From the NCBI GenBank assembly GCA_017994695.1, contig JAGOKF010000016.1, forward strand, positions 1-60,173: DNA of 60,173 nucleotides, given 5' to 3'. The position numbers and the translations under genes were made by a program. The DNA is from Myxococcota bacterium. Lineage in GTDB: Bacteria > Myxococcota_A > UBA9042 > DTJE01. This document shows positions 1 through 60,173 of this stretch, piece after piece. How positions within the stretch are numbered: the first letter of the stretch is position 1; every line of letters starts with the position of its first letter. Under the pieces are notes generated by a model. It worked only from the letters and a program-made list of their open reading frames with translations. It was not told the DNA's origin and searched no databases.

Positions 1-1
1 C

Positions 2-367
2 CAGGGCGGCATCACCAACGCCGTGTACCTGTATCCCCGGGTGAAATGGTCCCCCCTGAAGGGCCTGAACCTCCACCTGGCGTTCCTCTGGGCCCGGGCC
101 CCGACGGCCGTGGTGGACCCCTACAGCGCGAACGTCCAGAACGGGGGCTACCCCCGGTCCTACCGGAACGGCGCGCCCTCGAAGGACCTGGGATGGGAGG
201 TGGACGGCGGGGTGACCTACGACAGCCCGAAGTTCTTCGGCCCGTTCTACGTGCGCCTGGGCCTGATGGGCGGCTGGTGCCGGCCCGGGTCGGCCTTCGA
301 CGATGCCCAGGGGAATTCCCTGCCGGGGATCTACGCGGTCCGGCTGATGGCGGACCTGCGGTTCTGA
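2..367 (+). CDS. Outer-membrane beta-barrel-like protein, C-terminal part only
   Basis: The frame is open to the left edge, so only the last 121 residues are present. The visible part alternates hydrophobic and polar residues in short beta-strand-like runs (for example FYVRLGLMGGW and YAVRLMADLRF), is rich in Tyr, Trp and Gly, and ends in Phe. A terminal aromatic residue is the usual signal recognised by the BAM complex in outer-membrane barrels. The family cannot be named from this fragment; a TonB-dependent receptor or porin C-terminus would both fit. The stop TGA at 365-367 lies 76 bases before the next gene on the same strand. Confidence 0.6.
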   Translation, partial: QGGITNAVYLYPRVKWSPLKGLNLHLAFLWARAPTAVVDPYSANVQNGGYPRSYRNGAPSKDLGWEVDGGVTYDSPKFFGPFYVRLGLMGGWCRPGSAFDDAQGNSLPGIYAVRLMADLRF

Positions 368-406
368 CCGACCGAATGCCTTGTCCGGAGGGGACGGGGT
401 TGGTGG

Positions 407-412
407 TATAAC
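407..412 (+). promoter_or_regulatory. Possible -10 element (TATAAC) upstream of the one-span membrane protein gene
   Basis: TATAAC is an AT island in very GC-rich DNA, 32 bases before the ATG at 444. No good -35 box lies at 16-18 bases; TTGTCC at 381-386 would need a 20-base spacer. This is suggestive only. Confidence 0.25.
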
Positions 413-443
413 AGGCGACAGGCCCGTTTCTGGGAGGTGTCCG

Positions 444-1553
444 ATGAGCGATGAAGGCAGGAAGGAAGGCCAGGAAGACGCGGCCGCCGGAAAACTGTCC
501 GCCGAGGAACTGAAGGCGCGGCTGGGCCTGAAGCCCCGGCCCCGGGAGGAGCCGGCGGCCCCCGCGAAGCCGAAGCCCGAGGACTTCGGCCTGCCGGCGA
601 CCCAGCAGCCGGTGGCGGCTCCCCGGCCGGCCGCTCCGGAAACCTCGACAATCACCGCCGCCGAGGAGATCCCGCCGGAGGTGGCCCCGGCGGTCCGGAA
701 GAAGTGGATCTGGGCCGGGGTGGCGGCCGCGGCGGTCACGCTGCTCCTGGGACTGATGCTCGGCGGCGTGATGAAGGGCCGGGCCGTCGAGAACCTGAAG
801 ACCAAGGAGGCCCGGCACCTGCTGGAGTACTTCCAGGAGACCCGGATCCAGACCACCGGCCAGGTGACGGCGGTGCTCCAGGTCGTCGAGGAGATGCGGG
901 GCGAGGTCTCCCGGCTGGCCGAGGTGATGGCCAAGGCCGCCGAGTCCGAGGACCCCAGGGTCCGGCTGGACGCGGAAAAGGAACTGGACGGGTTCCTGAA
1001 GCGGGTCCAGGCCTACCGGGACGTCAAGCCCCTCTTCGACCTCCGCCAGGCCTACCCGGGGGTGGTCTTCAACGGGGAACTGGCGTCGGAGGTGGTGGCC
1101 TTCATCCAGGCCGTGCAGCGTCTGTATGACGAGGCGGTGGCCCTGGCCCTGGAAGCCGACACCCTGGAGACGCTGACCCTGCCCGAGGAGAAGGGCGTGA
1201 CGACCCGGCGGACGATCTTCGTGGCTCCCCCGGACGCCGAGGGGATCCGCAAGGCCGAGTGGATCCAGGCCGTGGACAAGGAGAACGTCCAGAACGGGCC
1301 CAACGGCCCCTCGGTCGCGGTGCTGCCCGTCGGGAAGGACAGCGCCTTCATGGCCCCGGTGGCCTCCCTGGCCGAGATCGACATCTCCCCGGTCGGCCGG
1401 GAGAAGGCGGCCCTCTACAAGGGGACGATCTACGCCCGCATCCGGGCCCGGGTCGCCCAGGTCAAGATGGCCGCGGACCTGGTCCGGTTCGATCCCCTGA
1501 AGGAGAAGTTGCAGCGCTTCGCCAACCGGAGCGGCTACTTCACGATCTTCTGA
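444..1553 (+). CDS. Single-span membrane protein of unknown function
   Basis: This 369-residue protein starts at ATG 444, eight bases after a GGGAGG ribosome site; an in-frame start at 381 has no such site. Residues 1-85 are a charged, Pro/Ala-rich and probably disordered cytoplasmic segment. RKKW at 86-89 is followed by one hydrophobic span at about 89-110 (Ala/Val/Leu/Gly-rich). The rest, about 110-369, is a helical, probably periplasmic domain with Glu/Lys-rich stretches that could form coiled coil. No catalytic motif or known domain is recognised. The layout (cytoplasmic tail, one span, long external helical part) suits a structural or scaffolding envelope protein, but that is inference. 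Confidence 0.8.
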   Translation: MSDEGRKEGQEDAAAGKLSAEELKARLGLKPRPREEPAAPAKPKPEDFGLPATQQPVAAPRPAAPETSTITAAEEIPPEVAPAVRKKWIWAGVAAAAVTLLLGLMLGGVMKGRAVENLKTKEARHLLEYFQETRIQTTGQVTAVLQVVEEMRGEVSRLAEVMAKAAESEDPRVRLDAEKELDGFLKRVQAYRDVKPLFDLRQAYPGVVFNGELASEVVAFIQAVQRLYDEAVALALEADTLETLTLPEEKGVTTRRTIFVAPPDAEGIRKAEWIQAVDKENVQNGPNGPSVAVLPVGKDSAFMAPVASLAEIDISPVGREKAALYKGTIYARIRARVAQVKMAADLVRFDPLKEKLQRFANRSGYFTIF

Positions 1554-1610
1554 TCCGCCCGACCCGCCGGGCATCCCCCGGCGCCGCGACCGGCCCTGCC
1601 TCGCAGCAAA

Positions 1611-1997
1611 TCAACCCGAAGGGTCGTTCCGGTCGCTGACGACCCCCTGGAGGCGGGCGGCCCGGGCCACGTAGCGATCGACCTCCTGGATCACCCACTC
1701 CTCGGCGTTTTCGAAGGTCAGGGCGGCCCCCACCTGTTCCGGGGAGACCTCGGCAGACGGCCTCTGGACCCGGACGACGGTGCCCTCCAGGACCAGGTAA
1801 CTGGAGGAAGAGGGGAGCAGGAAGCGGATGCTCACCCGGTCCCCGATCTCCCAGGGGCTCAGGGTCTGCAGGAACATGCCCCGCACCGAGATGTCCCGGG
1901 CCATCGCCAGCCCGGTCCTGCCCCGGACCTCCTCCAGCACTTCCACGGACCCCGTGAAGCGCCTGCGCTTCGCCCTCCTGCGATCCTCCTGGCTCAT
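1611..1997 (-). CDS. PilZ-domain protein (c-di-GMP receptor)
   Basis: A 128-residue single PilZ domain. The two c-di-GMP-binding elements are visible: an Arg-rich N-terminal stretch (DRRRAKRRRF) matching RxxxR, and DISVRG matching the (D/N)xSxxG motif. These lie at the usual ends of the first strand region. The ATG at 1997 overlaps the TGA of the upstream glycosidase gene (ATGA), so the two are translationally coupled. Known PilZ proteins bind cyclic di-GMP and change the activity of a partner; the coupling suggests the partner may be the secreted glycosidase or its export or substrate pathway. That link is inference. Confidence 0.88.
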   Translation of the reverse strand: MSQEDRRRAKRRRFTGSVEVLEEVRGRTGLAMARDISVRGMFLQTLSPWEIGDRVSIRFLLPSSSSYLVLEGTVVRVQRPSAEVSPEQVGAALTFENAEEWVIQEVDRYVARAARLQGVVSDRNDPSG

Positions 1998-2929
1998 CGT
2001 CCCTCCCCCGGCGTGGTGTCCGGCCTGAGTATATGCCCGATCTGGTCCAGGGAGGGGGTCGAGGCGTGGCACAGGAACCCCTCCTGTCGGCAGAGGTCCG
2101 CCAGGTCCCGGCGACCGGCGACGGTCCGGGGATACTCCAGCACCAGGATCGCCAGGCCCGCCTGCCGAGCCTCCCGGAGCGGGGACAGGACCTGGTCCAG
2201 CGCCTTGCCCCGGACCATGCGCCCTCCCCGGAACAGCCGGTTCTCGGACATCGCCCCCGTCAGCGCCCCCCGGACCCCGGGAAGGTCCCAGATCGGGAAG
2301 GGGTTGTTGGCCACCACGACCAGGTCCCGCCGCAGGGACCGGCCGTGTCGGACCAGCCGCCGCACCAGGTCCGCCATCTCGGCACAGGCCCCGGGACGCC
2401 CCTCCTGCTCCCAGACCTCGCAGGAGTCCACGGTGTCCAGGAACAGCCCGTCGAAGCCCCGGTCCACCACCCGGTCCACCCAGGACGAGGGGCTTCCGAA
2501 GATCACCAGGTGCCAGGCCGGGGTCCAGTGCCGGACCCGGTAGTTGCCAGGCCACCGGGGATTCTCGGGGCCGGCGAAGGCGGGGGGCGGTCCCTTCCGG
2601 GACCAGTAGAAGCGGTAGTCCTCGGCCTCCCCGATGCTCAGGTAGGCCAGCACGATCCGGGACGTGCCGTCGGGCCGGGTCCGCAGGCGCGCCACTTCCT
2701 CCCGGGTCCATTCCCCGGCCCCGGACCCGTCGCGGCTCGAATCGACGACCAGCACGTCGGGGTCCGCCAGGTCGACGCGCCGGAAATCCAGGTGCTGGTA
2801 CTGCACCGCCAGCGTCCGGGCCCGGTTCATCCGCACCCGGGCCAGGAGGTCGCCGGGCAGCAGGAGGCCCGGATCCGGGGGTCCGAGGATCCACAGAAGG
2901 GACGGCAGCAACGTCAGGGCCCAGGACAT
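1994..2929 (-). CDS. Secreted MJ1477/TM1410-family putative glycoside hydrolase (polygalactosaminidase-like)
   Basis: This 311-residue protein has a short hydrophobic N-terminus (MSWALTLLPSLLWILG) that looks like a signal sequence. It then shows a TIM-barrel pattern typical of the MJ1477/TM1410 family: VLVVDSSRDG, IVLAYLSIGEAEDYRFYW, PGNYRVRHWTPAWHLVIF, and GFDGLFLDTVDS with acidic residues at strand ends. Related GH114-type enzymes hydrolyse alpha-1,4-linked galactosamine polymers; the substrate here is unknown. ATG 2929 was chosen because it begins the hydrophobic segment; an in-frame start at 3073 adds low-complexity sequence and would overlap the divergent protease gene. It is coupled to the PilZ gene by ATGA. 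Confidence 0.85.
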   Translation of the reverse strand: MSWALTLLPSLLWILGPPDPGLLLPGDLLARVRMNRARTLAVQYQHLDFRRVDLADPDVLVVDSSRDGSGAGEWTREEVARLRTRPDGTSRIVLAYLSIGEAEDYRFYWSRKGPPPAFAGPENPRWPGNYRVRHWTPAWHLVIFGSPSSWVDRVVDRGFDGLFLDTVDSCEVWEQEGRPGACAEMADLVRRLVRHGRSLRRDLVVVANNPFPIWDLPGVRGALTGAMSENRLFRGGRMVRGKALDQVLSPLREARQAGLAILVLEYPRTVAGRRDLADLCRQEGFLCHASTPSLDQIGHILRPDTTPGEGR

Positions 2930-3030
2930 GGGGGGAGGATCGCATTCCCCGGCCGCCGAGGCAAACGGGCCCGATCGGGGATCGGGGGATGCGGTGTAGA
3001 ATGCCCCGGCCAGAGGCGGGGACAGGACGG

Positions 3031-5877
3031 ATGAAACGGATTGCTCTGTGGGTGGTCCTGGCGCTGTCGGCATCCCCGGTCCTGGCCGGGGAGGACCTCT
3101 CCTTCGACGGCCTGCTGGACCTCCAGGCCATCGGCGCCCGGGAGTTCCTGGACCGCCATCCCTCCTGGGACGGCCGGGGGGTCGCCATCGCGGTGCTGGA
3201 CACCGGAGTGGACGGGACGGTCGAGGGGCTCCAGCGGACCAGCACCGGCGCCGTGAAGGTCGTCGAGGCCCGGGACTTCACCGACGAGTGCGTGGTGGAA
3301 CTGGAACCGGCCCGCCGGACCGAGACCCCCGAGGAGGGAGTCCTCTGGCGGGCCCGGGGATCGGCGGTCAAAAGCATCGACCAGGTGCCGGGACTGTCCC
3401 CGGACCGGCCCGTCCACCTGGGTTTCCTGGAGGAATCGACCTTCCGGAACACCCCGGTGCCCGACCTCGACGGCGACCGGCGCACCGACGGCCGGATCGC
3501 CATCGCGGTCTTCCAGGGCCGCGACGGGACGTGGCAGGCGGTCGTGGACCCCGACGGAGACCAGGACTTCCGGAACGGCGAGGTCCGCCGGACCTTCGCC
3601 GACGACCCCCGCTTCGTGCTGCTGGGCGGGGCCGGCGATCCCTCCCGGTCCGCCCCGAAGGTCCCCCTGGCGGTGAACCTGGAGGATGCCCCGAACCGGG
3701 TGCACCTCCACGTGGTCACCGGCAGCCACGGGACCCACGTGGCGGCCATCGCCGCGGGGCACCGGCTGAAGGGGCGCCAGGGCTTCGACGGCGTGGCCCC
3801 CGGCGCGGTGGTGCTGTCCCTGAAGATCGGCCACAGCGGGCTGGCCGGGGGGGCGACGGTCACCGGGAGCATGAAGAAGGCCCTGGAGTTCGCCGCCCGG
3901 TGGGGCCGGGACCACCGGACGCCCGTGGTGGCAAACCTGTCCTACGGGGTGGGGTCCGGGATCGAGGCGGACTCGGACATCGACCGCTTCCTGGAGGACT
4001 TCCTGGTCCAGAACCCCCAGGTCGTGGTGATCTGCTCGGCGGGGAACAACGGCCCCGGCCTGTCCACGGTGGGAACCCCGGGGGCCTCCCGGGCCGCCCT
4101 GGGCGTCGCGGCCGTGCTGACGCCGGCCCTGGCCCGGGAACTGGTGGGCAATGCCCCGCCGCGTCCCCAGGTCTTCTTCTTCAGCAGCCGGGGAGGCGAG
4201 GCGGGAAAGCCGGACCTGGCGGCCCCAGGGATCGCCCTGTCCGAGGTGCCCCGCTGGGAGCGCAAGGACCTGATGCGGGGCACCAGCATGGCCGCGCCGG
4301 CCGCCAGCGGCGTCGCGGCACTGGTGCTGTCGGGGCTGGTTCAGCAGTCCCCGGATGCGCCGTGGCATGCGGGCCAGGTGATGGAGGCCCTCCGCCAGGG
4401 CAGCCGGCCGATCCCCGGATACACCCCCCTGGACCAGGGTTCGGGCATGGTGGACGTCTCCCGGTCCTGGGAGGCCCTGACGGGACTGGTCGCCCGGCCC
4501 GGCGGACGCTGGATGGGATTTCTGGGGGCCCGGATCCCGGTCCCGACCCTCCAGGGACGATCGGGGTCCGGGGCCTTCTGGCGGGCGGGGGGCCATGTCC
4601 CGGGTCCCGGGGACCCGGCGGAGATCTCCCTCCAGGTCCGCTACCTGGCGGACGCCCCGGCGACGATCCGCCAGACCGGTTCCCGCCGGGTGACGCTCCG
4701 GGGCGATCCCTCGTGGGTGCGCCTGTCCCGATCGGCCCTGGCGTTCCGGGGCGAGGACCCGGTCAAGGTCTCCTGGTGGGTGGCCCCGGGGGCTCTCCGG
4801 ACGCCGGGACTGCACACGGGGACCATCGTCGCCCGGGACGACGCATCGGGACTGGAAGCGCGGATTCCCGTGGGCATCGTGATCCCGGAAGCCCTGGACA
4901 CCCGGGGGCTTCCGACCCTGACCCGGAAGGGGCTGGTGCTGTCCCCCGGAGAGGTGCGACGCTTCTTCCTGCTGCCGCCGCCGGGGGCCGCGACGATGAC
5001 CGTCCGGGTCACCGCGGCCCAGGGCCGCCCGGCCGAGGCCCGGGTGATGCTCTACGACGGATCGGGCGATCGCGTCCCGCTGCCGGGAACCGTCAGCGCC
5101 ACCGAGGGGTCCGAGATCGCCTGGGTCCTCTCCCAGGAGGACCTCCGGGGCCAGGGGACCCAGGAACTCTGCCTGGTGGACGGCCTGCACCCCGGCGGGG
5201 ACTCCACCGTGGACCTGGAGGTCCGCTTCGGTGGCCTCGCCGCGGTGCAACCCCCGAAACTGGCCCTCCAGGCCGGGAAGGGCCTGACCGGGGAGGTGAT
5301 CCTGGAAAACCGCTTCGGGATCCCCTTCGACGGCACGGTCCAGGGGGAGGTGCTGGGCTACGAGCGGCGATCGTCCCGCCGGATCGACCGGGACCGTCTC
5401 CGGATTCCCCTGGCGGTGGGGTCGGACCTGGAGGGGGTCGAGGTGGAACTCTCCCTGAGCCAGGAGGACTTCGGGCGGTTCACCGACATCGCGGTGAACG
5501 TCCTGGACGCCCAGGGCAAGGCGGTGATCCAGACGGGCTTCTCGACCCCGGTGCTGAAGTTCCTGGTCCGCCCGCCGGCAGGATCCCCTGACCTCACGAT
5601 GGAGATCACCGCGGGGCGGGCCCTGGCCGGCGAAGCGCCGGTGGAGATGGCCGTCGTGGAACGCTACCTCTGGCAGAAGAGGGTGCCCCTGGAGGGCTCG
5701 GTGGAGGGCGCTTCGCGGATCCGCCTGTGGCCCTCGGTGCGCACCCGCGTTCGACTGCAGGGATCCGCCGCACCCCCGGCCCCTCCCCCGGGATTCGCCT
5801 GGGCCGCCCGGATCGAGTGCCGCCAGAAGGGGGACCCGGCCCCCTGGCTGTCCCTCCCCTTCCCGTGGAACCCCTGA
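3031..5877 (+). CDS. Exported subtilisin-family (S8) protease, tripeptidyl-peptidase-II-like
   Basis: This 948-residue protein starts with a clear signal peptide (residues 1-20, ending SPVLAG). The S8 triad is complete: Asp57 in VAIAVLDTGVDG, His233 in GSHGTHVAAIAAG and Ser419 in GTSMAAPAASG, with oxyanion Asn339 in SAGNNGPG. About 175 residues separate Asp and His, and the segments VAPGAVVLSLKIG and LSTVGTPGASR follow. This long insertion and these strings are typical of tripeptidyl peptidase II rather than ordinary subtilisins. Residues from about 500 to 948 look like beta-sandwich domains, as in TPP II. A TAGAAT (-10-like) lies at 2997-3002. Envelope or extracellular protein turnover is likely. 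Confidence 0.93.
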   Translation: MKRIALWVVLALSASPVLAGEDLSFDGLLDLQAIGAREFLDRHPSWDGRGVAIAVLDTGVDGTVEGLQRTSTGAVKVVEARDFTDECVVELEPARRTETPEEGVLWRARGSAVKSIDQVPGLSPDRPVHLGFLEESTFRNTPVPDLDGDRRTDGRIAIAVFQGRDGTWQAVVDPDGDQDFRNGEVRRTFADDPRFVLLGGAGDPSRSAPKVPLAVNLEDAPNRVHLHVVTGSHGTHVAAIAAGHRLKGRQGFDGVAPGAVVLSLKIGHSGLAGGATVTGSMKKALEFAARWGRDHRTPVVANLSYGVGSGIEADSDIDRFLEDFLVQNPQVVVICSAGNNGPGLSTVGTPGASRAALGVAAVLTPALARELVGNAPPRPQVFFFSSRGGEAGKPDLAAPGIALSEVPRWERKDLMRGTSMAAPAASGVAALVLSGLVQQSPDAPWHAGQVMEALRQGSRPIPGYTPLDQGSGMVDVSRSWEALTGLVARPGGRWMGFLGARIPVPTLQGRSGSGAFWRAGGHVPGPGDPAEISLQVRYLADAPATIRQTGSRRVTLRGDPSWVRLSRSALAFRGEDPVKVSWWVAPGALRTPGLHTGTIVARDDASGLEARIPVGIVIPEALDTRGLPTLTRKGLVLSPGEVRRFFLLPPPGAATMTVRVTAAQGRPAEARVMLYDGSGDRVPLPGTVSATEGSEIAWVLSQEDLRGQGTQELCLVDGLHPGGDSTVDLEVRFGGLAAVQPPKLALQAGKGLTGEVILENRFGIPFDGTVQGEVLGYERRSSRRIDRDRLRIPLAVGSDLEGVEVELSLSQEDFGRFTDIAVNVLDAQGKAVIQTGFSTPVLKFLVRPPAGSPDLTMEITAGRALAGEAPVEMAVVERYLWQKRVPLEGSVEGASRIRLWPSVRTRVRLQGSAAPPAPPPGFAWAARIECRQKGDPAPWLSLPFPWNP

Positions 5878-5886
5878 GGAGTCCCG

Positions 5887-6573
5887 ATGGCGACCCCGAT
5901 GCCCCTGGTGCTGGCCACCTTCAACCCCGGCAAGGTCCGGGAGTACCAGGCCCTCTTCGGGCACCTGCCGGTCCGCCTGGACGGGCTCTTGGATCACGGC
6001 ATCCGGGAACTGCCCCCCGAGACGGGGACCACCTTCGCCGAAAACGCCCGGATCAAGGCCAGGGCCGCCTTCGACGCCACGAGCCTCCCGGCCCTGGGGG
6101 ACGACTCGGGGCTGGAAGTCCGGGCCCTCGGCGGGGCCCCGGGAATCCACTCGGCCCGCTACGCCGGGCCGGACCAGGATGCCCGGGCCAACCTGGAACT
6201 GCTGCTGCGCCACATGGAGGGCATCGAGGACCGCCGGGCCCGCTTCGTCTGCGCCCTGGCCGGGGTGATCCCGGAGGGATGGCTTCCGGCCGACCTGGCC
6301 CGGGAACCGGCGATACCGGGACTGGAGATCCGGGAGGACCGGGATCGGAAGGCCTGGGAGATCACGGCACTGGGCACCGTCGAGGGGACCATTCTCCGGG
6401 AACCCCGGGGCCGGGGAGGCTTCGGCTACGACCCGGTCTTCTACCGGGAGGACCTGGGCCTGTCCTTCGGGGAGGCCCCGGAAGAGGTCAAGAATCGCCT
6501 CTCCCATCGCGGACGGGCGGCATCGCTGCTGGCCCCGATCCTGGCGCGGATGACCCCGCCCGGGGAGCGTTGA
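5887..6573 (+). CDS. rdgB: XTP/dITP pyrophosphatase (RdgB/HAM1)
   Basis: RdgB hydrolyses non-canonical purine nucleoside triphosphates (XTP, dITP, ITP) to monophosphates, keeping them out of DNA and RNA. The sequence shows the substrate loop LATFNPGKVREY at residues 9-20, the acidic core LGDDSGLEVRALGGAPGIHS at about 70-89 and the C-terminal GGFGYDPVF and KNRLSHR motifs. At 228 residues it is longer than the usual 195-205, with the extra residues between the core and GFGYD. ATG 5887 follows GAGGAG that overlaps the protease stop. It sits in a tight plus-strand run and shares its end (3-base gap) with the radical SAM gene. Confidence 0.95.
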   Translation: MATPMPLVLATFNPGKVREYQALFGHLPVRLDGLLDHGIRELPPETGTTFAENARIKARAAFDATSLPALGDDSGLEVRALGGAPGIHSARYAGPDQDARANLELLLRHMEGIEDRRARFVCALAGVIPEGWLPADLAREPAIPGLEIREDRDRKAWEITALGTVEGTILREPRGRGGFGYDPVFYREDLGLSFGEAPEEVKNRLSHRGRAASLLAPILARMTPPGER

Positions 6574-6576
6574 CCG

Positions 6577-7632
6577 ATGGCCCCGGGGACCGACATCGAC
6601 GCCGCCGCCCTTCCGGGCTGGGTCCGCCTGGACCGGCAGGGGGAACTCGAGGATCGGATCCGCCGCCTGATGGAACTCGCGTCGCCCTGCCGCCTCTGCC
6701 CGAGGGACTGCCGGGTGCCCCGCCTCGAGGGCGCCCTGGGCCATTGTCGGACGGGACCCGGCGCCCCCGTGGCCAGTGCCACGGCCCATTTCGGCGAGGA
6801 GCCCGAAATCTCGGGAACCCGGGGATCGGGCACGGTGTTCTTCGCGGGATGCTCGCTGCGGTGCCTCTACTGCCAGAACCACCAGATCAGCCAGGACAAG
6901 GAGGAATCCCGGGCCGAGGCCCCCTCCCCGGAGGCCCTGGCCCGGATCTACCGGTCGCTCCAGGACCGGGGCGTCCACAACCTGAACTGGGTGACGCCCT
7001 CCCACGTGGTCCCCTGGGCCCTCCAGGGGCTCCGGGAGGCGGCCTCCCTGGGTGTCGATCTGCCGCTCGTCTACAACACCTCGGGCTACGACGCCCTGGC
7101 CACCCTGAAGGCCCTGGAGGGGGTGGTGGACATCTACCTGGCGGACCTGCGCTACGGGGACGACGAGGCGGCGATGCGGTGCAGCGGCGCGCCGGACTAT
7201 GTCCCGGCAGCCCGGGCCGCGATCCGGGAGATGGCCCGGCAGGTGGGCACGGAGAATTCCCTGGGGCCCGACGGCCTGTTGCGGCGGGGACTGGTGATCC
7301 GACTGCTGGTGCTGCCGAACGACCTGGCCTCGATCCGGGAAACCCTGGCCTTCCTGAAGGCCGAACTGGGCACCGGGGTCCGGATCGCGTTGATGTCCCA
7401 GTACTATCCGGCACACCGGGCCGCGGAAGAGCCGCTTCTGTCGCGGCCGGTCTCGGCGGGGGAGTACTGGCGGGCCGTGGACTGGGCCGACCGGATGGGT
7501 TTCGACAACCTGCTGATCCAGGAATTCGAGGCCCGGCAGTTCTACCGGCCGGACTTCCGGATGCAGGATGAACCCTTCGAGGACGCCCGCCACTTCGCCG
7601 GGCCTCCTTCCCGGGAGGACGCAGGACGATGA
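6577..7632 (+). CDS. Radical SAM protein of the COG1313 group (PflA-like/PflX)
   Basis: The 351-residue protein carries the radical SAM cluster motif C92-x3-C96-x2-C99 (GCSLRCLYCQN). A second Cys set upstream (C38, C41, C45, C57; CRLCPRDC) could bind another Fe-S cluster. This layout belongs to the uncharacterised COG1313 family related to pyruvate formate-lyase activating enzymes. No glycyl-radical enzyme is encoded in the window, so the substrate is unknown. ATG 6577 follows the rdgB stop by three bases, and its own stop overlaps the next start by ATGA, so the genes form one transcription unit. Confidence 0.9.
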   Translation: MAPGTDIDAAALPGWVRLDRQGELEDRIRRLMELASPCRLCPRDCRVPRLEGALGHCRTGPGAPVASATAHFGEEPEISGTRGSGTVFFAGCSLRCLYCQNHQISQDKEESRAEAPSPEALARIYRSLQDRGVHNLNWVTPSHVVPWALQGLREAASLGVDLPLVYNTSGYDALATLKALEGVVDIYLADLRYGDDEAAMRCSGAPDYVPAARAAIREMARQVGTENSLGPDGLLRRGLVIRLLVLPNDLASIRETLAFLKAELGTGVRIALMSQYYPAHRAAEEPLLSRPVSAGEYWRAVDWADRMGFDNLLIQEFEARQFYRPDFRMQDEPFEDARHFAGPPSREDAGR

Positions 7633-8606
7633 CCGCACCCCTGTTCGTCGACCTCCATTCCCACTGGCTGCTGAACGGCCATTACCTGCGGCGGCGCCTC
7701 GATCGCCCCCGGCCGGACCCCCTGGCCCTGGGTCCCCTGGGGAACCGGATCGGCCTGGAACCGGCCCTTCAGGGACACGTCCACGGGGTCGCCTTCACGG
7801 CCTACAGTCCGATCCTTTCGGGCACGCTGGCCAGGAAGGATCTGCAGGCCCAGTTCCGCACGTTCCGCCGGGCCGCCGCCTTGTCCCAGGGGCGTCTGCG
7901 GCCGGTGCGGACCGGGGAGGAGATCCGCCGGGCCCACCGGGAGGGCGTCGTCGGGGGCTTCCTGGCCGTGGAGGGCGGCGCCTGCCTCGCCGGGGGTCTC
8001 CCGGCGCTCCGGGAACTGGCCGCGGAAGGGGTCCGGATGGTCACGCTGGTCCACTTCGTGCCGAACGCCCTGGGGGACCCGGGGGAGTTCCCGGTCCATC
8101 CCCGCCGGGGCCTGTCGGCGCTGGGCAGGCGCCTGGTCCCGGAAATGGGCCGCCTCGGGGTCCTGCCCGACGTGGCACACCTCTGCGACGAGGGAGTCCG
8201 GCAGGTGATCGACCTGGCCCAGGGACCGGTGGTGTGCTCCCACACCGGGATGCGGGCCCTCTGCGACCGCCCCCGGAACCTCCCAGACGACCTGGCCCGG
8301 GGCATCGCCCGGACCGGGGGCCTGGTGGGCATCCTCTGGTTCCCTCCCTACCTGGCCCGGGATCCCAGCGGGGTCGGCATCGACCGGGTGGTGGACCACA
8401 TGCGCCACGCGGCCTCCGTGGCGGGCCCGGAACACGTCGCGGTGGGAACGGACCTGGACGGGTGGACCTGGCCCCCCAAGGGGCTCGAGGGGCACCACCG
8501 GTTCCCGGCGCTGGCCGAGGCCCTGTCCCGGGCAGGATTCTCCGAGGCCGAGGTCCTCGGGATGCTCGGCGGCAACGCCCTTCGCGTGATCGGGGAGGCG
8601 GACTAG
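7629..8606 (+). CDS. Membrane dipeptidase (peptidase family M19)
   Basis: This 325-residue protein has the M19 zinc-site residues in order: His10 and His12 (DLHSH), Glu115 (VEGGA), His184, His205 (CSHTGMRALCDRPRN) and Asp275 (VGTDLDG). M19 enzymes are binuclear zinc dipeptidases that split many L,L- and L,D-dipeptides; bacterial members are usually cytoplasmic or periplasmic. There is no signal peptide, so a cytoplasmic role in dipeptide turnover is likely. The start overlaps the radical SAM stop (ATGA, 7629-7632). Confidence 0.92.
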   Translation: MTAPLFVDLHSHWLLNGHYLRRRLDRPRPDPLALGPLGNRIGLEPALQGHVHGVAFTAYSPILSGTLARKDLQAQFRTFRRAAALSQGRLRPVRTGEEIRRAHREGVVGGFLAVEGGACLAGGLPALRELAAEGVRMVTLVHFVPNALGDPGEFPVHPRRGLSALGRRLVPEMGRLGVLPDVAHLCDEGVRQVIDLAQGPVVCSHTGMRALCDRPRNLPDDLARGIARTGGLVGILWFPPYLARDPSGVGIDRVVDHMRHAASVAGPEHVAVGTDLDGWTWPPKGLEGHHRFPALAEALSRAGFSEAEVLGMLGGNALRVIGEAD

Positions 8607-8631
8607 AATGCCCACGACGGAGGAGACCCCG

Positions 8632-9714
8632 ATGACCCTGGCACTTCCCGAGGCGCCGTCCCCGGAGGTCTTCCTGGTGGACGACGAGGAGGTGAACCTG
8701 ACGCTGTTCCAGCGCGCGCTGGCGGCCCAGTCCTACCGGCTGCGCTTCTTCCGGGACGGGGCCGAGGTGGTGCGGGCCATCGAGGCCGGCGACCTCCCGG
8801 ACGTGGTGGTCAGCGACGTGATGATGCCGGGCCTCGACGGCTTTACCCTCTGCGAGCGCATCAAGGGCGATCCCCGGACCCGGCGGATCCCCATCGTGCT
8901 GGTGACCGGCCTGGAGGGGGCGAAGGACAAGTTCCGGGGCCTGGAGGCCGGAGCGGACGACTTCCTGACGAAGCCCTTCCATCCCCTGGAACTCCAGGCG
9001 CGGGTGCGCAACCTCGTGCGGCTGAAGAACCTCACGGACCAGTTGGAGACCCGCAACCGCCTGCTGGCCGACAGCAACCTGCTGCTGGAGGAGAGGGTCC
9101 GGGACCGCACCCGGGAACTGGAGGCCCTCACCATCGGGATCGTGGCGGCCCTGGAAAAGGCCAACGCGATGAAGGACGGGGACACGGGGCTGCACATCCA
9201 GCGCGTCAGCGCCTATTCCTTCGTCCTGGCCCGGCACATGGGCCTGCCGGGGGACGTCGCGTCGGCCATCCGCCGCTACGCCCCGCTCCACGACGTCGGC
9301 AAGGTGGGCATCCCCGACGAGATCCTGAAGAAGGAGGGAAAACTGACGGCGGAGGAATACCGGGTGATGCAGCAGCACACCCTGTTCGGGTGGGAGTTGC
9401 TGGGACTGGCGCGGGCGGAGCCGATGGCCCGGAACCTGGCCCGCTTTCACCACGAGCGGTGGGACGGCACCGGCTACCCGGACCGCCTGTCGGGGGAATC
9501 GATCCCGATGGAGGCCCGGATCGTGGCCCTGGCCGACGTGTACGATGCCCTGACCACCCGACGGTGCTACAAGGAGGCCTACTCCACCGACCAGGCCGAG
9601 GCGATCATCCGCCAGGAGTCCGGGTGCCACTTCGACCCGTCGGTCGCGGCCGCCTTCTTCGGCGCGATCCAGGAGGTCCACGACATCCGCCGGACCTACG
9701 CGGACCCGGAGTGA
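8632..9714 (+). CDS. Response regulator with HD-GYP c-di-GMP phosphodiesterase output
   Basis: The 360-residue protein has an N-terminal receiver (phospho-acceptor Asp62 in VVVSDVMMPG, Lys114 in LTKPF), a linker coiled coil at about 132-165, and an HD-GYP domain. HD is at 220-221 (LHDVGKVGIPD), with HHERWDGTGYP at 273-283. HD-GYP domains with these residues hydrolyse cyclic di-GMP. ATG 8632 was chosen because GGAGGAG lies six bases before it; ATG 8608, in frame, also has a GGGAGG and would add eight residues. No cognate kinase is adjacent; the hybrid kinase at 13515 is the nearest. Confidence 0.93.
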   Translation: MTLALPEAPSPEVFLVDDEEVNLTLFQRALAAQSYRLRFFRDGAEVVRAIEAGDLPDVVVSDVMMPGLDGFTLCERIKGDPRTRRIPIVLVTGLEGAKDKFRGLEAGADDFLTKPFHPLELQARVRNLVRLKNLTDQLETRNRLLADSNLLLEERVRDRTRELEALTIGIVAALEKANAMKDGDTGLHIQRVSAYSFVLARHMGLPGDVASAIRRYAPLHDVGKVGIPDEILKKEGKLTAEEYRVMQQHTLFGWELLGLARAEPMARNLARFHHERWDGTGYPDRLSGESIPMEARIVALADVYDALTTRRCYKEAYSTDQAEAIIRQESGCHFDPSVAAAFFGAIQEVHDIRRTYADPE

Positions 9715-9724
9715 GGAGGCCCCG

Positions 9725-10693
9725 ATGCCCCCCCAACGCCCCCGTCCCCCGGTGCTTCCGCCGTGCCTGGCAGTGGTGGTCGGCAAGGGAGGCGTGGGCC
9801 GGTCCAGCATCTCGGCGGCGATGGGCCTGGTGGCGGCCCGCCGGGGACGGCGGACCCTGATCGTCGAGGTGACGGATCGCCCGGTGATGCCCTCGTGGTT
9901 CGGGGTGCCGGACCGGGGCTACGATCCGGCCCGCCTGGATCCGCGCCTGCCCCTCTTCAGCCACCGGGTGTCGTGGCAGGACGCCCTGCGGGAATACGGC
10001 CTGATCAAGCTGCGGGTCCAGACCCTCTACCGCCTGGTGTTCCAGAACCCCTTCGTGCAGCGCCTGCTGCCGGCGATCCCGGGAATCGCCGAAATCGTGG
10101 TGATGGGGAAGATCGAGTGGTCGGCGACGCGGGGCCTGAAGGAAACCGGCCCCCTGGACACGGTGGTCCTCGACGCCCCGGCCACGGGCCACGGCGTGTC
10201 CCTGCTGACCTCCCCGGAGGTGGTCGCCGAATCCGTCCCCGCCGGGCCCCTGGCAGAAGATGCCCGGCGCCTGCGGGACTTTCTGAAGGACCCCCGGCGG
10301 ACCCAGTTCCACCTGGTCACCCTGCCGGAGGAGATGCCGGTCCAGGAGGCCGAGGACCTCTGGCAGATGCTGGGCCGGCAGGCGGGAATGCCCTTCGCAT
10401 CGCTGCTGGTGAACCAGCACCGGGAGGGGGACCTGCCGCCGGACGGGGAGTCGGCTCTCACCCTCCTGGGCCGGTCCCGGGACCTGGCCCCGGAGGTCTG
10501 TGCCAGCGTCGCCGCGGCCCTGCGCACGTCCGTCCGGGCTCGGCAGGAGCGGGAGTACCTGGGGCGCCTGGAAACCCGGGTCCCGCTGCCGCGATGGCAT
10601 CTCCCCGAGGTGCCCGGTGCCCGGACCCACCGGGAGCGGGTGGAGGTCCTGGCGGAACACCTGGACGCCTTCCTGTGGCGGGAGGAACGATGA
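9725..10693 (+). CDS. ArsA-family (anion-transporting type) P-loop ATPase
   Basis: The 322-residue protein begins with a deviant Walker A, GKGGVGRSS (residues 20-28), and has DAPATGHGVSLL, a hallmark of the ArsA/Get3 family. Arg replaces the usual Lys before Ser-Ser in the loop. There is one ATPase domain, and no arsB, arsR or metalloregulator nearby, so arsenite export is unlikely. Single-domain ArsA homologues in delta-type bacteria are of unknown role; a Get3-like client or membrane-protein role is possible. A TGAGGAGG site overlaps the preceding stop, and the gene overlaps the M16 protease gene by ATGA. Confidence 0.88.
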   Translation: MPPQRPRPPVLPPCLAVVVGKGGVGRSSISAAMGLVAARRGRRTLIVEVTDRPVMPSWFGVPDRGYDPARLDPRLPLFSHRVSWQDALREYGLIKLRVQTLYRLVFQNPFVQRLLPAIPGIAEIVVMGKIEWSATRGLKETGPLDTVVLDAPATGHGVSLLTSPEVVAESVPAGPLAEDARRLRDFLKDPRRTQFHLVTLPEEMPVQEAEDLWQMLGRQAGMPFASLLVNQHREGDLPPDGESALTLLGRSRDLAPEVCASVAAALRTSVRARQEREYLGRLETRVPLPRWHLPEVPGARTHRERVEVLAEHLDAFLWREER

Positions 10694-12009
10694 CCCGGAC
10701 CTGCGACCAGGACCTCGGGGTCGAGGGAGTCCGGGTGGAGACCGTCGCCGGATCGCCCCCCGACCTCCGGGCGGTCCGGGGACGCCTGGCCAACGGCCTG
10801 ACGCTGCTGGCGATGGAGGATCACTCGGCGCCGGTGGTGGCCGTGCAGGTCTGGATGAGGGTCGGTTCCGCCCGGGAGGACCCGGGCCGGACGGGCCTGG
10901 CGCACCTGCTGGAACACCTGATGTTCAAGGGCACCCCGAAGCACCCCAAGGGGGTGTTCGACCGGCTGCTGGAGCGGGCCGGGGCCCAGTCCAACGCCGT
11001 GACCTCCTTCGACTGCACCACCTACTACGAAACCCTCCCGGCGAACCATCTGGACCTGGCGCTGCACCTGGAGGCGGACCGCCTGATGAACCTGGCCCTG
11101 GACTCCCTGTCCTTCGAGCGGGAGCGGGAGGTGGTCCGGAGCGAGCGGTCCTTCCGGGTCGAGGACGACCCCGACGGGCACCTGGAGGAAGTCCTGTACG
11201 GGCTCCTGTTCCCGGGACACCCCTACGGGCGTCCCGTGCTGGGGGTGCCGGAGGACCTGGACCGCCTGACGGTCGGGGACTGCATCGAGTTCCACCGCCG
11301 ATGGTACGGACCCTCCCAGGCCGTGCTGGTCATCGCGGGAGACCTGGAATGGCCCCGGATCGCCCGGGCGGTGACCCGGCATTTCGGCCCGATTCCGGGC
11401 CCCTCGGAGGCGGCCCCTCCCCCGGGAACGGAAGGGCTCCCCCCCGCGCCCCCCGGCCGCCGGGAGGTCGTCCGCCTGCCCCTCCAGGCGGAACGCCTCC
11501 GAATCGGCTGGCGCACGGTGCCCGTTGGCCGGGACGACGTGTTCCCCCTGGAGTTCCTCCACGTCGTGCTCTTCTCCAACGAGGCCTCCCGGGTTCATCA
11601 CCGCCTGGTCGAGAAGGAGGGACTGGCCTCCCAGGTCGAAGGGGCCTCGGACCCGATGGCCCTGGACGGGGCGTTCTGGGTGGACGTGGCCCTGAACCGC
11701 GGGGCCCGGGCCCGGGAGGCGTGGCGCGTGATCCGCGAGGAGATCGTCCGGCTCGCCCGGGAGGGGCCCCGGCCGTCGGAGATGCGCCGGGCCCGGAACC
11801 ACCTGGAAACGGCCTTCCGGCGATCCATGGCCTCGGCCGAGAGCCGGGCCACCCAGATGGGGGCCTTCGAGGTCACGGCGGGGGATTTCCGGCGGGCCTT
11901 CCGGTTCGTGGAGTTCCTGGCCCGGGTCACCCCCGAGGACGTCCGGCAGGCGGCGGCGCGGTGGCTCGATCCCGACCGGGCCGTGATGGTGGTGGGGCGG
12001 CCGGGGTGA
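10690..12009 (+). CDS. M16-family zinc peptidase (pitrilysin/PqqL-like), active subunit
   Basis: The 439-residue protein contains the inverted zinc motif HxxEH (His72, Glu75, His76 in AHLLEHLMFKGT) and the downstream acidic ligand, probably Glu152 (VVRSERS). The following domain has the usual M16 fold repeats. No signal peptide is obvious. The next gene encodes an M16 protein without the zinc motif, so the two probably form the active/regulatory heterodimer known for this family. It is ATGA-coupled to the ArsA-like ATPase gene. Confidence 0.93.
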   Translation: MTRTCDQDLGVEGVRVETVAGSPPDLRAVRGRLANGLTLLAMEDHSAPVVAVQVWMRVGSAREDPGRTGLAHLLEHLMFKGTPKHPKGVFDRLLERAGAQSNAVTSFDCTTYYETLPANHLDLALHLEADRLMNLALDSLSFEREREVVRSERSFRVEDDPDGHLEEVLYGLLFPGHPYGRPVLGVPEDLDRLTVGDCIEFHRRWYGPSQAVLVIAGDLEWPRIARAVTRHFGPIPGPSEAAPPPGTEGLPPAPPGRREVVRLPLQAERLRIGWRTVPVGRDDVFPLEFLHVVLFSNEASRVHHRLVEKEGLASQVEGASDPMALDGAFWVDVALNRGARAREAWRVIREEIVRLAREGPRPSEMRRARNHLETAFRRSMASAESRATQMGAFEVTAGDFRRAFRFVEFLARVTPEDVRQAAARWLDPDRAVMVVGRPG

Positions 12010-12036
12010 CCGGGGCCGCCCGGGGCAGGAGGCGTC

Positions 12037-13353
12037 GTGTTCCCGATCCGAACCATGGGGCCGGTCCGGTGGGTCCACGTGCCCGAACCGGGGTTGGGCC
12101 TGGTGCACCTGGCCGTTCTGGTCGAGGGGGGCGCGGGCATGGACCCCCCGGGGCTCGAGGGGCTCGCGGACCTCTCGGGAGCCATGCTGATCCGGGGCAC
12201 CCGCCGGCGCACGCACCGCGGGATCATCTCCCGGATCGCAGACCTGGGGGCCAGCCTGGAGACCCGGACCACCCATGACGGCATCCTGCTGATCGGCGAG
12301 GCGATGCCCAGGCACCTGGACCCCTTCCTGGAAATCGTGACGGACTGCCTCGCGGACTCCCGGGTCCCCGACGCCGCCTTCCGCCGGGAGAAGGCCCTGT
12401 CCCTGGAGGACCTGGTGGCCCGGCGGGAGGACGACGGGGACCTGGCGTGGCATTTCTTCCATCGCCTGGCCTGGCGGGGCCATCCCCTGGAACGGCCGAC
12501 CTCCGGCTGGATCGACTCCGTGGAGCGGATCCGCGCGGATCACTGCCGGGAGTTCCTCCGGGACCGGGTCCACCGGGGACACCTCGTGGTGGGTCTGGCG
12601 GGGGACCTGGACGAGGCGACGGCCGAGGCCGCCGTGGCCCGAATCGCCTCGGCCCTTCCCGAGGGATGCCGGAATCTTCCCGGGCTGCCTCCTCCCCCTG
12701 GCCGCCAGGGATTGCGCCTGCTGGTGGTGGACAAACCCGGGCGGTCCCAGGCCCAGATCGTGATGGGGCATCCCACCATCGGGTGGGACGACCCGGACCT
12801 GCCGGCCCTGCTGGTGGCCAACACGATGGTCGGGGGCACCTGGAATTCCCGCCTGAACCAGGAGATCCGCGAGGTCCGGGGATGGTCGTACGGGGTCCAT
12901 TCCTCGATCACCGCCGGGCGGGAGGTGGGCACCTTCGCCGTGCACTTCTTCCCCCAGTTGCGGGACCTGCGCCCCGCCCTCGACCTGGCCATCGACCTAC
13001 TGGACCAGGCGGCGAGCCAGGGCCTGTCGGAGGAGGAGGTGGCCTTCGGCGAGGACCTGCTGGTGAACCAGTTCCCCCTGCTGCTGGCCACCGCCCAGGA
13101 CCGGCTGGAGGAGGCCCTGGCGAACCTCCACTACGGCCGACCGGCCGACTACCTGGACCGGTTCCCCGAGCGGATCCGCGCCCTCGATGCCCGCGAGATC
13201 GCCCGCGTGCTGGCACGGCACCTGCGTCCCCGGGACCTGGCCATCGTGATGGTCGCGCCGGCCCGCCGGGTGCTGCCGCTGGTCCGGGACCTCCCGGGCC
13301 TGGTCTCGCTCCAGGTCGTCCCCTACGACCGGGATCGCCTGCCCCCGGAGTGA
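12037..13353 (+). CDS. M16-family protein lacking the zinc motif (non-catalytic partner)
   Basis: At 438 residues this matches its upstream neighbour in length and fold. At the HxxEH position it has LEGLADLSGAML, with no metal ligands. It keeps the C-terminal-half motif NQEIREVRGWSYGVHS, whose Arg and Tyr help bind substrate in trans in two-subunit M16 proteases. The start is GTG 12037, four bases after AGGAGG. It follows the active subunit by 27 bases and is the last gene of the run from the S8 protease. Confidence 0.9.
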   Translation: MFPIRTMGPVRWVHVPEPGLGLVHLAVLVEGGAGMDPPGLEGLADLSGAMLIRGTRRRTHRGIISRIADLGASLETRTTHDGILLIGEAMPRHLDPFLEIVTDCLADSRVPDAAFRREKALSLEDLVARREDDGDLAWHFFHRLAWRGHPLERPTSGWIDSVERIRADHCREFLRDRVHRGHLVVGLAGDLDEATAEAAVARIASALPEGCRNLPGLPPPPGRQGLRLLVVDKPGRSQAQIVMGHPTIGWDDPDLPALLVANTMVGGTWNSRLNQEIREVRGWSYGVHSSITAGREVGTFAVHFFPQLRDLRPALDLAIDLLDQAASQGLSEEEVAFGEDLLVNQFPLLLATAQDRLEEALANLHYGRPADYLDRFPERIRALDAREIARVLARHLRPRDLAIVMVAPARRVLPLVRDLPGLVSLQVVPYDRDRLPPE

Positions 13354-13437
13354 AGGTCCCGTGGGCCCTGCCGGGCCGTTCCCGGGTTCCCCGATCGTCG
13401 AAGGGCCGCCGCCCGACACCCTCCCGGGAAAACCGGT

Positions 13438-13466
13438 TTGGTTTCCGACGGATCTTCCGGTATAGT
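13438..13466 (+). promoter_or_regulatory. Candidate sigma-70-type promoter for the hybrid histidine kinase
   Basis: TTGGTT (13438-13443), a 17-base spacer, then TATAGT (13461-13466). It lies in a locally AT-richer patch 49 bases before the kinase start, within the 161-base gap after the M16 pair. Confidence 0.45.
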
Positions 13467-13514
13467 GCTTCCTGCTGCAGAGAGACCCGTCGCCGGGCTT
13501 CCGCCCCAGGAGGA

Positions 13515-15626
13515 ATGGTGTCCCGTCCCTCTCCCTGGTCGGCCATCGAGGAACTGAAGACGGGAATCCTCGTCGTGGACGAGGAAGGCCGCCCCCTGTT
13601 CCGCAACCGGTCCGTCATCGACCTGCTGGGCGGAGGCGACGCGCCTTTCCCGGAGTGGCCCCAGCGGTATGGCCTCCGGTGCCCGGACACCGGGCTGCCG
13701 GCCGATGACCGGTTCTTCACGATCCCCCGGGACGCCGGGGACCGGGACGAGGAGGAGCAGGTCTTCCTGGTCCCCGGGCAGGACGGCCGGCCCGACCGCT
13801 ACCTCGCCATCGAGATCCGGCCCTGGATCGACGGGTCCGGAAGGGTGCTGGGCGCCGTCCTGCTCATCCGGGACGTCACCCGGCCGCACCTGGCGACCCG
13901 GGAGCTTCTCCGGGACCGGAGCTTCCTTCAGTCCATCGTGGAGAACGTCCCCGCGATGATCTTCGTGAAGGAGGCGTCGGAACTGCGTTTTGAGCGGTTC
14001 AACCGGGCCGGGGAGGAACTCCTGGGCCTGCCCCGGGAGACGCTGATCGGGCGGAACGACTACGACTTCTTTCCCAGGGAACAGGCGGATTTCTTCACCA
14101 GGCTGGACCGCGAGGCGCTGCAGTCGGAGGTGCCGGTGGAGATCCCGGAGGAACCCATCCAGACGACCCGGGGCCCCCGATGGCTGCACACCCGCAAGGT
14201 CCCCATCCGGGATGCCTCCGGGAATCCCGTCTACCTGCTGGGGATCTCGCTGGACATCACCGAGCGGAAGGCGGCGGTGGAGGATCTCCGGCGGGCCCGG
14301 GAGGAACTGGAGATCCGGGTGGCGGAGCGCACCGCGGACCTGGCCCGGGCCAACGAGGATCTCCGGCGGGAGATCGCCGAGCGCCGGAAGGCCGAGGACG
14401 CCCTGCGGACCAGCGAGGCGATGCTCCGCCAGGCTCAGAAGATGGAGGCCATCGGCAGGCTGGCCGGGGGGGTCGCCCACGATTTCAACAACATGCTGAC
14501 CGTGATCCTCAGTTATGCCCAGATGATCGAAGAGGCCCGTCGGACCGGGGCCGATCCCTCCCAGGAGATCCGGGAGATCATCGCCGCGGCCGAGCGTTCG
14601 GCCTCCCTGACCCGGCAGTTGCTGGCCTTTTCCCGCATGCAGGTCCTGGAACCGGTGCCCCTGGACATGGGCGCGGTCGTCGGCCGCATGGAGGGGATGC
14701 TCCGGCGGCTCATCGGAGAGGACATCGTGCTCGAAATCGTCCATGCCCCCGACCTGAGGCGGGTGATGGCCGATCCGGGACAGATCGAGCAGGTGATCCT
14801 GAACCTGGCGGTGAACGCCCGGGACGCGATGCCCAAGGGTGGCGTGCTGACCATCGCCACCGCCAACGAGACCCTTGCGGCCCCCCTGGCAACCCCCGGC
14901 GGCACCCTGGCCCCGGGGCCCTATGTGACCATCTCGGTCTCGGACACCGGGGTGGGCATGGAGCCGGCCACCCTGGAGCACCTCTTCGAGCCGTTCTTCA
15001 CCACCAAGGCGGTGGGGAAGGGAACGGGGCTGGGCCTGTCCACCTGCTACGGGATCATCCGCCAGTCGGGGGGGGACATCTGGGTCCGCAGCGCCCCCGG
15101 CCAGGGAACGACCTTCCGGATCTTTCTTCCGGGGCTCGCCGAGGACGCCCCGGTCCTCGAGGAACGGAAACCCGAACCGGACCGCCAACTGCCCTTCGAG
15201 GGCGGGGCCTCGATCACCGTGCTCCTGGTCGAGGACGAGGACCTGGTCCGGGCGGCCACCGACCGGATCCTCCAGGCCGCCGGCTGCACCACGCTGGTCG
15301 CGGGCGGCCCCGGCGAGGCCCTGGATCTTTGCCGGTCCCACCCGGGGACCATCGATCTGCTGCTGACCGACCTGGTGATGCCGGAAATGAACGGCCGGGA
15401 ACTGGCCCTGCGGATCACCGCGATGAGACCCGGCACCCGGGTGCTCTACGTGTCGGGCTACACCGACAACATCGTGGCCCACCACGGGGTGCTCGAAAAG
15501 GACATCTGCCTGCTGTCGAAGCCCTTCACGCCCGAACGGCTGTTCCAGCGGATCCGGGAGGTGATGGGGGCCTCGCTGGCCAGCGACGCGGCGGACGCCG
15601 ACCCAACACCGGACGGCCGTCAGTAG
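13515..15626 (+). CDS. Hybrid sensor histidine kinase (PAS-PAS-HisKA-HATPase-REC)
   Basis: The 703-residue cytoplasmic protein has two PAS-like domains (about 8-125 and 135-250, the second ending GISLDITERK), a helical linker (250-310), the H-box with His322 (AGGVAHDFNN), and an ATPase domain with an N-box near 430, DTGVGM at 477-482 and GKGTGLGLS. A C-terminal receiver follows with Asp619 (LLLTDLVMPEMNG). No membrane span is seen, so the signal is intracellular. ATG 13515 sits only one base after AGGAGG; GTG 13518 has slightly better spacing and is an alternative. Its stop overlaps the 3' end of the convergent SDR gene by seven bases. Confidence 0.93.
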   Translation: MVSRPSPWSAIEELKTGILVVDEEGRPLFRNRSVIDLLGGGDAPFPEWPQRYGLRCPDTGLPADDRFFTIPRDAGDRDEEEQVFLVPGQDGRPDRYLAIEIRPWIDGSGRVLGAVLLIRDVTRPHLATRELLRDRSFLQSIVENVPAMIFVKEASELRFERFNRAGEELLGLPRETLIGRNDYDFFPREQADFFTRLDREALQSEVPVEIPEEPIQTTRGPRWLHTRKVPIRDASGNPVYLLGISLDITERKAAVEDLRRAREELEIRVAERTADLARANEDLRREIAERRKAEDALRTSEAMLRQAQKMEAIGRLAGGVAHDFNNMLTVILSYAQMIEEARRTGADPSQEIREIIAAAERSASLTRQLLAFSRMQVLEPVPLDMGAVVGRMEGMLRRLIGEDIVLEIVHAPDLRRVMADPGQIEQVILNLAVNARDAMPKGGVLTIATANETLAAPLATPGGTLAPGPYVTISVSDTGVGMEPATLEHLFEPFFTTKAVGKGTGLGLSTCYGIIRQSGGDIWVRSAPGQGTTFRIFLPGLAEDAPVLEERKPEPDRQLPFEGGASITVLLVEDEDLVRAATDRILQAAGCTTLVAGGPGEALDLCRSHPGTIDLLLTDLVMPEMNGRELALRITAMRPGTRVLYVSGYTDNIVAHHGVLEKDICLLSKPFTPERLFQRIREVMGASLASDAADADPTPDGRQ

Positions 15627-16618
15627 GCGAACCGATCCGGTCGCTGGGAAGGCGGGTGGCGCCGCAGGAAGTCCGCCGTGCAGACCAGCCCCTCCTCCAG
15701 GGTCACCCGGGGGTTCCAGTCCAGCAGGTTCCGGGCCTTCGAGGCGTCCCCGACCAGGCGTTCCACCTCGCTCTCCGCGGGCCGCAGGCGAACGCCCTCC
15801 GTGATCACCGGGACCCGGCGGCCGACGACCTCCATGCACTGCTCGGCCAGGTGGCCGATGGAGATCTCGCGCCCCGAGGCCAGCTGGATGACCTCCCCCT
15901 CGATCCCGTCCCTCCGGGCGGCCGCGAGGAACCCCGCCACCGTGTCCTCGACGAAGACGAAGTCCCGGGTGGGGTGCAGGGCCCCCAGGCGCAGTTCGGG
16001 CAGGCCGGCCAGCAACTGGCCCAGGATCGCGGGGATCACGGCCCGGGGGGACTGGCGGGGCCCGTAGGTGTTGAAGGGGCGGACCGTCACCGCCGGCACC
16101 CCGAAGGACCGGTGGAAGGACTCCACCAGCACGTCGGCGGCGATCTTCGACGCCGAGTATGGCGACTGTCCCTGGAGGGGATGGGACTCGTCGATGGGAA
16201 CCCGCCGGGCGGTGCCGTAGACCTCGCTGGTGGAGGTGTGGACCAGCCGGGCGACGCCCACGTCCCGGCACGCCTCCAGGACGTGCAGCGCGCCCAGGAC
16301 GTTGGTCTGCACGTAGGAGGCGGGAGCGTGGTAAGAGTAGGGAATCGCGATCAGGCTGCTCAGGTGGAAGACCACCTCGCATCCCTCGACCGCCTGCCGG
16401 ACCCGTCCCGGGTCCCGGATGTCCCCCGGGAACGCCTCGATCTCCCGCAGGATCTCGGGATCCAGGAACGGGGCCTCCAGCCAGCCCTGCCGGCCCCAGG
16501 AGTTGTAGTAGCAGAAGGCACGGACGATCGCCCCCTCCCGGGCCAGGGCCTCGACCAGATGGCTCCCGATGAAGCCGTCGGCCCCGGTCACCAGCACGCG
16601 CCGCCCCTTCAGGTCCAT
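15620..16618 (-). CDS. NAD-dependent sugar 4,6-dehydratase/epimerase, LegB-like extended SDR
   Basis: The 332-residue protein has an extended-SDR Rossmann motif TGADGFIGSHL, the catalytic STSEVYG and YSASK (Tyr-x3-Lys), VRPFNTYGPRQS and GALHPTRDFVFVEDTVAGF. These strings are close to the group that includes LegB, a nucleotide-sugar 4,6-dehydratase of legionaminic-acid-type synthesis. The exact substrate is not shown. ATG 16618 follows AAGGAGG. Its start overlaps the end of the second SDR gene by ten bases, so the two are one operon. It likely supplies an NDP-sugar to the adjacent glycan locus. Confidence 0.88.
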   Translation of the reverse strand: MDLKGRRVLVTGADGFIGSHLVEALAREGAIVRAFCYYNSWGRQGWLEAPFLDPEILREIEAFPGDIRDPGRVRQAVEGCEVVFHLSSLIAIPYSYHAPASYVQTNVLGALHVLEACRDVGVARLVHTSTSEVYGTARRVPIDESHPLQGQSPYSASKIAADVLVESFHRSFGVPAVTVRPFNTYGPRQSPRAVIPAILGQLLAGLPELRLGALHPTRDFVFVEDTVAGFLAAARRDGIEGEVIQLASGREISIGHLAEQCMEVVGRRVPVITEGVRLRPAESEVERLVGDASKARNLLDWNPRVTLEEGLVCTADFLRRHPPSQRPDRFAY

Positions 16619-17532
16619 GGAACCTCCTTGCCCTGGAGCGAGGCCAGCAGGTCTGCCGCGCTCCGATCCGGATCCACCCGGGCCCGGAACCCCAGGGCCC
16701 GAAGCCGGGACACGTCGGCCACGGCCACGGGCACGTCGTCGGGCCGGACCCGCTCGGGGTCCTTCTCGATCGCCACGCTGCGACCGGACGCCCGGACCAG
16801 CCGCATCACCCGATCCCCCACGGACTCCCCGACGCCCGAGGCCACGTGGACGACCTCGCCTGCGCCGCCCCGTTCCATCACCAGGACCAGGGCCCGCGCC
16901 GCGTCCCGGACGTCCAGGAAGTCCCGGACCGTGTCCAGCCTCCCCAGCCGCAGCACCGTCGCCCCGCGAACCAGTTGCAGGGCCGTCGCCCCTGGAAGGG
17001 ACCCGGGTCCCTCCCCGGGCCCCGTCAGGTTGAAGAGGCGGGCGACCACCGCCTCCAGGCGTCCCAGGCGGACCTCCCGGCGCACCAGTTCCTCCTGGGC
17101 CGCCTTCACGACCCCGTAGAACAGCCGGGGAGCCAGGGGGTCCGATTCCCCGATGCGGCCATCCGGGGACGCCGGCACGCCGTAGACCGCCGAGGACGAC
17201 GCCAGCACCATCCGCGGTCGCGGCTCCTGTCCGCAGGCCCACTCCAGCAGCCCGATCGTCCCCTCCAGGGTGTCCTGCATCAGCGCCTTGCGCCCTTCGG
17301 CGTCCCCGGGCTCCCCGACCCGTCCCGCCAGATGGAAGACCCCGGTCATCCCGCGGGGGTCCAGTCGCCCCCTCCAGGATCCCGGATCGGCCAGATCGCC
17401 GACCACGTCGTCGGGATGATCGCCGGGCCGGAGGTCCAGGCCCAGCACCCGGTCTCCCCGCTGGCGCAGCAGGCGGGTCAGGGCCCGCCCCAGGAAGCCC
17501 CGGGATCCGGTCACCACGAACGTGCCCGCCAA
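16609..17532 (-). CDS. NAD(P)-dependent epimerase/reductase (extended SDR)
   Basis: About 307 residues with VTGSRGFLGRAL (Rossmann), ASSSAVYG, a catalytic YGVVK, and RLFNLTGPGEGPGSLP, which resembles GDP-6-deoxy-4-keto-hexose reductases (Rmd-type). The substrate is unproven. I prefer a TTG start at 17532 because GGGAGG lies seven bases upstream and the Rossmann strand then begins at residue 4. An in-frame ATG at 17574 has no ribosome site and would add 14 unusual residues. It is transcribed away from the glycosyltransferase gene, and the two share a short divergent region. Confidence 0.85.
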   Translation of the reverse strand: MAGTFVVTGSRGFLGRALTRLLRQRGDRVLGLDLRPGDHPDDVVGDLADPGSWRGRLDPRGMTGVFHLAGRVGEPGDAEGRKALMQDTLEGTIGLLEWACGQEPRPRMVLASSSAVYGVPASPDGRIGESDPLAPRLFYGVVKAAQEELVRREVRLGRLEAVVARLFNLTGPGEGPGSLPGATALQLVRGATVLRLGRLDTVRDFLDVRDAARALVLVMERGGAGEVVHVASGVGESVGDRVMRLVRASGRSVAIEKDPERVRPDDVPVAVADVSRLRALGFRARVDPDRSAADLLASLQGKEVPWT

Positions 17533-17642
17533 GATCCGCCTCCCCCGCCGGTTTTCCCATTCGGGTGCGGTCATGTTACATCAATGCGGAAACCGACCGG
17601 GAGCGTCGCTTGGTCGCCCGATCGAGGCACGGCCGGCTGCCG

Positions 17643-18887
17643 ATGGTCCTGTTCGTCGATTCCATCGACGACCCGAACCTGCTGGAGGCCGGTTCCAGAA
17701 CGGTGTTGCGGGAACTCGTCGGCGGACTGGTGCCCCGGGGATTCCGCTGCCTGGCGGTGATCCGGGGCGAGGGACGCTTCCCGTCGTCCCTCCGGTCCCT
17801 GGGGGCCGAGGTGGTTCCCCTCCGGGCACCCCGGGGCCTTCCCCTGTACCGCCGCGTGCGATCCTGGGCGGTTCCCTCCCCCGGGGGATTCGTCACGCAG
17901 GCCTTCCTGGCGCCCCAGGCGGTCGCGTACTGGCGGGACCTGTTCCAGGACATCCGTCCCGATGCGGTGTACGTCGCCCATCCCCTCGCCCACGTGCTGG
18001 CCGGCCTCGGCGCCTGGAGGGCGTCAGTCCCGGCGGTGCTGCACCTCCAGGGGATCCCCCAGTCCTCGCACCGGCTCAAGATGATGCTGCCCCTCTACCG
18101 GGCCCTGTGCGACCTGTCGGGGGCCACCGTCGTGGCCATTTCCCGGGCCGTGGCCGATGCATACGGGGGACCCCCCGACCGGCGCCCCCGGGTCATCCCG
18201 AACGGGGTGGACACCGACCGGTTCCGCCCGAGGCCGCCGATCCCCGACCGCATCCCCTTTCCGGCCGGGACCCCCGTGGTGGGATGGGTGGGGAGCCTCG
18301 ACGTCCTGAAGGGCGTGCAGCACCTGCCGGCCCTGGTCCGGGAGGTCCGGAGGCGGGTCCCGGAGGCCCGCTTCCTGGTAGTGGGGTCCGAGCCCCACGA
18401 GGAACGGGGGATCGCCCCCACCAACCCGGCGGCCCGTCCCACCCCGCTGCTGCGCGGAGTCCTCCAGGCCCTCGAGGAGGCGGGAGACCTCCCGGCGGTG
18501 GCCTTCCTGGGCCGCCGCACCGACGTCCCCGAACTGCTGCGGGGGATGTCGGTGCTGGTCCACCTGTGCCGACAGGAGGGGTTCGGCCTGGCGGTGGCCG
18601 AGGCCGGGGCGACGGGCATCCCTGCCGTGGCCTACGCATCCGGCGGACCGGCGGAGATCCTGCTCCACGGGGTGACCGGCCTGCTGGTCCCCCCGGAAGA
18701 GGGAGTCCAGGGCATCGCCCGGGAGGTTTCGAGCCTGCTGGAGGACCCGGCCCGCCGGCGCGAGATGGGCGAGGCGGCCGTCGCGCGCATCGGCCGCCAC
18801 TATTCCCGGGGAGCGTTCCTGCAGGCCTTCGCGGACCTCTTCCTGGAACTGGCCGATCCGGACCGCCGGAAGGCGGAGGAGGGTTGA
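17643..18887 (+). CDS. Glycosyltransferase family 4
   Basis: This 414-residue GT-B enzyme has two Rossmann-like halves. The C-terminal half shows IPNGVDTDRF, VGWVGSLDVLKGVQHL and EGFGLAVAEAGATGIPAV, the EX7E-type donor site of retaining GT4 enzymes. The start is uncertain: ATG 17643 opens the first beta strand (MVLFVDSIDD) but lacks a good ribosome site; GTG 17565 is in frame upstream. It is followed after one base by the nucleotidyltransferase gene and then the O-antigen-ligase-like gene, which points to assembly of a surface glycan. Confidence 0.9.
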   Translation: MVLFVDSIDDPNLLEAGSRTVLRELVGGLVPRGFRCLAVIRGEGRFPSSLRSLGAEVVPLRAPRGLPLYRRVRSWAVPSPGGFVTQAFLAPQAVAYWRDLFQDIRPDAVYVAHPLAHVLAGLGAWRASVPAVLHLQGIPQSSHRLKMMLPLYRALCDLSGATVVAISRAVADAYGGPPDRRPRVIPNGVDTDRFRPRPPIPDRIPFPAGTPVVGWVGSLDVLKGVQHLPALVREVRRRVPEARFLVVGSEPHEERGIAPTNPAARPTPLLRGVLQALEEAGDLPAVAFLGRRTDVPELLRGMSVLVHLCRQEGFGLAVAEAGATGIPAVAYASGGPAEILLHGVTGLLVPPEEGVQGIAREVSSLLEDPARRREMGEAAVARIGRHYSRGAFLQAFADLFLELADPDRRKAEEG

Positions 18888-18888
18888 G

Positions 18889-19602
18889 ATGCAGGCGGTC
18901 GTGCTGGCCGGCGGACGGGGAACCCGTCTCCATCCCTTCACGGTGTCGTTCCCGAAGCCCCTGGTCCCCATCGGGGACCGCCCGGTGCTGGAGGTGCTGC
19001 TGGCGGGGCTCCGGGCCGACGGGGTGGACCGGCTGGTGCTGGCCGTCGGGCACCTGGCACCCCTGATCGAGTCCTACTTCCAGGACGGGGCCCGCTGGGG
19101 CGTGCGGATCGAGTACCACCGGGAGGACCAGCCCCTGGGGACCGCCGGTCCCCTGGGGACCATCCCGGACCTGGACCCCCAGTTCCTGGTCGTCAACGGG
19201 GACCTGCTGACGGACCTCTCCTTCCGGGAACTGGTCCGGCACCACGAGGCCACGGGGGCCGAGGTGACCGTCGCCCGGCACCAGGTGGACCACCAGGTCT
19301 CCCTGGGAGTGCTGGAGGTGGACGGCGAGGGGCGCCTGACGGGCTACCGGGAGAAGCCCGTGATCCGCTACTGGGTCAGCATGGGAGCCTACGTGTTCCG
19401 GCGCGAGGTGGTCCGGGAGTTCGTGCCGCCGGGGGTGCGGATGGACCTGCCCGACCTGCTCCAGCGGGTCGTGGCCGCTGGGCGGCCCGTCCACACCTAC
19501 GTCCACCCGGGGACCTGGATGGACATCGGGCGGCCGGAGGACTACGCCGCCGCCCAGGACCTGTTCCAGCGCGATCCGAACCTGTTCCTGAAACAGCCCT
19601 AG
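18889..19602 (+). CDS. Sugar-1-phosphate nucleotidyltransferase (NTP_transferase family)
   Basis: The 237-residue protein has the signature GGRGTRLHPFT plus FPKPLVPIG at its N-terminus, VVNGDLLTDL (metal-binding Asp) in the middle and GTWMDIGRPEDY near the end. It makes an NDP-sugar from a sugar 1-phosphate and NTP; mannose-1-phosphate guanylyltransferase or glucose-1-phosphate thymidylyl/uridylyltransferase are candidates. No left-handed helix domain is present. The start at 18889 overlaps the ribosome site and stop of the glycosyltransferase gene, so they are co-translated. Confidence 0.9.
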   Translation: MQAVVLAGGRGTRLHPFTVSFPKPLVPIGDRPVLEVLLAGLRADGVDRLVLAVGHLAPLIESYFQDGARWGVRIEYHREDQPLGTAGPLGTIPDLDPQFLVVNGDLLTDLSFRELVRHHEATGAEVTVARHQVDHQVSLGVLEVDGEGRLTGYREKPVIRYWVSMGAYVFRREVVREFVPPGVRMDLPDLLQRVVAAGRPVHTYVHPGTWMDIGRPEDYAAAQDLFQRDPNLFLKQP

Positions 19603-19649
19603 GGAGGTCGCCCACGTCGACGCGATCGACCCAGCACGACCGGTTCGCA

Positions 19650-22151
19650 GTGGCGGCGACGCTGCTGGCGGCCGTGGCGCCCGCCCTGGCGATGGGAGGG
19701 GGACGGCCCGACTGGCAGATCCTGGCCCTGGCCCCGGTTTCCCTGGCGGGCCTGGCCCTGGCCTGGCGAACCGCCCGGGGCCACTCCCTGGCGATCCCCT
19801 GGGCGCCCCTGATCTGGATCCTCTCCCTGGGGGTCCTCTCGATCCTCCAGGCCCTGCCCCTGGGGGAATGGGCCCCGGCGATGCTGGGCGGCCCGGGACA
19901 CCGGAGGGCCGATGAGGCACTGGCGCTGCTGGGAGTGCCCCGCGGGCACCGCGCCCTCTCCCTGGATCCCCCCGGAAGCGTCGCCTCGGCGGCCCGGGCA
20001 CTGGGTGCCGCCGGGGTGCTGCTGGCTGCCGGTGCCCTGTCCCGCCAGCCGGGATTCCGCCGGCGCCTGCTGGTCGCCATCGGGGCGCTGGGGCTGCTGG
20101 AGGTCCTGGCGGGGGTCCTCCAGGGCCCCCTGGGCGTGCTGGACCTCGGCCCCTTCTTCGACCACCCCTTCGGAGAGGGGATCCGAACGACCCTCCGGAA
20201 TCCCAACCACGCGGCGGCCCTGTTGAACCTGGCGACCTTCTGCTGGATCGCCTGGGCCATGGACCCCGGCCGTCCCGGCCTCGGGATCCTCGGCGCCCTG
20301 TTCGCCCTGGCCACCGGAGCCGGATCGCTGGCCACCTGGTCCCGGGCGGGGGGCGCCGTGCTGGGAACCCTGCTGCTGCTGTTCCCCCTGGCCCTGGCCC
20401 TTCGGAGGAGCCGGGACCCGGGGCGCCGAGGCCCCGGGCGACTGGACGTGATCCGGCTGCTGGCCCTCGCGCTGCTGGCCCTGCTGCTCCTCGCGGCGTT
20501 CCAGCAGGCCCTGACCGCCGCCGGCCAGGGGTCCCTGCTCCCGGAGCGTCCCGAGACCAAGAGCCTCGCCTGGGGGCAGGTCCTCCGCATGATCCGGGAT
20601 CATCCGCTGGCCGGGGTCGGCCGTGGGGCCTTCGGAATGGCCTTCTGGGCCTACAACGACGTCGCCCCGGGACACCTCTTCGACTTCGCCGAAAACGGCC
20701 CCCTGCAACTCGTCGCCGACCTGGGAATTCCCCTGGGCCTGGCCCTCGTGGCGGGGGCCCTGGGAATCCTGGGGATGCTGGCCGCCCGAGGGCTCGCCAC
20801 CCCCTCGCTGCTGGCGGCCTGGTTCGGCCTCCTGGCCGTCGCGATCCAGAACCTGGCGGACTTCAGCCTGGAAATCCCGGGCGTCGCCCTGCCCTTCGCC
20901 GCGCTGGCCGGCCTCCTCGCTGGCCAGCGGCCCCCGGGAAGAGGCCCGGGACGGGCTGCCGGAGCGCCGGGCCGGACCTCTCGGCCGGGGGTCGCCGCCG
21001 TGCTGGTGATCCTCTTCGGCCTCCCGTCGGCCCTGGCCATCTGGGCGGCTCCGGAGCAGTACCGGTCGGCCCGGCTGCGACTGGCCCGGGCCCTCCCGGC
21101 GTCCGTCGCCGATCCGGACTTCCAGGCGGCGGTCCGGCGGGAGGCCGCATGCCATCCCGCCGATCCCGAAATCCCCCGCATGGCCGCGCAGCGGGCCTTC
21201 CTCGCCGGGGACCTGGAGACCGCCTTGCGGCTGGACGAGGCGGCGCTGCTGCTGGCTCCCTGGCACCCGGGGGCCCGGCGGGACCGGATCCGGGACCTCC
21301 GGGCCGCCGGGCGCCTGGAGGAGGCCCTGGAGGAACTCCGGGACCTCTGGGTGCGGGAACCGGCGGACCGGACCCGGACGCTGGACTGGCTGCTGGCCTG
21401 GCCGGTGCCGCCGGAACTGCTGGCCCGCCACTTCTCGACTCCCCGGGAACTGCTGGAGGATCTGCGGACCGCGATGAAGCGCCGAGGACTCCGGGGACCC
21501 CTGGTGGACCTCCTGAAGGCCATCCGGGATCGGGACCCCGACCGGCCGGAGGCCTGGGAGGCCCTGGGCCGGGAGGCCCTGGAGGCCGGGAACCTGGCCG
21601 AGGCCGAGGAATGCGGCTGGTGGCTCGTCTCCCGCCTGCCCGAGGCGGCCGCCGGGTGGTACCTGCTGGGACGGGTGGCCTGGGAACAGGGACGCACGGT
21701 CGAGGCCCTGGCCCTGTTGCGACAGGCCTCGGAGGACCCCGAGGAGCCCGGGGACGCGGGCCTCTTCGAGGGCCGGTGCCTGCTGGCCCTGCGACGCTAC
21801 GACGACCTCTCCCGGCACCTCGAGGCCCTGCGCCCCCGGGTCGGCCGGGACCCCCTCCGACTGGCCCGCTGGCACCTGCTCCAGGCCTCTCTGGCCGATC
21901 GCCTGGGCGCCCCGAACCGGGTGCTGGAATCGCTGAACCAGGCGATCCGTTCCTTCCCCGGACTGGCCGAAGCCCGCATCCGGAAGGCCCGCCTGCTCCG
22001 GGAGATGGGCCGGCTCGAGGAGGCCCGGCGGGAAGCCGAGGAGGCCCGGCGCCTGGAACCGGCCAACCCCGCAGTCGAGGAACTCCGGAGATCCCTGGGA
22101 TGCGGCGATTCGCCGCCGCCCCGGGGTTGCGATGCCTGGGCCGCGCCCTGA
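19650..22151 (+). CDS. O-antigen ligase/polymerase-like membrane protein with C-terminal TPR region
   Basis: The 833-residue form begins at GTG 19650, but no ribosome site precedes it. GGGAGG at 19602-19607 is ideally placed for an ACG codon at 19614, which would add 12 residues (STRSTQHDRFA...). Residues up to about 450 hold ten or so hydrophobic spans; the loop HPLAGVGRGAFGMAF is typical of the Wzy_C/O-antigen ligase domain. From about 480 to the end are helical TPR-like repeats (for example EAWEALGREALEAGNLAEAEE). It probably polymerises or transfers the glycan made by the preceding two genes. Confidence 0.88.
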   Translation: MAATLLAAVAPALAMGGGRPDWQILALAPVSLAGLALAWRTARGHSLAIPWAPLIWILSLGVLSILQALPLGEWAPAMLGGPGHRRADEALALLGVPRGHRALSLDPPGSVASAARALGAAGVLLAAGALSRQPGFRRRLLVAIGALGLLEVLAGVLQGPLGVLDLGPFFDHPFGEGIRTTLRNPNHAAALLNLATFCWIAWAMDPGRPGLGILGALFALATGAGSLATWSRAGGAVLGTLLLLFPLALALRRSRDPGRRGPGRLDVIRLLALALLALLLLAAFQQALTAAGQGSLLPERPETKSLAWGQVLRMIRDHPLAGVGRGAFGMAFWAYNDVAPGHLFDFAENGPLQLVADLGIPLGLALVAGALGILGMLAARGLATPSLLAAWFGLLAVAIQNLADFSLEIPGVALPFAALAGLLAGQRPPGRGPGRAAGAPGRTSRPGVAAVLVILFGLPSALAIWAAPEQYRSARLRLARALPASVADPDFQAAVRREAACHPADPEIPRMAAQRAFLAGDLETALRLDEAALLLAPWHPGARRDRIRDLRAAGRLEEALEELRDLWVREPADRTRTLDWLLAWPVPPELLARHFSTPRELLEDLRTAMKRRGLRGPLVDLLKAIRDRDPDRPEAWEALGREALEAGNLAEAEECGWWLVSRLPEAAAGWYLLGRVAWEQGRTVEALALLRQASEDPEEPGDAGLFEGRCLLALRRYDDLSRHLEALRPRVGRDPLRLARWHLLQASLADRLGAPNRVLESLNQAIRSFPGLAEARIRKARLLREMGRLEEARREAEEARRLEPANPAVEELRRSLGCGDSPPPRGCDAWAAP

Positions 22152-22211
22152 CCGCACGCCACCGGAGATTCCCGGGATGCCTCGATGCGGCCTTTCCAGC
22201 AAACGGGACGT

Positions 22212-24083
<1,872 letters not shown>

Positions 24084-24185
24084 CCCTGCCGCCCGGTGAA
24101 GCCGCCGGGAGTGTAGAGGCGACGGGCACGGGGGTCAATCGGGGCGGGGCCGGAGTACAATGGGGCGGCCTCCGGAGGAACCCCC

Positions 24186-25181
24186 GTGTCCTCGACCGGG
24201 AATCCTGCAGCGATCCCCACGTCCCTGGAATCCGGGAACGAACCGGTGATCGGGCTGACCCTGGGAGACCCGGCGGGGGTCGGACCGGAACTCGCCCTGG
24301 CCGCCCTCAAGTCCCTGCCGGAAGTCCGGCCGGTCCGGCTCTACGGCCCCGGCCCCCTGGTGGACGCCATCGCCCGGGCGGCCGGCCGGTGCGAAGCCTG
24401 CCCCACCACCGAATCGATCGACGGGATCGAGCCGGGGCGCTATTCGGCCGCCTCGGGGCGGGCCGCCCTGGCCGCCCTCGACCGGGCGGCCCGGGACCTG
24501 GCGGCCGGGGGCATCGGGGCCCTGGTCACGGGCCCCCTGGACAAGCGGGCCTTCCGGGACGCCGGGGACCCGTCGCCCGGACAGACCGAGTTCGTGGCCA
24601 GGGTTTGCGGGGTGGACCGGTTCGCCATGCTGCTGGCCGGGCCCCGCCTCCGGGTGGCCCTCGTGACCCGCCACCTGGCCCTCCGGGAGGTCCCGGACGC
24701 GATCACCCCGGGCGCCGTCGTCGAGACCGCCCGCCTGCTCGCCGACCACCTGACCCGGTTCGAAGGAATTCCCCGGCCCCGGATCGCGGTGCTGGGGATC
24801 AATCCCCACGCTTCGGACGACGGGCGCTTCGGGGACGAGGAGGCCCGGGTGCTGGCCCCCGCGCTGGACCGCCTGCGGGAGGACGGCACGGCGGTCGAGG
24901 GGCCCCTCCCGGCGGACACGGCCTTCCACCGGGCCTGGGAGGGGGAGTTCGATGCCGTCGTGGCGATGTTCCACGACCAGGGGCTGGGCCCCCTGAAACT
25001 GGTCCACTTCCGGGACGCGGTGAACGTCACCCTGGGACTGCCCCGCCTCCGGGTCTCCCCGGACCACGGGCCGGCCTTCGACCGTGTGGGCCAGGGCACC
25101 GCGGACCCCTCCAGTTTCCGGGAGGCCCTGCGGCTGGCCGCCCGATCCTGCGCCCGGAAACCCGGATCGCCGGGGTCTTGA
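24186..25181 (+). CDS. pdxA: 4-hydroxythreonine-4-phosphate dehydrogenase
   Basis: PdxA oxidises 4-phosphohydroxy-L-threonine in vitamin B6 synthesis. The 331-residue protein has TLGDPAGVGPE, TGPLDK and the three metal-binding histidines His163 (VTRHLALRE), His208 (INPHAS) and His263 (MFHDQGLGPL), then LPRLRVSPDHG. One oddity is PGQTE at 131-135: the usual motif is GHTE, so a substrate-contacting His is Gln133 here. The start is GTG 24186 after GGAGGAA. A TACAAT at 24156-24161 may be its -10 box. Its stop overlaps the -35 box of the etf promoter. Confidence 0.93.
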   Translation: MSSTGNPAAIPTSLESGNEPVIGLTLGDPAGVGPELALAALKSLPEVRPVRLYGPGPLVDAIARAAGRCEACPTTESIDGIEPGRYSAASGRAALAALDRAARDLAAGGIGALVTGPLDKRAFRDAGDPSPGQTEFVARVCGVDRFAMLLAGPRLRVALVTRHLALREVPDAITPGAVVETARLLADHLTRFEGIPRPRIAVLGINPHASDDGRFGDEEARVLAPALDRLREDGTAVEGPLPADTAFHRAWEGEFDAVVAMFHDQGLGPLKLVHFRDAVNVTLGLPRLRVSPDHGPAFDRVGQGTADPSSFREALRLAARSCARKPGSPGS

Positions 25182-25208
25182 CACCGTCGCCAAACTCCGC
25201 GATATCGT
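25178..25208 (+). promoter_or_regulatory. Candidate promoter for etfBA
   Basis: A perfect TTGACA (25178-25183) overlaps the pdxA stop codon. Downstream are GATATC (25201-25206, 17-base spacer) and TATCGT (25203-25208, 19-base spacer) as alternative -10 boxes. The 5' leader to the GTG at 25279 would be about 65 bases and is relatively AT-rich. Confidence 0.5.
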
Positions 25209-25278
25209 CATTCATCTGTCATTGGCCGCTCCTCCCGGCGCGGATGCCGGAAGGGGCCCTCTGCAACAAGGAGGTACC

Positions 25279-26028
25279 GTGAAGATCCTCGTCACTGCCA
25301 AGCGGGTCACCGACCCCGACGCCAAGATCCGGGTGAAACCGGACGGCACCGGCATCGAGACTGCCGGACTGGAGTACAAGCTGAACCCCTTCTGCGAAAA
25401 CGCCATCGAGGCGGCGGTCTCCCTGGTGGAGAAGCACGGAGGCGAGGCCGTCGCGGTGACCATCGGCGGCCCGGAAGTGGAACAGAATCTCCGCACGGCG
25501 CTGGCGATGGGCTGCGAGCGGGCCATCCGGGTGGAACTCCCCGACGAGGCCCTGGACTCGGACCTGGCGGCCCGGATCCTGGCGAAGGTCTTCGAGGCCG
25601 AGAAGCCGGACCTCTTCCTGCTGGGCAAGCAGGCCGTGGACGGCGACTCCAACCAGGTGACCCAGCTGCTGGCGGAGTACCTGGGACTGCCCCAGGCCTG
25701 CTTCATTTCCAAGATCGCCATCGAGGGGTCCGAGGCGGTCGTGACCCGGGAAGTGGACGGCGGCCTGGAGTCAATCGCCGTGACGCTGCCGGCCATCGTC
25801 TCGGCGGACCTCCGCCTGAACACCCCGCGCCTGCCCACCCTGCCCAACGTCCTGAAGGCCAAGCGGAAGCCGATCCAGGTCCTGGCCCCCGCGACCCTGG
25901 GCGTGGACGTCTCCCTGAAGGTGGTGACGGAGCGCTACGAGGCTCCGCCCCAACGGAAGGGCGGCATCCAGGTGAAGACCGTCGAGGAGCTGATGGACAG
26001 GCTCGTCAACGAGGCCAAGGCGATCTGA
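25279..26028 (+). CDS. etfB: Electron transfer flavoprotein, beta subunit
   Basis: The 249-residue protein has the EtfB N-terminus MKILVTAKRV, the DPDAKIRV turn, NPFCENAIEAAVSL and the central LLGKQAVDGDSNQ, where nucleotide (AMP in EtfAB) is bound. ETF takes electrons from acyl-CoA and other dehydrogenases and passes them on, here to unknown partners because no dehydrogenase or ETF-QO gene is in the window. The GTG start is three bases after AAGGAGGT. etfA follows by 27 bases with its own AAGGAGGT site. Confidence 0.96.
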   Translation: MKILVTAKRVTDPDAKIRVKPDGTGIETAGLEYKLNPFCENAIEAAVSLVEKHGGEAVAVTIGGPEVEQNLRTALAMGCERAIRVELPDEALDSDLAARILAKVFEAEKPDLFLLGKQAVDGDSNQVTQLLAEYLGLPQACFISKIAIEGSEAVVTREVDGGLESIAVTLPAIVSADLRLNTPRLPTLPNVLKAKRKPIQVLAPATLGVDVSLKVVTERYEAPPQRKGGIQVKTVEELMDRLVNEAKAI

Positions 26029-26055
26029 CCGCCGGGGACGGCAAGGAGGTTTCGC

Positions 26056-27033
26056 ATGGGTACCACGCTGGTGATCGCCGAGACCTTCGGCGGGAAACTT
26101 CGCAAGTCCAACCTGAACGCCATCACCTTCGCCCGCACGCTGGCGGCGAAGACCGGGGGCGACTTCGCCATCGCCCTGGTGGGGTCCGGAGTGTCGGGCC
26201 TGGCCGGGGAACTGGCCGGATACGGGGCCAAGGCCATCCACGTGGTGGACCACCCGGGTCTGGCCCAGTACCTGGCGGCCCCCTGGGCCAAGGTCGTCGC
26301 CACCCTGGCGGACGAAATCGGGGCCACGGCCGTGGCGGCCGCCTCGACCACCTTCTCCCGGGACCTGCTGCCCCGGATCGCCGCCCGCCTGGGCGCCGGC
26401 ATGGTCAGCGAGGTCCTGTCGGTCGTGGGCGAGGGGGCCGAGGTCCGGTTCACCCGTCCGATGTGGGCCGGCAACGTGGTGGCCACGGTGGCGGTCAAGA
26501 CGCCCCGGATGGTCTTCGGGGTCCGGGGCACCGAGTTCGACGCGGCCCAGCCCACGGGCGGGGCCTCCCCGGTCCAGACCCACGCCATCGTCCCCGAAAA
26601 CGACGGCAGGCAGCGCTACATCCAGTTCAGCCCGGTCGTCTCGTCCCGGCCGGACCTCGGGGAGGCCGCCGTGGTGGTCGCCGGGGGCCGGGGCCTGAAG
26701 GATGCCCAGGGCTTCGCCCTCCTGGACCCCCTGGCGGACCTGCTGAAGGCCGCCATCGGAGCCACCCGGGCGGTGGTGGACGCGGGCATCGCCCCGAACG
26801 ACCTCCAGATCGGCCAGACCGGCAAGGTGATCGCGCCGCAGCTCTACATCGGCGTGGCCCTGTCGGGCGCCATCCAGCACCTGGCCGGCATGAAGAACTC
26901 CAAGGTCATCGTGGCGATCAACAAGGACCCCGAGGCCCCCATCTTCTCCATCGCGGATTACGGGCTGGTGGCGGACGCCTTCAAGGCCGTGCCGGAACTG
27001 GTGGAACAGATCCGGAAGGTGAAGGGCCTCTGA
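26056..27033 (+). CDS. etfA: Electron transfer flavoprotein, alpha subunit
   Basis: The 325-residue protein ends with the FAD-binding domain: [52 protein letters not shown] and ADYGLV. These are the EtfA signature in order. It pairs with EtfB from the gene just upstream. The length is typical (about 310-330). The hairpin at 27021-27060 followed by six T residues overlaps its stop and probably ends the etf transcript. Confidence 0.96.
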
Positions 27034-27066
27034 CCCTCCCGCGGCCAATCCAGAGACTTCTTTTTT
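27021..27066 (+). terminator. Probable intrinsic terminator of etfBA
   Basis: GAAG (27021-27024) pairs with CTTC (27057-27060) and CTCTG (27028-27032) with CAGAG (27051-27055), with a small internal loop between. The stem is followed at once by TTTTTT (27061-27066). It overlaps the etfA stop. Confidence 0.5.
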
Positions 27067-27141
27067 CCCGTTGGTTGCCCTTCCAGACTGGACCGCGCTG
27101 CCAAGGCGGCGCCGTTCGGAAACCAGCCTCTTCGCAGGGTC

Positions 27142-27318
27142 GTGAACTGCACCGCGGTGGTCCCGGCGGCCTTCCCGGGGGACCCGGCGGACACGCCCCA
27201 CTCGGTGCATAGGGTGGCGGCCCTCGGCAACCACTGGCGGGTCACCCGGGCCGCGATCGGATCCCAGGTCGCCGAGACCCGCGAGGTGGACGCCGGGACC
27301 GGGGCCGAGATCCCCTGA
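27142..27318 (+). pseudogene. Orphan coding-like fragment or very small gene
   Basis: In the 298-base gap between etfA and the convergent secreted-protein gene, one plus-strand frame is open (at least from 27061) and ends in TGA at 27316-27318. From GTG 27142 it gives 58 residues (start VNCTAVVPAAFPGD, end VDAGTGAEIP). Third codon positions are G or C in all but two or three of its codons, like the real genes around it. There is no strong ribosome site and I recognise no domain. It may be the 3' remnant of a deleted gene, or a small unknown gene. Confidence 0.3.
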
Positions 27319-27331
27319 CCCTGCCGGGCCT

Positions 27332-28003
27332 TCAGGGAGCGGGTGCCATCCGCTTCCAGACCGTGTCCCCGGCCACGAACCGCACCGGCTCGCCCCCGGG
27401 TCCCATCTCGACCCGGAAGGACCCGCAGTCCCCCTGGATCTCCCAGACCTCGGCCGCCTCTTCCCCGTCCCCGGAGGCCTTGCGGACCCGCCCCTTGCCG
27501 ATCCCCTGGGATCGGCTGCCGACGCAGGAAAACTCCCCCTCGTGGCGATCCCGGACCAGCAGCCAGGCCAGCACCGGCTGGTCCTCCTCCAGGGGACGGA
27601 CCCCCTCGGCCCGGCCCAGGGAGGTCACCTTGGGCTTCGCGGTCCCGACCCCCTCGTGGCGCAGCCGGATTTCGCCGTCCAGGGCGAACGCGAACCAGTA
27701 GAGCGCCCCTCCCTTGCCGACGTTCTTCCAGCGCTTGTACTTCCCGAGCGTCCCCCCGGGGCCCAGTTCCGCGTGGCAGCGAACGGCCGGCGACCCGGGG
27801 CGGGAGGCCTTCAGGGCCTTCGTCCCCTCGAAGGAGGCCGCCACCGCGAAGATGCCCTCCGAGTCCACGACGGCGTTGAAATCGTAGCGTCCGACGGGAT
27901 GGCCCTTCTTCTGGACCTCGAAGGCCCAGGGTTTCCGGGACTGTGCCGAGGCCGGCACTCCCATCGCGATCCCGATCAGGGTCCCCAGCAGCCAGCGCTT
28001 CAT
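27332..28003 (-). CDS. Secreted protein of unknown function (DUF6134-like)
   Basis: The 223-residue protein starts with a signal peptide (MKRWLLGTLIGIAMGVPASA, likely cut after ASA). The mature part is rich in beta strands and Trp/Tyr/Phe, with WAFEVQKKGHPVGRYDF near the start. This pattern resembles secreted DUF6134 proteins, but I am not sure. ATG 28003 has AAGGGA upstream; the in-frame ATG at 28024 would add seven residues before the signal peptide. TCTAGAAT on this strand (about 28037-28044) could be a -10 box. It follows the hydrolase gene with a 72-base gap. Confidence 0.75.
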   Translation of the reverse strand: MKRWLLGTLIGIAMGVPASAQSRKPWAFEVQKKGHPVGRYDFNAVVDSEGIFAVAASFEGTKALKASRPGSPAVRCHAELGPGGTLGKYKRWKNVGKGGALYWFAFALDGEIRLRHEGVGTAKPKVTSLGRAEGVRPLEEDQPVLAWLLVRDRHEGEFSCVGSRSQGIGKGRVRKASGDGEEAAEVWEIQGDCGSFRVEMGPGGEPVRFVAGDTVWKRMAPAP

Positions 28004-28075
28004 CCCGATTCCCTTCCGGCCCATCCCTGCCGGCGATTCTAGAGGGAACCCTCCGGGTCGGCCAGTTTCTTCCCG

Positions 28076-29311
28076 TCACCGGGCGACGAACGCCCATCCC
28101 TCCAGGCGCGAACCGAAGCAGGCGGCCGTGGGGTCATCCAGTCCCCGGGGTTCCGGGTCCAGTCCCAGGACGAGGCGCATGTGCGCGACGGTGTAGTGCC
28201 CCACCACGGGCCAGCCGTCCCAGGGGGCCAGGGTGCCCTCCTGGCAGCCGTCGGACCCCAGCGCCTCCAGGAACTCCGGCACCGCGACGCCATAGGAGAC
28301 GGCCATCGCCACCAGTCCCCCCAGGTCCCGGCCGATCGCGCAAAGGTCCGTGAAGGCCAGGTGGCCCGCCCGGTCCAGGGAGACGAAGGTCCGGGGGGTC
28401 GGAGCCAGGCCGTTCCAGGTAGTCCGCTGGCCCGCCGAGGGGACCAGCGTGTCCACCGTCCCCGCGGCCATCAGCAGGGGCCGGCTCGGCGTCACGCCCA
28501 GCTGGGGGGACGGCCCTCCGGCCCAGCATGCCGCGCCGGCCAGGCCGTCCTGTTCGACCAGGACCAGGGCCGCCCCGGCGCCCATGGAATGGCCGGTCGC
28601 GACGACCCGGGTCCCGTCCACCCGGCCCTCCAGGGGACCGCCGGACCGGGCCGACTCGGCCAGCAGGAGGTCCCGGGTCGCCCGCAGGTCCCGGGTTCCC
28701 ACGTCGTCGAAGGCGAAGGTCCCGTCCATGAAGGCCGTCAGATTGCGCTCGACGTGATCCGGGGCCGCCACCACGAACCCCCAGGAGGCGAGGTGGGCCG
28801 TCAGCCAGGAGGACTGGCTCCGGAACGCGGCGATCCCGTGGCTGTACAGCGCCAGAGGAAAGGGGCCCGGGGCCGCCGGGAGGTCCCGCCAGGCGGGCAT
28901 CACGAACCAGGACGGTGCGCCGTCGGGGATCTTCGCCGCCTCCTCCGGGGGAAGCCATTCCCGGACGTCGTACGCGGCCCGGTCCCGTCCCGCCTCGGAC
29001 CCGGGCACCGCCGGGTACCAGACCTCGACCTTCCGGTCGGGAAGGTCCAGCGTCCGGACCCCGACCGGCCAGGGGCCGAAGCCCTCGTAAGGGGCGCAGG
29101 GGACCGGGGTCGCGTCCTCCAGGTCCCCGTCCGCACCCCGATCCTCCGCCCCGCCGGCCTCCGTTCCCTCTGCCGCGATCCCGTCGGCCGCCTCGGGACC
29201 GATCTCCTCGGGCGTCCGGACATCCGGTCCGGAGTCCGCCCCTCCACAGGCCATGAGCCCCAGGGCCAGGACGGCGATCCCTGCTGCGCCGGAAGTTCTC
29301 GACATGGGCAT
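28076..29311 (-). CDS. Lipoprotein alpha/beta hydrolase (PAF-acetylhydrolase/dienelactone-hydrolase type)
   Basis: The N-terminus has a hydrophobic stretch ending in a lipobox (LALGLMACGG), so the protein is probably a lipoprotein. A low-complexity acidic linker of about 50 residues follows, then an alpha/beta-hydrolase domain with PLALYSHGIAAF (oxyanion region), nucleophile motif GHSMG, a probable Asp in AAGTVDTLVP and a His in DRAGHLAFT. The closest known architecture is the PAF-acetylhydrolase-like or chlorophyllase-like esterases; substrate unknown. The start could be ATG 29311 or ATG 29305; neither has a strong ribosome site. Confidence 0.85.
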   Translation of the reverse strand: MPMSRTSGAAGIAVLALGLMACGGADSGPDVRTPEEIGPEAADGIAAEGTEAGGAEDRGADGDLEDATPVPCAPYEGFGPWPVGVRTLDLPDRKVEVWYPAVPGSEAGRDRAAYDVREWLPPEEAAKIPDGAPSWFVMPAWRDLPAAPGPFPLALYSHGIAAFRSQSSWLTAHLASWGFVVAAPDHVERNLTAFMDGTFAFDDVGTRDLRATRDLLLAESARSGGPLEGRVDGTRVVATGHSMGAGAALVLVEQDGLAGAACWAGGPSPQLGVTPSRPLLMAAGTVDTLVPSAGQRTTWNGLAPTPRTFVSLDRAGHLAFTDLCAIGRDLGGLVAMAVSYGVAVPEFLEALGSDGCQEGTLAPWDGWPVVGHYTVAHMRLVLGLDPEPRGLDDPTAACFGSRLEGWAFVAR

Positions 29312-29443
29312 TGCCCCGCTACCGGATGCCCGATGCTGCGCACGCCGGGGGAATTCCGCAAGGCCCCCGGATGGCCGGGAATGCCGGCGGCCCCGACTCC
29401 GCGCGGAGTGCCCCTTCGGGCGATCCCTCCGGCAGAATCGACA

Positions 29444-29472
29444 TTGACGGCAACGGGAGCCCCCTCTAGGAT
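29444..29472 (+). promoter_or_regulatory. Sigma-70-type promoter for pssA, possibly giving a leaderless mRNA
   Basis: TTGACG (29444-29449), a 17-base spacer, then TAGGAT (29467-29472). The expected transcription start, six to eight bases after the -10 box, falls on or next to the pssA ATG at 29480. Confidence 0.6.
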
Positions 29473-29479
29473 CGCGTCG

Positions 29480-30226
29480 ATGAAGACCTTCCCCCTCAAG
29501 GCCCTGATTCCCTTCGCCGCCACGGCGGGGAACCTGGTCGTCGGGCTCCTCTCGATCGTGCTGGCGGCTTCGGGGCGTTTTGAGGGGGCCGCCTGGTGCA
29601 TCGTCTATTCGGCGATCCTGGACAAGGCCGACGGGACCCTGGCCCGGGCGCTCCGGGTCGAAGGGTCCTTCGGCATGGAAATGGACTCCTTCGCGGACTA
29701 CACCTCCTTCGGCATCGCCCCGGGTACGCTGGCCTGGTTCCTGGCGGCGGCCCACCTGGAGGGATTCGCCCTCGTGTGGGTGGCCCTGGGAAGCCTGGCG
29801 ATGCCGCTGGCCGCCGCGACCCGGCTGGCGCGGTTCAACGCGGTGACCCACGAGGATCACTACTTCTTCGAGGGGGTCCCGACCACCTTGATCGGGGGGA
29901 TTCTGGCGACCTTCCTGTTGAGCCTCCTGGACCTGGGAGTGGCTCCGGGAATCGCCGCCCAGTGGATGGCACCCGCCTGCCTCGCGGGGGCATGGCTGAT
30001 GGTGGGCCGCATCCGCATCCCCAAGATCCAGCGACACGGACGGCGGTGGAAGGACATCGGGCAGGGGGTGGTCATCGGAGGGCTGACGATCCTGGCGGTG
30101 TTCCAGAAGGCCCCGGAAGCCCACTTCCTGCTGGGATCCGCCTATGTGGCGGTTTCCTTCCTGCGCCATGGACGATTCAGGAAGGAGGCCTCCGGGGCCT
30201 CCGGCACGGGAGGAGGTGTGCGTTGA
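29480..30226 (+). CDS. pssA: CDP-diacylglycerol-serine O-phosphatidyltransferase
   Basis: The 248-residue membrane protein has the full CDP-alcohol phosphotransferase motif DGx2ARx8Gx3Dx3D (DGTLARALRVEGSFG then MEMDSFAD), which binds the CDP-lipid and metals. There are about six to eight membrane spans, and AATRLARFN, typical of phosphatidylserine synthases, follows. Pss makes phosphatidylserine, the precursor of phosphatidylethanolamine; no psd gene is in the window. Its TGA overlaps the TTG start of the next gene. Only a weak AGGA precedes the ATG, which fits leaderless initiation. Confidence 0.9.
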   Translation: MKTFPLKALIPFAATAGNLVVGLLSIVLAASGRFEGAAWCIVYSAILDKADGTLARALRVEGSFGMEMDSFADYTSFGIAPGTLAWFLAAAHLEGFALVWVALGSLAMPLAAATRLARFNAVTHEDHYFFEGVPTTLIGGILATFLLSLLDLGVAPGIAAQWMAPACLAGAWLMVGRIRIPKIQRHGRRWKDIGQGVVIGGLTILAVFQKAPEAHFLLGSAYVAVSFLRHGRFRKEASGASGTGGGVR

Positions 30227-31560
30227 ACGCATCGGAACCTCATGGCACCCGGGGGACGGCGCTGGTGATCGAGGACCTGGATGGGGACCTCGCCGCCCTC
30301 CAGGACGTCCTCGGGCGCCTGGGGTACGACGTCCTTCCGCTGGAGGAGCCGGCCCGATCGGCCCCGGACTCCTGGGATCACCGCGCCCGTCTCGTCGTGC
30401 TGTGCGCGGACGTCAAGAACGGCTTCAACCTCTGCCTGAAACTGAAGAAGCATCCGGTCTGGAAGCGGATTCCCCTGATCCTGACCACCGGGAAGGCGAG
30501 TCCCGAGGTCATCCGGAAGCACCGGCTGCTTCCCACCCGGGCCGACGCCTACCTGTTCAAGCCCCTGAAGGCCGAGGAACTGGTCCAGGCCGTCCGGGAG
30601 GTCCTTCCCGAGGACTTCCAGGCGCCCCTCGCCGCTCACCCGGAGCACGAAACCGAACTCCCCGTGGGCGCGGTGGCGGAACGAACGCTGGTCTCCCCTG
30701 GTCAACTGGAAAACGCGGTCGTCAACTACGTCGAAGAGGAGGTCCGGACGATCCGGTCCACGCTGGAACGCCTGATCAGCGAGAAGCCTCCCACCGGCCC
30801 GGTCCCGGTTCCCGGGATCGACCCGGCCGAGTTCCAGACCCGCCTGGAGGAGGTCCGGGCGCTGGCCCGCCAGCAGGCCGAGGCGGCCTTCGCCGTCGAG
30901 CGGGAACGGCTCCGGACCGAGGCACTGCAGCACCAGGCCCTGGCCCTGGAGGCCCGGGGACAGGTCGAGGAGGTCCGCAAGGACCTGGCGGAAGCGCGGC
31001 GGATGCTGGCCGAGGCCCAGGCCCGGGCCGAGGAGGCCCGCATGGAGACCGCCGAGGTGAAGGGCCGCCTGTCCGAGGCGCTGGAACGGCAGGAGGAACT
31101 CCGGGCGGAACTGGACCAGACCACGCTGCTGTTCGAGCGGCTGGAGGCCGGCTACAAGGACGCCCAGCGGAAGGTGGAAGCGGAGCGGGACGCCGCGCTG
31201 GAGGAGGCGGCCCGACTGGAGGCGGCACTGGAGGAGGCGCGGGAGAAGGCCGAGACGCAGTGGAAGACCGCCCTGGAAGAGGCCCGGGCCGCCGAGGCCG
31301 CCAGCACCCAGGAAGCCGAGAAGATGCGCAAGGAACTCCAGACGATGAAGAAGCGCCTGGAGGCCGCGACCGCCGCCGGGGCCAGGGTGGCCGAACTGGA
31401 GAGCGAGGTGGACGCCCTGACCCAGCAGCTGGAGACCGCCCGCCAGGCCCTGCAGGATTCGGAATCGCTGCGGCAGGCGGAAGCCGAGGCCCGGCAGGAG
31501 ATCGAGGAACTGAGGTCCCGGATCGATCAGGCCCGGAGGATCCTGGAGGGTGGCCGATGA
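30223..31560 (+). CDS. Pseudoreceiver-coiled-coil protein, FrzS/AglZ-like
   Basis: The 445-residue protein starts at TTG 30223, six bases after AGGAGG, overlapping the pssA stop (TTGA). Residues 10-128 form a receiver fold (ALVIEDLDGDLAAL, RLVVLCADVKNGFN, YLFKPLKAEEL), but Cys61 sits where the phospho-Asp should be; Lys113 is kept. Residues about 190-440 are one long Glu/Ala/Arg-rich coiled coil. This layout and the string LCLKLKK resemble M. xanthus FrzS and AglZ, polar motility proteins with atypical receivers. A polar scaffold role is inferred. It is coupled by ATGA to a lipoprotein gene. Confidence 0.85.
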   Translation: MNASEPHGTRGTALVIEDLDGDLAALQDVLGRLGYDVLPLEEPARSAPDSWDHRARLVVLCADVKNGFNLCLKLKKHPVWKRIPLILTTGKASPEVIRKHRLLPTRADAYLFKPLKAEELVQAVREVLPEDFQAPLAAHPEHETELPVGAVAERTLVSPGQLENAVVNYVEEEVRTIRSTLERLISEKPPTGPVPVPGIDPAEFQTRLEEVRALARQQAEAAFAVERERLRTEALQHQALALEARGQVEEVRKDLAEARRMLAEAQARAEEARMETAEVKGRLSEALERQEELRAELDQTTLLFERLEAGYKDAQRKVEAERDAALEEAARLEAALEEAREKAETQWKTALEEARAAEAASTQEAEKMRKELQTMKKRLEAATAAGARVAELESEVDALTQQLETARQALQDSESLRQAEAEARQEIEELRSRIDQARRILEGGR

Positions 31561-31940
31561 GGATTCCCGCCGGCGCGCTGATTCCCGGTCTGGTCCTGCT
31601 CTGCGCCGCGTGTTCCCCGGGGGTCGGGGACTCCTGCGCGAGCAACTCCGACTGTGGCACCGAACTGACCTGCGATCGGTCCCAGCCCGGGGGCTACTGC
31701 ACCCGGACTCCCTGCGTCCGTTCCGGGTGCCCGTCCAACGCCGTCTGCGTGGTGTACGGGGACCAGATCTCCTACTGCATGGCCCTGTGCGGGCCCTTCG
31801 CCTTCTGTCGTCCCGAGTACACCTGTCTGGAAAACCACCCCCGGGCCGGCGAGGAGGGAGGAACCTACCCGGCCTTCTGTTCCCCGGCTCCCGCGCCGGC
31901 ATCGGAGTCCCGGGACGTCCCGCCGGCCGACACCCCCTGA
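31557..31940 (+). CDS. Small Cys-rich lipoprotein
   Basis: A 127-residue protein with a lipobox signal peptide (LIPGLVLLCAAC, lipidated Cys about residue 19). The mature part has repeated Cys-rich units (SCASNSDCGTELTCD, GYCTRTPCVRSGCPSNAVC), probably disulfide-linked, and ends in a Pro/Ala-rich tail. Such SDC-type lipoproteins are common in Myxococcota-like genomes, with unknown roles. It overlaps the FrzS-like gene by ATGA and ends the pssA operon. Confidence 0.8.
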   Translation: MRIPAGALIPGLVLLCAACSPGVGDSCASNSDCGTELTCDRSQPGGYCTRTPCVRSGCPSNAVCVVYGDQISYCMALCGPFAFCRPEYTCLENHPRAGEEGGTYPAFCSPAPAPASESRDVPPADTP

Positions 31941-32009
31941 TCCCGCCCCTCCGGGCCCGGATGGAACAATCCCCGTGCACTCGTCGATCCCGCTCCGGAC
32001 TGCCGGCGT

Positions 32010-32038
32010 TTGACCCATGCCCGGGAAAGGCCTAGACT
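32010..32038 (+). promoter_or_regulatory. Sigma-70-type promoter for rsfS-comF
   Basis: TTGACC (32010-32015), a 17-base spacer, then TAGACT (32033-32038). The leader to the rsfS ATG at 32105 would be about 60 bases and contains the CAGGAGG ribosome site. Confidence 0.6.
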
Positions 32039-32104
32039 CCGCCTGCGAATCGCCCCTTGTGCCCGGGGCATCCCTGGGGGATCCGCCGGGCCAACAGGAG
32101 GTCC

Positions 32105-32566
32105 ATGGAACCGAAGACCCTCGCGAAGGCCCCCCGCAGGACCGGAAAGGCGCCGCCCCTTCCCGATGCCTTCCAGGAACCCCGGGCGCTGGCGGCCGCG
32201 ATCCTCGAGGCCGCCTGGTCGAAGAACGCCTACCAGACCCGGGCGATCCAGGTGGGGAGCCTGGTGGACTACACGGACATCTTCCTGATCCTGACCGGCC
32301 GGTCGGACCGGCATGTCCGGGCCATCGCCGACGAGATCGAGGCCCGGATGAAGCAGCAGGGAGTCCTCCCCCTGGGGATCGAGGGCCGGCAGGCGAACAC
32401 CTGGATCCTGCTGGATTACGGGGACGTGGTGGTCCACGTCTTCGAGAAGTCGGCCCGGGACTACTACAACCTGGATCACCTCTGGGGCGAGGCGCCGCCG
32501 ATTCCCGTCGAGGAGCCCGTCTGGGTGAAGGACTTCGCCCGGTCCGAGGACTCGGGGGACTGGTAG
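32105..32566 (+). CDS. rsfS: Ribosome silencing factor RsfS (Iojap family)
   Basis: RsfS binds ribosomal protein L14 and blocks subunit joining in starvation. The 153-residue protein has the family core VDYTDIFLILTGRSDRHVRA, IEGRQANTWILLDYGDVVVHVF and YYNLDHLWG. A 30-residue basic N-terminal extension precedes the core. ATG 32105 follows AGGAGG; in-frame upstream codons have no such site. It is not next to nadD or obg, its common neighbours. Confidence 0.94.
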   Translation: MEPKTLAKAPRRTGKAPPLPDAFQEPRALAAAILEAAWSKNAYQTRAIQVGSLVDYTDIFLILTGRSDRHVRAIADEIEARMKQQGVLPLGIEGRQANTWILLDYGDVVVHVFEKSARDYYNLDHLWGEAPPIPVEEPVWVKDFARSEDSGDW

Positions 32567-33309
32567 CCTCCCTGCATCCCCTCCGGGGACTCCGGCGAAT
32601 CCTCCGGGAACTGTCGGCCGCCGCCTTTCCGGCTTCCTGCGGCGCCTGCGGCGCTCCGGTTTCCCGGGAGGACGAGATCCCGGACCTCGTTCCCCTCTGC
32701 CGACCATGCCGGGAGGCCCTGGTCGCCGCGCCGGACGGCTGTCCGGGATGCGGCCGGCCGGTCCCCGTCCCCGAAGATCCCTGTCCCGGCTGCCGGGCCG
32801 ATCCCCCCCCCTTCCGCAGCCTGTCGGCGGTGACCGTCTATGGCGGCACCGGCCGGGCCCTCGTGATCCGCCTGAAGCACGGCCGGCGACCCGACCTGGC
32901 CCGGCCGCTCGGGACCTGGATGGCCGTCCTGGCCCACCGCCGAAGGCTGACCGGCCCGAACACGGTGGTGGTGCCCGTGGGGCCCTGGCCGGCACACACC
33001 CTGAAGCGTGGGTACTCGGCCCCGGTGCTGCTGGCCCGGGAGGTGGCCCGCCGGACCGGCACCGGCTGGATCCCGGACCTCCTGGTCCGCGTCCGTCCTC
33101 CGGGCGACCCCCACGGGAGCCGCCGGGAACGCGCCGAGGCGGCGAGGGAGGCCTGGACCCTCCGGCGTCCCGGCCGCGTGTCCGGACGGGACGTGCTGCT
33201 GGTGGACGACGTGGTGACCACCGGGGCCACGGTGTCGGAAGCCTCCCGGCTGTTGATCCGCGCCGGGGCCCGGCAGGTGGACGTGCTGGCCCTGGCCAGG
33301 GTCGATTGA
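32560..33309 (+). CDS. ComF-family amidophosphoribosyltransferase-like protein
   Basis: The protein has N-terminal zinc-finger Cys pairs (CGACG, LCRPC, CPGCGRP, CPGC), then a phosphoribosyltransferase domain with VVVPVGPWP, RGYS, and the PRPP loop VLLVDDVVTTGAT. ComF proteins are needed for DNA uptake in some bacteria, in others their role is unknown. No ATG, GTG or TTG occurs in frame between the far-upstream ATG 32017 and the zinc finger. CTG 32560 (LVASLHPLRGL), overlapping the rsfS stop, gives a normal-looking N-terminus and is my best guess for the start. Confidence 0.88.
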   Translation: MVASLHPLRGLRRILRELSAAAFPASCGACGAPVSREDEIPDLVPLCRPCREALVAAPDGCPGCGRPVPVPEDPCPGCRADPPPFRSLSAVTVYGGTGRALVIRLKHGRRPDLARPLGTWMAVLAHRRRLTGPNTVVVPVGPWPAHTLKRGYSAPVLLAREVARRTGTGWIPDLLVRVRPPGDPHGSRRERAEAAREAWTLRRPGRVSGRDVLLVDDVVTTGATVSEASRLLIRAGARQVDVLALARVD

Positions 33310-33392
33310 CCGGAGGCCCCATCGGCCATAGGGTTCGCGCTGGCCGGGGGCGGCGGGCCTCCGGCGGACCGTTCCCGCGACGAGGGGGGCCG

Positions 33393-34658
33393 ATGACCTG
33401 GAATCTGGCATGGGGACTGGGACTGGCGGTCGTGGCGCTGGCGCTGGGGGCCCTGCGGGCGGACCTGGGAAGCCTGTCGATGGCGGGGCGAGCCTGGAAG
33501 GCGGTCCGGGTGCTGCTGCTGGCACTGGGCATCGCGGTGCTGTTCGACCTGGTGCCGGTCCCGCGGATCGGCGAGGAGGAAGGGCCCCCGGTGGCATGGC
33601 GCACCGACGTGGAGGAGGCCCTGGCCGAGGCCCGGACGACAGGCCGGATGGCCATCCTGGACGCCGGGGCCGAATGGTGCGCCGCCTGCAAGGAACTGGA
33701 GCGGAAGACCTTCCGGGACCCGGCGGTCGTCGAGGCCCTGAAGGACTTCGTGGCGATCCGCGTGGACATGACCGACTTCGATCCCGCCCAGCAGCGCCTG
33801 GAGGCCCTGGGCATCCAGGTCTCCTCGCTGCCCTACGTGGCCTTCTTCCTCCCCGACGGGCGCCTGAATCCCGGGGTCACGCTCCGGGACTACGAAGCCC
33901 CCTCGGCCTTCCTTCGCCGGGTCTCCCAGGCCGGGACCTGGCAGCAGGAGGAAGGGGGGCCCGTGGCCCGCTGGCTGGCGGAGAAGGGCATCCTCTGGGC
34001 GATGCTGCTGGCACTGCTGGCGGGCATCGGGGTCAGCCTCACGCCCTGCGTGTACCCGATGATCCCCGTCACGCTGGGCGTCCTGGGAGCCCGGGGATCC
34101 GGGGACGGCCCGGCGCCGTCCCTGGGATACCGGGTCGGAAGGGCGGCGGTCTTCGTCCTGGGCATGGTGATCACCTACGCGGCGCTGGGGGTCGCTTCGG
34201 CCCTGCTGGGAAAGGGGTTCGGTTCCTGGATCCAGCACCCGGCCGTGACCCTGGCGATGGCGGCCCTGTTCGCGGCCCTGGCCCTGTCCTACCTGGGATT
34301 CTTCGCCCTGGACCTCCCCGAGGGAGTGAAGGCCCGAATGGGGGCCCGGAGGGGGGGGCTCCTGGGACTGGCCCTGGTGGGAGGGACCACGGGACTCCTG
34401 GCGGCGCCCTGCGCCGGTCCGGTGGTGGTGGGGATCCTGGCCGTGGTGAGCGCCACCCAGTCCATCGGCCTCGGCCTCGCCTTGATGCTGTCCTTCGGCA
34501 CCGGCCTGGGAATCCTTTTCTTCGCCCTCGGGGTGTCCAGCGCCCTGGTGGCCCGGCGGCCCAGGAGCGGCCCCTGGATGGAACGCATCGAACTGGCCCT
34601 GGCCACGGGCCTGCTGATCGTGGCCCTCTACTACGGCCGGCTGGGCCTGGGCCTGTGA
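33393..34658 (+). CDS. DsbD-like thiol:disulfide transmembrane protein with permuted domain order
   Basis: The 421-residue protein begins with two hydrophobic segments (about 5-22 and 38-55). Next is a thioredoxin-like domain (about 65-180) with EWCAACKELE (Cys96, Cys99), matching the CVACK site of the C-terminal DsbD domain. Last is a six-span or so DsbD/CcdA membrane domain (about 200-421) with Cys219 (LTPCVYPMIP) and Cys340 (AAPCAGPVV). Classical DsbD has the thioredoxin domain at the C-terminus. It should carry reducing power from cytoplasmic thioredoxin to periplasmic thiols. Start ATG 33393 follows GAGGGGGG. Confidence 0.9.
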   Translation: MTWNLAWGLGLAVVALALGALRADLGSLSMAGRAWKAVRVLLLALGIAVLFDLVPVPRIGEEEGPPVAWRTDVEEALAEARTTGRMAILDAGAEWCAACKELERKTFRDPAVVEALKDFVAIRVDMTDFDPAQQRLEALGIQVSSLPYVAFFLPDGRLNPGVTLRDYEAPSAFLRRVSQAGTWQQEEGGPVARWLAEKGILWAMLLALLAGIGVSLTPCVYPMIPVTLGVLGARGSGDGPAPSLGYRVGRAAVFVLGMVITYAALGVASALLGKGFGSWIQHPAVTLAMAALFAALALSYLGFFALDLPEGVKARMGARRGGLLGLALVGGTTGLLAAPCAGPVVVGILAVVSATQSIGLGLALMLSFGTGLGILFFALGVSSALVARRPRSGPWMERIELALATGLLIVALYYGRLGLGL

Positions 34659-34663
34659 AGGGC

Positions 34664-34700
34664 CCGGTCCCTTCGACCGGACATCCGTTGCGGATCTTTC
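34664..34700 (+). terminator. Tandem hairpins, possible terminator of the DsbD-like gene
   Basis: CCGGTC (34664-34669) pairs with GACCGG (34675-34680) around a five-base loop. Directly after, ATCCG (34683-34687) pairs with CGGAT (34691-34695) around TTG and is followed by the T-rich CTTTCCTT. The stop of the DsbD-like gene is five bases upstream. Confidence 0.4.
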
Positions 34701-34752
34701 CTTCGTCCCGGTTTCCTGCTACCTTCGCGCCGCCTCGAGGCGTCCGTGGGCG

Positions 34753-35400
34753 ATGGAACCGCAGGTCCCGATCCAGGCAGTCGTCTTCGACTTCGACGGC
34801 ACGCTGGTGGACACGATGGGCGGCTTCGCGGACATCGCCGCAGGAATCCTGCACCGCACCTACGGAATGGACCCGACGGAGGCCCGCCGGCAGTACCTGC
34901 TGACCTCGGGCCTGCCCTTCGACCAGCAGGTGGAAATCATCCGCCCCGGGGATCCGCGGAACCGGGACGCGGTGGCCGAGTTCGAGTCCGCCAAGCAGGA
35001 GGGCTTCTTCCGGGAACGGTTCTCCGGGGACGTCCGGAAGACCATCCGGGGCCTGCGGTCCCGGGGATTCCGGTGCATCGTCTCGTCGAACAACTTCCAG
35101 CACCTGATCGACCGGTTCGTGGCCCGGGAGTCCGACTGCCCCTTCGACCTGGTGCTGGGAGCCGCCCCGAACTTCTACAAGGGGCGGGACCATTTCCTCC
35201 GGGTCCAGGAGGTCTTCGGCCTGCGGCCCGACCAGCTGCTCTACGTGGGGGACTCCCTGAAGGATGCCGAGAAGGCACTGGCCAACGGAGTCGCCTTCAT
35301 CGCGCGCCTGGGGACCTTCCGCCGGGAGGACTTCGAGGCCCGCTTCCCGGGGGTCCGGGCGATCGAACATCTCTCCCAACTGCTGGACGTGCTGCCATGA
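34753..35400 (+). CDS. HAD-superfamily phosphatase (phosphoglycolate-phosphatase-like)
   Basis: A 215-residue HAD hydrolase: VVFDFDGTLVDTM (motif I nucleophile Asp), IVSSNN (motif II Ser), a Lys in FYKGRDHF, and LLYVGDSLKDAEKA (motif IV acidic pair). A helical cap lies between motifs I and II. It likely removes phosphate from a small sugar phosphate or phosphoglycolate; the substrate is not shown. The stop overlaps the start of the nucleotidyltransferase gene (ATGA), and that gene overlaps a ROK kinase gene the same way, so the three products probably share a pathway. Confidence 0.9.
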   Translation: MEPQVPIQAVVFDFDGTLVDTMGGFADIAAGILHRTYGMDPTEARRQYLLTSGLPFDQQVEIIRPGDPRNRDAVAEFESAKQEGFFRERFSGDVRKTIRGLRSRGFRCIVSSNNFQHLIDRFVARESDCPFDLVLGAAPNFYKGRDHFLRVQEVFGLRPDQLLYVGDSLKDAEKALANGVAFIARLGTFRREDFEARFPGVRAIEHLSQLLDVLP

Positions 35401-36158
35401 ACCGACCGTCGTCCGTGATCCTGCTGGCCGCGGGCCTGGGAAACCGCCTGCGCCCCCTGACCGAGTCCCTGCCCAAGGCCCTGGTCCCCTGCGGCGGCTG
35501 GCCGCTGCTGGCCTACGACCTGGAGTTCGCCCGGCGGGCCCTCGCCCCCGGGGGGAAACTGGTGGTCGTCACGGGCCACCTCCGGGAACTGGTCGAGGAA
35601 TACCTCGCCCGGGCGGCCCCCGAGGCCATCGCCGTCCACAACCCCGACTACGAGAAGGCGAACCTGCTGTCGGTCGCCGCGGGGCTCCGGGAGGTGGAAG
35701 GGGACTTCCTGCTGATGAACGTCGACCACATCTACCCCCTGGCCTTCGCCGACCGGATGACCCGGAGCGACGGGGACGTCGTCTGCGCGGTGGACCACGA
35801 CCGTCCGCTGGGTCCCGACGACATGAAGGTCGGCCTGGATGCCCGGGGACGGGTGGCCCGGATCAGCAAGCGCCTGGAGACCTGGGACCTGGGCTACATC
35901 GGCATGACCCTCGTGCGCCCGGCCGGATTGCCCCGGTGGCGGCAATGCTTCGACCGGCTGCTGGCCGAACGACCCGCCACCGCGGTGGCCGAGGAGGTGA
36001 TCCAGGCCCTGGCCGACCAGGGCACCCCCGCCCAGGTGTGCGACCTCTCGGGGCTGTCCTGGCTGGAGGTGGACACCCTCGAGGACCTGGAGGCCGCCGA
36101 GACGCGGCTGGCCGAGTGCCCCGACCTGATCCACCGGGACTGGAACTCCCCCCGATGA
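35397..36158 (+). CDS. Nucleotidyltransferase (NTP_transferase family, substrate unknown)
   Basis: The 253-residue protein has LLAAGLGNRLRPLTE and LPKALVPCGG (nucleotide binding), NPDYEKANLLSVAAG, and LLMNVDHIYP with a metal-binding Asp. The NxxYxxxNxLxS pattern recalls cytidylyltransferases for alcohol or polyol phosphates (choline, inositol or phosphoglycerate types) as well as sugar-1-phosphate enzymes. It differs from the nucleotidyltransferase of the glycan locus at 18889. Both ends overlap neighbours by ATGA (HAD phosphatase before, ROK kinase after). Confidence 0.88.
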   Translation: MNRPSSVILLAAGLGNRLRPLTESLPKALVPCGGWPLLAYDLEFARRALAPGGKLVVVTGHLRELVEEYLARAAPEAIAVHNPDYEKANLLSVAAGLREVEGDFLLMNVDHIYPLAFADRMTRSDGDVVCAVDHDRPLGPDDMKVGLDARGRVARISKRLETWDLGYIGMTLVRPAGLPRWRQCFDRLLAERPATAVAEEVIQALADQGTPAQVCDLSGLSWLEVDTLEDLEAAETRLAECPDLIHRDWNSPR

Positions 36159-37204
36159 AGCGTCCCCCACCGGTTCCCCCGCGGACCACCGGAGGCCGAC
36201 CGGCCCCGGCGGACCGGCCGATCCTCGGGTTCGACCTGGGCGGGTCCCGCCTGAAGGCGGGAGTCGTCCTGCGCGGCGGCGTGGTCCGGATGGAGGTCCG
36301 GGACCTGCCCCGGACCGGACGGTCGCCCGGGGCCACGCTGGACTTCCTGGTCGAGGGGTTGAGGGACCTCCTGGTCCGGGAAGGGATCCGGGAGCAGGAC
36401 CTGCTGGGCCTGGGCGGCGGAATGGCCGGGGCGATCCGGTTCCCGCAAGGCATCGTGGTCCAGTCGCCCCACCACCCCGAGTGGCGGGGGTTTCCCCTGA
36501 AGAAGGCCTTGCGGGAACGCCTGGGGATCCGCCGGGTCGTGGTGGACAACGACGCGAACGTGGTGGCCCTGGGGGAAGCCCGGCACGGGGCGGCGATGGG
36601 AGACCCGGATTTCCTGTGCCTGACCCTCGGGAGCGGCATCGGCGGTGCGGTGGTGCTGGGCGGCGAACTCTGGCGGGGAACCCGGGGCATGGCGGGGGAG
36701 TTCGGCCACATGCCGGCCCGGCCGGGAGGCCGGCGCTGCGCCTGCGGAAGCCGCGGCTGCCTGGAGCAATACGCCTCGGCGGAATCCCTGCGGCGCTTCG
36801 CCCGGGAACAGCGGCTGGTTGCTCGGGGCGTGATCCCCCCGGGGCCCGATGCGCCCCGGTCCCTGGTGGAGGCGGCCCGTTCGGGGAACCCGGAGGCATT
36901 GCGGGCCTTCGACGAGATGGGGCACTGGCTGGCCGCGGGCATCGCGACGCTGGTCCAGGCCCTGGACGTGCCGCTGGTGGTCATCGCGGGGGGCCTGGCC
37001 GCGGCCTTCCCGCTGTTCGAGGGCCGGCTGATCCGGGAGGTCGGGGGGCACGGCCTGGCGCCGCTGCTCCAGGGAATCCGGATCCGCCCCGGGACCCTCG
37101 GGGATGCGGCGGGAGTCCTGGGCGCGGCCTCGCTGCTGGCAGCGGGGCCGACGGAACGCGGTCGGGGCGTCGGGAATTTGCCCCTCGATCCCGGGGACCG
37201 CTAG
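36155..37204 (+). CDS. ROK-family sugar kinase
   Basis: The 349-residue protein has the ROK ATP-binding motif GFDLGGSRLKAG, the catalytic Asp in VVVDNDANVVALGE, LGSGIGGAVV, and a zinc site with His in FGHMPARPGG and Cys in CACGSRGCLEQYAS. ROK kinases phosphorylate free sugars such as glucose, N-acetylglucosamine or N-acetylmannosamine, usually at C6. A 20-residue Pro-rich N-terminal extension is present. It is the last gene of the HAD/nucleotidyltransferase/ROK cassette. Confidence 0.92.
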   Translation: MKRPPPVPPRTTGGRPAPADRPILGFDLGGSRLKAGVVLRGGVVRMEVRDLPRTGRSPGATLDFLVEGLRDLLVREGIREQDLLGLGGGMAGAIRFPQGIVVQSPHHPEWRGFPLKKALRERLGIRRVVVDNDANVVALGEARHGAAMGDPDFLCLTLGSGIGGAVVLGGELWRGTRGMAGEFGHMPARPGGRRCACGSRGCLEQYASAESLRRFAREQRLVARGVIPPGPDAPRSLVEAARSGNPEALRAFDEMGHWLAAGIATLVQALDVPLVVIAGGLAAAFPLFEGRLIREVGGHGLAPLLQGIRIRPGTLGDAAGVLGAASLLAAGPTERGRGVGNLPLDPGDR

Positions 37205-37207
37205 CAT
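37178..37207 (+). promoter_or_regulatory. Candidate promoter for the unknown helical protein gene
   Basis: TTGCCC (37178-37183), an 18-base spacer, then TAGCAT (37202-37207). The -35 lies inside the end of the ROK kinase gene. The leader holds GGAGGTT before the ATG at 37236. Confidence 0.4.
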
Positions 37208-37235
37208 CAGGGGCGGTCCCCCCGGAGGTTGCTCC

Positions 37236-38543
37236 ATGGAAGGCGATGCACCGCGAACCGCGGAAGCCCGCCGGATCGATGCCAGGCAACTGCTGGAGAT
37301 CCATGCATTCCTGGCCTGCCAGGGGCCCGAGGCCTTCCAGCCGTCGGTGGCCTGGTTCCGCCTGATGCCCGACGCCCGGCAGGGGGCCCTGGTGGACTGG
37401 CTGCTGGACCCGGCGCACCGCCAGGAGGCCTCGGCACTGGTGGGAAGCGAGTGGGGGCGGGTCCTGGAGGGGTCGGACCGGGACGGATTCGCCCGGATGG
37501 GGAGCCTGCTCCCGTGCCTGGCTTCCTGCGACGCGGCGCTCGGGTTCCGGGTCCTTCAGGCCACGGCCGAGGCGGTGGGACCCTCGGCTCGGAAGGCCTT
37601 CGGGGAGGCCCTGCTGGCCCTGGCCCTTTCCCGGGGGACGACCCGCGAGCCAAGGACCGCGGCACCGACCTCCGTGGAAGACCTGCTGGACGTGCTGTTC
37701 CGGGCCATGGCTCGCCTGCCGATGGATGCCGAGGGCCAAGCCCGGTGCTTCCTGGCCCTGACCCAGGACGCCGGGGAGGAAATCGGCGAGATCCTGGTCC
37801 GCAGCGGCCTGTTCCCAAGGGATCCCGAGGCCCAGGGGCTGATCCTGGCCGACGGGCATCCCCGGGCCATCGAGGAACTCCTCCGGGGAGCGATGGTGCG
37901 CCCCGGGGGGAAGGCCGATCTCTTCCAGGCCTGCCGGATGATGCTGTCCCGGGACCTGGTGACGGCCATCCCGGCCCTGGGCCGCGCGATGGACGTCATC
38001 GGTGGCCAGTCCCCCGGCCTTCAGCCGCTGGAGGCCCTCTTCCGGGCGGCCCTGCTTCCGGCCCTGGAACGGGCCCCCGTCGAGATCCTGGGCCACGTGG
38101 TCCCGGAACCATCGACCCCCGGGACCCTGCGCCTGGTCTCCCAGATCGTCCCGGGTCTTCCGCCGGACCGGCGATCCTTCCTCTGCGACCTGCTGCTGGA
38201 TCGCTGCGATCAGGCGCTCCGGGAGGGTCGGGTGGGCACCGCCGAGGGCCCCCTCTTCGTGGACACGGTGGTCCAGGCGGCCGTGCTGCACCCCGATGCC
38301 GGTCGGGCGACCGAGCGGGTTCGCCGGATGCTGCTGGACGGGGCGGCCCTCTTCCGGGTCCACCTGTTCGGCAGCGCACGGCCCCGGGAGGATCTCTTCG
38401 ACGCGGCGATGGCCTTCGAGCAGGTGGTCGCTGACCTGGACGCCGAGTTCCGCCGTCGGAGGTCCCTGGCCTACTCGCTGGACAGCGTGATGCCGATGGT
38501 CCGGTCCCTGGCCCACCCGCCCCAGATCACCTGGGCCGAGTAG
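37236..38543 (+). CDS. Unknown protein, predicted mostly helical
   Basis: The 435-residue protein has no signal peptide, membrane span or recognised motif. The sequence is rich in Leu, Ala, Arg and Glu with regular helix-like spacing and short turns, which suggests an all-alpha, HEAT- or ARM-like repeat fold (for example ARQLLEIHAFLACQG, RQGALVDWLLDPAHRQ). ATG 37236 follows GGAGGTT with a six-base gap. Codon use matches its neighbours, so it is a real gene. It begins its own transcription unit by the promoter at 37178-37207. Confidence 0.8.
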   Translation: MEGDAPRTAEARRIDARQLLEIHAFLACQGPEAFQPSVAWFRLMPDARQGALVDWLLDPAHRQEASALVGSEWGRVLEGSDRDGFARMGSLLPCLASCDAALGFRVLQATAEAVGPSARKAFGEALLALALSRGTTREPRTAAPTSVEDLLDVLFRAMARLPMDAEGQARCFLALTQDAGEEIGEILVRSGLFPRDPEAQGLILADGHPRAIEELLRGAMVRPGGKADLFQACRMMLSRDLVTAIPALGRAMDVIGGQSPGLQPLEALFRAALLPALERAPVEILGHVVPEPSTPGTLRLVSQIVPGLPPDRRSFLCDLLLDRCDQALREGRVGTAEGPLFVDTVVQAAVLHPDAGRATERVRRMLLDGAALFRVHLFGSARPREDLFDAAMAFEQVVADLDAEFRRRRSLAYSLDSVMPMVRSLAHPPQITWAE

Positions 38544-38609
38544 CCGTCCCCGGCACGGACCCGCCGATCCCCCAGGAGCCCCGACAGATGCCGGGCCGGG
38601 GAAGTCCCG

Positions 38610-39095
38610 TCACTTCCTGGGGGCGCTGGACGGGGCCTTTCCGGAGGCCGGGGTCTTCGCCTGGGCCTTCCGGAGGGCGATCCGGATCTCCTTCACCTCC
38701 ACCGTGAGTTCCTTCAAGGCCTCCTGGATCGCCTCGACCTGGTCGGTGGTCGGGACCCGCAGGAACGCGACGGCCTCCTCCCGCAGCAGGGCCAGCGGCC
38801 GGGCCAGTTCCGGAGCCCGGAGCCGTTCCATCAGTTCGGGCAGGGGCAGCCTGCCGTACTGGTCCAGGAGCCCCTTCAGGTGCAGTCCCGAGAAGGCCTG
38901 GGCCACCCGCTGGCGCCGCTCCTCGAGGATCTGGCGTCCCGCCTCCAGGGCCTTCTGGCCCTCGCTGAGGGCCTGGCGTCCCCGGGAGGCCACCTGGTCC
39001 TTCACCTGCCGTCCCTTGGAGGTCAGCCCCGAGAGCCGCTCGGCGGACTGGTCCAGAAGCCCCTTCACCTGGGAACCGATCGCCTTGGCCGTCAT
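38610..39095 (-). CDS. Phasin-like helical coiled-coil protein
   Basis: The 161-residue protein is almost wholly amphipathic helix, with repeats of the type GLLDQSAERLSGL and EGQKALEAGRQILEERRQR. A Pro-marked hinge (RVPTTDQ) leads to a second helix, and the Lys/Ala/Pro/Ser tail is disordered. This resembles phasins or apolipoprotein-like surface-binding proteins, but no polyhydroxyalkanoate gene is nearby. ATG 39095 follows AGGAGG. It has the best promoter in the window (39128-39156), so it may be highly expressed. Confidence 0.8.
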   Translation of the reverse strand: MTAKAIGSQVKGLLDQSAERLSGLTSKGRQVKDQVASRGRQALSEGQKALEAGRQILEERRQRVAQAFSGLHLKGLLDQYGRLPLPELMERLRAPELARPLALLREEAVAFLRVPTTDQVEAIQEALKELTVEVKEIRIALRKAQAKTPASGKAPSSAPRK

Positions 39096-39127
39096 CGAAC
39101 CCTCCTGGAAATTCAGAGTGCAACGGG

Positions 39128-39156
39128 AAGATAACGCATCGCGTCAATCCTGTCAA
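39128..39156 (-). promoter_or_regulatory. Strong sigma-70 promoter for the phasin-like gene
   Basis: Reading the minus strand: TTGACA (39156-39151), a 17-base spacer, then TATCTT (39133-39128). The -35 is a perfect consensus. The 5' leader would be about 28 bases and holds AGGAGG. Confidence 0.7.
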
Positions 39157-39173
39157 GCCGAGTGTTTGAGGGC

Positions 39174-39192
39174 GGTTGCGGGTGCTGCAACC
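39174..39192. other. Perfect 6-bp hairpin in the fumarase/phasin-like intergenic region
   Basis: GGTTGC (39174-39179) and GCAACC (39187-39192) flank a seven-base loop. It lies in the 248-base gap downstream of the fumarase genes and upstream of the phasin-like promoter (both minus strand). There is no T tract, so it is not a classical intrinsic terminator. The rest of the gap (39193-39343) shows no feature I can name. Confidence 0.3.
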
Positions 39193-39343
39193 CCTTGGCC
39201 TCCCCGCGCGATCCGGGACCGGGACTCCCGGCGGCAGGCCGACCCGGGGATCCCGGCACGCGGATGGCGGAGGGATTTCGCCACGGGGACCCGCGGGACA
39301 GGGAAGGTCTTCCGATCCGGGGAGTCGAGGCCGCCGGCGGGTC

Positions 39344-39934
39344 TCAGAGGCCCAGCAGTTCCTTGCGCCGGGCCTCGGAGGCCGCCAGCACCTCCCGGTG
39401 CAGACTCCCCCCGTTCGCGTCCATCGTCACAACGACCGGGAAGTCCTCCACCTCCAGGACCCAGAAGGCCTCGGGCACCCCGAACTCCTGGAGCATCCGG
39501 ACCTCCCGGACCCGGCGCACCCGCCGGGCCAGCAGGGTGCCCGCCCCGCCGACCGCGTGGAGGTACACCGCGCCGTGCTGCTGCAGCGCCCGGCTGGTCT
39601 TCTCCCCCATGCCGCCCTTGCCGATCACCCCGGCGATGCCATACCGGGCGATCACGTCGGCCTGGTAGGGCTCCTCCCGGTTGGAGGTGGTGGGCCCGGC
39701 GGAGACGACCCGCCACCCCTCCCCCTCCTTCACCATGATGGGCCCGCAGTGGTAGATGAACGCCCCCCGGAGCAGGTCCGCGTATTCCGGGCGGAACTCC
39801 TCCACCAGGAACTTGTGGCCCATGTCCCGGGCGGTCACGACGGTCCCGGTCAGCAGCAGTTCCTGCCCGATGGTCAGGCCCCGGAGGACCTCCTCGGACA
39901 CGGGCATCCGAAGGCGCAGCGGTTCGTTGGCCAT
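39344..39934 (-). CDS. Fumarate hydratase class I, beta subunit (C-terminal domain)
   Basis: The 196-residue protein matches the swivelling C-terminal domain of iron-sulfur fumarase/tartrate dehydratase: GQELLLTGTVVTARDM, GAFIYHCGPIM, SAGPTTSNRE, and VIGKGGMGEKT. With the alpha subunit it interconverts fumarate and L-malate in the TCA cycle; tartrate dehydratase activity cannot be excluded. ATG 39934 is 12 bases after the alpha-subunit stop, with AGGGGGACGAGG upstream. The order alpha-beta is the usual one. Confidence 0.93.
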   Translation of the reverse strand: MANEPLRLRMPVSEEVLRGLTIGQELLLTGTVVTARDMGHKFLVEEFRPEYADLLRGAFIYHCGPIMVKEGEGWRVVSAGPTTSNREEPYQADVIARYGIAGVIGKGGMGEKTSRALQQHGAVYLHAVGGAGTLLARRVRRVREVRMLQEFGVPEAFWVLEVEDFPVVVTMDANGGSLHREVLAASEARRKELLGL

Positions 39935-39946
39935 CCTCGTCCCCCT

Positions 39947-40816
39947 CTACAAGACCTTGCCGACGCCGTTCCGGACCTCCAGCCGGCGGCGGCGATCCGC
40001 CCAGCAGCCGTAGGCGATGGACACGAAGAACGACGCGGGATGGCGATGCTTCCACCCCACCTTGACCGCCAGGACCGTGGTCCGTCCCCCGAACCCCATC
40101 GGCCCGACTCCGAGACGGTTGCAGTCCCGGACCAGCCGGTCCTCCAGTTCCGCCAGCAGCGGATCCGGGTTCACGTCGTCCAGGGGCCGCAGCAGTTGCC
40201 GCTTGGCCCCGGCGTATCCCCCGGCCCGGTCGCCCCCGATGCAGACCCCGAGTACCCCCGGGGCGCACCCGTGCCCCTGGGCCTGGTGCACCGCGTCCAC
40301 CACGCAGCGATAGACCCCCTCCAGGTCCCGGCCGGCCTTCAGCGACGCGTCGGGAAGCCGGTACTGGGCGCCGGTGTTCTCGCTTCCGCCGCCCTTCAGC
40401 AGCAGGTCGATCACCAGGCGGTCGTCGGTCGCGGGCTCGAACTCGACGTGGGGTAAATCCACGCCCAGGTTGTCCCCGGTGTTCCTGCCGGTCACGGGGT
40501 GCACGGAGTTGGGCCGCAGGGACCCCTCCTCCGTCGCCAGGCGGATGGCCTTCTGGAGCGCCTCCCGGACCTCCTCGGGGTCCATCCCCCGGGGCAACTG
40601 GACGAAGAAGGTCGTCAGACCCGTGTCCTGGCAGATGGGAGTCCCCGCCTCCCGGGACATCTCCACGTTGCGGATCATCGCGTCCAGGACGTTCCAGGCC
40701 GTGCCCCCCTCGGTCTCCTCCTCCCGGGCCTTCCGCAGCCACCGCTCGACGTCCGGCGAAAGGTCCGTGGAGGTCCGACGGATCAACTCCAGAGCCCAGT
40801 TCACCAGGGAATCCAT
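39947..40816 (-). CDS. Fumarate hydratase class I, alpha subunit (Fe-S domain)
   Basis: The 289-residue protein has the three Cys ligands of the [4Fe-4S] cluster in recognisable contexts: GTPICQDTGL, GHGCAPGVLG and AYGCWADRRR. Other conserved strings are RPNSVHPVTGRNTGDN and LLKGGGSEN. It forms the catalytic alpha2beta2 enzyme with the next gene. ATG 40816 follows AGGAGG; an in-frame ATG at 40852 has no such site. The cluster type is oxygen-sensitive in known enzymes. Confidence 0.94.
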   Translation of the reverse strand: MDSLVNWALELIRRTSTDLSPDVERWLRKAREEETEGGTAWNVLDAMIRNVEMSREAGTPICQDTGLTTFFVQLPRGMDPEEVREALQKAIRLATEEGSLRPNSVHPVTGRNTGDNLGVDLPHVEFEPATDDRLVIDLLLKGGGSENTGAQYRLPDASLKAGRDLEGVYRCVVDAVHQAQGHGCAPGVLGVCIGGDRAGGYAGAKRQLLRPLDDVNPDPLLAELEDRLVRDCNRLGVGPMGFGGRTTVLAVKVGWKHRHPASFFVSIAYGCWADRRRRLEVRNGVGKVL

Positions 40817-40968
40817 TCCCTCCTCCTTCGGGTGTCGTGGAGAAACTGGCACAACCCCGACCCGCCGTCAACGACGGTTCCCATGGCCCACCGGGCATTT
40901 CCGGGAAGAACCGGCGACGGAACCCCGAGTTTGTGGTATGCAGGTCGCCGGGCTTCCGGGAAGGGACG

Positions 40969-42924
40969 ATGCGGATTCTGCTGGTGGCCCCTGGCGGCCG
41001 GGAGGACCTCCTGGCGTCCGTGATGCGGGAGATCCCCTACCTCGACAGCCCCGCCTTCTTCGCTCCCCATGCCCTGGCCGCGGTCGCGGCGGTCACCCCC
41101 GGAGACCACGAGGTGCGGATCCACGACGAGAACCTCCGGGGCCCGGTGGACGACCTGATCCGAAGGGAATCCTTCGACATCCTGGGGGTCACGCTGACCA
41201 CCAACCAGTTGCACCGGACCGCGGAGATCCTGGACCTGGCCCGGGGTTCGCCCGTCCACAAGGTCATCGGGGGCATCGGGGCAGGGGCGATGCTCCCGGT
41301 GCTCCAGTCGAAGGCCGACACCCTCTTCCTGGGCGAGGTGGAGGACAGCTGGCCCCGGTTCCTTCTGGACTTCCAGGCGGGACGGCCGCTGCCGGTGTAC
41401 CAGACCCTCGTGCGACCGGACATGGCCCGGACCCCGGCGCCCCGGTGGGACCTCCTGGGAGGCGACCTGTCCCGGTACGGGGCCGTGTCGGTGCAGACCG
41501 CCCGGGGATGCCCCTTCGACTGCGACTTCTGCGACGTGCTGTTCACCTATGGCCGCAAGGTCCGCCAGAAGCCCCTGGACCGGGTGCTGGAGGAGGTGGT
41601 CCAACTGGAGCGGCGGGGAGCCAAGATGGTGCTCTTCGCCGACGACTGCTTCGCCGCCGACCGGGCCTACGTGAAGGACCTGCTCCGGCGGCTGGCGGCC
41701 CTGAACAACTCCTTCCGGGTGCCCCTGGGCTTCCTGACCCAGGTGGACCTGACCGTGGCCGACGACGAGGAACTGCTGGAACTGCTGGCCGACGCGAACT
41801 TCCTGGAGGTCCAGGTGGGGGTCGAGTCCACGCATCCCGCATCCCTGGAAGACCTGGGCAAGCGCCAGAACCTCCGCCGGGACCCGATCCAGGCCGTGCG
41901 GAGGATCCAGTCCTACGGCATCTCGGTGATGGCCCACTGGATCATCGGGTCCGATTCGGACGACCTGTCGGCCTTCCAGCGACTCCGGGACTTCCTGCGG
42001 GAGGCCCGGATCACCCACCACCATGCCCATCCTCTGATCGCGCCCCCGGGGACCCGCCTCTGGTACCGTCTGCGACGCCAGGGCCGCATCGTGACCTTCA
42101 CCGACGAGATGCGCGACCGCCTGGACGTGGCGACCAACGTGGTCCCGCTCCGGATGACCCGCCTGGAACTGATGGAGGGCCTGGCGGCCCACTGGGAAGG
42201 CCAGGAGGACCCGGACTTCGCGATGGAACGGATCCTGGGATTCCTCCGGGAGGTGGATCGGATTCCCCGGGTCCGGGAGGCCCGCCTGGCCTCCCTCTGG
42301 CGGGACCGGAGCGTGATGGCGAAGGCCACGGCCTGGTACGCCTGGAAGGCCCCGAAGGCCTTCCGGAAGGTCTTCTTCGCGACGCTGGAGGAGACCCGCC
42401 GGCGGGCCCCGGCCCTGATGCCCCGAATGATGTTCGTGGTCACCTCCTGGGTGATGGACGTGCTGCGGTCCCGCAAGGCGGCCCGGATGGCCCGGCTCCA
42501 GGCGGACTTCGAGCGGTCCCACCCCGAGGTCGTGCGGCCCCTTCCCCGGGAGACCCCCATCGCCGGAACCCTGCGGGATCAGGGTCGGCCCATCGTGGAA
42601 GAGGCCTGGAACCGCCTCCGGCCCGCGGCCCGGGACCTGGAGGATCTGACCCGGGGCATCCTGGAGGCCCTGATGGACTTCAACGACCGGTTCGGGGCCA
42701 CCCTCAAGGACCTCGACGAGGCGTCCCGGGACGGCCTGCGGCTGGCCTGCGACCGCGTGATGGCCCGAAGGGCCTCCCTCCCCTCCCCGGGGACGGCCCG
42801 TCCCGATCCGCTCCCGGCGACGATGCCCGCCGGCTATCCCCGGGACGTGCTGGACGCCCTGGAACGCATGCTCCAGGTGTCCAGGGGCACTGAGGATGCC
42901 CTGTCCCCGGTCCCAGGGCGGTGA
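40969..42924 (+). CDS. Cobalamin-binding-type radical SAM protein
   Basis: The 651-residue protein has an N-terminal cobalamin-binding-like Rossmann domain (about 1-140; ILLVAPGG, FDILGVTLTTNQ, KVIGGIGAGAML) but without the DxHxxG histidine motif. The radical SAM barrel follows, with Cys181, Cys185 and Cys188 (GCPFDCDFC), and LEVQVGVES. The C-terminal 250 residues are helical and Arg-rich. Such proteins methylate or rearrange unreactive carbons; the substrate is unknown. ATG 40969 follows GGGAAGGGA. Its TGA and the stop of the convergent HD gene form the palindrome TGATCA. Confidence 0.9.
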   Translation: MRILLVAPGGREDLLASVMREIPYLDSPAFFAPHALAAVAAVTPGDHEVRIHDENLRGPVDDLIRRESFDILGVTLTTNQLHRTAEILDLARGSPVHKVIGGIGAGAMLPVLQSKADTLFLGEVEDSWPRFLLDFQAGRPLPVYQTLVRPDMARTPAPRWDLLGGDLSRYGAVSVQTARGCPFDCDFCDVLFTYGRKVRQKPLDRVLEEVVQLERRGAKMVLFADDCFAADRAYVKDLLRRLAALNNSFRVPLGFLTQVDLTVADDEELLELLADANFLEVQVGVESTHPASLEDLGKRQNLRRDPIQAVRRIQSYGISVMAHWIIGSDSDDLSAFQRLRDFLREARITHHHAHPLIAPPGTRLWYRLRRQGRIVTFTDEMRDRLDVATNVVPLRMTRLELMEGLAAHWEGQEDPDFAMERILGFLREVDRIPRVREARLASLWRDRSVMAKATAWYAWKAPKAFRKVFFATLEETRRRAPALMPRMMFVVTSWVMDVLRSRKAARMARLQADFERSHPEVVRPLPRETPIAGTLRDQGRPIVEEAWNRLRPAARDLEDLTRGILEALMDFNDRFGATLKDLDEASRDGLRLACDRVMARRASLPSPGTARPDPLPATMPAGYPRDVLDALERMLQVSRGTEDALSPVPGR

Positions 42925-44097
42925 TCACGGGGAGGCGGCGCTGCCGTTCTTCAGGCAGTTGCGGCCCCGGCGGCAGAGGCGGCTGCACTCGAAACCGCGG
43001 ATCACGTAGTCCTCGCGGTAGAGCAGCGAGGCGATGACCTCCATCAGGGCCAGGGCGTCCTTGTAGTAGATGGACCGCCGGAGCAGGTCGTCGGAAAGGT
43101 CCAGGGGGGCGAAGGTCTCCCGGAAATACTGGAGCTCCTGCTCGTTCTGGGCATGGAACTGGGCGTCCTCGTGGTGGAGCCGGTTGTCGTACTTCCGGAC
43201 GATGCCGTGGAAGATCGTCCAGAGGGGGGCGCCCGGATGCAACTGCCCCTCCTGGACCCGCCACAGCCCCTGGATCTCCAGCACGAACTTCCGGAGGGCC
43301 ACGGTCAGGTAGGTGAGCAGCGGGAACAGCGGCTCCTCGATGTCCACGTCGTGGGCCATCCGCAGCATGGCCTGGAAGGTGGCCTTGCCGTTCTTCTTGA
43401 ACAGCTTGCGCAGCGTCGCCTCCAGGCGCGGGTCCGCCCTCCGGGCCCGGACCTCGGCCATCATCTGCTTGGCATTGTTCAGGATGAAGAGGTTCTTGAA
43501 GCACTGGTAGAGCTTCTCTTCGTCGGGGTAGTTCTCGATGGTCTGGATGTTGTGCATCCGGTCCGCCAGTTTCACCAGCGTCGCGGCGACCCGGATGTCG
43601 GGGTCCGGGTGGGTGAAGATGCCCGAAATGGACTTGTAGTACAGGTCCGCCTTGTGCCGGGTCAGCACCCAGACGACTTCGACCACCCGCTCGGCGATGT
43701 CCCTCGGGAAGAGGGTCCTCTCGGCGAGGCGCACCACCTCGGTGGCCAGCCTGGCGCGGCACTCGGCTTCCACCTCGGGCCCGCTGCGCCCGCAGGCCTT
43801 CTCCCGGTCGATGGCATCCTCCATCACGTCGTGGAGCAGGCCCGCGACGATCACGTAGGGCTGGGATGCCGCCTGCTTCAGGATCCACGCCACGTTGGTC
43901 GGGTGAGTGAAGGCCGCCTCGTGGTTCTTCCGGGGAGGCATGTCCCGGTAGAGACCCTCCGCAAGGCCGTATGCCAGTTGCACGAACCGGAGGTCCGGGT
44001 CCGACAGTCCGTGGGTCAGCACCTCCCGGGGCACCGGCTCCCGGTACGGCCGCCAGATCTCGACCTCCTCGAACACCGCCCGGGCCGTGTCCGCCAT
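42925..44097 (-). CDS. Stand-alone SpoT/RelA-like HD-domain hydrolase with Cys-rich C-terminus
   Basis: The 390-residue protein has the metal and substrate residues of the (p)ppGpp hydrolase domain: His65 (THPTNVAWIL), HDxxED at His89-Asp94 (LLHDVMEDA), and KLADRMHN with Asp179 and Asn183. No synthetase, TGS or ACT domain is present. Residues about 200-390 are helical, and the tail has Cys371, Cys375 and Cys381 (CSRLCRRGRNC), possibly a metal site. (p)ppGpp or another pyrophosphorylated nucleotide may be its substrate, by family logic only. ATG 44097 follows GGAGGG. Confidence 0.85.
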   Translation of the reverse strand: MADTARAVFEEVEIWRPYREPVPREVLTHGLSDPDLRFVQLAYGLAEGLYRDMPPRKNHEAAFTHPTNVAWILKQAASQPYVIVAGLLHDVMEDAIDREKACGRSGPEVEAECRARLATEVVRLAERTLFPRDIAERVVEVVWVLTRHKADLYYKSISGIFTHPDPDIRVAATLVKLADRMHNIQTIENYPDEEKLYQCFKNLFILNNAKQMMAEVRARRADPRLEATLRKLFKKNGKATFQAMLRMAHDVDIEEPLFPLLTYLTVALRKFVLEIQGLWRVQEGQLHPGAPLWTIFHGIVRKYDNRLHHEDAQFHAQNEQELQYFRETFAPLDLSDDLLRRSIYYKDALALMEVIASLLYREDYVIRGFECSRLCRRGRNCLKNGSAASP

Positions 44098-44263
44098 GAT
44101 CCCTCCAGGACCCGCCGGGGGCATCTTGGCAAAAACCGACGGGGAATGCCAGGAGGAAACCGGCAGGGAAGCCCGGTCGGGAAGGGATGGGAGCGCGGTC
44201 CCCGGGGCCGGTTCCCCCGAGGTTTCTGCCCCCGAGGTCGGGGAGCCCACGGATCGGTCCCCC

Positions 44264-45739
44264 TCACCGGCGGCAGACGACCCGGTTTCGCCCCTCGGCC
44301 TTGGCCCGGTACAGAGCCTCGTCCGCCTGCCCGACCAGGTCCTCGGCGCGGCGCATCCCCGGTTTCAGTGTCGTGACGCCGATGGAGACCGTCACGGTCA
44401 GAGGCCCGGCGGGAAGGGGCAGGTGGACGCCCTCGCAGCCCCTCCGGATCCGCTCGGCGACCTGGCGGGCCCCTTCGAGATTCGTGTGGGGCAGCACCAC
44501 GGCGAACTCCTCCCCTCCGTACCGCCCGGCCACGTCCGATTCCCGGAGGGTGGCCCGCACGGTGTCCGCGATCATCCGGAGCACCCGGTCCCCCACCGGG
44601 TGGCCATGGCGGTCGTTGACCGCCTTGAAATGGTCCGCGTCGATCATCAGCACCGCCAGGGGCACCTGGTGCCGGACCGCAAAGGCTGTCCACTCCGACA
44701 GGAGGCTCATCAGGGCCTTCCGGTTGTAGAGGCCCGTGAGCCCATCCCGGAGGGCGTCCAGGGCCACCTGGTCCCGGAGGCGGAACTGCCGGACCAGCAG
44801 GGCCGCGACGTCGCACAGCGTCCGGACGCCGTGCATCGCCCCCACCCGCCGGAATCCGCCCCGGGCCAGCACCAGGGCCCCAAGGGGATCCGGCGACCCG
44901 ACGGGCATCACCATCAGGGCGTCTCCGGCGTCCAGGTCCAGGTCCCGCGGCCCCCCGAGCACCGATCCGTCCCGGGTCCCCGATCGGGTCAGGCTCGTGG
45001 GCACCACGGTCCCGGACCGGAGGGCGACCCCCACCAGCCCCCGGTCCACCGGGAAACGCACTCCCGACAGAGCCTCGGCGTCGGCCCCGAAGACCGCCCG
45101 GACGGTCCCCTCCTCGTCGGAGGGCCCGGCGGTGCAGACCAGGGCCAGGGACGAACCCGTCAAATGGGCGGCGGATTCGGCCAGCAGGCGCAGGCAGGTC
45201 TCCTCGGACTGGGCCGCGAGGAGCGCCCGGGCCCCCTCCACCGCCTTCCCGAGCCCCTCGGCGACCCGCCGCGATTCCCGGAGTTCCCTCGCCTGGGCCC
45301 GGAGGCCCACCAGGCCCCGGGCCCCTTCGATCAGGGCCTCCAGGTCCCGGTCCGCCAGGGGGCTCTCCCGGCGATCGGCCCAGAAGAGGCTGCCCTCGAC
45401 GGGGACCGCCGCCGCTCCCGCCAGCATCAGCGGCCGGGTGGAGCCGGGAACCCGCAGGGCCCTGGGCGGGTTCGGATCGAGTCGGAGGGCCCTCTTCTGG
45501 GCCACGGCGGCCGCGGCGACACCCAGGTCCCCGGTGGTCTCCCCCTCGGGCGGCTCCCCGGGACGGGGTTCCCCGTCCCGGGCGACCAGGCGCCAGCGCC
45601 CCGCTCCCGCCTCCTCCCACCAGGCCAGCGAGGAGAGGCCGAGGGCCTTGCGGATCGCCGCCAGCAGGGACCTGGCGATCCCGTCGGGGTTGTCGTCTTC
45701 CCCCACTTCCACCCCGTCCGTTCCGCGGTCTGCGGCCAT
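44264..45739 (-). CDS. Diguanylate cyclase with two GAF-like domains
   Basis: The 491-residue protein has two sensor regions that look like GAF domains (about 15-150 and 165-320) and a C-terminal GGDEF domain. The active site is RYGGEEF, and RESD five residues upstream is a canonical inhibitory I-site, so it should make cyclic di-GMP with product feedback. There is no membrane span. ATG 45739 is used, but TATAATG overlaps it on this strand; if that were a -10 box the start would lie downstream. An in-frame ATG at 45823 is another option. Confidence 0.93.
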   Translation of the reverse strand: MAADRGTDGVEVGEDDNPDGIARSLLAAIRKALGLSSLAWWEEAGAGRWRLVARDGEPRPGEPPEGETTGDLGVAAAAVAQKRALRLDPNPPRALRVPGSTRPLMLAGAAAVPVEGSLFWADRRESPLADRDLEALIEGARGLVGLRAQARELRESRRVAEGLGKAVEGARALLAAQSEETCLRLLAESAAHLTGSSLALVCTAGPSDEEGTVRAVFGADAEALSGVRFPVDRGLVGVALRSGTVVPTSLTRSGTRDGSVLGGPRDLDLDAGDALMVMPVGSPDPLGALVLARGGFRRVGAMHGVRTLCDVAALLVRQFRLRDQVALDALRDGLTGLYNRKALMSLLSEWTAFAVRHQVPLAVLMIDADHFKAVNDRHGHPVGDRVLRMIADTVRATLRESDVAGRYGGEEFAVVLPHTNLEGARQVAERIRRGCEGVHLPLPAGPLTVTVSIGVTTLKPGMRRAEDLVGQADEALYRAKAEGRNRVVCRR

Positions 45740-45787
45740 TATAGCGGGTTCCTGAAGCGCCGAGGCCGGTGCCGATGCCCTGACGCT

Positions 45788-45817
45788 TTGACTCCCGGCC
45801 GCCCGCGGAGGAAGATT
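45788..45817 (+). promoter_or_regulatory. Weak candidate promoter for the beta-barrel protein gene
   Basis: TTGACT (45788-45793), an 18-base spacer, then AAGATT (45812-45817). The -10 matches the consensus at three positions only. Confidence 0.3.
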
Positions 45818-45846
45818 GGTCAACTCCAGGCCGGAGCCCAGAGGTC

Positions 45847-47184
45847 ATGGACACCGGGACTCGACCTTCCATCTGGTTCCTCTCGTGGGGGCTGCTGGCG
45901 GCCCTGGCCATCCCGCCGGTCCCCCTCCGGGCGGCGGAGCCCACCTCGGTGCTGTCCTCCGGCGATCCCGGCGACCCCTTCGACGGGATGCTGACGGTCC
46001 GGTACGGCTGGGACACGCGCCGGGGCAGGGTGAGCCGGGAATTCCTGTGCACCCCGGGACTGCCGGGGTGCCCCGGGTCCCCGGCCCTGGTGTACCGGTC
46101 GGAACTGGCCACGGATCGCACCCGCCACCGGATGGACATCGACCTCCGCCTGGGCCTGTGGCACGACCTGGAACTCTTCGTCTCCCTGCCGCTGGTGCTG
46201 GGCGATCGGACCGACGTCTCCTACGCCCCGGGCGTGACGCCCCTGAACTCCACGGTCGATCCGGCCTCGGGGATGTCGCTGCTGAAGGCCGGCACTCCGG
46301 GACACGCCCGGAGCGGTTTCGGGGACATGACGCTGGGGATCCGCTATGCGCCCCTCTGCCAGTGGAGGCACCCGGAACAGCCCAACCTGGCCCTCTCCCT
46401 GGCCTGGACCGCGCCGACGGGACGCCTGAAGACCGCCGACAACGGCCAGGTGGGCATGGGCCTCCACGGCCTGCGCCTGGACATCGCGGGCAGCCGGCGC
46501 TTCGGGTTCGTCGAGCCCTACCTGGGACTCTTCGGACAGGTCTGGATCCCCGGGAGCAGCACGCTGTTCCGGAACTGGAACCCCGCCACCCAGGAACGGG
46601 TGGCGCCGGGGCCCTCGGGGGGCCTGTCGGCCGGAACCGAGTGGTTCCCCTGGATCCGGGTCCGGGAGGATGGACGGCCCGAGCGGTTCGTCGCCATCGA
46701 CGTGGGACTTGAGGCCGCCTATCACTTCGCCGGGAGGGAGCAGACGGACCTCTTCGAGGCCCTCGGGACCTCCCCCTGCCGGTCGAACCCGGCCTGCGTC
46801 TCGTCGCTGGCCGCCAAGCCCCTGATGGCCTACGACCGGACGCTGGACGGCAAGGCCCAGGCGATTTCCTTCATGGACGGGGTCACCGACGTGAGCCCCT
46901 ACGGAACGGTGGGCGTCCACCTGGGGGTCACCGCCCAGCCGATCCGCCATGTCGCCCTGTCCCTGTCCTTCCGGTACGACCGGGAAACCTCCCACTTCCT
47001 GACCTGGGCCAACACGGGGGTCAACAGCGACGCGAACAACCGCACCATCGAACTGTCGAACAACCAGGGCGTCAACGAGTACAACCCCGTGTATAACGGC
47101 GACGTGGACGAGCCCGGACGCCGCCTGCGATCCGACGGCGTGGACGTCTTCCAGGTGATCCTGGCGATCTCGGGAAGGATCTGA
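45847..47184 (+). CDS. Outer-membrane beta-barrel protein of unknown function
   Basis: The 445-residue protein has a signal peptide (about 1-30, ending PLRAAE) and a long series of amphipathic beta strands (for example HRMDIDLRLGLWHDLELFVSLPLVLG, split by short turns). It resembles DUF3187/transporter-type barrels with SDLTLGIRY-like strand pairs; here GFGDMTLGIRY. A Cys pair (PCRSNPAC) lies in a probable loop. The last residues are a strand ending in Ile rather than Phe. ATG 45847 follows AGAGGT. Function unknown; transport or sensing at the outer membrane is likely. Confidence 0.82.
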   Translation: MDTGTRPSIWFLSWGLLAALAIPPVPLRAAEPTSVLSSGDPGDPFDGMLTVRYGWDTRRGRVSREFLCTPGLPGCPGSPALVYRSELATDRTRHRMDIDLRLGLWHDLELFVSLPLVLGDRTDVSYAPGVTPLNSTVDPASGMSLLKAGTPGHARSGFGDMTLGIRYAPLCQWRHPEQPNLALSLAWTAPTGRLKTADNGQVGMGLHGLRLDIAGSRRFGFVEPYLGLFGQVWIPGSSTLFRNWNPATQERVAPGPSGGLSAGTEWFPWIRVREDGRPERFVAIDVGLEAAYHFAGREQTDLFEALGTSPCRSNPACVSSLAAKPLMAYDRTLDGKAQAISFMDGVTDVSPYGTVGVHLGVTAQPIRHVALSLSFRYDRETSHFLTWANTGVNSDANNRTIELSNNQGVNEYNPVYNGDVDEPGRRLRSDGVDVFQVILAISGRI

Positions 47185-47192
47185 CCCGCCGA

Positions 47193-47681
47193 TCAGGCCC
47201 CGGGACGCGGGAAGCGCTCCCGGAGGCGCCGGGCCACTCCCGGGGGCACGAACTGCTCGACGCTGCCGCCGAAGCAGGCCACCTCCTTCACGGCCGTGCT
47301 GCTGATGAAGAATTCCTCGGACCCCGCGACCAGGAAGACCGTCTCCACCCCCGATCGCAGCTGCCGGTTCATGTGGGCCATCTGGAACTCGAACTCGTAG
47401 TCCGACACGGCCCGGACTCCCCGGATGACCACCCGGGCCGGGATGCGGTCCAGGTAGTCCACCAGCAGTCCCTCGAAGGAATCCACGGTGACCCCGGGAA
47501 TCCCCTCCAGGGCCTCCTGCAGCATCTCGACCCGCTCCTGCGGGGTGAACAGGCTGGCCTTCCGGACGTTGCTGGCGACCGCCACGACGACCCGGCCGAA
47601 GATGCGGGCCGCCCTCTTCACGATGTCCACGTGGCCATTGGTCACCGGATCGAAGGAACCGGGATAGACGACCTCGGTCAT
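47193..47681 (-). CDS. coaD: Phosphopantetheine adenylyltransferase
   Basis: CoaD transfers AMP from ATP to 4'-phosphopantetheine in CoA synthesis. The 162-residue protein has YPGSFDPVTNGHVDIV with the TxGH-type nucleotide site (TNGH), RGVRAVSDYEFEFQMAHMN and FISSTAVKEVA. The length is standard. It overlaps rsmD by ATGA, a pairing found in many bacteria. It ends eight bases from the convergent beta-barrel gene. Confidence 0.97.
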   Translation of the reverse strand: MTEVVYPGSFDPVTNGHVDIVKRAARIFGRVVVAVASNVRKASLFTPQERVEMLQEALEGIPGVTVDSFEGLLVDYLDRIPARVVIRGVRAVSDYEFEFQMAHMNRQLRSGVETVFLVAGSEEFFISSTAVKEVACFGGSVEQFVPPGVARRLRERFPRPGA

Positions 47682-48247
47682 CCGGACGCCTCCTGGCAGC
47701 GGAAATAGGAAACCCGGGTATCGCCGTACTGGCGTTCCCGATCCTTCCGGAGGGCCCCGTAGACCGGGGAGACGTCCAGGCGGCGGGAGTGCTCGACCAC
47801 CACGAAGGCCCCGGGAGCCGCCAGTCCCGGGGCCAGGGACAGCGACAGCAGGGTCTCGTCGTAGAAGCCGCCCTCCCAGGGAGGGTCCAGGAAGATCAGG
47901 TCGAAGGACTCGCCGCGCTGGTGCAGGCGGGAGATGGCCTGGAGGGCCGGGAGGTGGAGGACCTGGTCCGGGTCCATGCGGAGGCCCAGGCGGCGGGCGT
48001 TCTCCCGGAGGGCGTCCAGGGCCCGGGAGTCCGCATCGACGAAGACCGCCCGGGCGGCGCCCCGGGAGAGGGCCTCGAGGCCCAGGGCCCCGGACCCGGC
48101 AAAGAGGTCCAGCACCCGGGACCCCTCGACCCGCGACTGGAGGACGTCGAAGATCGCCTCCCGGACCCGCTCCAGGGTCGGGCGGATACCCCGTCCCCGA
48201 GGAGCGACGAGGCGGCGTCCCCCGAAGCGGCCAGAGACGATTCGCAT
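47678..48247 (-). CDS. rsmD: 16S rRNA (guanine-966 N2)-methyltransferase
   Basis: The 189-residue protein starts MRIVSGRFGGRRL, then RPTLERVREAIFDVL, and the SAM motif VLDLFAGSGALGLEALSRG. The catalytic motif is DPPW in FLDPPWEGG, where RsmD proteins more often have DPPY or DPPF. It modifies G966 of 16S rRNA in the small subunit. It is co-translated with coaD (ATGA). Confidence 0.95.
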   Translation of the reverse strand: MRIVSGRFGGRRLVAPRGRGIRPTLERVREAIFDVLQSRVEGSRVLDLFAGSGALGLEALSRGAARAVFVDADSRALDALRENARRLGLRMDPDQVLHLPALQAISRLHQRGESFDLIFLDPPWEGGFYDETLLSLSLAPGLAAPGAFVVVEHSRRLDVSPVYGALRKDRERQYGDTRVSYFRCQEASG

Positions 48248-48264
48248 GCGCTCCCCCGGGCGGG

Positions 48265-49695
48265 TCAGGATCCGGCCTCGATCAGGATGCGATACCGCTC
48301 GAGGATGGGCAGGTCGCCCCCTCGCCGCCGGATGTCCTCCAGCAGGGTCGAGGCCTCCTCGTAGAGCCCGGCGTCCACCAGGAACTCCAGGTTCTGGACG
48401 TCATCCTGCAACTCCGGCGGGACCGAGGCCAGGTCCATCCCGTCCCCGGGGCCCCGCAGGAAGGGCGCCACCGGTTCCACGACCGTCGCCTGGTCCAGGG
48501 AATCCATGCCCACCGACGCCGAGTCCTCCCGGACCACCAGGGGGACCGATCCGGCCTCCGCGCCGGTCCGGGAGGCCTGGACGGTCAGGGCGGGGCGCGG
48601 GGGCGCCGCGACGGGCGGAGGCTCCACCGCCTCCTCGAGGACCTCGATCGTCGAGATCTCGGGATTGGTGTCCTCGGTCACCTCGTCGATGGGAATCTCC
48701 TCGTCCAGGCGGACCTTTTCGGCTTCCAGGATCTCCCCCCGGGATTCCCCGTGGCCGTCCAGCACCAGTTCCTGTCCCAGGGGGACGGCGGGCACCGGGA
48801 CGTATTGCAGCGCGGCGGTCGCCGACTGGTCCTGGGGATTCAGCCGGAGGACCCGCTGGAAGACCTCGTCCCGGTCCCGGATCAGCCCCGTGCGGTCGTA
48901 TTCCCTGGCCAGGGCCTTCAGCACCGCCGCCGCTTTCTGGGGCTGCCCCAGGAACTCGAAGACGCCGGCCAGCAGGTCCAGGACCTCGGGGTCCGTCGGG
49001 CGGAGGCGATAGCAGACCTGGAGACGGGTCAGAGCCTTCAGGGCGTCCTTCTGGGCGATGTAGCGCTGGGCCAGGGCCTTGCAGATCTCGAAGTCGTCCG
49101 GCTGGTGGTAGAGGAGCCTCTCGGCCACCAGGATCGCCTCCTCTTCCAGTCCCGCCCGGATCAGAATGTCGTAGGCCGCCCGGAACTCGTGCACCGCCTC
49201 CTCGATCATCCCCTCCCGGCTGAACTCCTCCCCCAGTTCGATGCGCAGCCGGGCGTTGTCCGGGTCCAGTTCCAGCATCTTCTGGGCGGTCCGCAGCCGC
49301 TCCAGCGTCTGCCCCTGGCGGCCCAGCAGGGCGATCGCCTCCCGGTACTGGGCCACGGCCTCGGCCGTCAGCCCGATCTGCTGGTAGAGACCCGCCAGCG
49401 CCAGGTAGACCGACACGTCCTCCGGTTTCAGCCGCTGGACCTGCTTGTAGACCGCCACCGCCTTCAGCAGGAAGCCCTGGCCCGCGTAGAACCGGGCCAC
49501 CTCCAGGAACACCGCCGTGGACCGGTCCCGGTCCCCCAGGCGGAAGAGCAGGTCGGCCACCTTCAGCTTGGTCCGGATGTCCGAGGGGTCGTCCCGGAGG
49601 ACCCGCTCATACTCCCGGATGGCCTTCTTCAGGTTCCCCTTCGCCAGGTACTTGTGGGCCGCCGCGATGGCCTTCGTTCGATTGACCGTGCTCAA
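48265..49695 (-). CDS. Tetratricopeptide-repeat protein
   Basis: The 476-residue protein has about eight TPR units in residues 1-300 (for example KYLAKGNLKKAIREYERVLR and AVAVYKQVQRLKPEDVSVYL). An acidic, Pro-rich linker follows (about 310-410), then a short C-terminal helical piece. The start is TTG 49695, five bases after GAGGT. Very similar layouts occur in Myxococcota genomes, but I cannot name a function. It likely scaffolds a complex in the cytoplasm, as there is no signal peptide. It is co-transcribed with the small basic protein 12 bases upstream. Confidence 0.88.
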   Translation of the reverse strand: MSTVNRTKAIAAAHKYLAKGNLKKAIREYERVLRDDPSDIRTKLKVADLLFRLGDRDRSTAVFLEVARFYAGQGFLLKAVAVYKQVQRLKPEDVSVYLALAGLYQQIGLTAEAVAQYREAIALLGRQGQTLERLRTAQKMLELDPDNARLRIELGEEFSREGMIEEAVHEFRAAYDILIRAGLEEEAILVAERLLYHQPDDFEICKALAQRYIAQKDALKALTRLQVCYRLRPTDPEVLDLLAGVFEFLGQPQKAAAVLKALAREYDRTGLIRDRDEVFQRVLRLNPQDQSATAALQYVPVPAVPLGQELVLDGHGESRGEILEAEKVRLDEEIPIDEVTEDTNPEISTIEVLEEAVEPPPVAAPPRPALTVQASRTGAEAGSVPLVVREDSASVGMDSLDQATVVEPVAPFLRGPGDGMDLASVPPELQDDVQNLEFLVDAGLYEEASTLLEDIRRRGGDLPILERYRILIEAGS

Positions 49696-49707
49696 GGCCG
49701 ACCTCGC

Positions 49708-49929
49708 TCATGCCTCCCGGGCCGCCCGGCGTCGCCGGACGCGGCGCAGGAGGCGCTTCAGCGTCCTCACCCGGGCCTCGCGCCGCACCTCCCGGGCACG
49801 GGAATCCCACAGTTCCCGCAGTTCCTGCGGAAGCCGCCCCTCCCGTTCCAGCATCTCCATCATCGACCGGGCCTTGGTCAGGTATCCCTGGACGATGTGA
49901 ATCCGCACCAGGGTGGGCGTGGGTCGCAT
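49708..49929 (-). CDS. Small basic protein of unknown function
   Basis: The 73-residue protein opens with a short segment MRPTPTLVRIHIVQGYLTK, then a helix MMEMLEREGRLPQELRELW, and ends in a very Arg-rich stretch (about 16 Arg in 30 residues). The first part resembles a single TPR-like hairpin. The basic tail could bind nucleic acid. It shares an operon with the TPR gene downstream and is preceded by a good promoter at 49962-49990, which supports it being a real gene. Confidence 0.65.
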   Translation of the reverse strand: MRPTPTLVRIHIVQGYLTKARSMMEMLEREGRLPQELRELWDSRAREVRREARVRTLKRLLRRVRRRRAAREA

Positions 49930-49961
49930 CCGACCGGTTCCCCCGGGGCTCCTCCCGGGCT

Positions 49962-49990
49962 GTTATGGCCGAGATTGATCCGTCCGTCAA
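49962..49990 (-). promoter_or_regulatory. Sigma-70-type promoter for the small protein/TPR operon
   Basis: On the minus strand: TTGACG (49990-49985), a 17-base spacer, then CATAAC (49967-49962). The leader to the ATG at 49929 is about 25 bases. The region is shared with the divergent hemE gene. Confidence 0.5.
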
Positions 49991-50090
49991 GGTTCGGAAC
50001 CCCCGGTCCGTCGGGCCTTCCCCCGGCGAACGCTGGGACCTTCGGGCGTTTTGTGCTACAGGAACGGGCCCTCGGGGCTGGAGGACCACC

Positions 50091-51113
50091 ATGCGACTGA
50101 TCGATGCCTGCCGGGGACGGCCCGTGGACACCACGCCGGTCTGGGTGATGCGCCAGGCCGGACGCTACCTCCCCGAGTACCGGGAACTGCGCCGGGGTCT
50201 GGACTTCCTGGACTTCTGCAAGCGTCCGGACCTCCTGCTGGAGGCGGCCCTCCAGCCCCTCCGGCGATACGACCTGGACGCGGCGATCCTCTTCTCCGAC
50301 ATCCTGCTGCCCCTGGAACCGATGGGCATCGCGGTGCATTTCCACCCCGAGCCCCGGATCCCCGATCCGATTCGGGCTCCGGCGGACCTGGCCCGGATCC
50401 GGGACCTGCGGGCCGACCGGGACCTTCCCTTCGTGATGCAGGCCGTGGCCGACCTCCGGGCGGCCCTGCCGCGGGACAAGGCCCTCTTCGGCTTCTGCGG
50501 CGCCCCCCTGACCCTGGCCCTCTACCTCGTGGAGGGCGGCGGTTCCCGGGACTTCCTGCAGGCCAAGGCCCTGATGTTCCGCGAACCGGACCTCTTCCGG
50601 CGCCTGCTGGACCTGCTGGCCGACGCGATGGGCGAGTACCTGGCCGCACAGGTCCATGCCGGCGCCGATGTCGTGCAGGTGTTCGACTCCTGGGCCGGGG
50701 TGCTGACCCCGCAAGACTACGAGGCCTTCGCCCTCCCCGCGGCCCGGCGGCTGATCGCCCGGGCCCGGTCCGCCGGGGCCCCGGTGGTCTATTTCGTCAA
50801 CGGGGTCGCGCCGCTGGTCGAGGCCGCCGCCACCGCCGGCGCCGACGTGCTGGGGGTGGATCACCGGGTCCGGCTGAGCGACGTCGTGGGGCGCCTGGGA
50901 CCGGGGGCCGTGGTCCAGGGGAACCTGGACCCGGCGGTGCTGCTGGGCCCCCCGGAGACGATCCGGGAGCGGGCGGCCGCCGTCGTGGAGGAGGGACGGG
51001 CCGCCGCGGGACACGTCTTCAACCTGGGTCACGGGATCACCCGGGAGACCCCCCCGGAGAACGTGGCCGTGCTGGTCGAGGCGGTGCACCAGGCCGGCCA
51101 GCGGAGGGACTGA
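50091..51113 (+). CDS. hemE: Uroporphyrinogen decarboxylase
   Basis: HemE decarboxylates uroporphyrinogen III to coproporphyrinogen III in heme synthesis. The 340-residue protein has the N-terminal signature WVMRQAGRYLPEYR, the catalytic Asp in AILFSDILLP, and GFCGAPLTLA and FNLGHGI near the end. ATG 50091 follows GGAGG. It is followed after four bases by hemH. No hemN, hemG or hemY lies next to it, although those steps act between the two enzymes. Confidence 0.97.
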   Translation: MRLIDACRGRPVDTTPVWVMRQAGRYLPEYRELRRGLDFLDFCKRPDLLLEAALQPLRRYDLDAAILFSDILLPLEPMGIAVHFHPEPRIPDPIRAPADLARIRDLRADRDLPFVMQAVADLRAALPRDKALFGFCGAPLTLALYLVEGGGSRDFLQAKALMFREPDLFRRLLDLLADAMGEYLAAQVHAGADVVQVFDSWAGVLTPQDYEAFALPAARRLIARARSAGAPVVYFVNGVAPLVEAAATAGADVLGVDHRVRLSDVVGRLGPGAVVQGNLDPAVLLGPPETIRERAAAVVEEGRAAAGHVFNLGHGITRETPPENVAVLVEAVHQAGQRRD

Positions 51114-51117
51114 CCCG

Positions 51118-52095
51118 GTGGAACGGACCCTCGCGGTGCTGCTCCAGATGGGGGGGCCCTCGTCCCTGGCCGAGGTGCAGCCCTTCCTGGAACACCTCCT
51201 GTCGGACCCGGCGATCCTCCGGGTGCCGCGCCTCCTGCGGCTGCCTCTGGCCCGGTGGATCGCCCGTCGGCGGGCCCCTTCGGTCCGGGAAATCTATCGG
51301 AGCCTTGGAGGGGGCTCCCCCATCGGGGCGATCACCGAGGCCCAGGCCCGGGGTCTGCGGCAGGAACTGGTACGGCGCGGGCTGGACCTCCAGGTCCGGG
51401 TCGCGATGCGCTACGTGCCGCCCCGGGCCGAGGACGGGATCCGCGACGCGGTCGCCGCCGGGGTCCGGCGCCTCGTGCTGCTTCCCCTCTACCCCCAGTT
51501 CTCGACCACCACGACGGGGTCCTCCCTGGCGGAGTTCCGTGCGGCGGCATCACGCCTCGGCCTCGACGCCGAGATCCGGGAGGTGGAGGACTACCCCGAT
51601 CATCCGCTCTACGTGCAGGCCCTGGCCGACCAGGTCCGGCGGACCCTCGACGAGGTGCCCCCGGACCTGCGGGATCGCACCCGCATCCTGTGGTCGGCCC
51701 ACGGTCTCCCGGAGCGCTACGTCCGGGCCGGGGACCCCTATCCCCGGCGGGTCGAGCGGACCGTCGCCGCGGTGGAGGCGCTGCTGGCGGGATCCGGACC
51801 GATCCCCCCAGGCCGCATCTGCTGGCAGAGCCGGGTGGGACCGGTCCGGTGGCTCCGTCCGTCCACGGAGGAAACGGTCCTCGAGGAGGGCCGGCAGGGC
51901 ACCCGGGCCCTGGTCGTCGTCCCCGTCTCCTTCGTCAGCGATCACCTGGAGACCCTGTACGAACTGGACGTGCTGGTCCGGGGGATCGCGGCCCGGGCCG
52001 GCATCGTCGGCTTCCACCGCGTGCCGGCCCTGAACGACCATCCCCTCTTCCTGCAGGCCCTGGCGGACCTGGTCCAGGAAGCGGTGACCCGGTAG
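51118..52095 (+). CDS. hemH: Ferrochelatase
   Basis: The 325-residue protein has VLLQMGGPSS at the N-terminus, LPLYPQFSTTT, the catalytic His195 in WSAHGLPE and Glu278 in FVSDHLETLYELD. It inserts ferrous iron into a porphyrin; whether protoporphyrin or coproporphyrin cannot be told. The usual LLNLGGP reads LLQMGGP. GTG 51118 is the start, with GGAGGG before it inside the hemE end. The gene ends 46 bases from the convergent slyD. Confidence 0.95.
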   Translation: MERTLAVLLQMGGPSSLAEVQPFLEHLLSDPAILRVPRLLRLPLARWIARRRAPSVREIYRSLGGGSPIGAITEAQARGLRQELVRRGLDLQVRVAMRYVPPRAEDGIRDAVAAGVRRLVLLPLYPQFSTTTTGSSLAEFRAAASRLGLDAEIREVEDYPDHPLYVQALADQVRRTLDEVPPDLRDRTRILWSAHGLPERYVRAGDPYPRRVERTVAAVEALLAGSGPIPPGRICWQSRVGPVRWLRPSTEETVLEEGRQGTRALVVVPVSFVSDHLETLYELDVLVRGIAARAGIVGFHRVPALNDHPLFLQALADLVQEAVTR

Positions 52096-52141
52096 GATCG
52101 GACTCCCGGAACCATCCGGGCGCGTCACCGGATGCCGGCGG

Positions 52142-52624
52142 TCACTGGCAGCCGCAGGCGCAGGAATCGTCGTGGTCGTGGAGGTCGCAGTCCTCGGCGG
52201 CATGCTCCTCGACCCGGAGGCAGGACACCTCGAAGTCCAGGGGCTGCCCGGCCAGGGGGTGGTTGAAGTCGCACCGCACCGACTCCCCGTCGGCCTCCAG
52301 CACCTGGAGCATCCCGTCGCCCTGTTCCGTTTCGAAGGAGATCGTGGCCCCGGGCTTCAGGTCCATGTCCGGCGGGAACATCTCCCGGGGCAGGTCCTGC
52401 ACCAGCCCCTCGTCCCGCACCCCGAAGCCCTTTTCCGGGGGAACCGTGAACCGGAGGGTCTCCCCGGCCGCCATGTTCTGGACGGCCTCCTCGAAGCCCT
52501 CGGGGACCTGGCCCGCGTCCAGGTGCAGCACCATCGGCTCTCCAGGCTCGCTGCGGTCCATCACCTGCCCTGCGGGATCCCGGAGGATGTAGTCCAGCGT
52601 CAAGACCTTGTGGGGAACGGACAT
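52142..52624 (-). CDS. slyD: FKBP-type peptidyl-prolyl isomerase, SlyD-like
   Basis: The 160-residue protein has the FKBP part (MSVPHKVLTLDYILRD, GEPMVLHLDAGQVPEGFEEA) and the insert-in-flap region (KGFGVRDEGLVQDLPREMF to FNHPLAGQPLDFEV). A His/Asp/Cys-rich metal-binding tail follows (CDLHDHDDSCACGCQ), typical of SlyD, which also helps nickel-enzyme assembly. ATG 52624 is preferred because GGAGAG precedes it and it opens the first strand; in-frame ATG 52687 would add 21 residues. No nickel enzyme is encoded in the window. Confidence 0.94.
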   Translation of the reverse strand: MSVPHKVLTLDYILRDPAGQVMDRSEPGEPMVLHLDAGQVPEGFEEAVQNMAAGETLRFTVPPEKGFGVRDEGLVQDLPREMFPPDMDLKPGATISFETEQGDGMLQVLEADGESVRCDFNHPLAGQPLDFEVSCLRVEEHAAEDCDLHDHDDSCACGCQ

Positions 52625-52708
52625 CGGGCTCTCCATCAAGAAGGATGCGTCTGCCGGGACCCCTGCCGCCCCGCCGGAGCGAGCCATCCCGGGCGATCGC
52701 CAGCGGCA

Positions 52709-52737
52709 TTCCTACCGGATTCCCGCCGCCCTGGCAA
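52709..52737 (-). promoter_or_regulatory. Candidate promoter for slyD
   Basis: On the minus strand: TTGCCA (52737-52732), a 17-base spacer, then TAGGAA (52714-52709). The leader to ATG 52624 is about 78 bases. An AT-rich island (52750-52795) lies between this and the aroB end. Confidence 0.35.
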
Positions 52738-52795
52738 GCACCCCCGGGGACAGTCACCTTTTTGCAAGGTCCAACCTCTTGGTTTTGTTCCTGTT

Positions 52796-53827
52796 TCAGG
52801 AAACCGGGGCTTCCCGGTGCAGCGCCGGGACCTCCGAAAGCGGAACGGCCTGGACCCTCGGCCGTCCCGGGCCCTGGAGCAGCACCCACTGGACCTCCCC
52901 CTGGCGCCGCTTCTTGTCGTGGGTCAGCACCGACACCAGGGCCTCGGCCGGGGCCTCCAGGCGCGTGGGCAACCCGAATCCGTCCAGCAGCGCCGCCACC
53001 CGATCCCGCCACTGGCGGTCCAGCAGGCCGAGGCGCACCGACAGGTCGCAGGCGGCCACCAGCCCTGCCGAGACGGCCTCTCCGTGGGGCAGCCCCAGGA
53101 CCATCTCCCAGGCATGCCCCATCGTGTGCCCCAGGTTCAGGATGCGGCGCCGACCCGCCTCCCCGGGGTCCTCCCGGACCACCGAGACCTTGAAGGCCGC
53201 GCACCGGAAGACCGCCTCCTCGATCGTCTCCCGGTCCCGGGCCAGCAGGGCCTCCCGATGGGCCTCCAGGAACCCGAAAGCCTCCTCCCCCTCCAGCAGC
53301 GCCGTCTTGACCGCCTCCGCCAGTCCGGACCGGTAGTCCCGTTCCCCCAGCGACGACAGCAGGGCCGGGTCGCAGAGGACGAACCGGGGCTGCCGGACCG
53401 TCCCGACCTGGTTCTTCCCGCCGTGCCAATCGATGCCGTTCTTGCCCCCCAGGGCCGCGTCCACCTGGGCCAGCAGCGTGGTCGCCACGAAGCCGCAGGG
53501 GATCCCCCGGTGCCAGGTCGCCGCCGCGAGCCCCACCAGGTCGGTGACGGTGCCGCCGCCCATCCCGATCACCAGCGTGTCCCGATCCGCTCCGACCTCC
53601 TCCAGGAAGGACCAGACCCTCTGCAGCCCCCGGACCGTCTTCAGCGACTCCCCTCCTCGGACCTCCAGCACGGGGCCCGGCGGCAGCCGCCCCGGGTGAC
53701 GGCGGGCCACCCGCCGGTCCACCACCAGGCACCGGGGACCCTCCCAGGGGACCGGGTCCATCGGCCCCACCCGGACCAGGCAGGACTGGCGATCCCCGGC
53801 CACATCCAGGCGGATCTCGCGGCCCAT
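52796..53827 (-). CDS. aroB: 3-dehydroquinate synthase
   Basis: AroB makes 3-dehydroquinate, the first ring of the shikimate pathway, from DAHP with NAD and a metal. The 343-residue protein has IGMGGGTVTDLVG, TLLAQVDAALGGKNGID, SGLAEAVKTALL, NLGHTMGHAWE and LPHGEAVSAGL, which hold the NAD-, metal- and substrate-binding residues. It is seven bases after priA on the same strand. The rest of the pathway (aroD, aroEK, aroA) is across the divergent region at about 56.9 kb. Confidence 0.96.
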   Translation of the reverse strand: MGREIRLDVAGDRQSCLVRVGPMDPVPWEGPRCLVVDRRVARRHPGRLPPGPVLEVRGGESLKTVRGLQRVWSFLEEVGADRDTLVIGMGGGTVTDLVGLAAATWHRGIPCGFVATTLLAQVDAALGGKNGIDWHGGKNQVGTVRQPRFVLCDPALLSSLGERDYRSGLAEAVKTALLEGEEAFGFLEAHREALLARDRETIEEAVFRCAAFKVSVVREDPGEAGRRRILNLGHTMGHAWEMVLGLPHGEAVSAGLVAACDLSVRLGLLDRQWRDRVAALLDGFGLPTRLEAPAEALVSVLTHDKKRRQGEVQWVLLQGPGRPRVQAVPLSEVPALHREAPVS

Positions 53828-53834
53828 GTCGCCC

Positions 53835-56057
53835 TCAGAGCAGGTAGTAGGGATCCACGTCCAGGGTCACCCGCAGCGCCCCGCGCCCGTCCCCGAAGAC
53901 GTCCTGGACGTGCCGAATCAGTTCATGGAGCACCTTGCGCCGGTGGGACTTCACCAGGACCTGGCTCCGGGTCCGCCCCCGGAGGCGCTCGATGGCCGCC
54001 GCCGCCGGTCCCAGCACCGTCACCCGCCGGCCCTCGGGACCCACGCCCATCAGGAACTGGTCCATCATCTCCCGGATTTCGTCGGCCGTGCGCTGCACCT
54101 CCACGCCGTCGGGCCCCGACACCTCGATGGCGGCCAGGTGGGAATGGGGAGGGTATCCCCGTTCCCGCCGGATCCGGTTCTCCGTCACCGCGAAGCCCAG
54201 GTAGTCGTGGGCCGAGGCGAACCGCAGGGCATAGTGGGTCGGGTCGAAGGTCTGGACCAGGACCTGTCCGGGCCGGTCCCCCCGCCCGGCCCGCCCGGCC
54301 ACCTGGGTCAGCAGCTGGAAGGTCCGCTCGGGGGCCCGGAAGTCCGGGAACGCCAGGGACTGTTCCGCCAGCAGCACCCCCACCAGCGTCACCTGGGGGA
54401 AGTCGTGTCCCTTCACGACGATCTGCGTCCCGACCAGCACGTTCAGGACCCCCTCCCGGAAGTCCGCCAGCACCTTGCCCAGCGCGCCGACGCTGCTCAC
54501 CTCGCTGTCCAGGCGACCGCACCGGGCCTTCGGGAAGAGCCGCTGGACCTCCTCCTCCACCCGTTCCGTCCCGAACCCGACCACTTCCACTTCCGGGCTC
54601 TGGCAGCCGGGACAGCGGTCGGGCAACTCCACATGGTGATCGCAGTAATGGCACTGGAGCCTCTCGGGCTTCCGGTGGTGCGTCATCGTGATGCTGCAGT
54701 TGGGGCACTGGAGGCTCCGGCCGCAGGACCGGCAGACCAGGAACCGCCCGAAGCCGCGACGGTTCAGGAACAGGATCGCCGACTCGTCCCGGTCCAGCGT
54801 CGCCTGCAGTGCGGCCCGGAGAGGTTCCGAAAAGAGGCGCTCCCCCCCCAGGGTCTTCTCGTACCGCAGGTCCACCAGCGAGACGTGGGGCAGGGGCCGC
54901 TCCATCACCCGCCGGGGCATCGACAGGAAGGTCAGTTTTCCCGCGTGGGCGTTCTGGAAACTCTCCAGGGAGGGAGTCGCCGATCCCAGCACCACCGGGC
55001 AGCCCGCCAGGGACCCCCGGACCAGCGCCAGGTCCCGGGCATGGTAGCGGAGGCCTTCCTGCTGCTTGTAGGTGACCTCGTGCTCCTCGTCCACGATGAT
55101 CAGCCCCAGGCGGGGCATCGGAGCGAACACCGCCGATCGCGCTCCCACGACCACCCGGACCCGGCCCGCCAGCACCTGGTCCCAGGCCCGCAGCCGCCTC
55201 CCCTGGGCCATGGCGCTGTGGAGCACCTCGGCGAGGTCCCCGAACCGCTCCTTGAACTGCCGCTGGAGTTCCACCGTCAGGGCGATCTCGGGCACCAGCA
55301 CCACCGCCCCCCGACCCAGGGCCACGCACTCCTCGATGGCCCGCAGGTACACCTCGGTCTTCCCCGAGCCCGTCACCCCGTGGAGCAGGAAGCCCTGGTA
55401 GCGCTGTGTTCGGATCGCCGCCAGGATCCGGTCGATGGCCTCGGCCTGGTGCTCGGTCGGGACCAGCCTCGAACCGGTCGGCGGCGCGACCCCCGCGAAG
55501 GCGGGAACCTCCGGGACCTCGGACCGTTCGGCCATCCGCAGGCAGCCGGAAGCCAGGAGGCGCTTCACCGACACGGCCCCCTGGGGCACGGATCGGCGGA
55601 CCTCCTGGAGGTCCATCTCCCCGGCCGCCTCCAGCAGGTCCAGCACCGCCCGGTCCCGGAGGCTCCGAGGCGGCACCTCCGGGCGACGGACGAAGACCAC
55701 CACCGGGTCGGTCTTCGGAGGGTGACGGGAGAAGAGACCGGGCATCGCCGTCCGGGCCACCACCCCCACCGGGACCAGGTAGTAGGTCGCGGCCCATTCC
55801 ACGAGGTCCAGCAGGTCCTCGGGCCAGGGCGGCCGGGAAGAGATCACCTCCCCGACGGGCTGCAGGGTGGTCACGTCCCGATCGTTCCTGGGGCGGACCC
55901 GGATCACCAGCCCCGGGACCTGCCGGCCCCGGACCGGGCACCGGACCTGCCTTCCCCGCCGGACGCGGTCTTCCAGGCCCTCGGGGACCAGGTAGGTGTA
56001 GGTCCGGGCCAGCGGCAGCAGCAGCAGCACGTCCGCGACCGTCTGGTCCGCCGCCAT
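53835..56057 (-). CDS. priA: Primosomal protein N' (replication restart helicase PriA)
   Basis: The 740-residue protein has an N-terminal 3'-DNA-binding domain, Walker A GVTGSGKT (227-234), DEEH at 323-326, helicase motifs IVFLPEIAL-type (LVPEIALTVELQ), and eight zinc-binding Cys (CRSCGRSLQCPNC and CHYCDH..CPGC). C-terminal helicase motifs follow (QIVVKGHDFPQVTLVGV, GRAGRG). PriA reloads the replisome at stalled forks. ATG 56057 lies five bases after the stop of the Sm-like gene. The ribosome site is weak (GAGGT well upstream). Confidence 0.96.
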   Translation of the reverse strand: MAADQTVADVLLLLPLARTYTYLVPEGLEDRVRRGRQVRCPVRGRQVPGLVIRVRPRNDRDVTTLQPVGEVISSRPPWPEDLLDLVEWAATYYLVPVGVVARTAMPGLFSRHPPKTDPVVVFVRRPEVPPRSLRDRAVLDLLEAAGEMDLQEVRRSVPQGAVSVKRLLASGCLRMAERSEVPEVPAFAGVAPPTGSRLVPTEHQAEAIDRILAAIRTQRYQGFLLHGVTGSGKTEVYLRAIEECVALGRGAVVLVPEIALTVELQRQFKERFGDLAEVLHSAMAQGRRLRAWDQVLAGRVRVVVGARSAVFAPMPRLGLIIVDEEHEVTYKQQEGLRYHARDLALVRGSLAGCPVVLGSATPSLESFQNAHAGKLTFLSMPRRVMERPLPHVSLVDLRYEKTLGGERLFSEPLRAALQATLDRDESAILFLNRRGFGRFLVCRSCGRSLQCPNCSITMTHHRKPERLQCHYCDHHVELPDRCPGCQSPEVEVVGFGTERVEEEVQRLFPKARCGRLDSEVSSVGALGKVLADFREGVLNVLVGTQIVVKGHDFPQVTLVGVLLAEQSLAFPDFRAPERTFQLLTQVAGRAGRGDRPGQVLVQTFDPTHYALRFASAHDYLGFAVTENRIRRERGYPPHSHLAAIEVSGPDGVEVQRTADEIREMMDQFLMGVGPEGRRVTVLGPAAAAIERLRGRTRSQVLVKSHRRKVLHELIRHVQDVFGDGRGALRVTLDVDPYYLL

Positions 56058-56062
56058 GGAAC

Positions 56063-56881
56063 TCAACCGACCTCGTAGGGTGGATCCCGGCGCAGGGCGT
56101 GGGTCATCAGGACCAGGCGGACCCCCTGGACCTCCAGTTCGATCTCGAAGAGGGCCGCCCGGCGCACCAGACCCCGGACGGTCTGCCCGTTGCGCAGCCG
56201 GAACCGGACCGGACCACGGAGGCGGGCCCACTCCAGCGCCTGGGTCACCGTGGGTCGCCAGCGATCGGCCAGGGACCGGGAGGGTCCCAGGTCCTCGAGT
56301 CCGTCCCCCGGGAGGAAGAACGACCTGGCGGTCGGCAGGTCGGCCGCCAGGCAGTACCCCAGCACCTGGTCCTTCGGGATCCGGTCGGCCCCCTCGGGTC
56401 CCTCCACCACCAGGGCGTACCGCTCGACGTCCAGCAGCCGGACCTCGAAGGGCTCCCGGCCGTGGCAGAACAGCCCCACCGCCGTTCCCGGGGGCCACTC
56501 CTTCCACTGCTGCCGCTTGAAGCCCGCCTGCTGGAAATCCCAGAGTTCCTGGCACTGGCGCGCCCGGTCGGGCGGCAGGCGCCCCCGGACCACCTGGCCG
56601 GCCAGGTCGATCCGGATCCCCTGGTCCACCATCCGGCGGACCCGCTGCCGGAGGAACATCTCCTCGAGGACCTGGTTCAGCGTCACCTGGCCCCGGACCA
56701 CCCGGAGGGCATCCTTCGCCGAGATACCCGAACGCTGGGCCAGCGCGGCCACCTTCTCCCGCTCGGCCGCCGTCGGGCCCGGCGGGGCGCCGCGGCCGCG
56801 GGCCGGCCGGCCGCCGGGTTTCCCCCTTCGTCCCGGTCCCCCGGCCGGGCGGGAATGTCCACCGGACTGCTGGCGATCCAT
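56063..56881 (-). CDS. Unknown protein with tandem Sm/Hfq-like beta-barrel regions
   Basis: The 272-residue protein has a basic, Gly/Pro/Arg-rich N-terminus (1-35), then a helical part (40-115; VAALAQRSGISAKDALRVV). Two regions resemble Sm folds: about 125-180 (AVGLFCHGREPFEVRLLDV, then ALVVEGP) and about 215-270 (LEWARLRGPVRFRLRNGQ, VRGLVRRAALFEIEL, LVLMTHALRRD). The second closely follows the Hfq pattern of NG turn, xG, F-x-I-x-L and H-A-L/I. RNA binding is inferred. ATG 56881 follows GGAGGA. It is the first gene of the Sm-like/priA/aroB run. Confidence 0.75.
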   Translation of the reverse strand: MDRQQSGGHSRPAGGPGRRGKPGGRPARGRGAPPGPTAAEREKVAALAQRSGISAKDALRVVRGQVTLNQVLEEMFLRQRVRRMVDQGIRIDLAGQVVRGRLPPDRARQCQELWDFQQAGFKRQQWKEWPPGTAVGLFCHGREPFEVRLLDVERYALVVEGPEGADRIPKDQVLGYCLAADLPTARSFFLPGDGLEDLGPSRSLADRWRPTVTQALEWARLRGPVRFRLRNGQTVRGLVRRAALFEIELEVQGVRLVLMTHALRRDPPYEVG

Positions 56882-56997
56882 CGTGCTTCCTCCGGGGCTA
56901 GACTACCAGAAAGTCCCCCCTCGGGCACCCGTCCGGGAGGGTATCATCGGTCCGGGACACCGGGGGTCCGATCGCGGCCCGGATCGGGGGGAAGTCG

Positions 56998-57663
56998 ATG
57001 GCGAGCCGATGGCCCGGGTCCTGTCCCGCGATCTGCGCCTCCGTGCACCTGGACCAGTTGCCCGGGGCCCTGGCCCGGATCCCCGCCGACTGCCTGCTGG
57101 AGGTCCGCCTGGACCGGGTCTCCCCCGCGGACACCGGGTGGATCGAGGCGATCCGCCGCCTGCCCCGAGTCATCGCCACCTGCCGTCCCGGTCTCCTGAG
57201 CCAGTCGGAGTGCGACGACGTGATCCGGGCAGCCATCGCGACGGGGATCTTCGCGGTGGACCTGGACGTCGGCTGTCCGGCCCGGTCCTGGGAGGCGATC
57301 GGGGCGGAGGCCCGGAAGTGCGGAACGCGGGTGATCGCGTCGTCCCACGACTGGGAGGGCACCCCGCCGTTCGACGAACTGGTGGCGCGGGTTCACCGGT
57401 GCCGGGCCACCGGGGCGGACCTGGCGAAGATCGCCTGCATGGCCCGGGTCCCGGAGGACGGGCACCGGGTGCTGCGGCTCTACGGCCGGGTTCCGGGTCC
57501 CCTGGTGGCGTTCTGCATGGGGGAGGCCGGACGCTTCACCCGGGTGGAGGCGGTCCGGCGGGGGGCGCCCTTCCTCTACGCATCGGCCGGGCCGGGACTG
57601 GAGACGGCTCCCGGCCAGCCGACCGTGGAGGAGGCGATCCGGGAACTCCAGGGATCGGGATAG
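56998..57663 (+). CDS. aroD: 3-dehydroquinate dehydratase, type I
   Basis: The 221-residue protein has the type I catalytic pair: His117 in VIASSHDWEGTPP and the Schiff-base Lys144 in DLAKIACMA. It also has LLEVRLDRV near the start and ASAGPGLETAPGQP at the substrate loop. It converts 3-dehydroquinate to 3-dehydroshikimate. ATG 56998 follows GGGGGAAG. TATCAT at 56942-56947 is a possible -10 box without a clear -35. aroEK follows after six bases. Confidence 0.94.
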   Translation: MASRWPGSCPAICASVHLDQLPGALARIPADCLLEVRLDRVSPADTGWIEAIRRLPRVIATCRPGLLSQSECDDVIRAAIATGIFAVDLDVGCPARSWEAIGAEARKCGTRVIASSHDWEGTPPFDELVARVHRCRATGADLAKIACMARVPEDGHRVLRLYGRVPGPLVAFCMGEAGRFTRVEAVRRGAPFLYASAGPGLETAPGQPTVEEAIRELQGSG

Positions 57664-57669
57664 GCGGGC

Positions 57670-58971
57670 ATGGAACGAACGGTCGCCATCTACGGGGTCG
57701 CCGGGTTGCCCGTCGTCCACTCCCGAAGCCCCGCCCTGTTCCGACAGTGGTTCGGGCCCCGGTCCGACCGGGCCTACCTGGCCATCCAGGTCCGGGACCG
57801 GGCATCGCTGCAGCGCATCCGGGACCAGGCTCCCCTGGCCGGCTTCAACGTGACCCGTCCCTGGAAGGAGGCGGTGGCGAAGGGGGACCTTGCCCTCGAG
57901 GCCGAGGCCCGGGCTACCGGGGCGGTCAACGTCGTCTTCCGGGACCGGGACGGCTGCTGGAGGGGCGACAACACCGACGTCGCGGGCGTCCGGGAGGTGC
58001 TCCGGTCCTGCGTGCCGGGCTGGCAGGGCCGGAAGGTGCTGCTGCTGGGAGCCGGCGGCGCCGCCCGGGCGGTGGCCCGGGTGGTCCGGGCCGGGAGTTG
58101 CCCCCTCGTCGTCCTGAACCGGACCCGGGACCGGGCCCGACGACTGGCCCGGGACGCCGGGGGCGAGGGGGACGGCCTGGACCGTCTCGGGCGCTGGCTT
58201 CCCGGGGCGGACCTCGTCGTCTCGACGCTGCCCCCATCGGCCGCCCCCGACCTGTCCCTCGAGGGCATCCGCCCGGGCACCCCCTGGATCGACGCCGGGT
58301 ACCTGCCTTCGCCCCTGGAGCAGGAGGCCGCGGCGAGGCAGGTACGATGGATCCGGGGAACGACATGGCTGCTGGCCCAGGCCCGGGCCACCCACCGCCT
58401 CTGGTTCGGGACCCTCCCCTCCCGGAGGGAAGGGATCCGGGTGCTGGAACAGTCCCCCGCGGCCCTCCGGCGGATCGCCCTGGTGGGGTTCATGGGATCG
58501 GGCAAGACGGCCCTGGGGGAGCGCCTGGCCCGGACGCTCGGCTGGGATTTCGCCGATCTGGACCGGGAGGTCGAGGCCCGGCTGGGCCGGTCCATTCCCG
58601 AAATCTTCCGGGAGTCGGGCGAGGCGGCCTTCCGGCAATCCGAGGTCCGCGCCCTCCGGGAACTCGGGGGCCGGGACCGGATCGTGCTGGCCTGCGGAGG
58701 GGGCACCACGACGGTCCCCGAGGCCCGGACCCTGCTCCGGAGGCACTTCTACGGCATCTGGGCCTGGGTCTCTTCGGGGGAGGCCGCCCGCCGCGTGAAG
58801 GAGGGACGGGGGAGGCCCCTCTGGGTCGCCGATCCCTCGGGCCTCGAGGCCCTGTGGAGAATCCGGCAGGAAGGCTATGCTCGCACCGCGGACCTGCTGG
58901 TGGACACGGAGGCCGAGGAGGCGGCGACCCTGGCCGAGGAGATTGCCCATGAGATCCGTCTGGCCCTCTGA
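57670..58971 (+). CDS. Bifunctional shikimate dehydrogenase / shikimate kinase (AroE-AroK fusion)
   Basis: This 433-residue fusion has an AroE part (1-250) with HSRSP, NVTRPWKE (Lys66), RGDNTD (Asp103) and GAGGAARAV for NADP. The kinase part (about 267-433) has the P-loop GFMGSGKT (273-280), DLD (Asp296 and Asp298), FRESGEAAFRQSE, ACGGGT and GRPLW in the lid. The linker (about 250-266) is short. The protein would take 3-dehydroshikimate to shikimate 3-phosphate in one polypeptide. Its last 23 bases overlap the aroA start. Confidence 0.94.
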   Translation: MERTVAIYGVAGLPVVHSRSPALFRQWFGPRSDRAYLAIQVRDRASLQRIRDQAPLAGFNVTRPWKEAVAKGDLALEAEARATGAVNVVFRDRDGCWRGDNTDVAGVREVLRSCVPGWQGRKVLLLGAGGAARAVARVVRAGSCPLVVLNRTRDRARRLARDAGGEGDGLDRLGRWLPGADLVVSTLPPSAAPDLSLEGIRPGTPWIDAGYLPSPLEQEAAARQVRWIRGTTWLLAQARATHRLWFGTLPSRREGIRVLEQSPAALRRIALVGFMGSGKTALGERLARTLGWDFADLDREVEARLGRSIPEIFRESGEAAFRQSEVRALRELGGRDRIVLACGGGTTTVPEARTLLRRHFYGIWAWVSSGEAARRVKEGRGRPLWVADPSGLEALWRIRQEGYARTADLLVDTEAEEAATLAEEIAHEIRLAL

Positions 58972-60154
58972 GGTCCGGGGCTCCGTGGGGGTCCCGTCCT
59001 CCAAGAGCGCCGTGCAGCGCCTGCTGGCCATCGGCCTGCTGACCGAGGGAACCAGCGAGGTGGCCGGGGTGACCCTCTGCGACGACGTCCTGGCGACCAT
59101 CGAGGCGGTGCGGGCCCTGGGGGCCGAGGTCCGCATCGACGGCCACGACATCCGGATCCGGGGCCCGGGCCGACCCCGCCCCGCCGAGGTCCCTTGCCGG
59201 GAATCGGGGCTCTGTCTCCGGATGATGACCCCGGTCGCGGCCCTGGTCGAGGGAACGACCCGGCTGGTGGCCGAGGGCAGTCTCCGGTCCCGTCCGGTGG
59301 CGGACATCGTGGGGCCCCTGGAAGCCCTGGGAGCCCGGGGCGGCACCTCCGGCGGGCTTCCTCCCGTGACGGTGTCCGGGCCCATGGAGGGCGGGGCGGC
59401 CGAGATCTCGGGGCGTCGGACCTCCCAGTTCGTCACCGGGCTGCTGATCGCCCTGCCCCGGGCCCCCGCGGACAGCATCCTCCGGGTGGACGGGCTCCGG
59501 AGCGCGCCGTACGTCGAGATGACGATCGACCTGCTGGGGCAGGCCGGGGCCCGGATCTCCCGGGACGGACTGGAACGGTTCGTGATCCCGGGGTCCCAGG
59601 CCTACGTCCCGCGGCGATGGACCGCCGAGGGGGACTGGAGCGGGGCGGCCTTCCTGCTGGCCGCCGGGGCCCTGGCGGGGGAGGTCCGGCTGCGGGGACT
59701 GTCGCCCTCCTCCCTCCAGGGGGATCGGGCCGTGGTCGAGGCCCTGGCCATGGCGGGGGCCGAGGTGGCCTGGGACGGCGAGGAACTCCTCTGCCGGCGC
59801 GGTTCCCTGCGGCCCTTCTCCTTCGATGCGACCCACTGCCCCGACCTCGTCCCGCCCCTGGCTGCCGTGGCGGCCTGCGCTCCCGGCGTCTCCGTCCTCC
59901 GGGGGTCGGATCGCCTGCACCACAAGGAGAGCGACCGGGTCGCCGCCCTCCGGGAGGCCTTCGGATCCTTGGGGATCGATGTCCGGGAAGAGGGGGATGT
60001 CCTGCGAATCGCCGGGGGAAGACCGGCCTCCGGGCGGGTCCGGACTCGGGGGGACCACCGGATCGCGATGGCGGCCGCCGTGCTGGGCATCGCGGCATCG
60101 GGTCCCGTGCTGCTGGACGATCCCGGATGCGTGGCCAAGTCCTATCCCGGTTTC
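58949..60154 (+). CDS. aroA: 3-phosphoshikimate 1-carboxyvinyltransferase (EPSP synthase), 3' end missing
   Basis: About 402 codons are present before adapter sequence. Visible motifs: VPSSKSAVQRLLA, ESGLCLRMM (the substrate loop, with ESG in place of the common N-S-G), SGRRTSQFVTGLL, HKESDRVAAL, RTRGDHRIAMA and CVAKSYPGF, near the normal C-terminus. Only about 10-20 residues are missing. The enzyme joins shikimate 3-phosphate and PEP. ATG 58949 lies inside the aroEK end. The frame reading on to MSLINI after 60154 is artefact. Confidence 0.93.
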
Positions 60155-60173
60155 ATGTCTCTTATAAACATCT
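60155..60173. other. Residual Nextera (Tn5 mosaic-end) adapter at contig end
   Basis: The last 19 bases, ATGTCTCTTATAAACATCT, match the Nextera mosaic-end sequence at 17 of 19 positions (both differences are C to A). They interrupt aroA just before its expected stop and are far more AT-rich than anything around them. Confidence 0.85.

Follow-up and report, generated by a model that had tools for sequence, protein, structure and literature searches.

The closest described relatives of the protein considered here belong to the Hfq family. Hfq itself (Pfam PF17209, NCBIfam TIGR02383; e.g. the structures 1kq1 from S. aureus, 4noy from Listeria and 6gwk from Caulobacter) carries one barrel with an N-terminal helix in a chain of about 65–100 amino acids, and an aromatic residue, a lysine and a histidine form a uridine pocket between its neighbouring subunits. 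It assembles as a homohexameric ring that binds small RNAs and mRNAs and helps them to pair. Hfq-related proteins of cyanobacteria are covered by the models PF21979 (Hfq_1) and NF047718, each of which describes one barrel of ~60 residues. MJ1435, the Hfq-like protein of Methanocaldococcus jannaschii (2qtx, 5dy9), is a single domain of 71 amino acids. The model NF010691 (PRK14091), which we take to represent the two-domain Hfq of Novosphingobium-type alphaproteobacteria, accommodates two Hfq units per chain. A literature search on tandem or duplicated Hfq returned nothing on point among the papers covered. M. xanthus and the myxobacteria are reported to have no hfq homologue and yet use the small RNA (sRNA) Pxr, and other proteins may serve them as a chaperone (PMC5684412).

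Here we describe a gene from a Myxococcota bacterium, located in a stretch of 60,173 nucleotides that was analysed as a whole and that we refer to as ‘the window’. Its product is a genuine, highly diverged Hfq, with two Hfq-type Sm domains in one chain. From the N-terminus, the parts of the protein are a tail, a helical repeat in two copies and the Hfq domain in two copies; their coordinates, and those of the neighbouring priA gene, are collected in Table 1.

Table 1. The tandem-Hfq gene, the parts of its product and the adjoining priA gene (positions in the window)
Feature	Residues	Position	Strand	Basis
Tandem-Hfq gene		56063..56881	-	Intact ORF, ATG to TGA, 272 aa + stop; homologues in 25/90 related genomes
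Basic G/R/P-rich disordered tail	1-36	56774..56881	-	pLDDT about 47-54 in first 30 residues (AlphaFold2)
Helical repeat 1, GIPxxxAxxVxxGxxTLNxVL	38-76	56654..56770	-	Predicted helices, pLDDT about 97
Helical repeat 2, GLDxxLAGQVAxGxLxLxRA	78-118	56528..56650	-	Predicted helices, pLDDT about 97
Hfq/Sm domain 1	122-182	56336..56518	-	Profile match to S. aureus Hfq 1kq1, E 8.4e-5; five predicted strands, 134-178; structural fit; column counts
Linker between barrels	183-205	56267..56335	-	Without barrel strand pattern in model
Hfq/Sm domain 2	206-271	56069..56266	-	Profile matches to M. jannaschii Hfq, E 3.2e-5, and L. monocytogenes Hfq, E 1.5e-4; structural fit; column counts
priA		53835..56057	-	Pfam PriA_3primeBD, PriA_C, DEAD and Zn-ribbon matches

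The copy of the protein found in the same genus is 71% identical to it, with dN 0.20 against dS 0.47; the reading frame is therefore a real gene maintained by purifying selection, rather than an ORF that arose by chance in DNA rich in GC. The first-pass annotation had listed the product as an unknown protein, and to the standard libraries it is one: on its own it matches no Pfam or NCBIfam model, even at E 10. In this it differs from Hfq, its sequence having diverged too far to score, alone, against any model. Family profiles do find the relationship. When a profile built from 19 members was run against 177,635 PDB sequences, Hfq or Hfq-like chains were the best 24 of the 32 matches, with domain 2 closest to M. 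jannaschii Hfq and domain 1 closest to S. aureus Hfq. Profiles of the single domains, searched against the PDB sequences, both find Hfq at the E-values given in Table 1; column-shuffled versions of the two domain alignments find nothing better than E 1.1. A resemblance to the Hfq pattern at about residues 215–270 (V-x-F-x-L-x-NG, G-x-V, F-x-I-x-L and THAL), and a diverged copy of it at 125–180, had been proposed from the letters of the sequence, and both proposals are borne out: the intact domain 2 profile retrieves Hfq and its shuffled counterpart does not, and the domain 1 profile retrieves Hfq and also matches domain 2 (hhalign, 95.6–96.0%).

Some relatives are less diverged. Domain 1 of one (L039) passes Pfam Hfq with 34.4 bits against a cut-off of 27 (E 1.6e-8), and domain 2 of another (L038) passes the cyanobacterial-type model Hfq_1 with 32.1 bits, also against 27. 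NCBIfam Hfq models (TIGR02383, NF047718) detect these two proteins as well, with scores below the cut-offs of the models. The equivalog cut-off of TIGR02383 is 61.7 bits; the best relative reaches 32.1 and the window protein has no match, so that by NCBI's rule the family is a homologue of Hfq rather than an equivalog. Similarly, NF010691, whose cut-off is 270 bits, gives the tandem family no more than 20.4. Within the 176 positions of that model, however, 34–76 are matched by domain 2 of one relative and 92–162 by domain 1 of another. NF010691 thus behaves as a two-unit model, and tandem Hfq as such is already known; what NF010691 lacks is room for a helical repeat domain. The single-barrel models PF21979 and NF047718 differ from the window protein in having neither the tandem nor the N-terminal domain, and Hfq proper differs in its single barrel, where the present protein has two, plus the helical repeat domain, in about 270 amino acids. 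Taken together, these comparisons leave next to no room for doubt that the protein is homologous to Hfq and that its two Hfq units lie in tandem.

The predicted structure agrees with the sequence. AlphaFold2, run on the family alignment, gave a model with mean pLDDT 90.7 and pTM 0.77, in which about the first 30 residues are poorly ordered. Two small barrels are present, with strands at 134–178 and 224–259, and the second is preceded by a helix (212–221), as in Hfq. When the domains were compared with known structures by VIA-align, the best 41 rows were all Hfq. Domain 2 (211–272) superimposes on Caulobacter Hfq with the best Z, 6.7, and an rmsd of about 1.0 Å over 58–59 residues (59/62), helix included; domain 1 superimposes on MJ1435, which is also the closest sequence match of domain 2, with Z 6.0 and an rmsd of 1.7–1.9 Å over 57/57 residues. 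Z values of 6–7 are modest in absolute terms, and are what a barrel of ~60 residues can be expected to give. The model therefore contains two small Sm-type barrels with Hfq as their best structural match, and together with the profile matches of both domains it upholds the earlier suggestion of two Sm/Hfq-like folds in one protein.

The residues of the Hfq proximal pocket were located by reading S. aureus Hfq numbering off the profile alignments and counting columns over 25 members. Position 42 of Hfq corresponds to Y155 in domain 1 and F245 in domain 2, and is aromatic in all 25 members at both places. The equivalent of Lys57 is K170, in domain 1, and that of His58 is H261, in domain 2; both are kept in 25/25. 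So too are the conserved glycines (G29 and G34 in Hfq), which fall at G232 and G237 in domain 2. The reciprocal positions are looser. The histidine that follows K170 in domain 1 is kept in 16/25 members, and is an aspartate in the window's genus (K-D-Q instead of K-H-D); the lysine position of domain 2 is occupied by Arg, Thr or Phe across the family, and by Thr in the window's genus. The invariant lysine and the invariant histidine consequently sit on different barrels, and in the window's genus the K-H pair is incomplete in both barrels. The pocket signature (aromatic 42 plus the Lys and His of Y-K-H-A) is complete for the chain but not for each barrel, and these residues may form a uridine pocket in the tandem family as they do in Hfq.

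Ahead of the barrels lie the tail and the helical repeats. Basic tails are common to nearly all relatives that have a tail in the alignment. The first-pass annotation had described the N-terminus as basic and disordered, which is correct for residues 1–36; the residues beyond form an ordered domain of five predicted helices (38–117, pLDDT near 97). The two helical repeats match each other (hhalign 96.4%, 27% identity), and the two-copy domain, 56528–56770 on the reverse strand, is conserved throughout the family. A sequence search of the PDB with the helical domain alone brings up nothing but a designed helical toroid, with no stretch passing on its own, and a fold search gives no clear match (best Z 4.3).

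Homologues were found in 19 of 90 related genomes with a single sequence as query, and in 25 with profiles (22 of 80, plus G080, G083 and G087); the aligned members keep the same order of parts. The occurrence is patchy, 65 of the 90 genomes lacking the family. In one genome (G011) a 35-residue fragment of the end of domain 2 (L040, on contig C98) lies at a contig end and is nearly identical to that genome's complete copy; it is probably an assembly duplicate at the contig edge. Among named contigs, a search with the single protein found nothing, and a profile from a tighter subset of members found eight, from MAGs labelled Myxococcales, Anaeromyxobacter or Deltaproteobacteria. Plasmid and phage records yielded no relatives of the protein.

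The absence of a standard hfq from the window, pointed out earlier, extends to the genome as assembled (96.7% complete), in which Pfam Hfq and Hfq_1 detect no free-standing Hfq gene. Nor does Pfam Hfq detect one in 80 relatives: over the 81 genomes it gives just two matches, both of them members of the tandem-Hfq family. Since 65 of the 90 genomes are without the family, and the search for ordinary Hfq came up empty there too, such a chaperone would appear to be dispensable in the phylum. The window's genome has two separate RNase E/G genes (L094 and L095, on contigs C108 and C145), both scoring far over the Pfam cut-off.

The surroundings of the gene vary with lineage. In the window, five bases separate its stop codon from the start of priA, and the two genes are probably co-transcribed. 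The gene lies directly ahead of priA in the window's own family (f1) and in a sister family (f2), so that its earlier description as a neighbour of priA holds for these two but not for other lineages, where the neighbours differ. In another group it is flanked by a GBBH-like gene on one side and rsmD/coaD on the other, and a lon-like gene is close by; a third group has cell-wall genes and ftsY on either side of it, and in other lineages it adjoins an RdgC-like gene and one encoding a metallo-beta-lactamase fold. Neighbours without a Pfam match were named by eye. No single partner recurs throughout, and none of the neighbours provides a link to sRNAs.

Several of these neighbours deserve mention in their own right. 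In more distant lineages the adjoining gene (L068:5791-6405, with counterparts in L065, L067, L069 and L071) encodes 205 amino acids with a partial RdgC match (PF04381, E 9.8e-9), and the metallo-beta-lactamase-fold gene often comes after it. Two further neighbours, L067:8315-9424 and L071:6688-7593, resemble by eye the N-terminal helical domain of IF2; Pfam gives only a weak DUF2325 match, in one of them. In the window, an apparent fusion of AroE (shikimate dehydrogenase) and AroK (shikimate kinase), assigned by eye, occupies 57670–58971 on the forward strand, downstream of an aroD-like ORF (56998–57663).

What might such a protein do? RNA binding by the family is likely, and a role as an sRNA chaperone is plausible given the kept pocket, the homology to Hfq and the finding of no free-standing Hfq. 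We propose that the tandem-Hfq protein most likely acts as the RNA chaperone in these bacteria. About three chains would join their barrels edge to edge, giving a ring of six barrels, an assembly that we infer. At its proximal pore the ring would retain a pocket of Hfq type, made up of aromatic, Lys and His, to take up the U-rich ends of RNAs; domain 1 would supply the lysine and domain 2 the histidine. The basic tail would add affinity for RNA, so that sRNAs and mRNAs could anneal or be shielded from RNase E. To this proposal, ring and pocket included, we assign a probability of about 0.68. Counting against it are the incomplete K-H pairs in the window's genus, the lack of the family in most related genomes, the lineage-dependent neighbours with no link to sRNAs, and the modest Z values. 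A more specific version is tentative: here the protein would be a global sRNA chaperone, unlike barrels would alternate around the three-chain ring so that each pocket receives its Lys and its His from different barrel types, and the helical repeat domain would offer a second face for binding RNA or an RNase.

Other explanations can be weighed against this proposal. The likeness might be that of small beta-barrels in general (Tudor, KOW, S1, SH3-like) and not homology to Hfq at all, as the Foldseek comparison of the whole model could suggest, since tandem Tudor and related barrels rank first in it (E about 0.006–0.02). No Foldseek match falls below 0.001, and these E-values alone are not significant, so the evidence from fold rests on its combination with sequence. 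The two-barrel Tudor-like matches were set aside as generic: their alignments have an rmsd above 10 Å over the two barrels, against 1.0–1.9 Å for Hfq. Profile matches specific to Hfq, lost on shuffling, largely refute a generic likeness, and we consider it scarcely credible. A second possibility is that the barrels are Sm-like but bind DNA or protein, for instance in replication restart with PriA. The closeness of priA, and the recurrence of this order in both f1 and f2, would fit such a role, as would reports that E. coli Hfq binds DNA (a complex with dsDNA, 5uk7, is among the structural matches). The placing of the gene elsewhere beside rsmD/coaD, ftsY or RdgC-like genes makes the priA link a local one and argues against a replication-specific role; we have down-weighted the adjacency for this reason, and regard the explanation as very improbable.

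More serious, if still unlikely, is the view that the protein, though truly a tandem Hfq by ancestry, no longer matches sRNAs with their targets. It would instead serve other RNA housekeeping, connected with the ribosome, translation or transcription, with the helical domain as its main interacting part. Patchy occurrence (25/90 genomes) and housekeeping neighbours that change with lineage (priA, rsmD/coaD, ftsY, the RdgC-like gene) are compatible with this, as are weak profile matches of domain 2 to NusA (E 0.02–0.05) and the splitting of the canonical K-H pair across the domains. Against it, the pocket residues typical of the RNA site of Hfq rank with the best-conserved positions in the family, and basic tails are widespread among its members.

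With the tandem arrangement already represented by NF010691, what is new here is a diverged family with a helical domain, its occurrence in bacteria believed to be without Hfq, and the division of Lys and His between barrels. Standard annotation misses the family, since the majority of its members stay below the cut-off of every Hfq model. Myxobacteria use sRNAs such as Pxr (PMC5684412), and the family offers a concrete candidate for the sRNA chaperone. It would also be a natural experiment on Hfq, in which two barrels are free to diverge within one chain, much as eukaryotic Sm rings passed from a homomeric to a heteromeric make-up.
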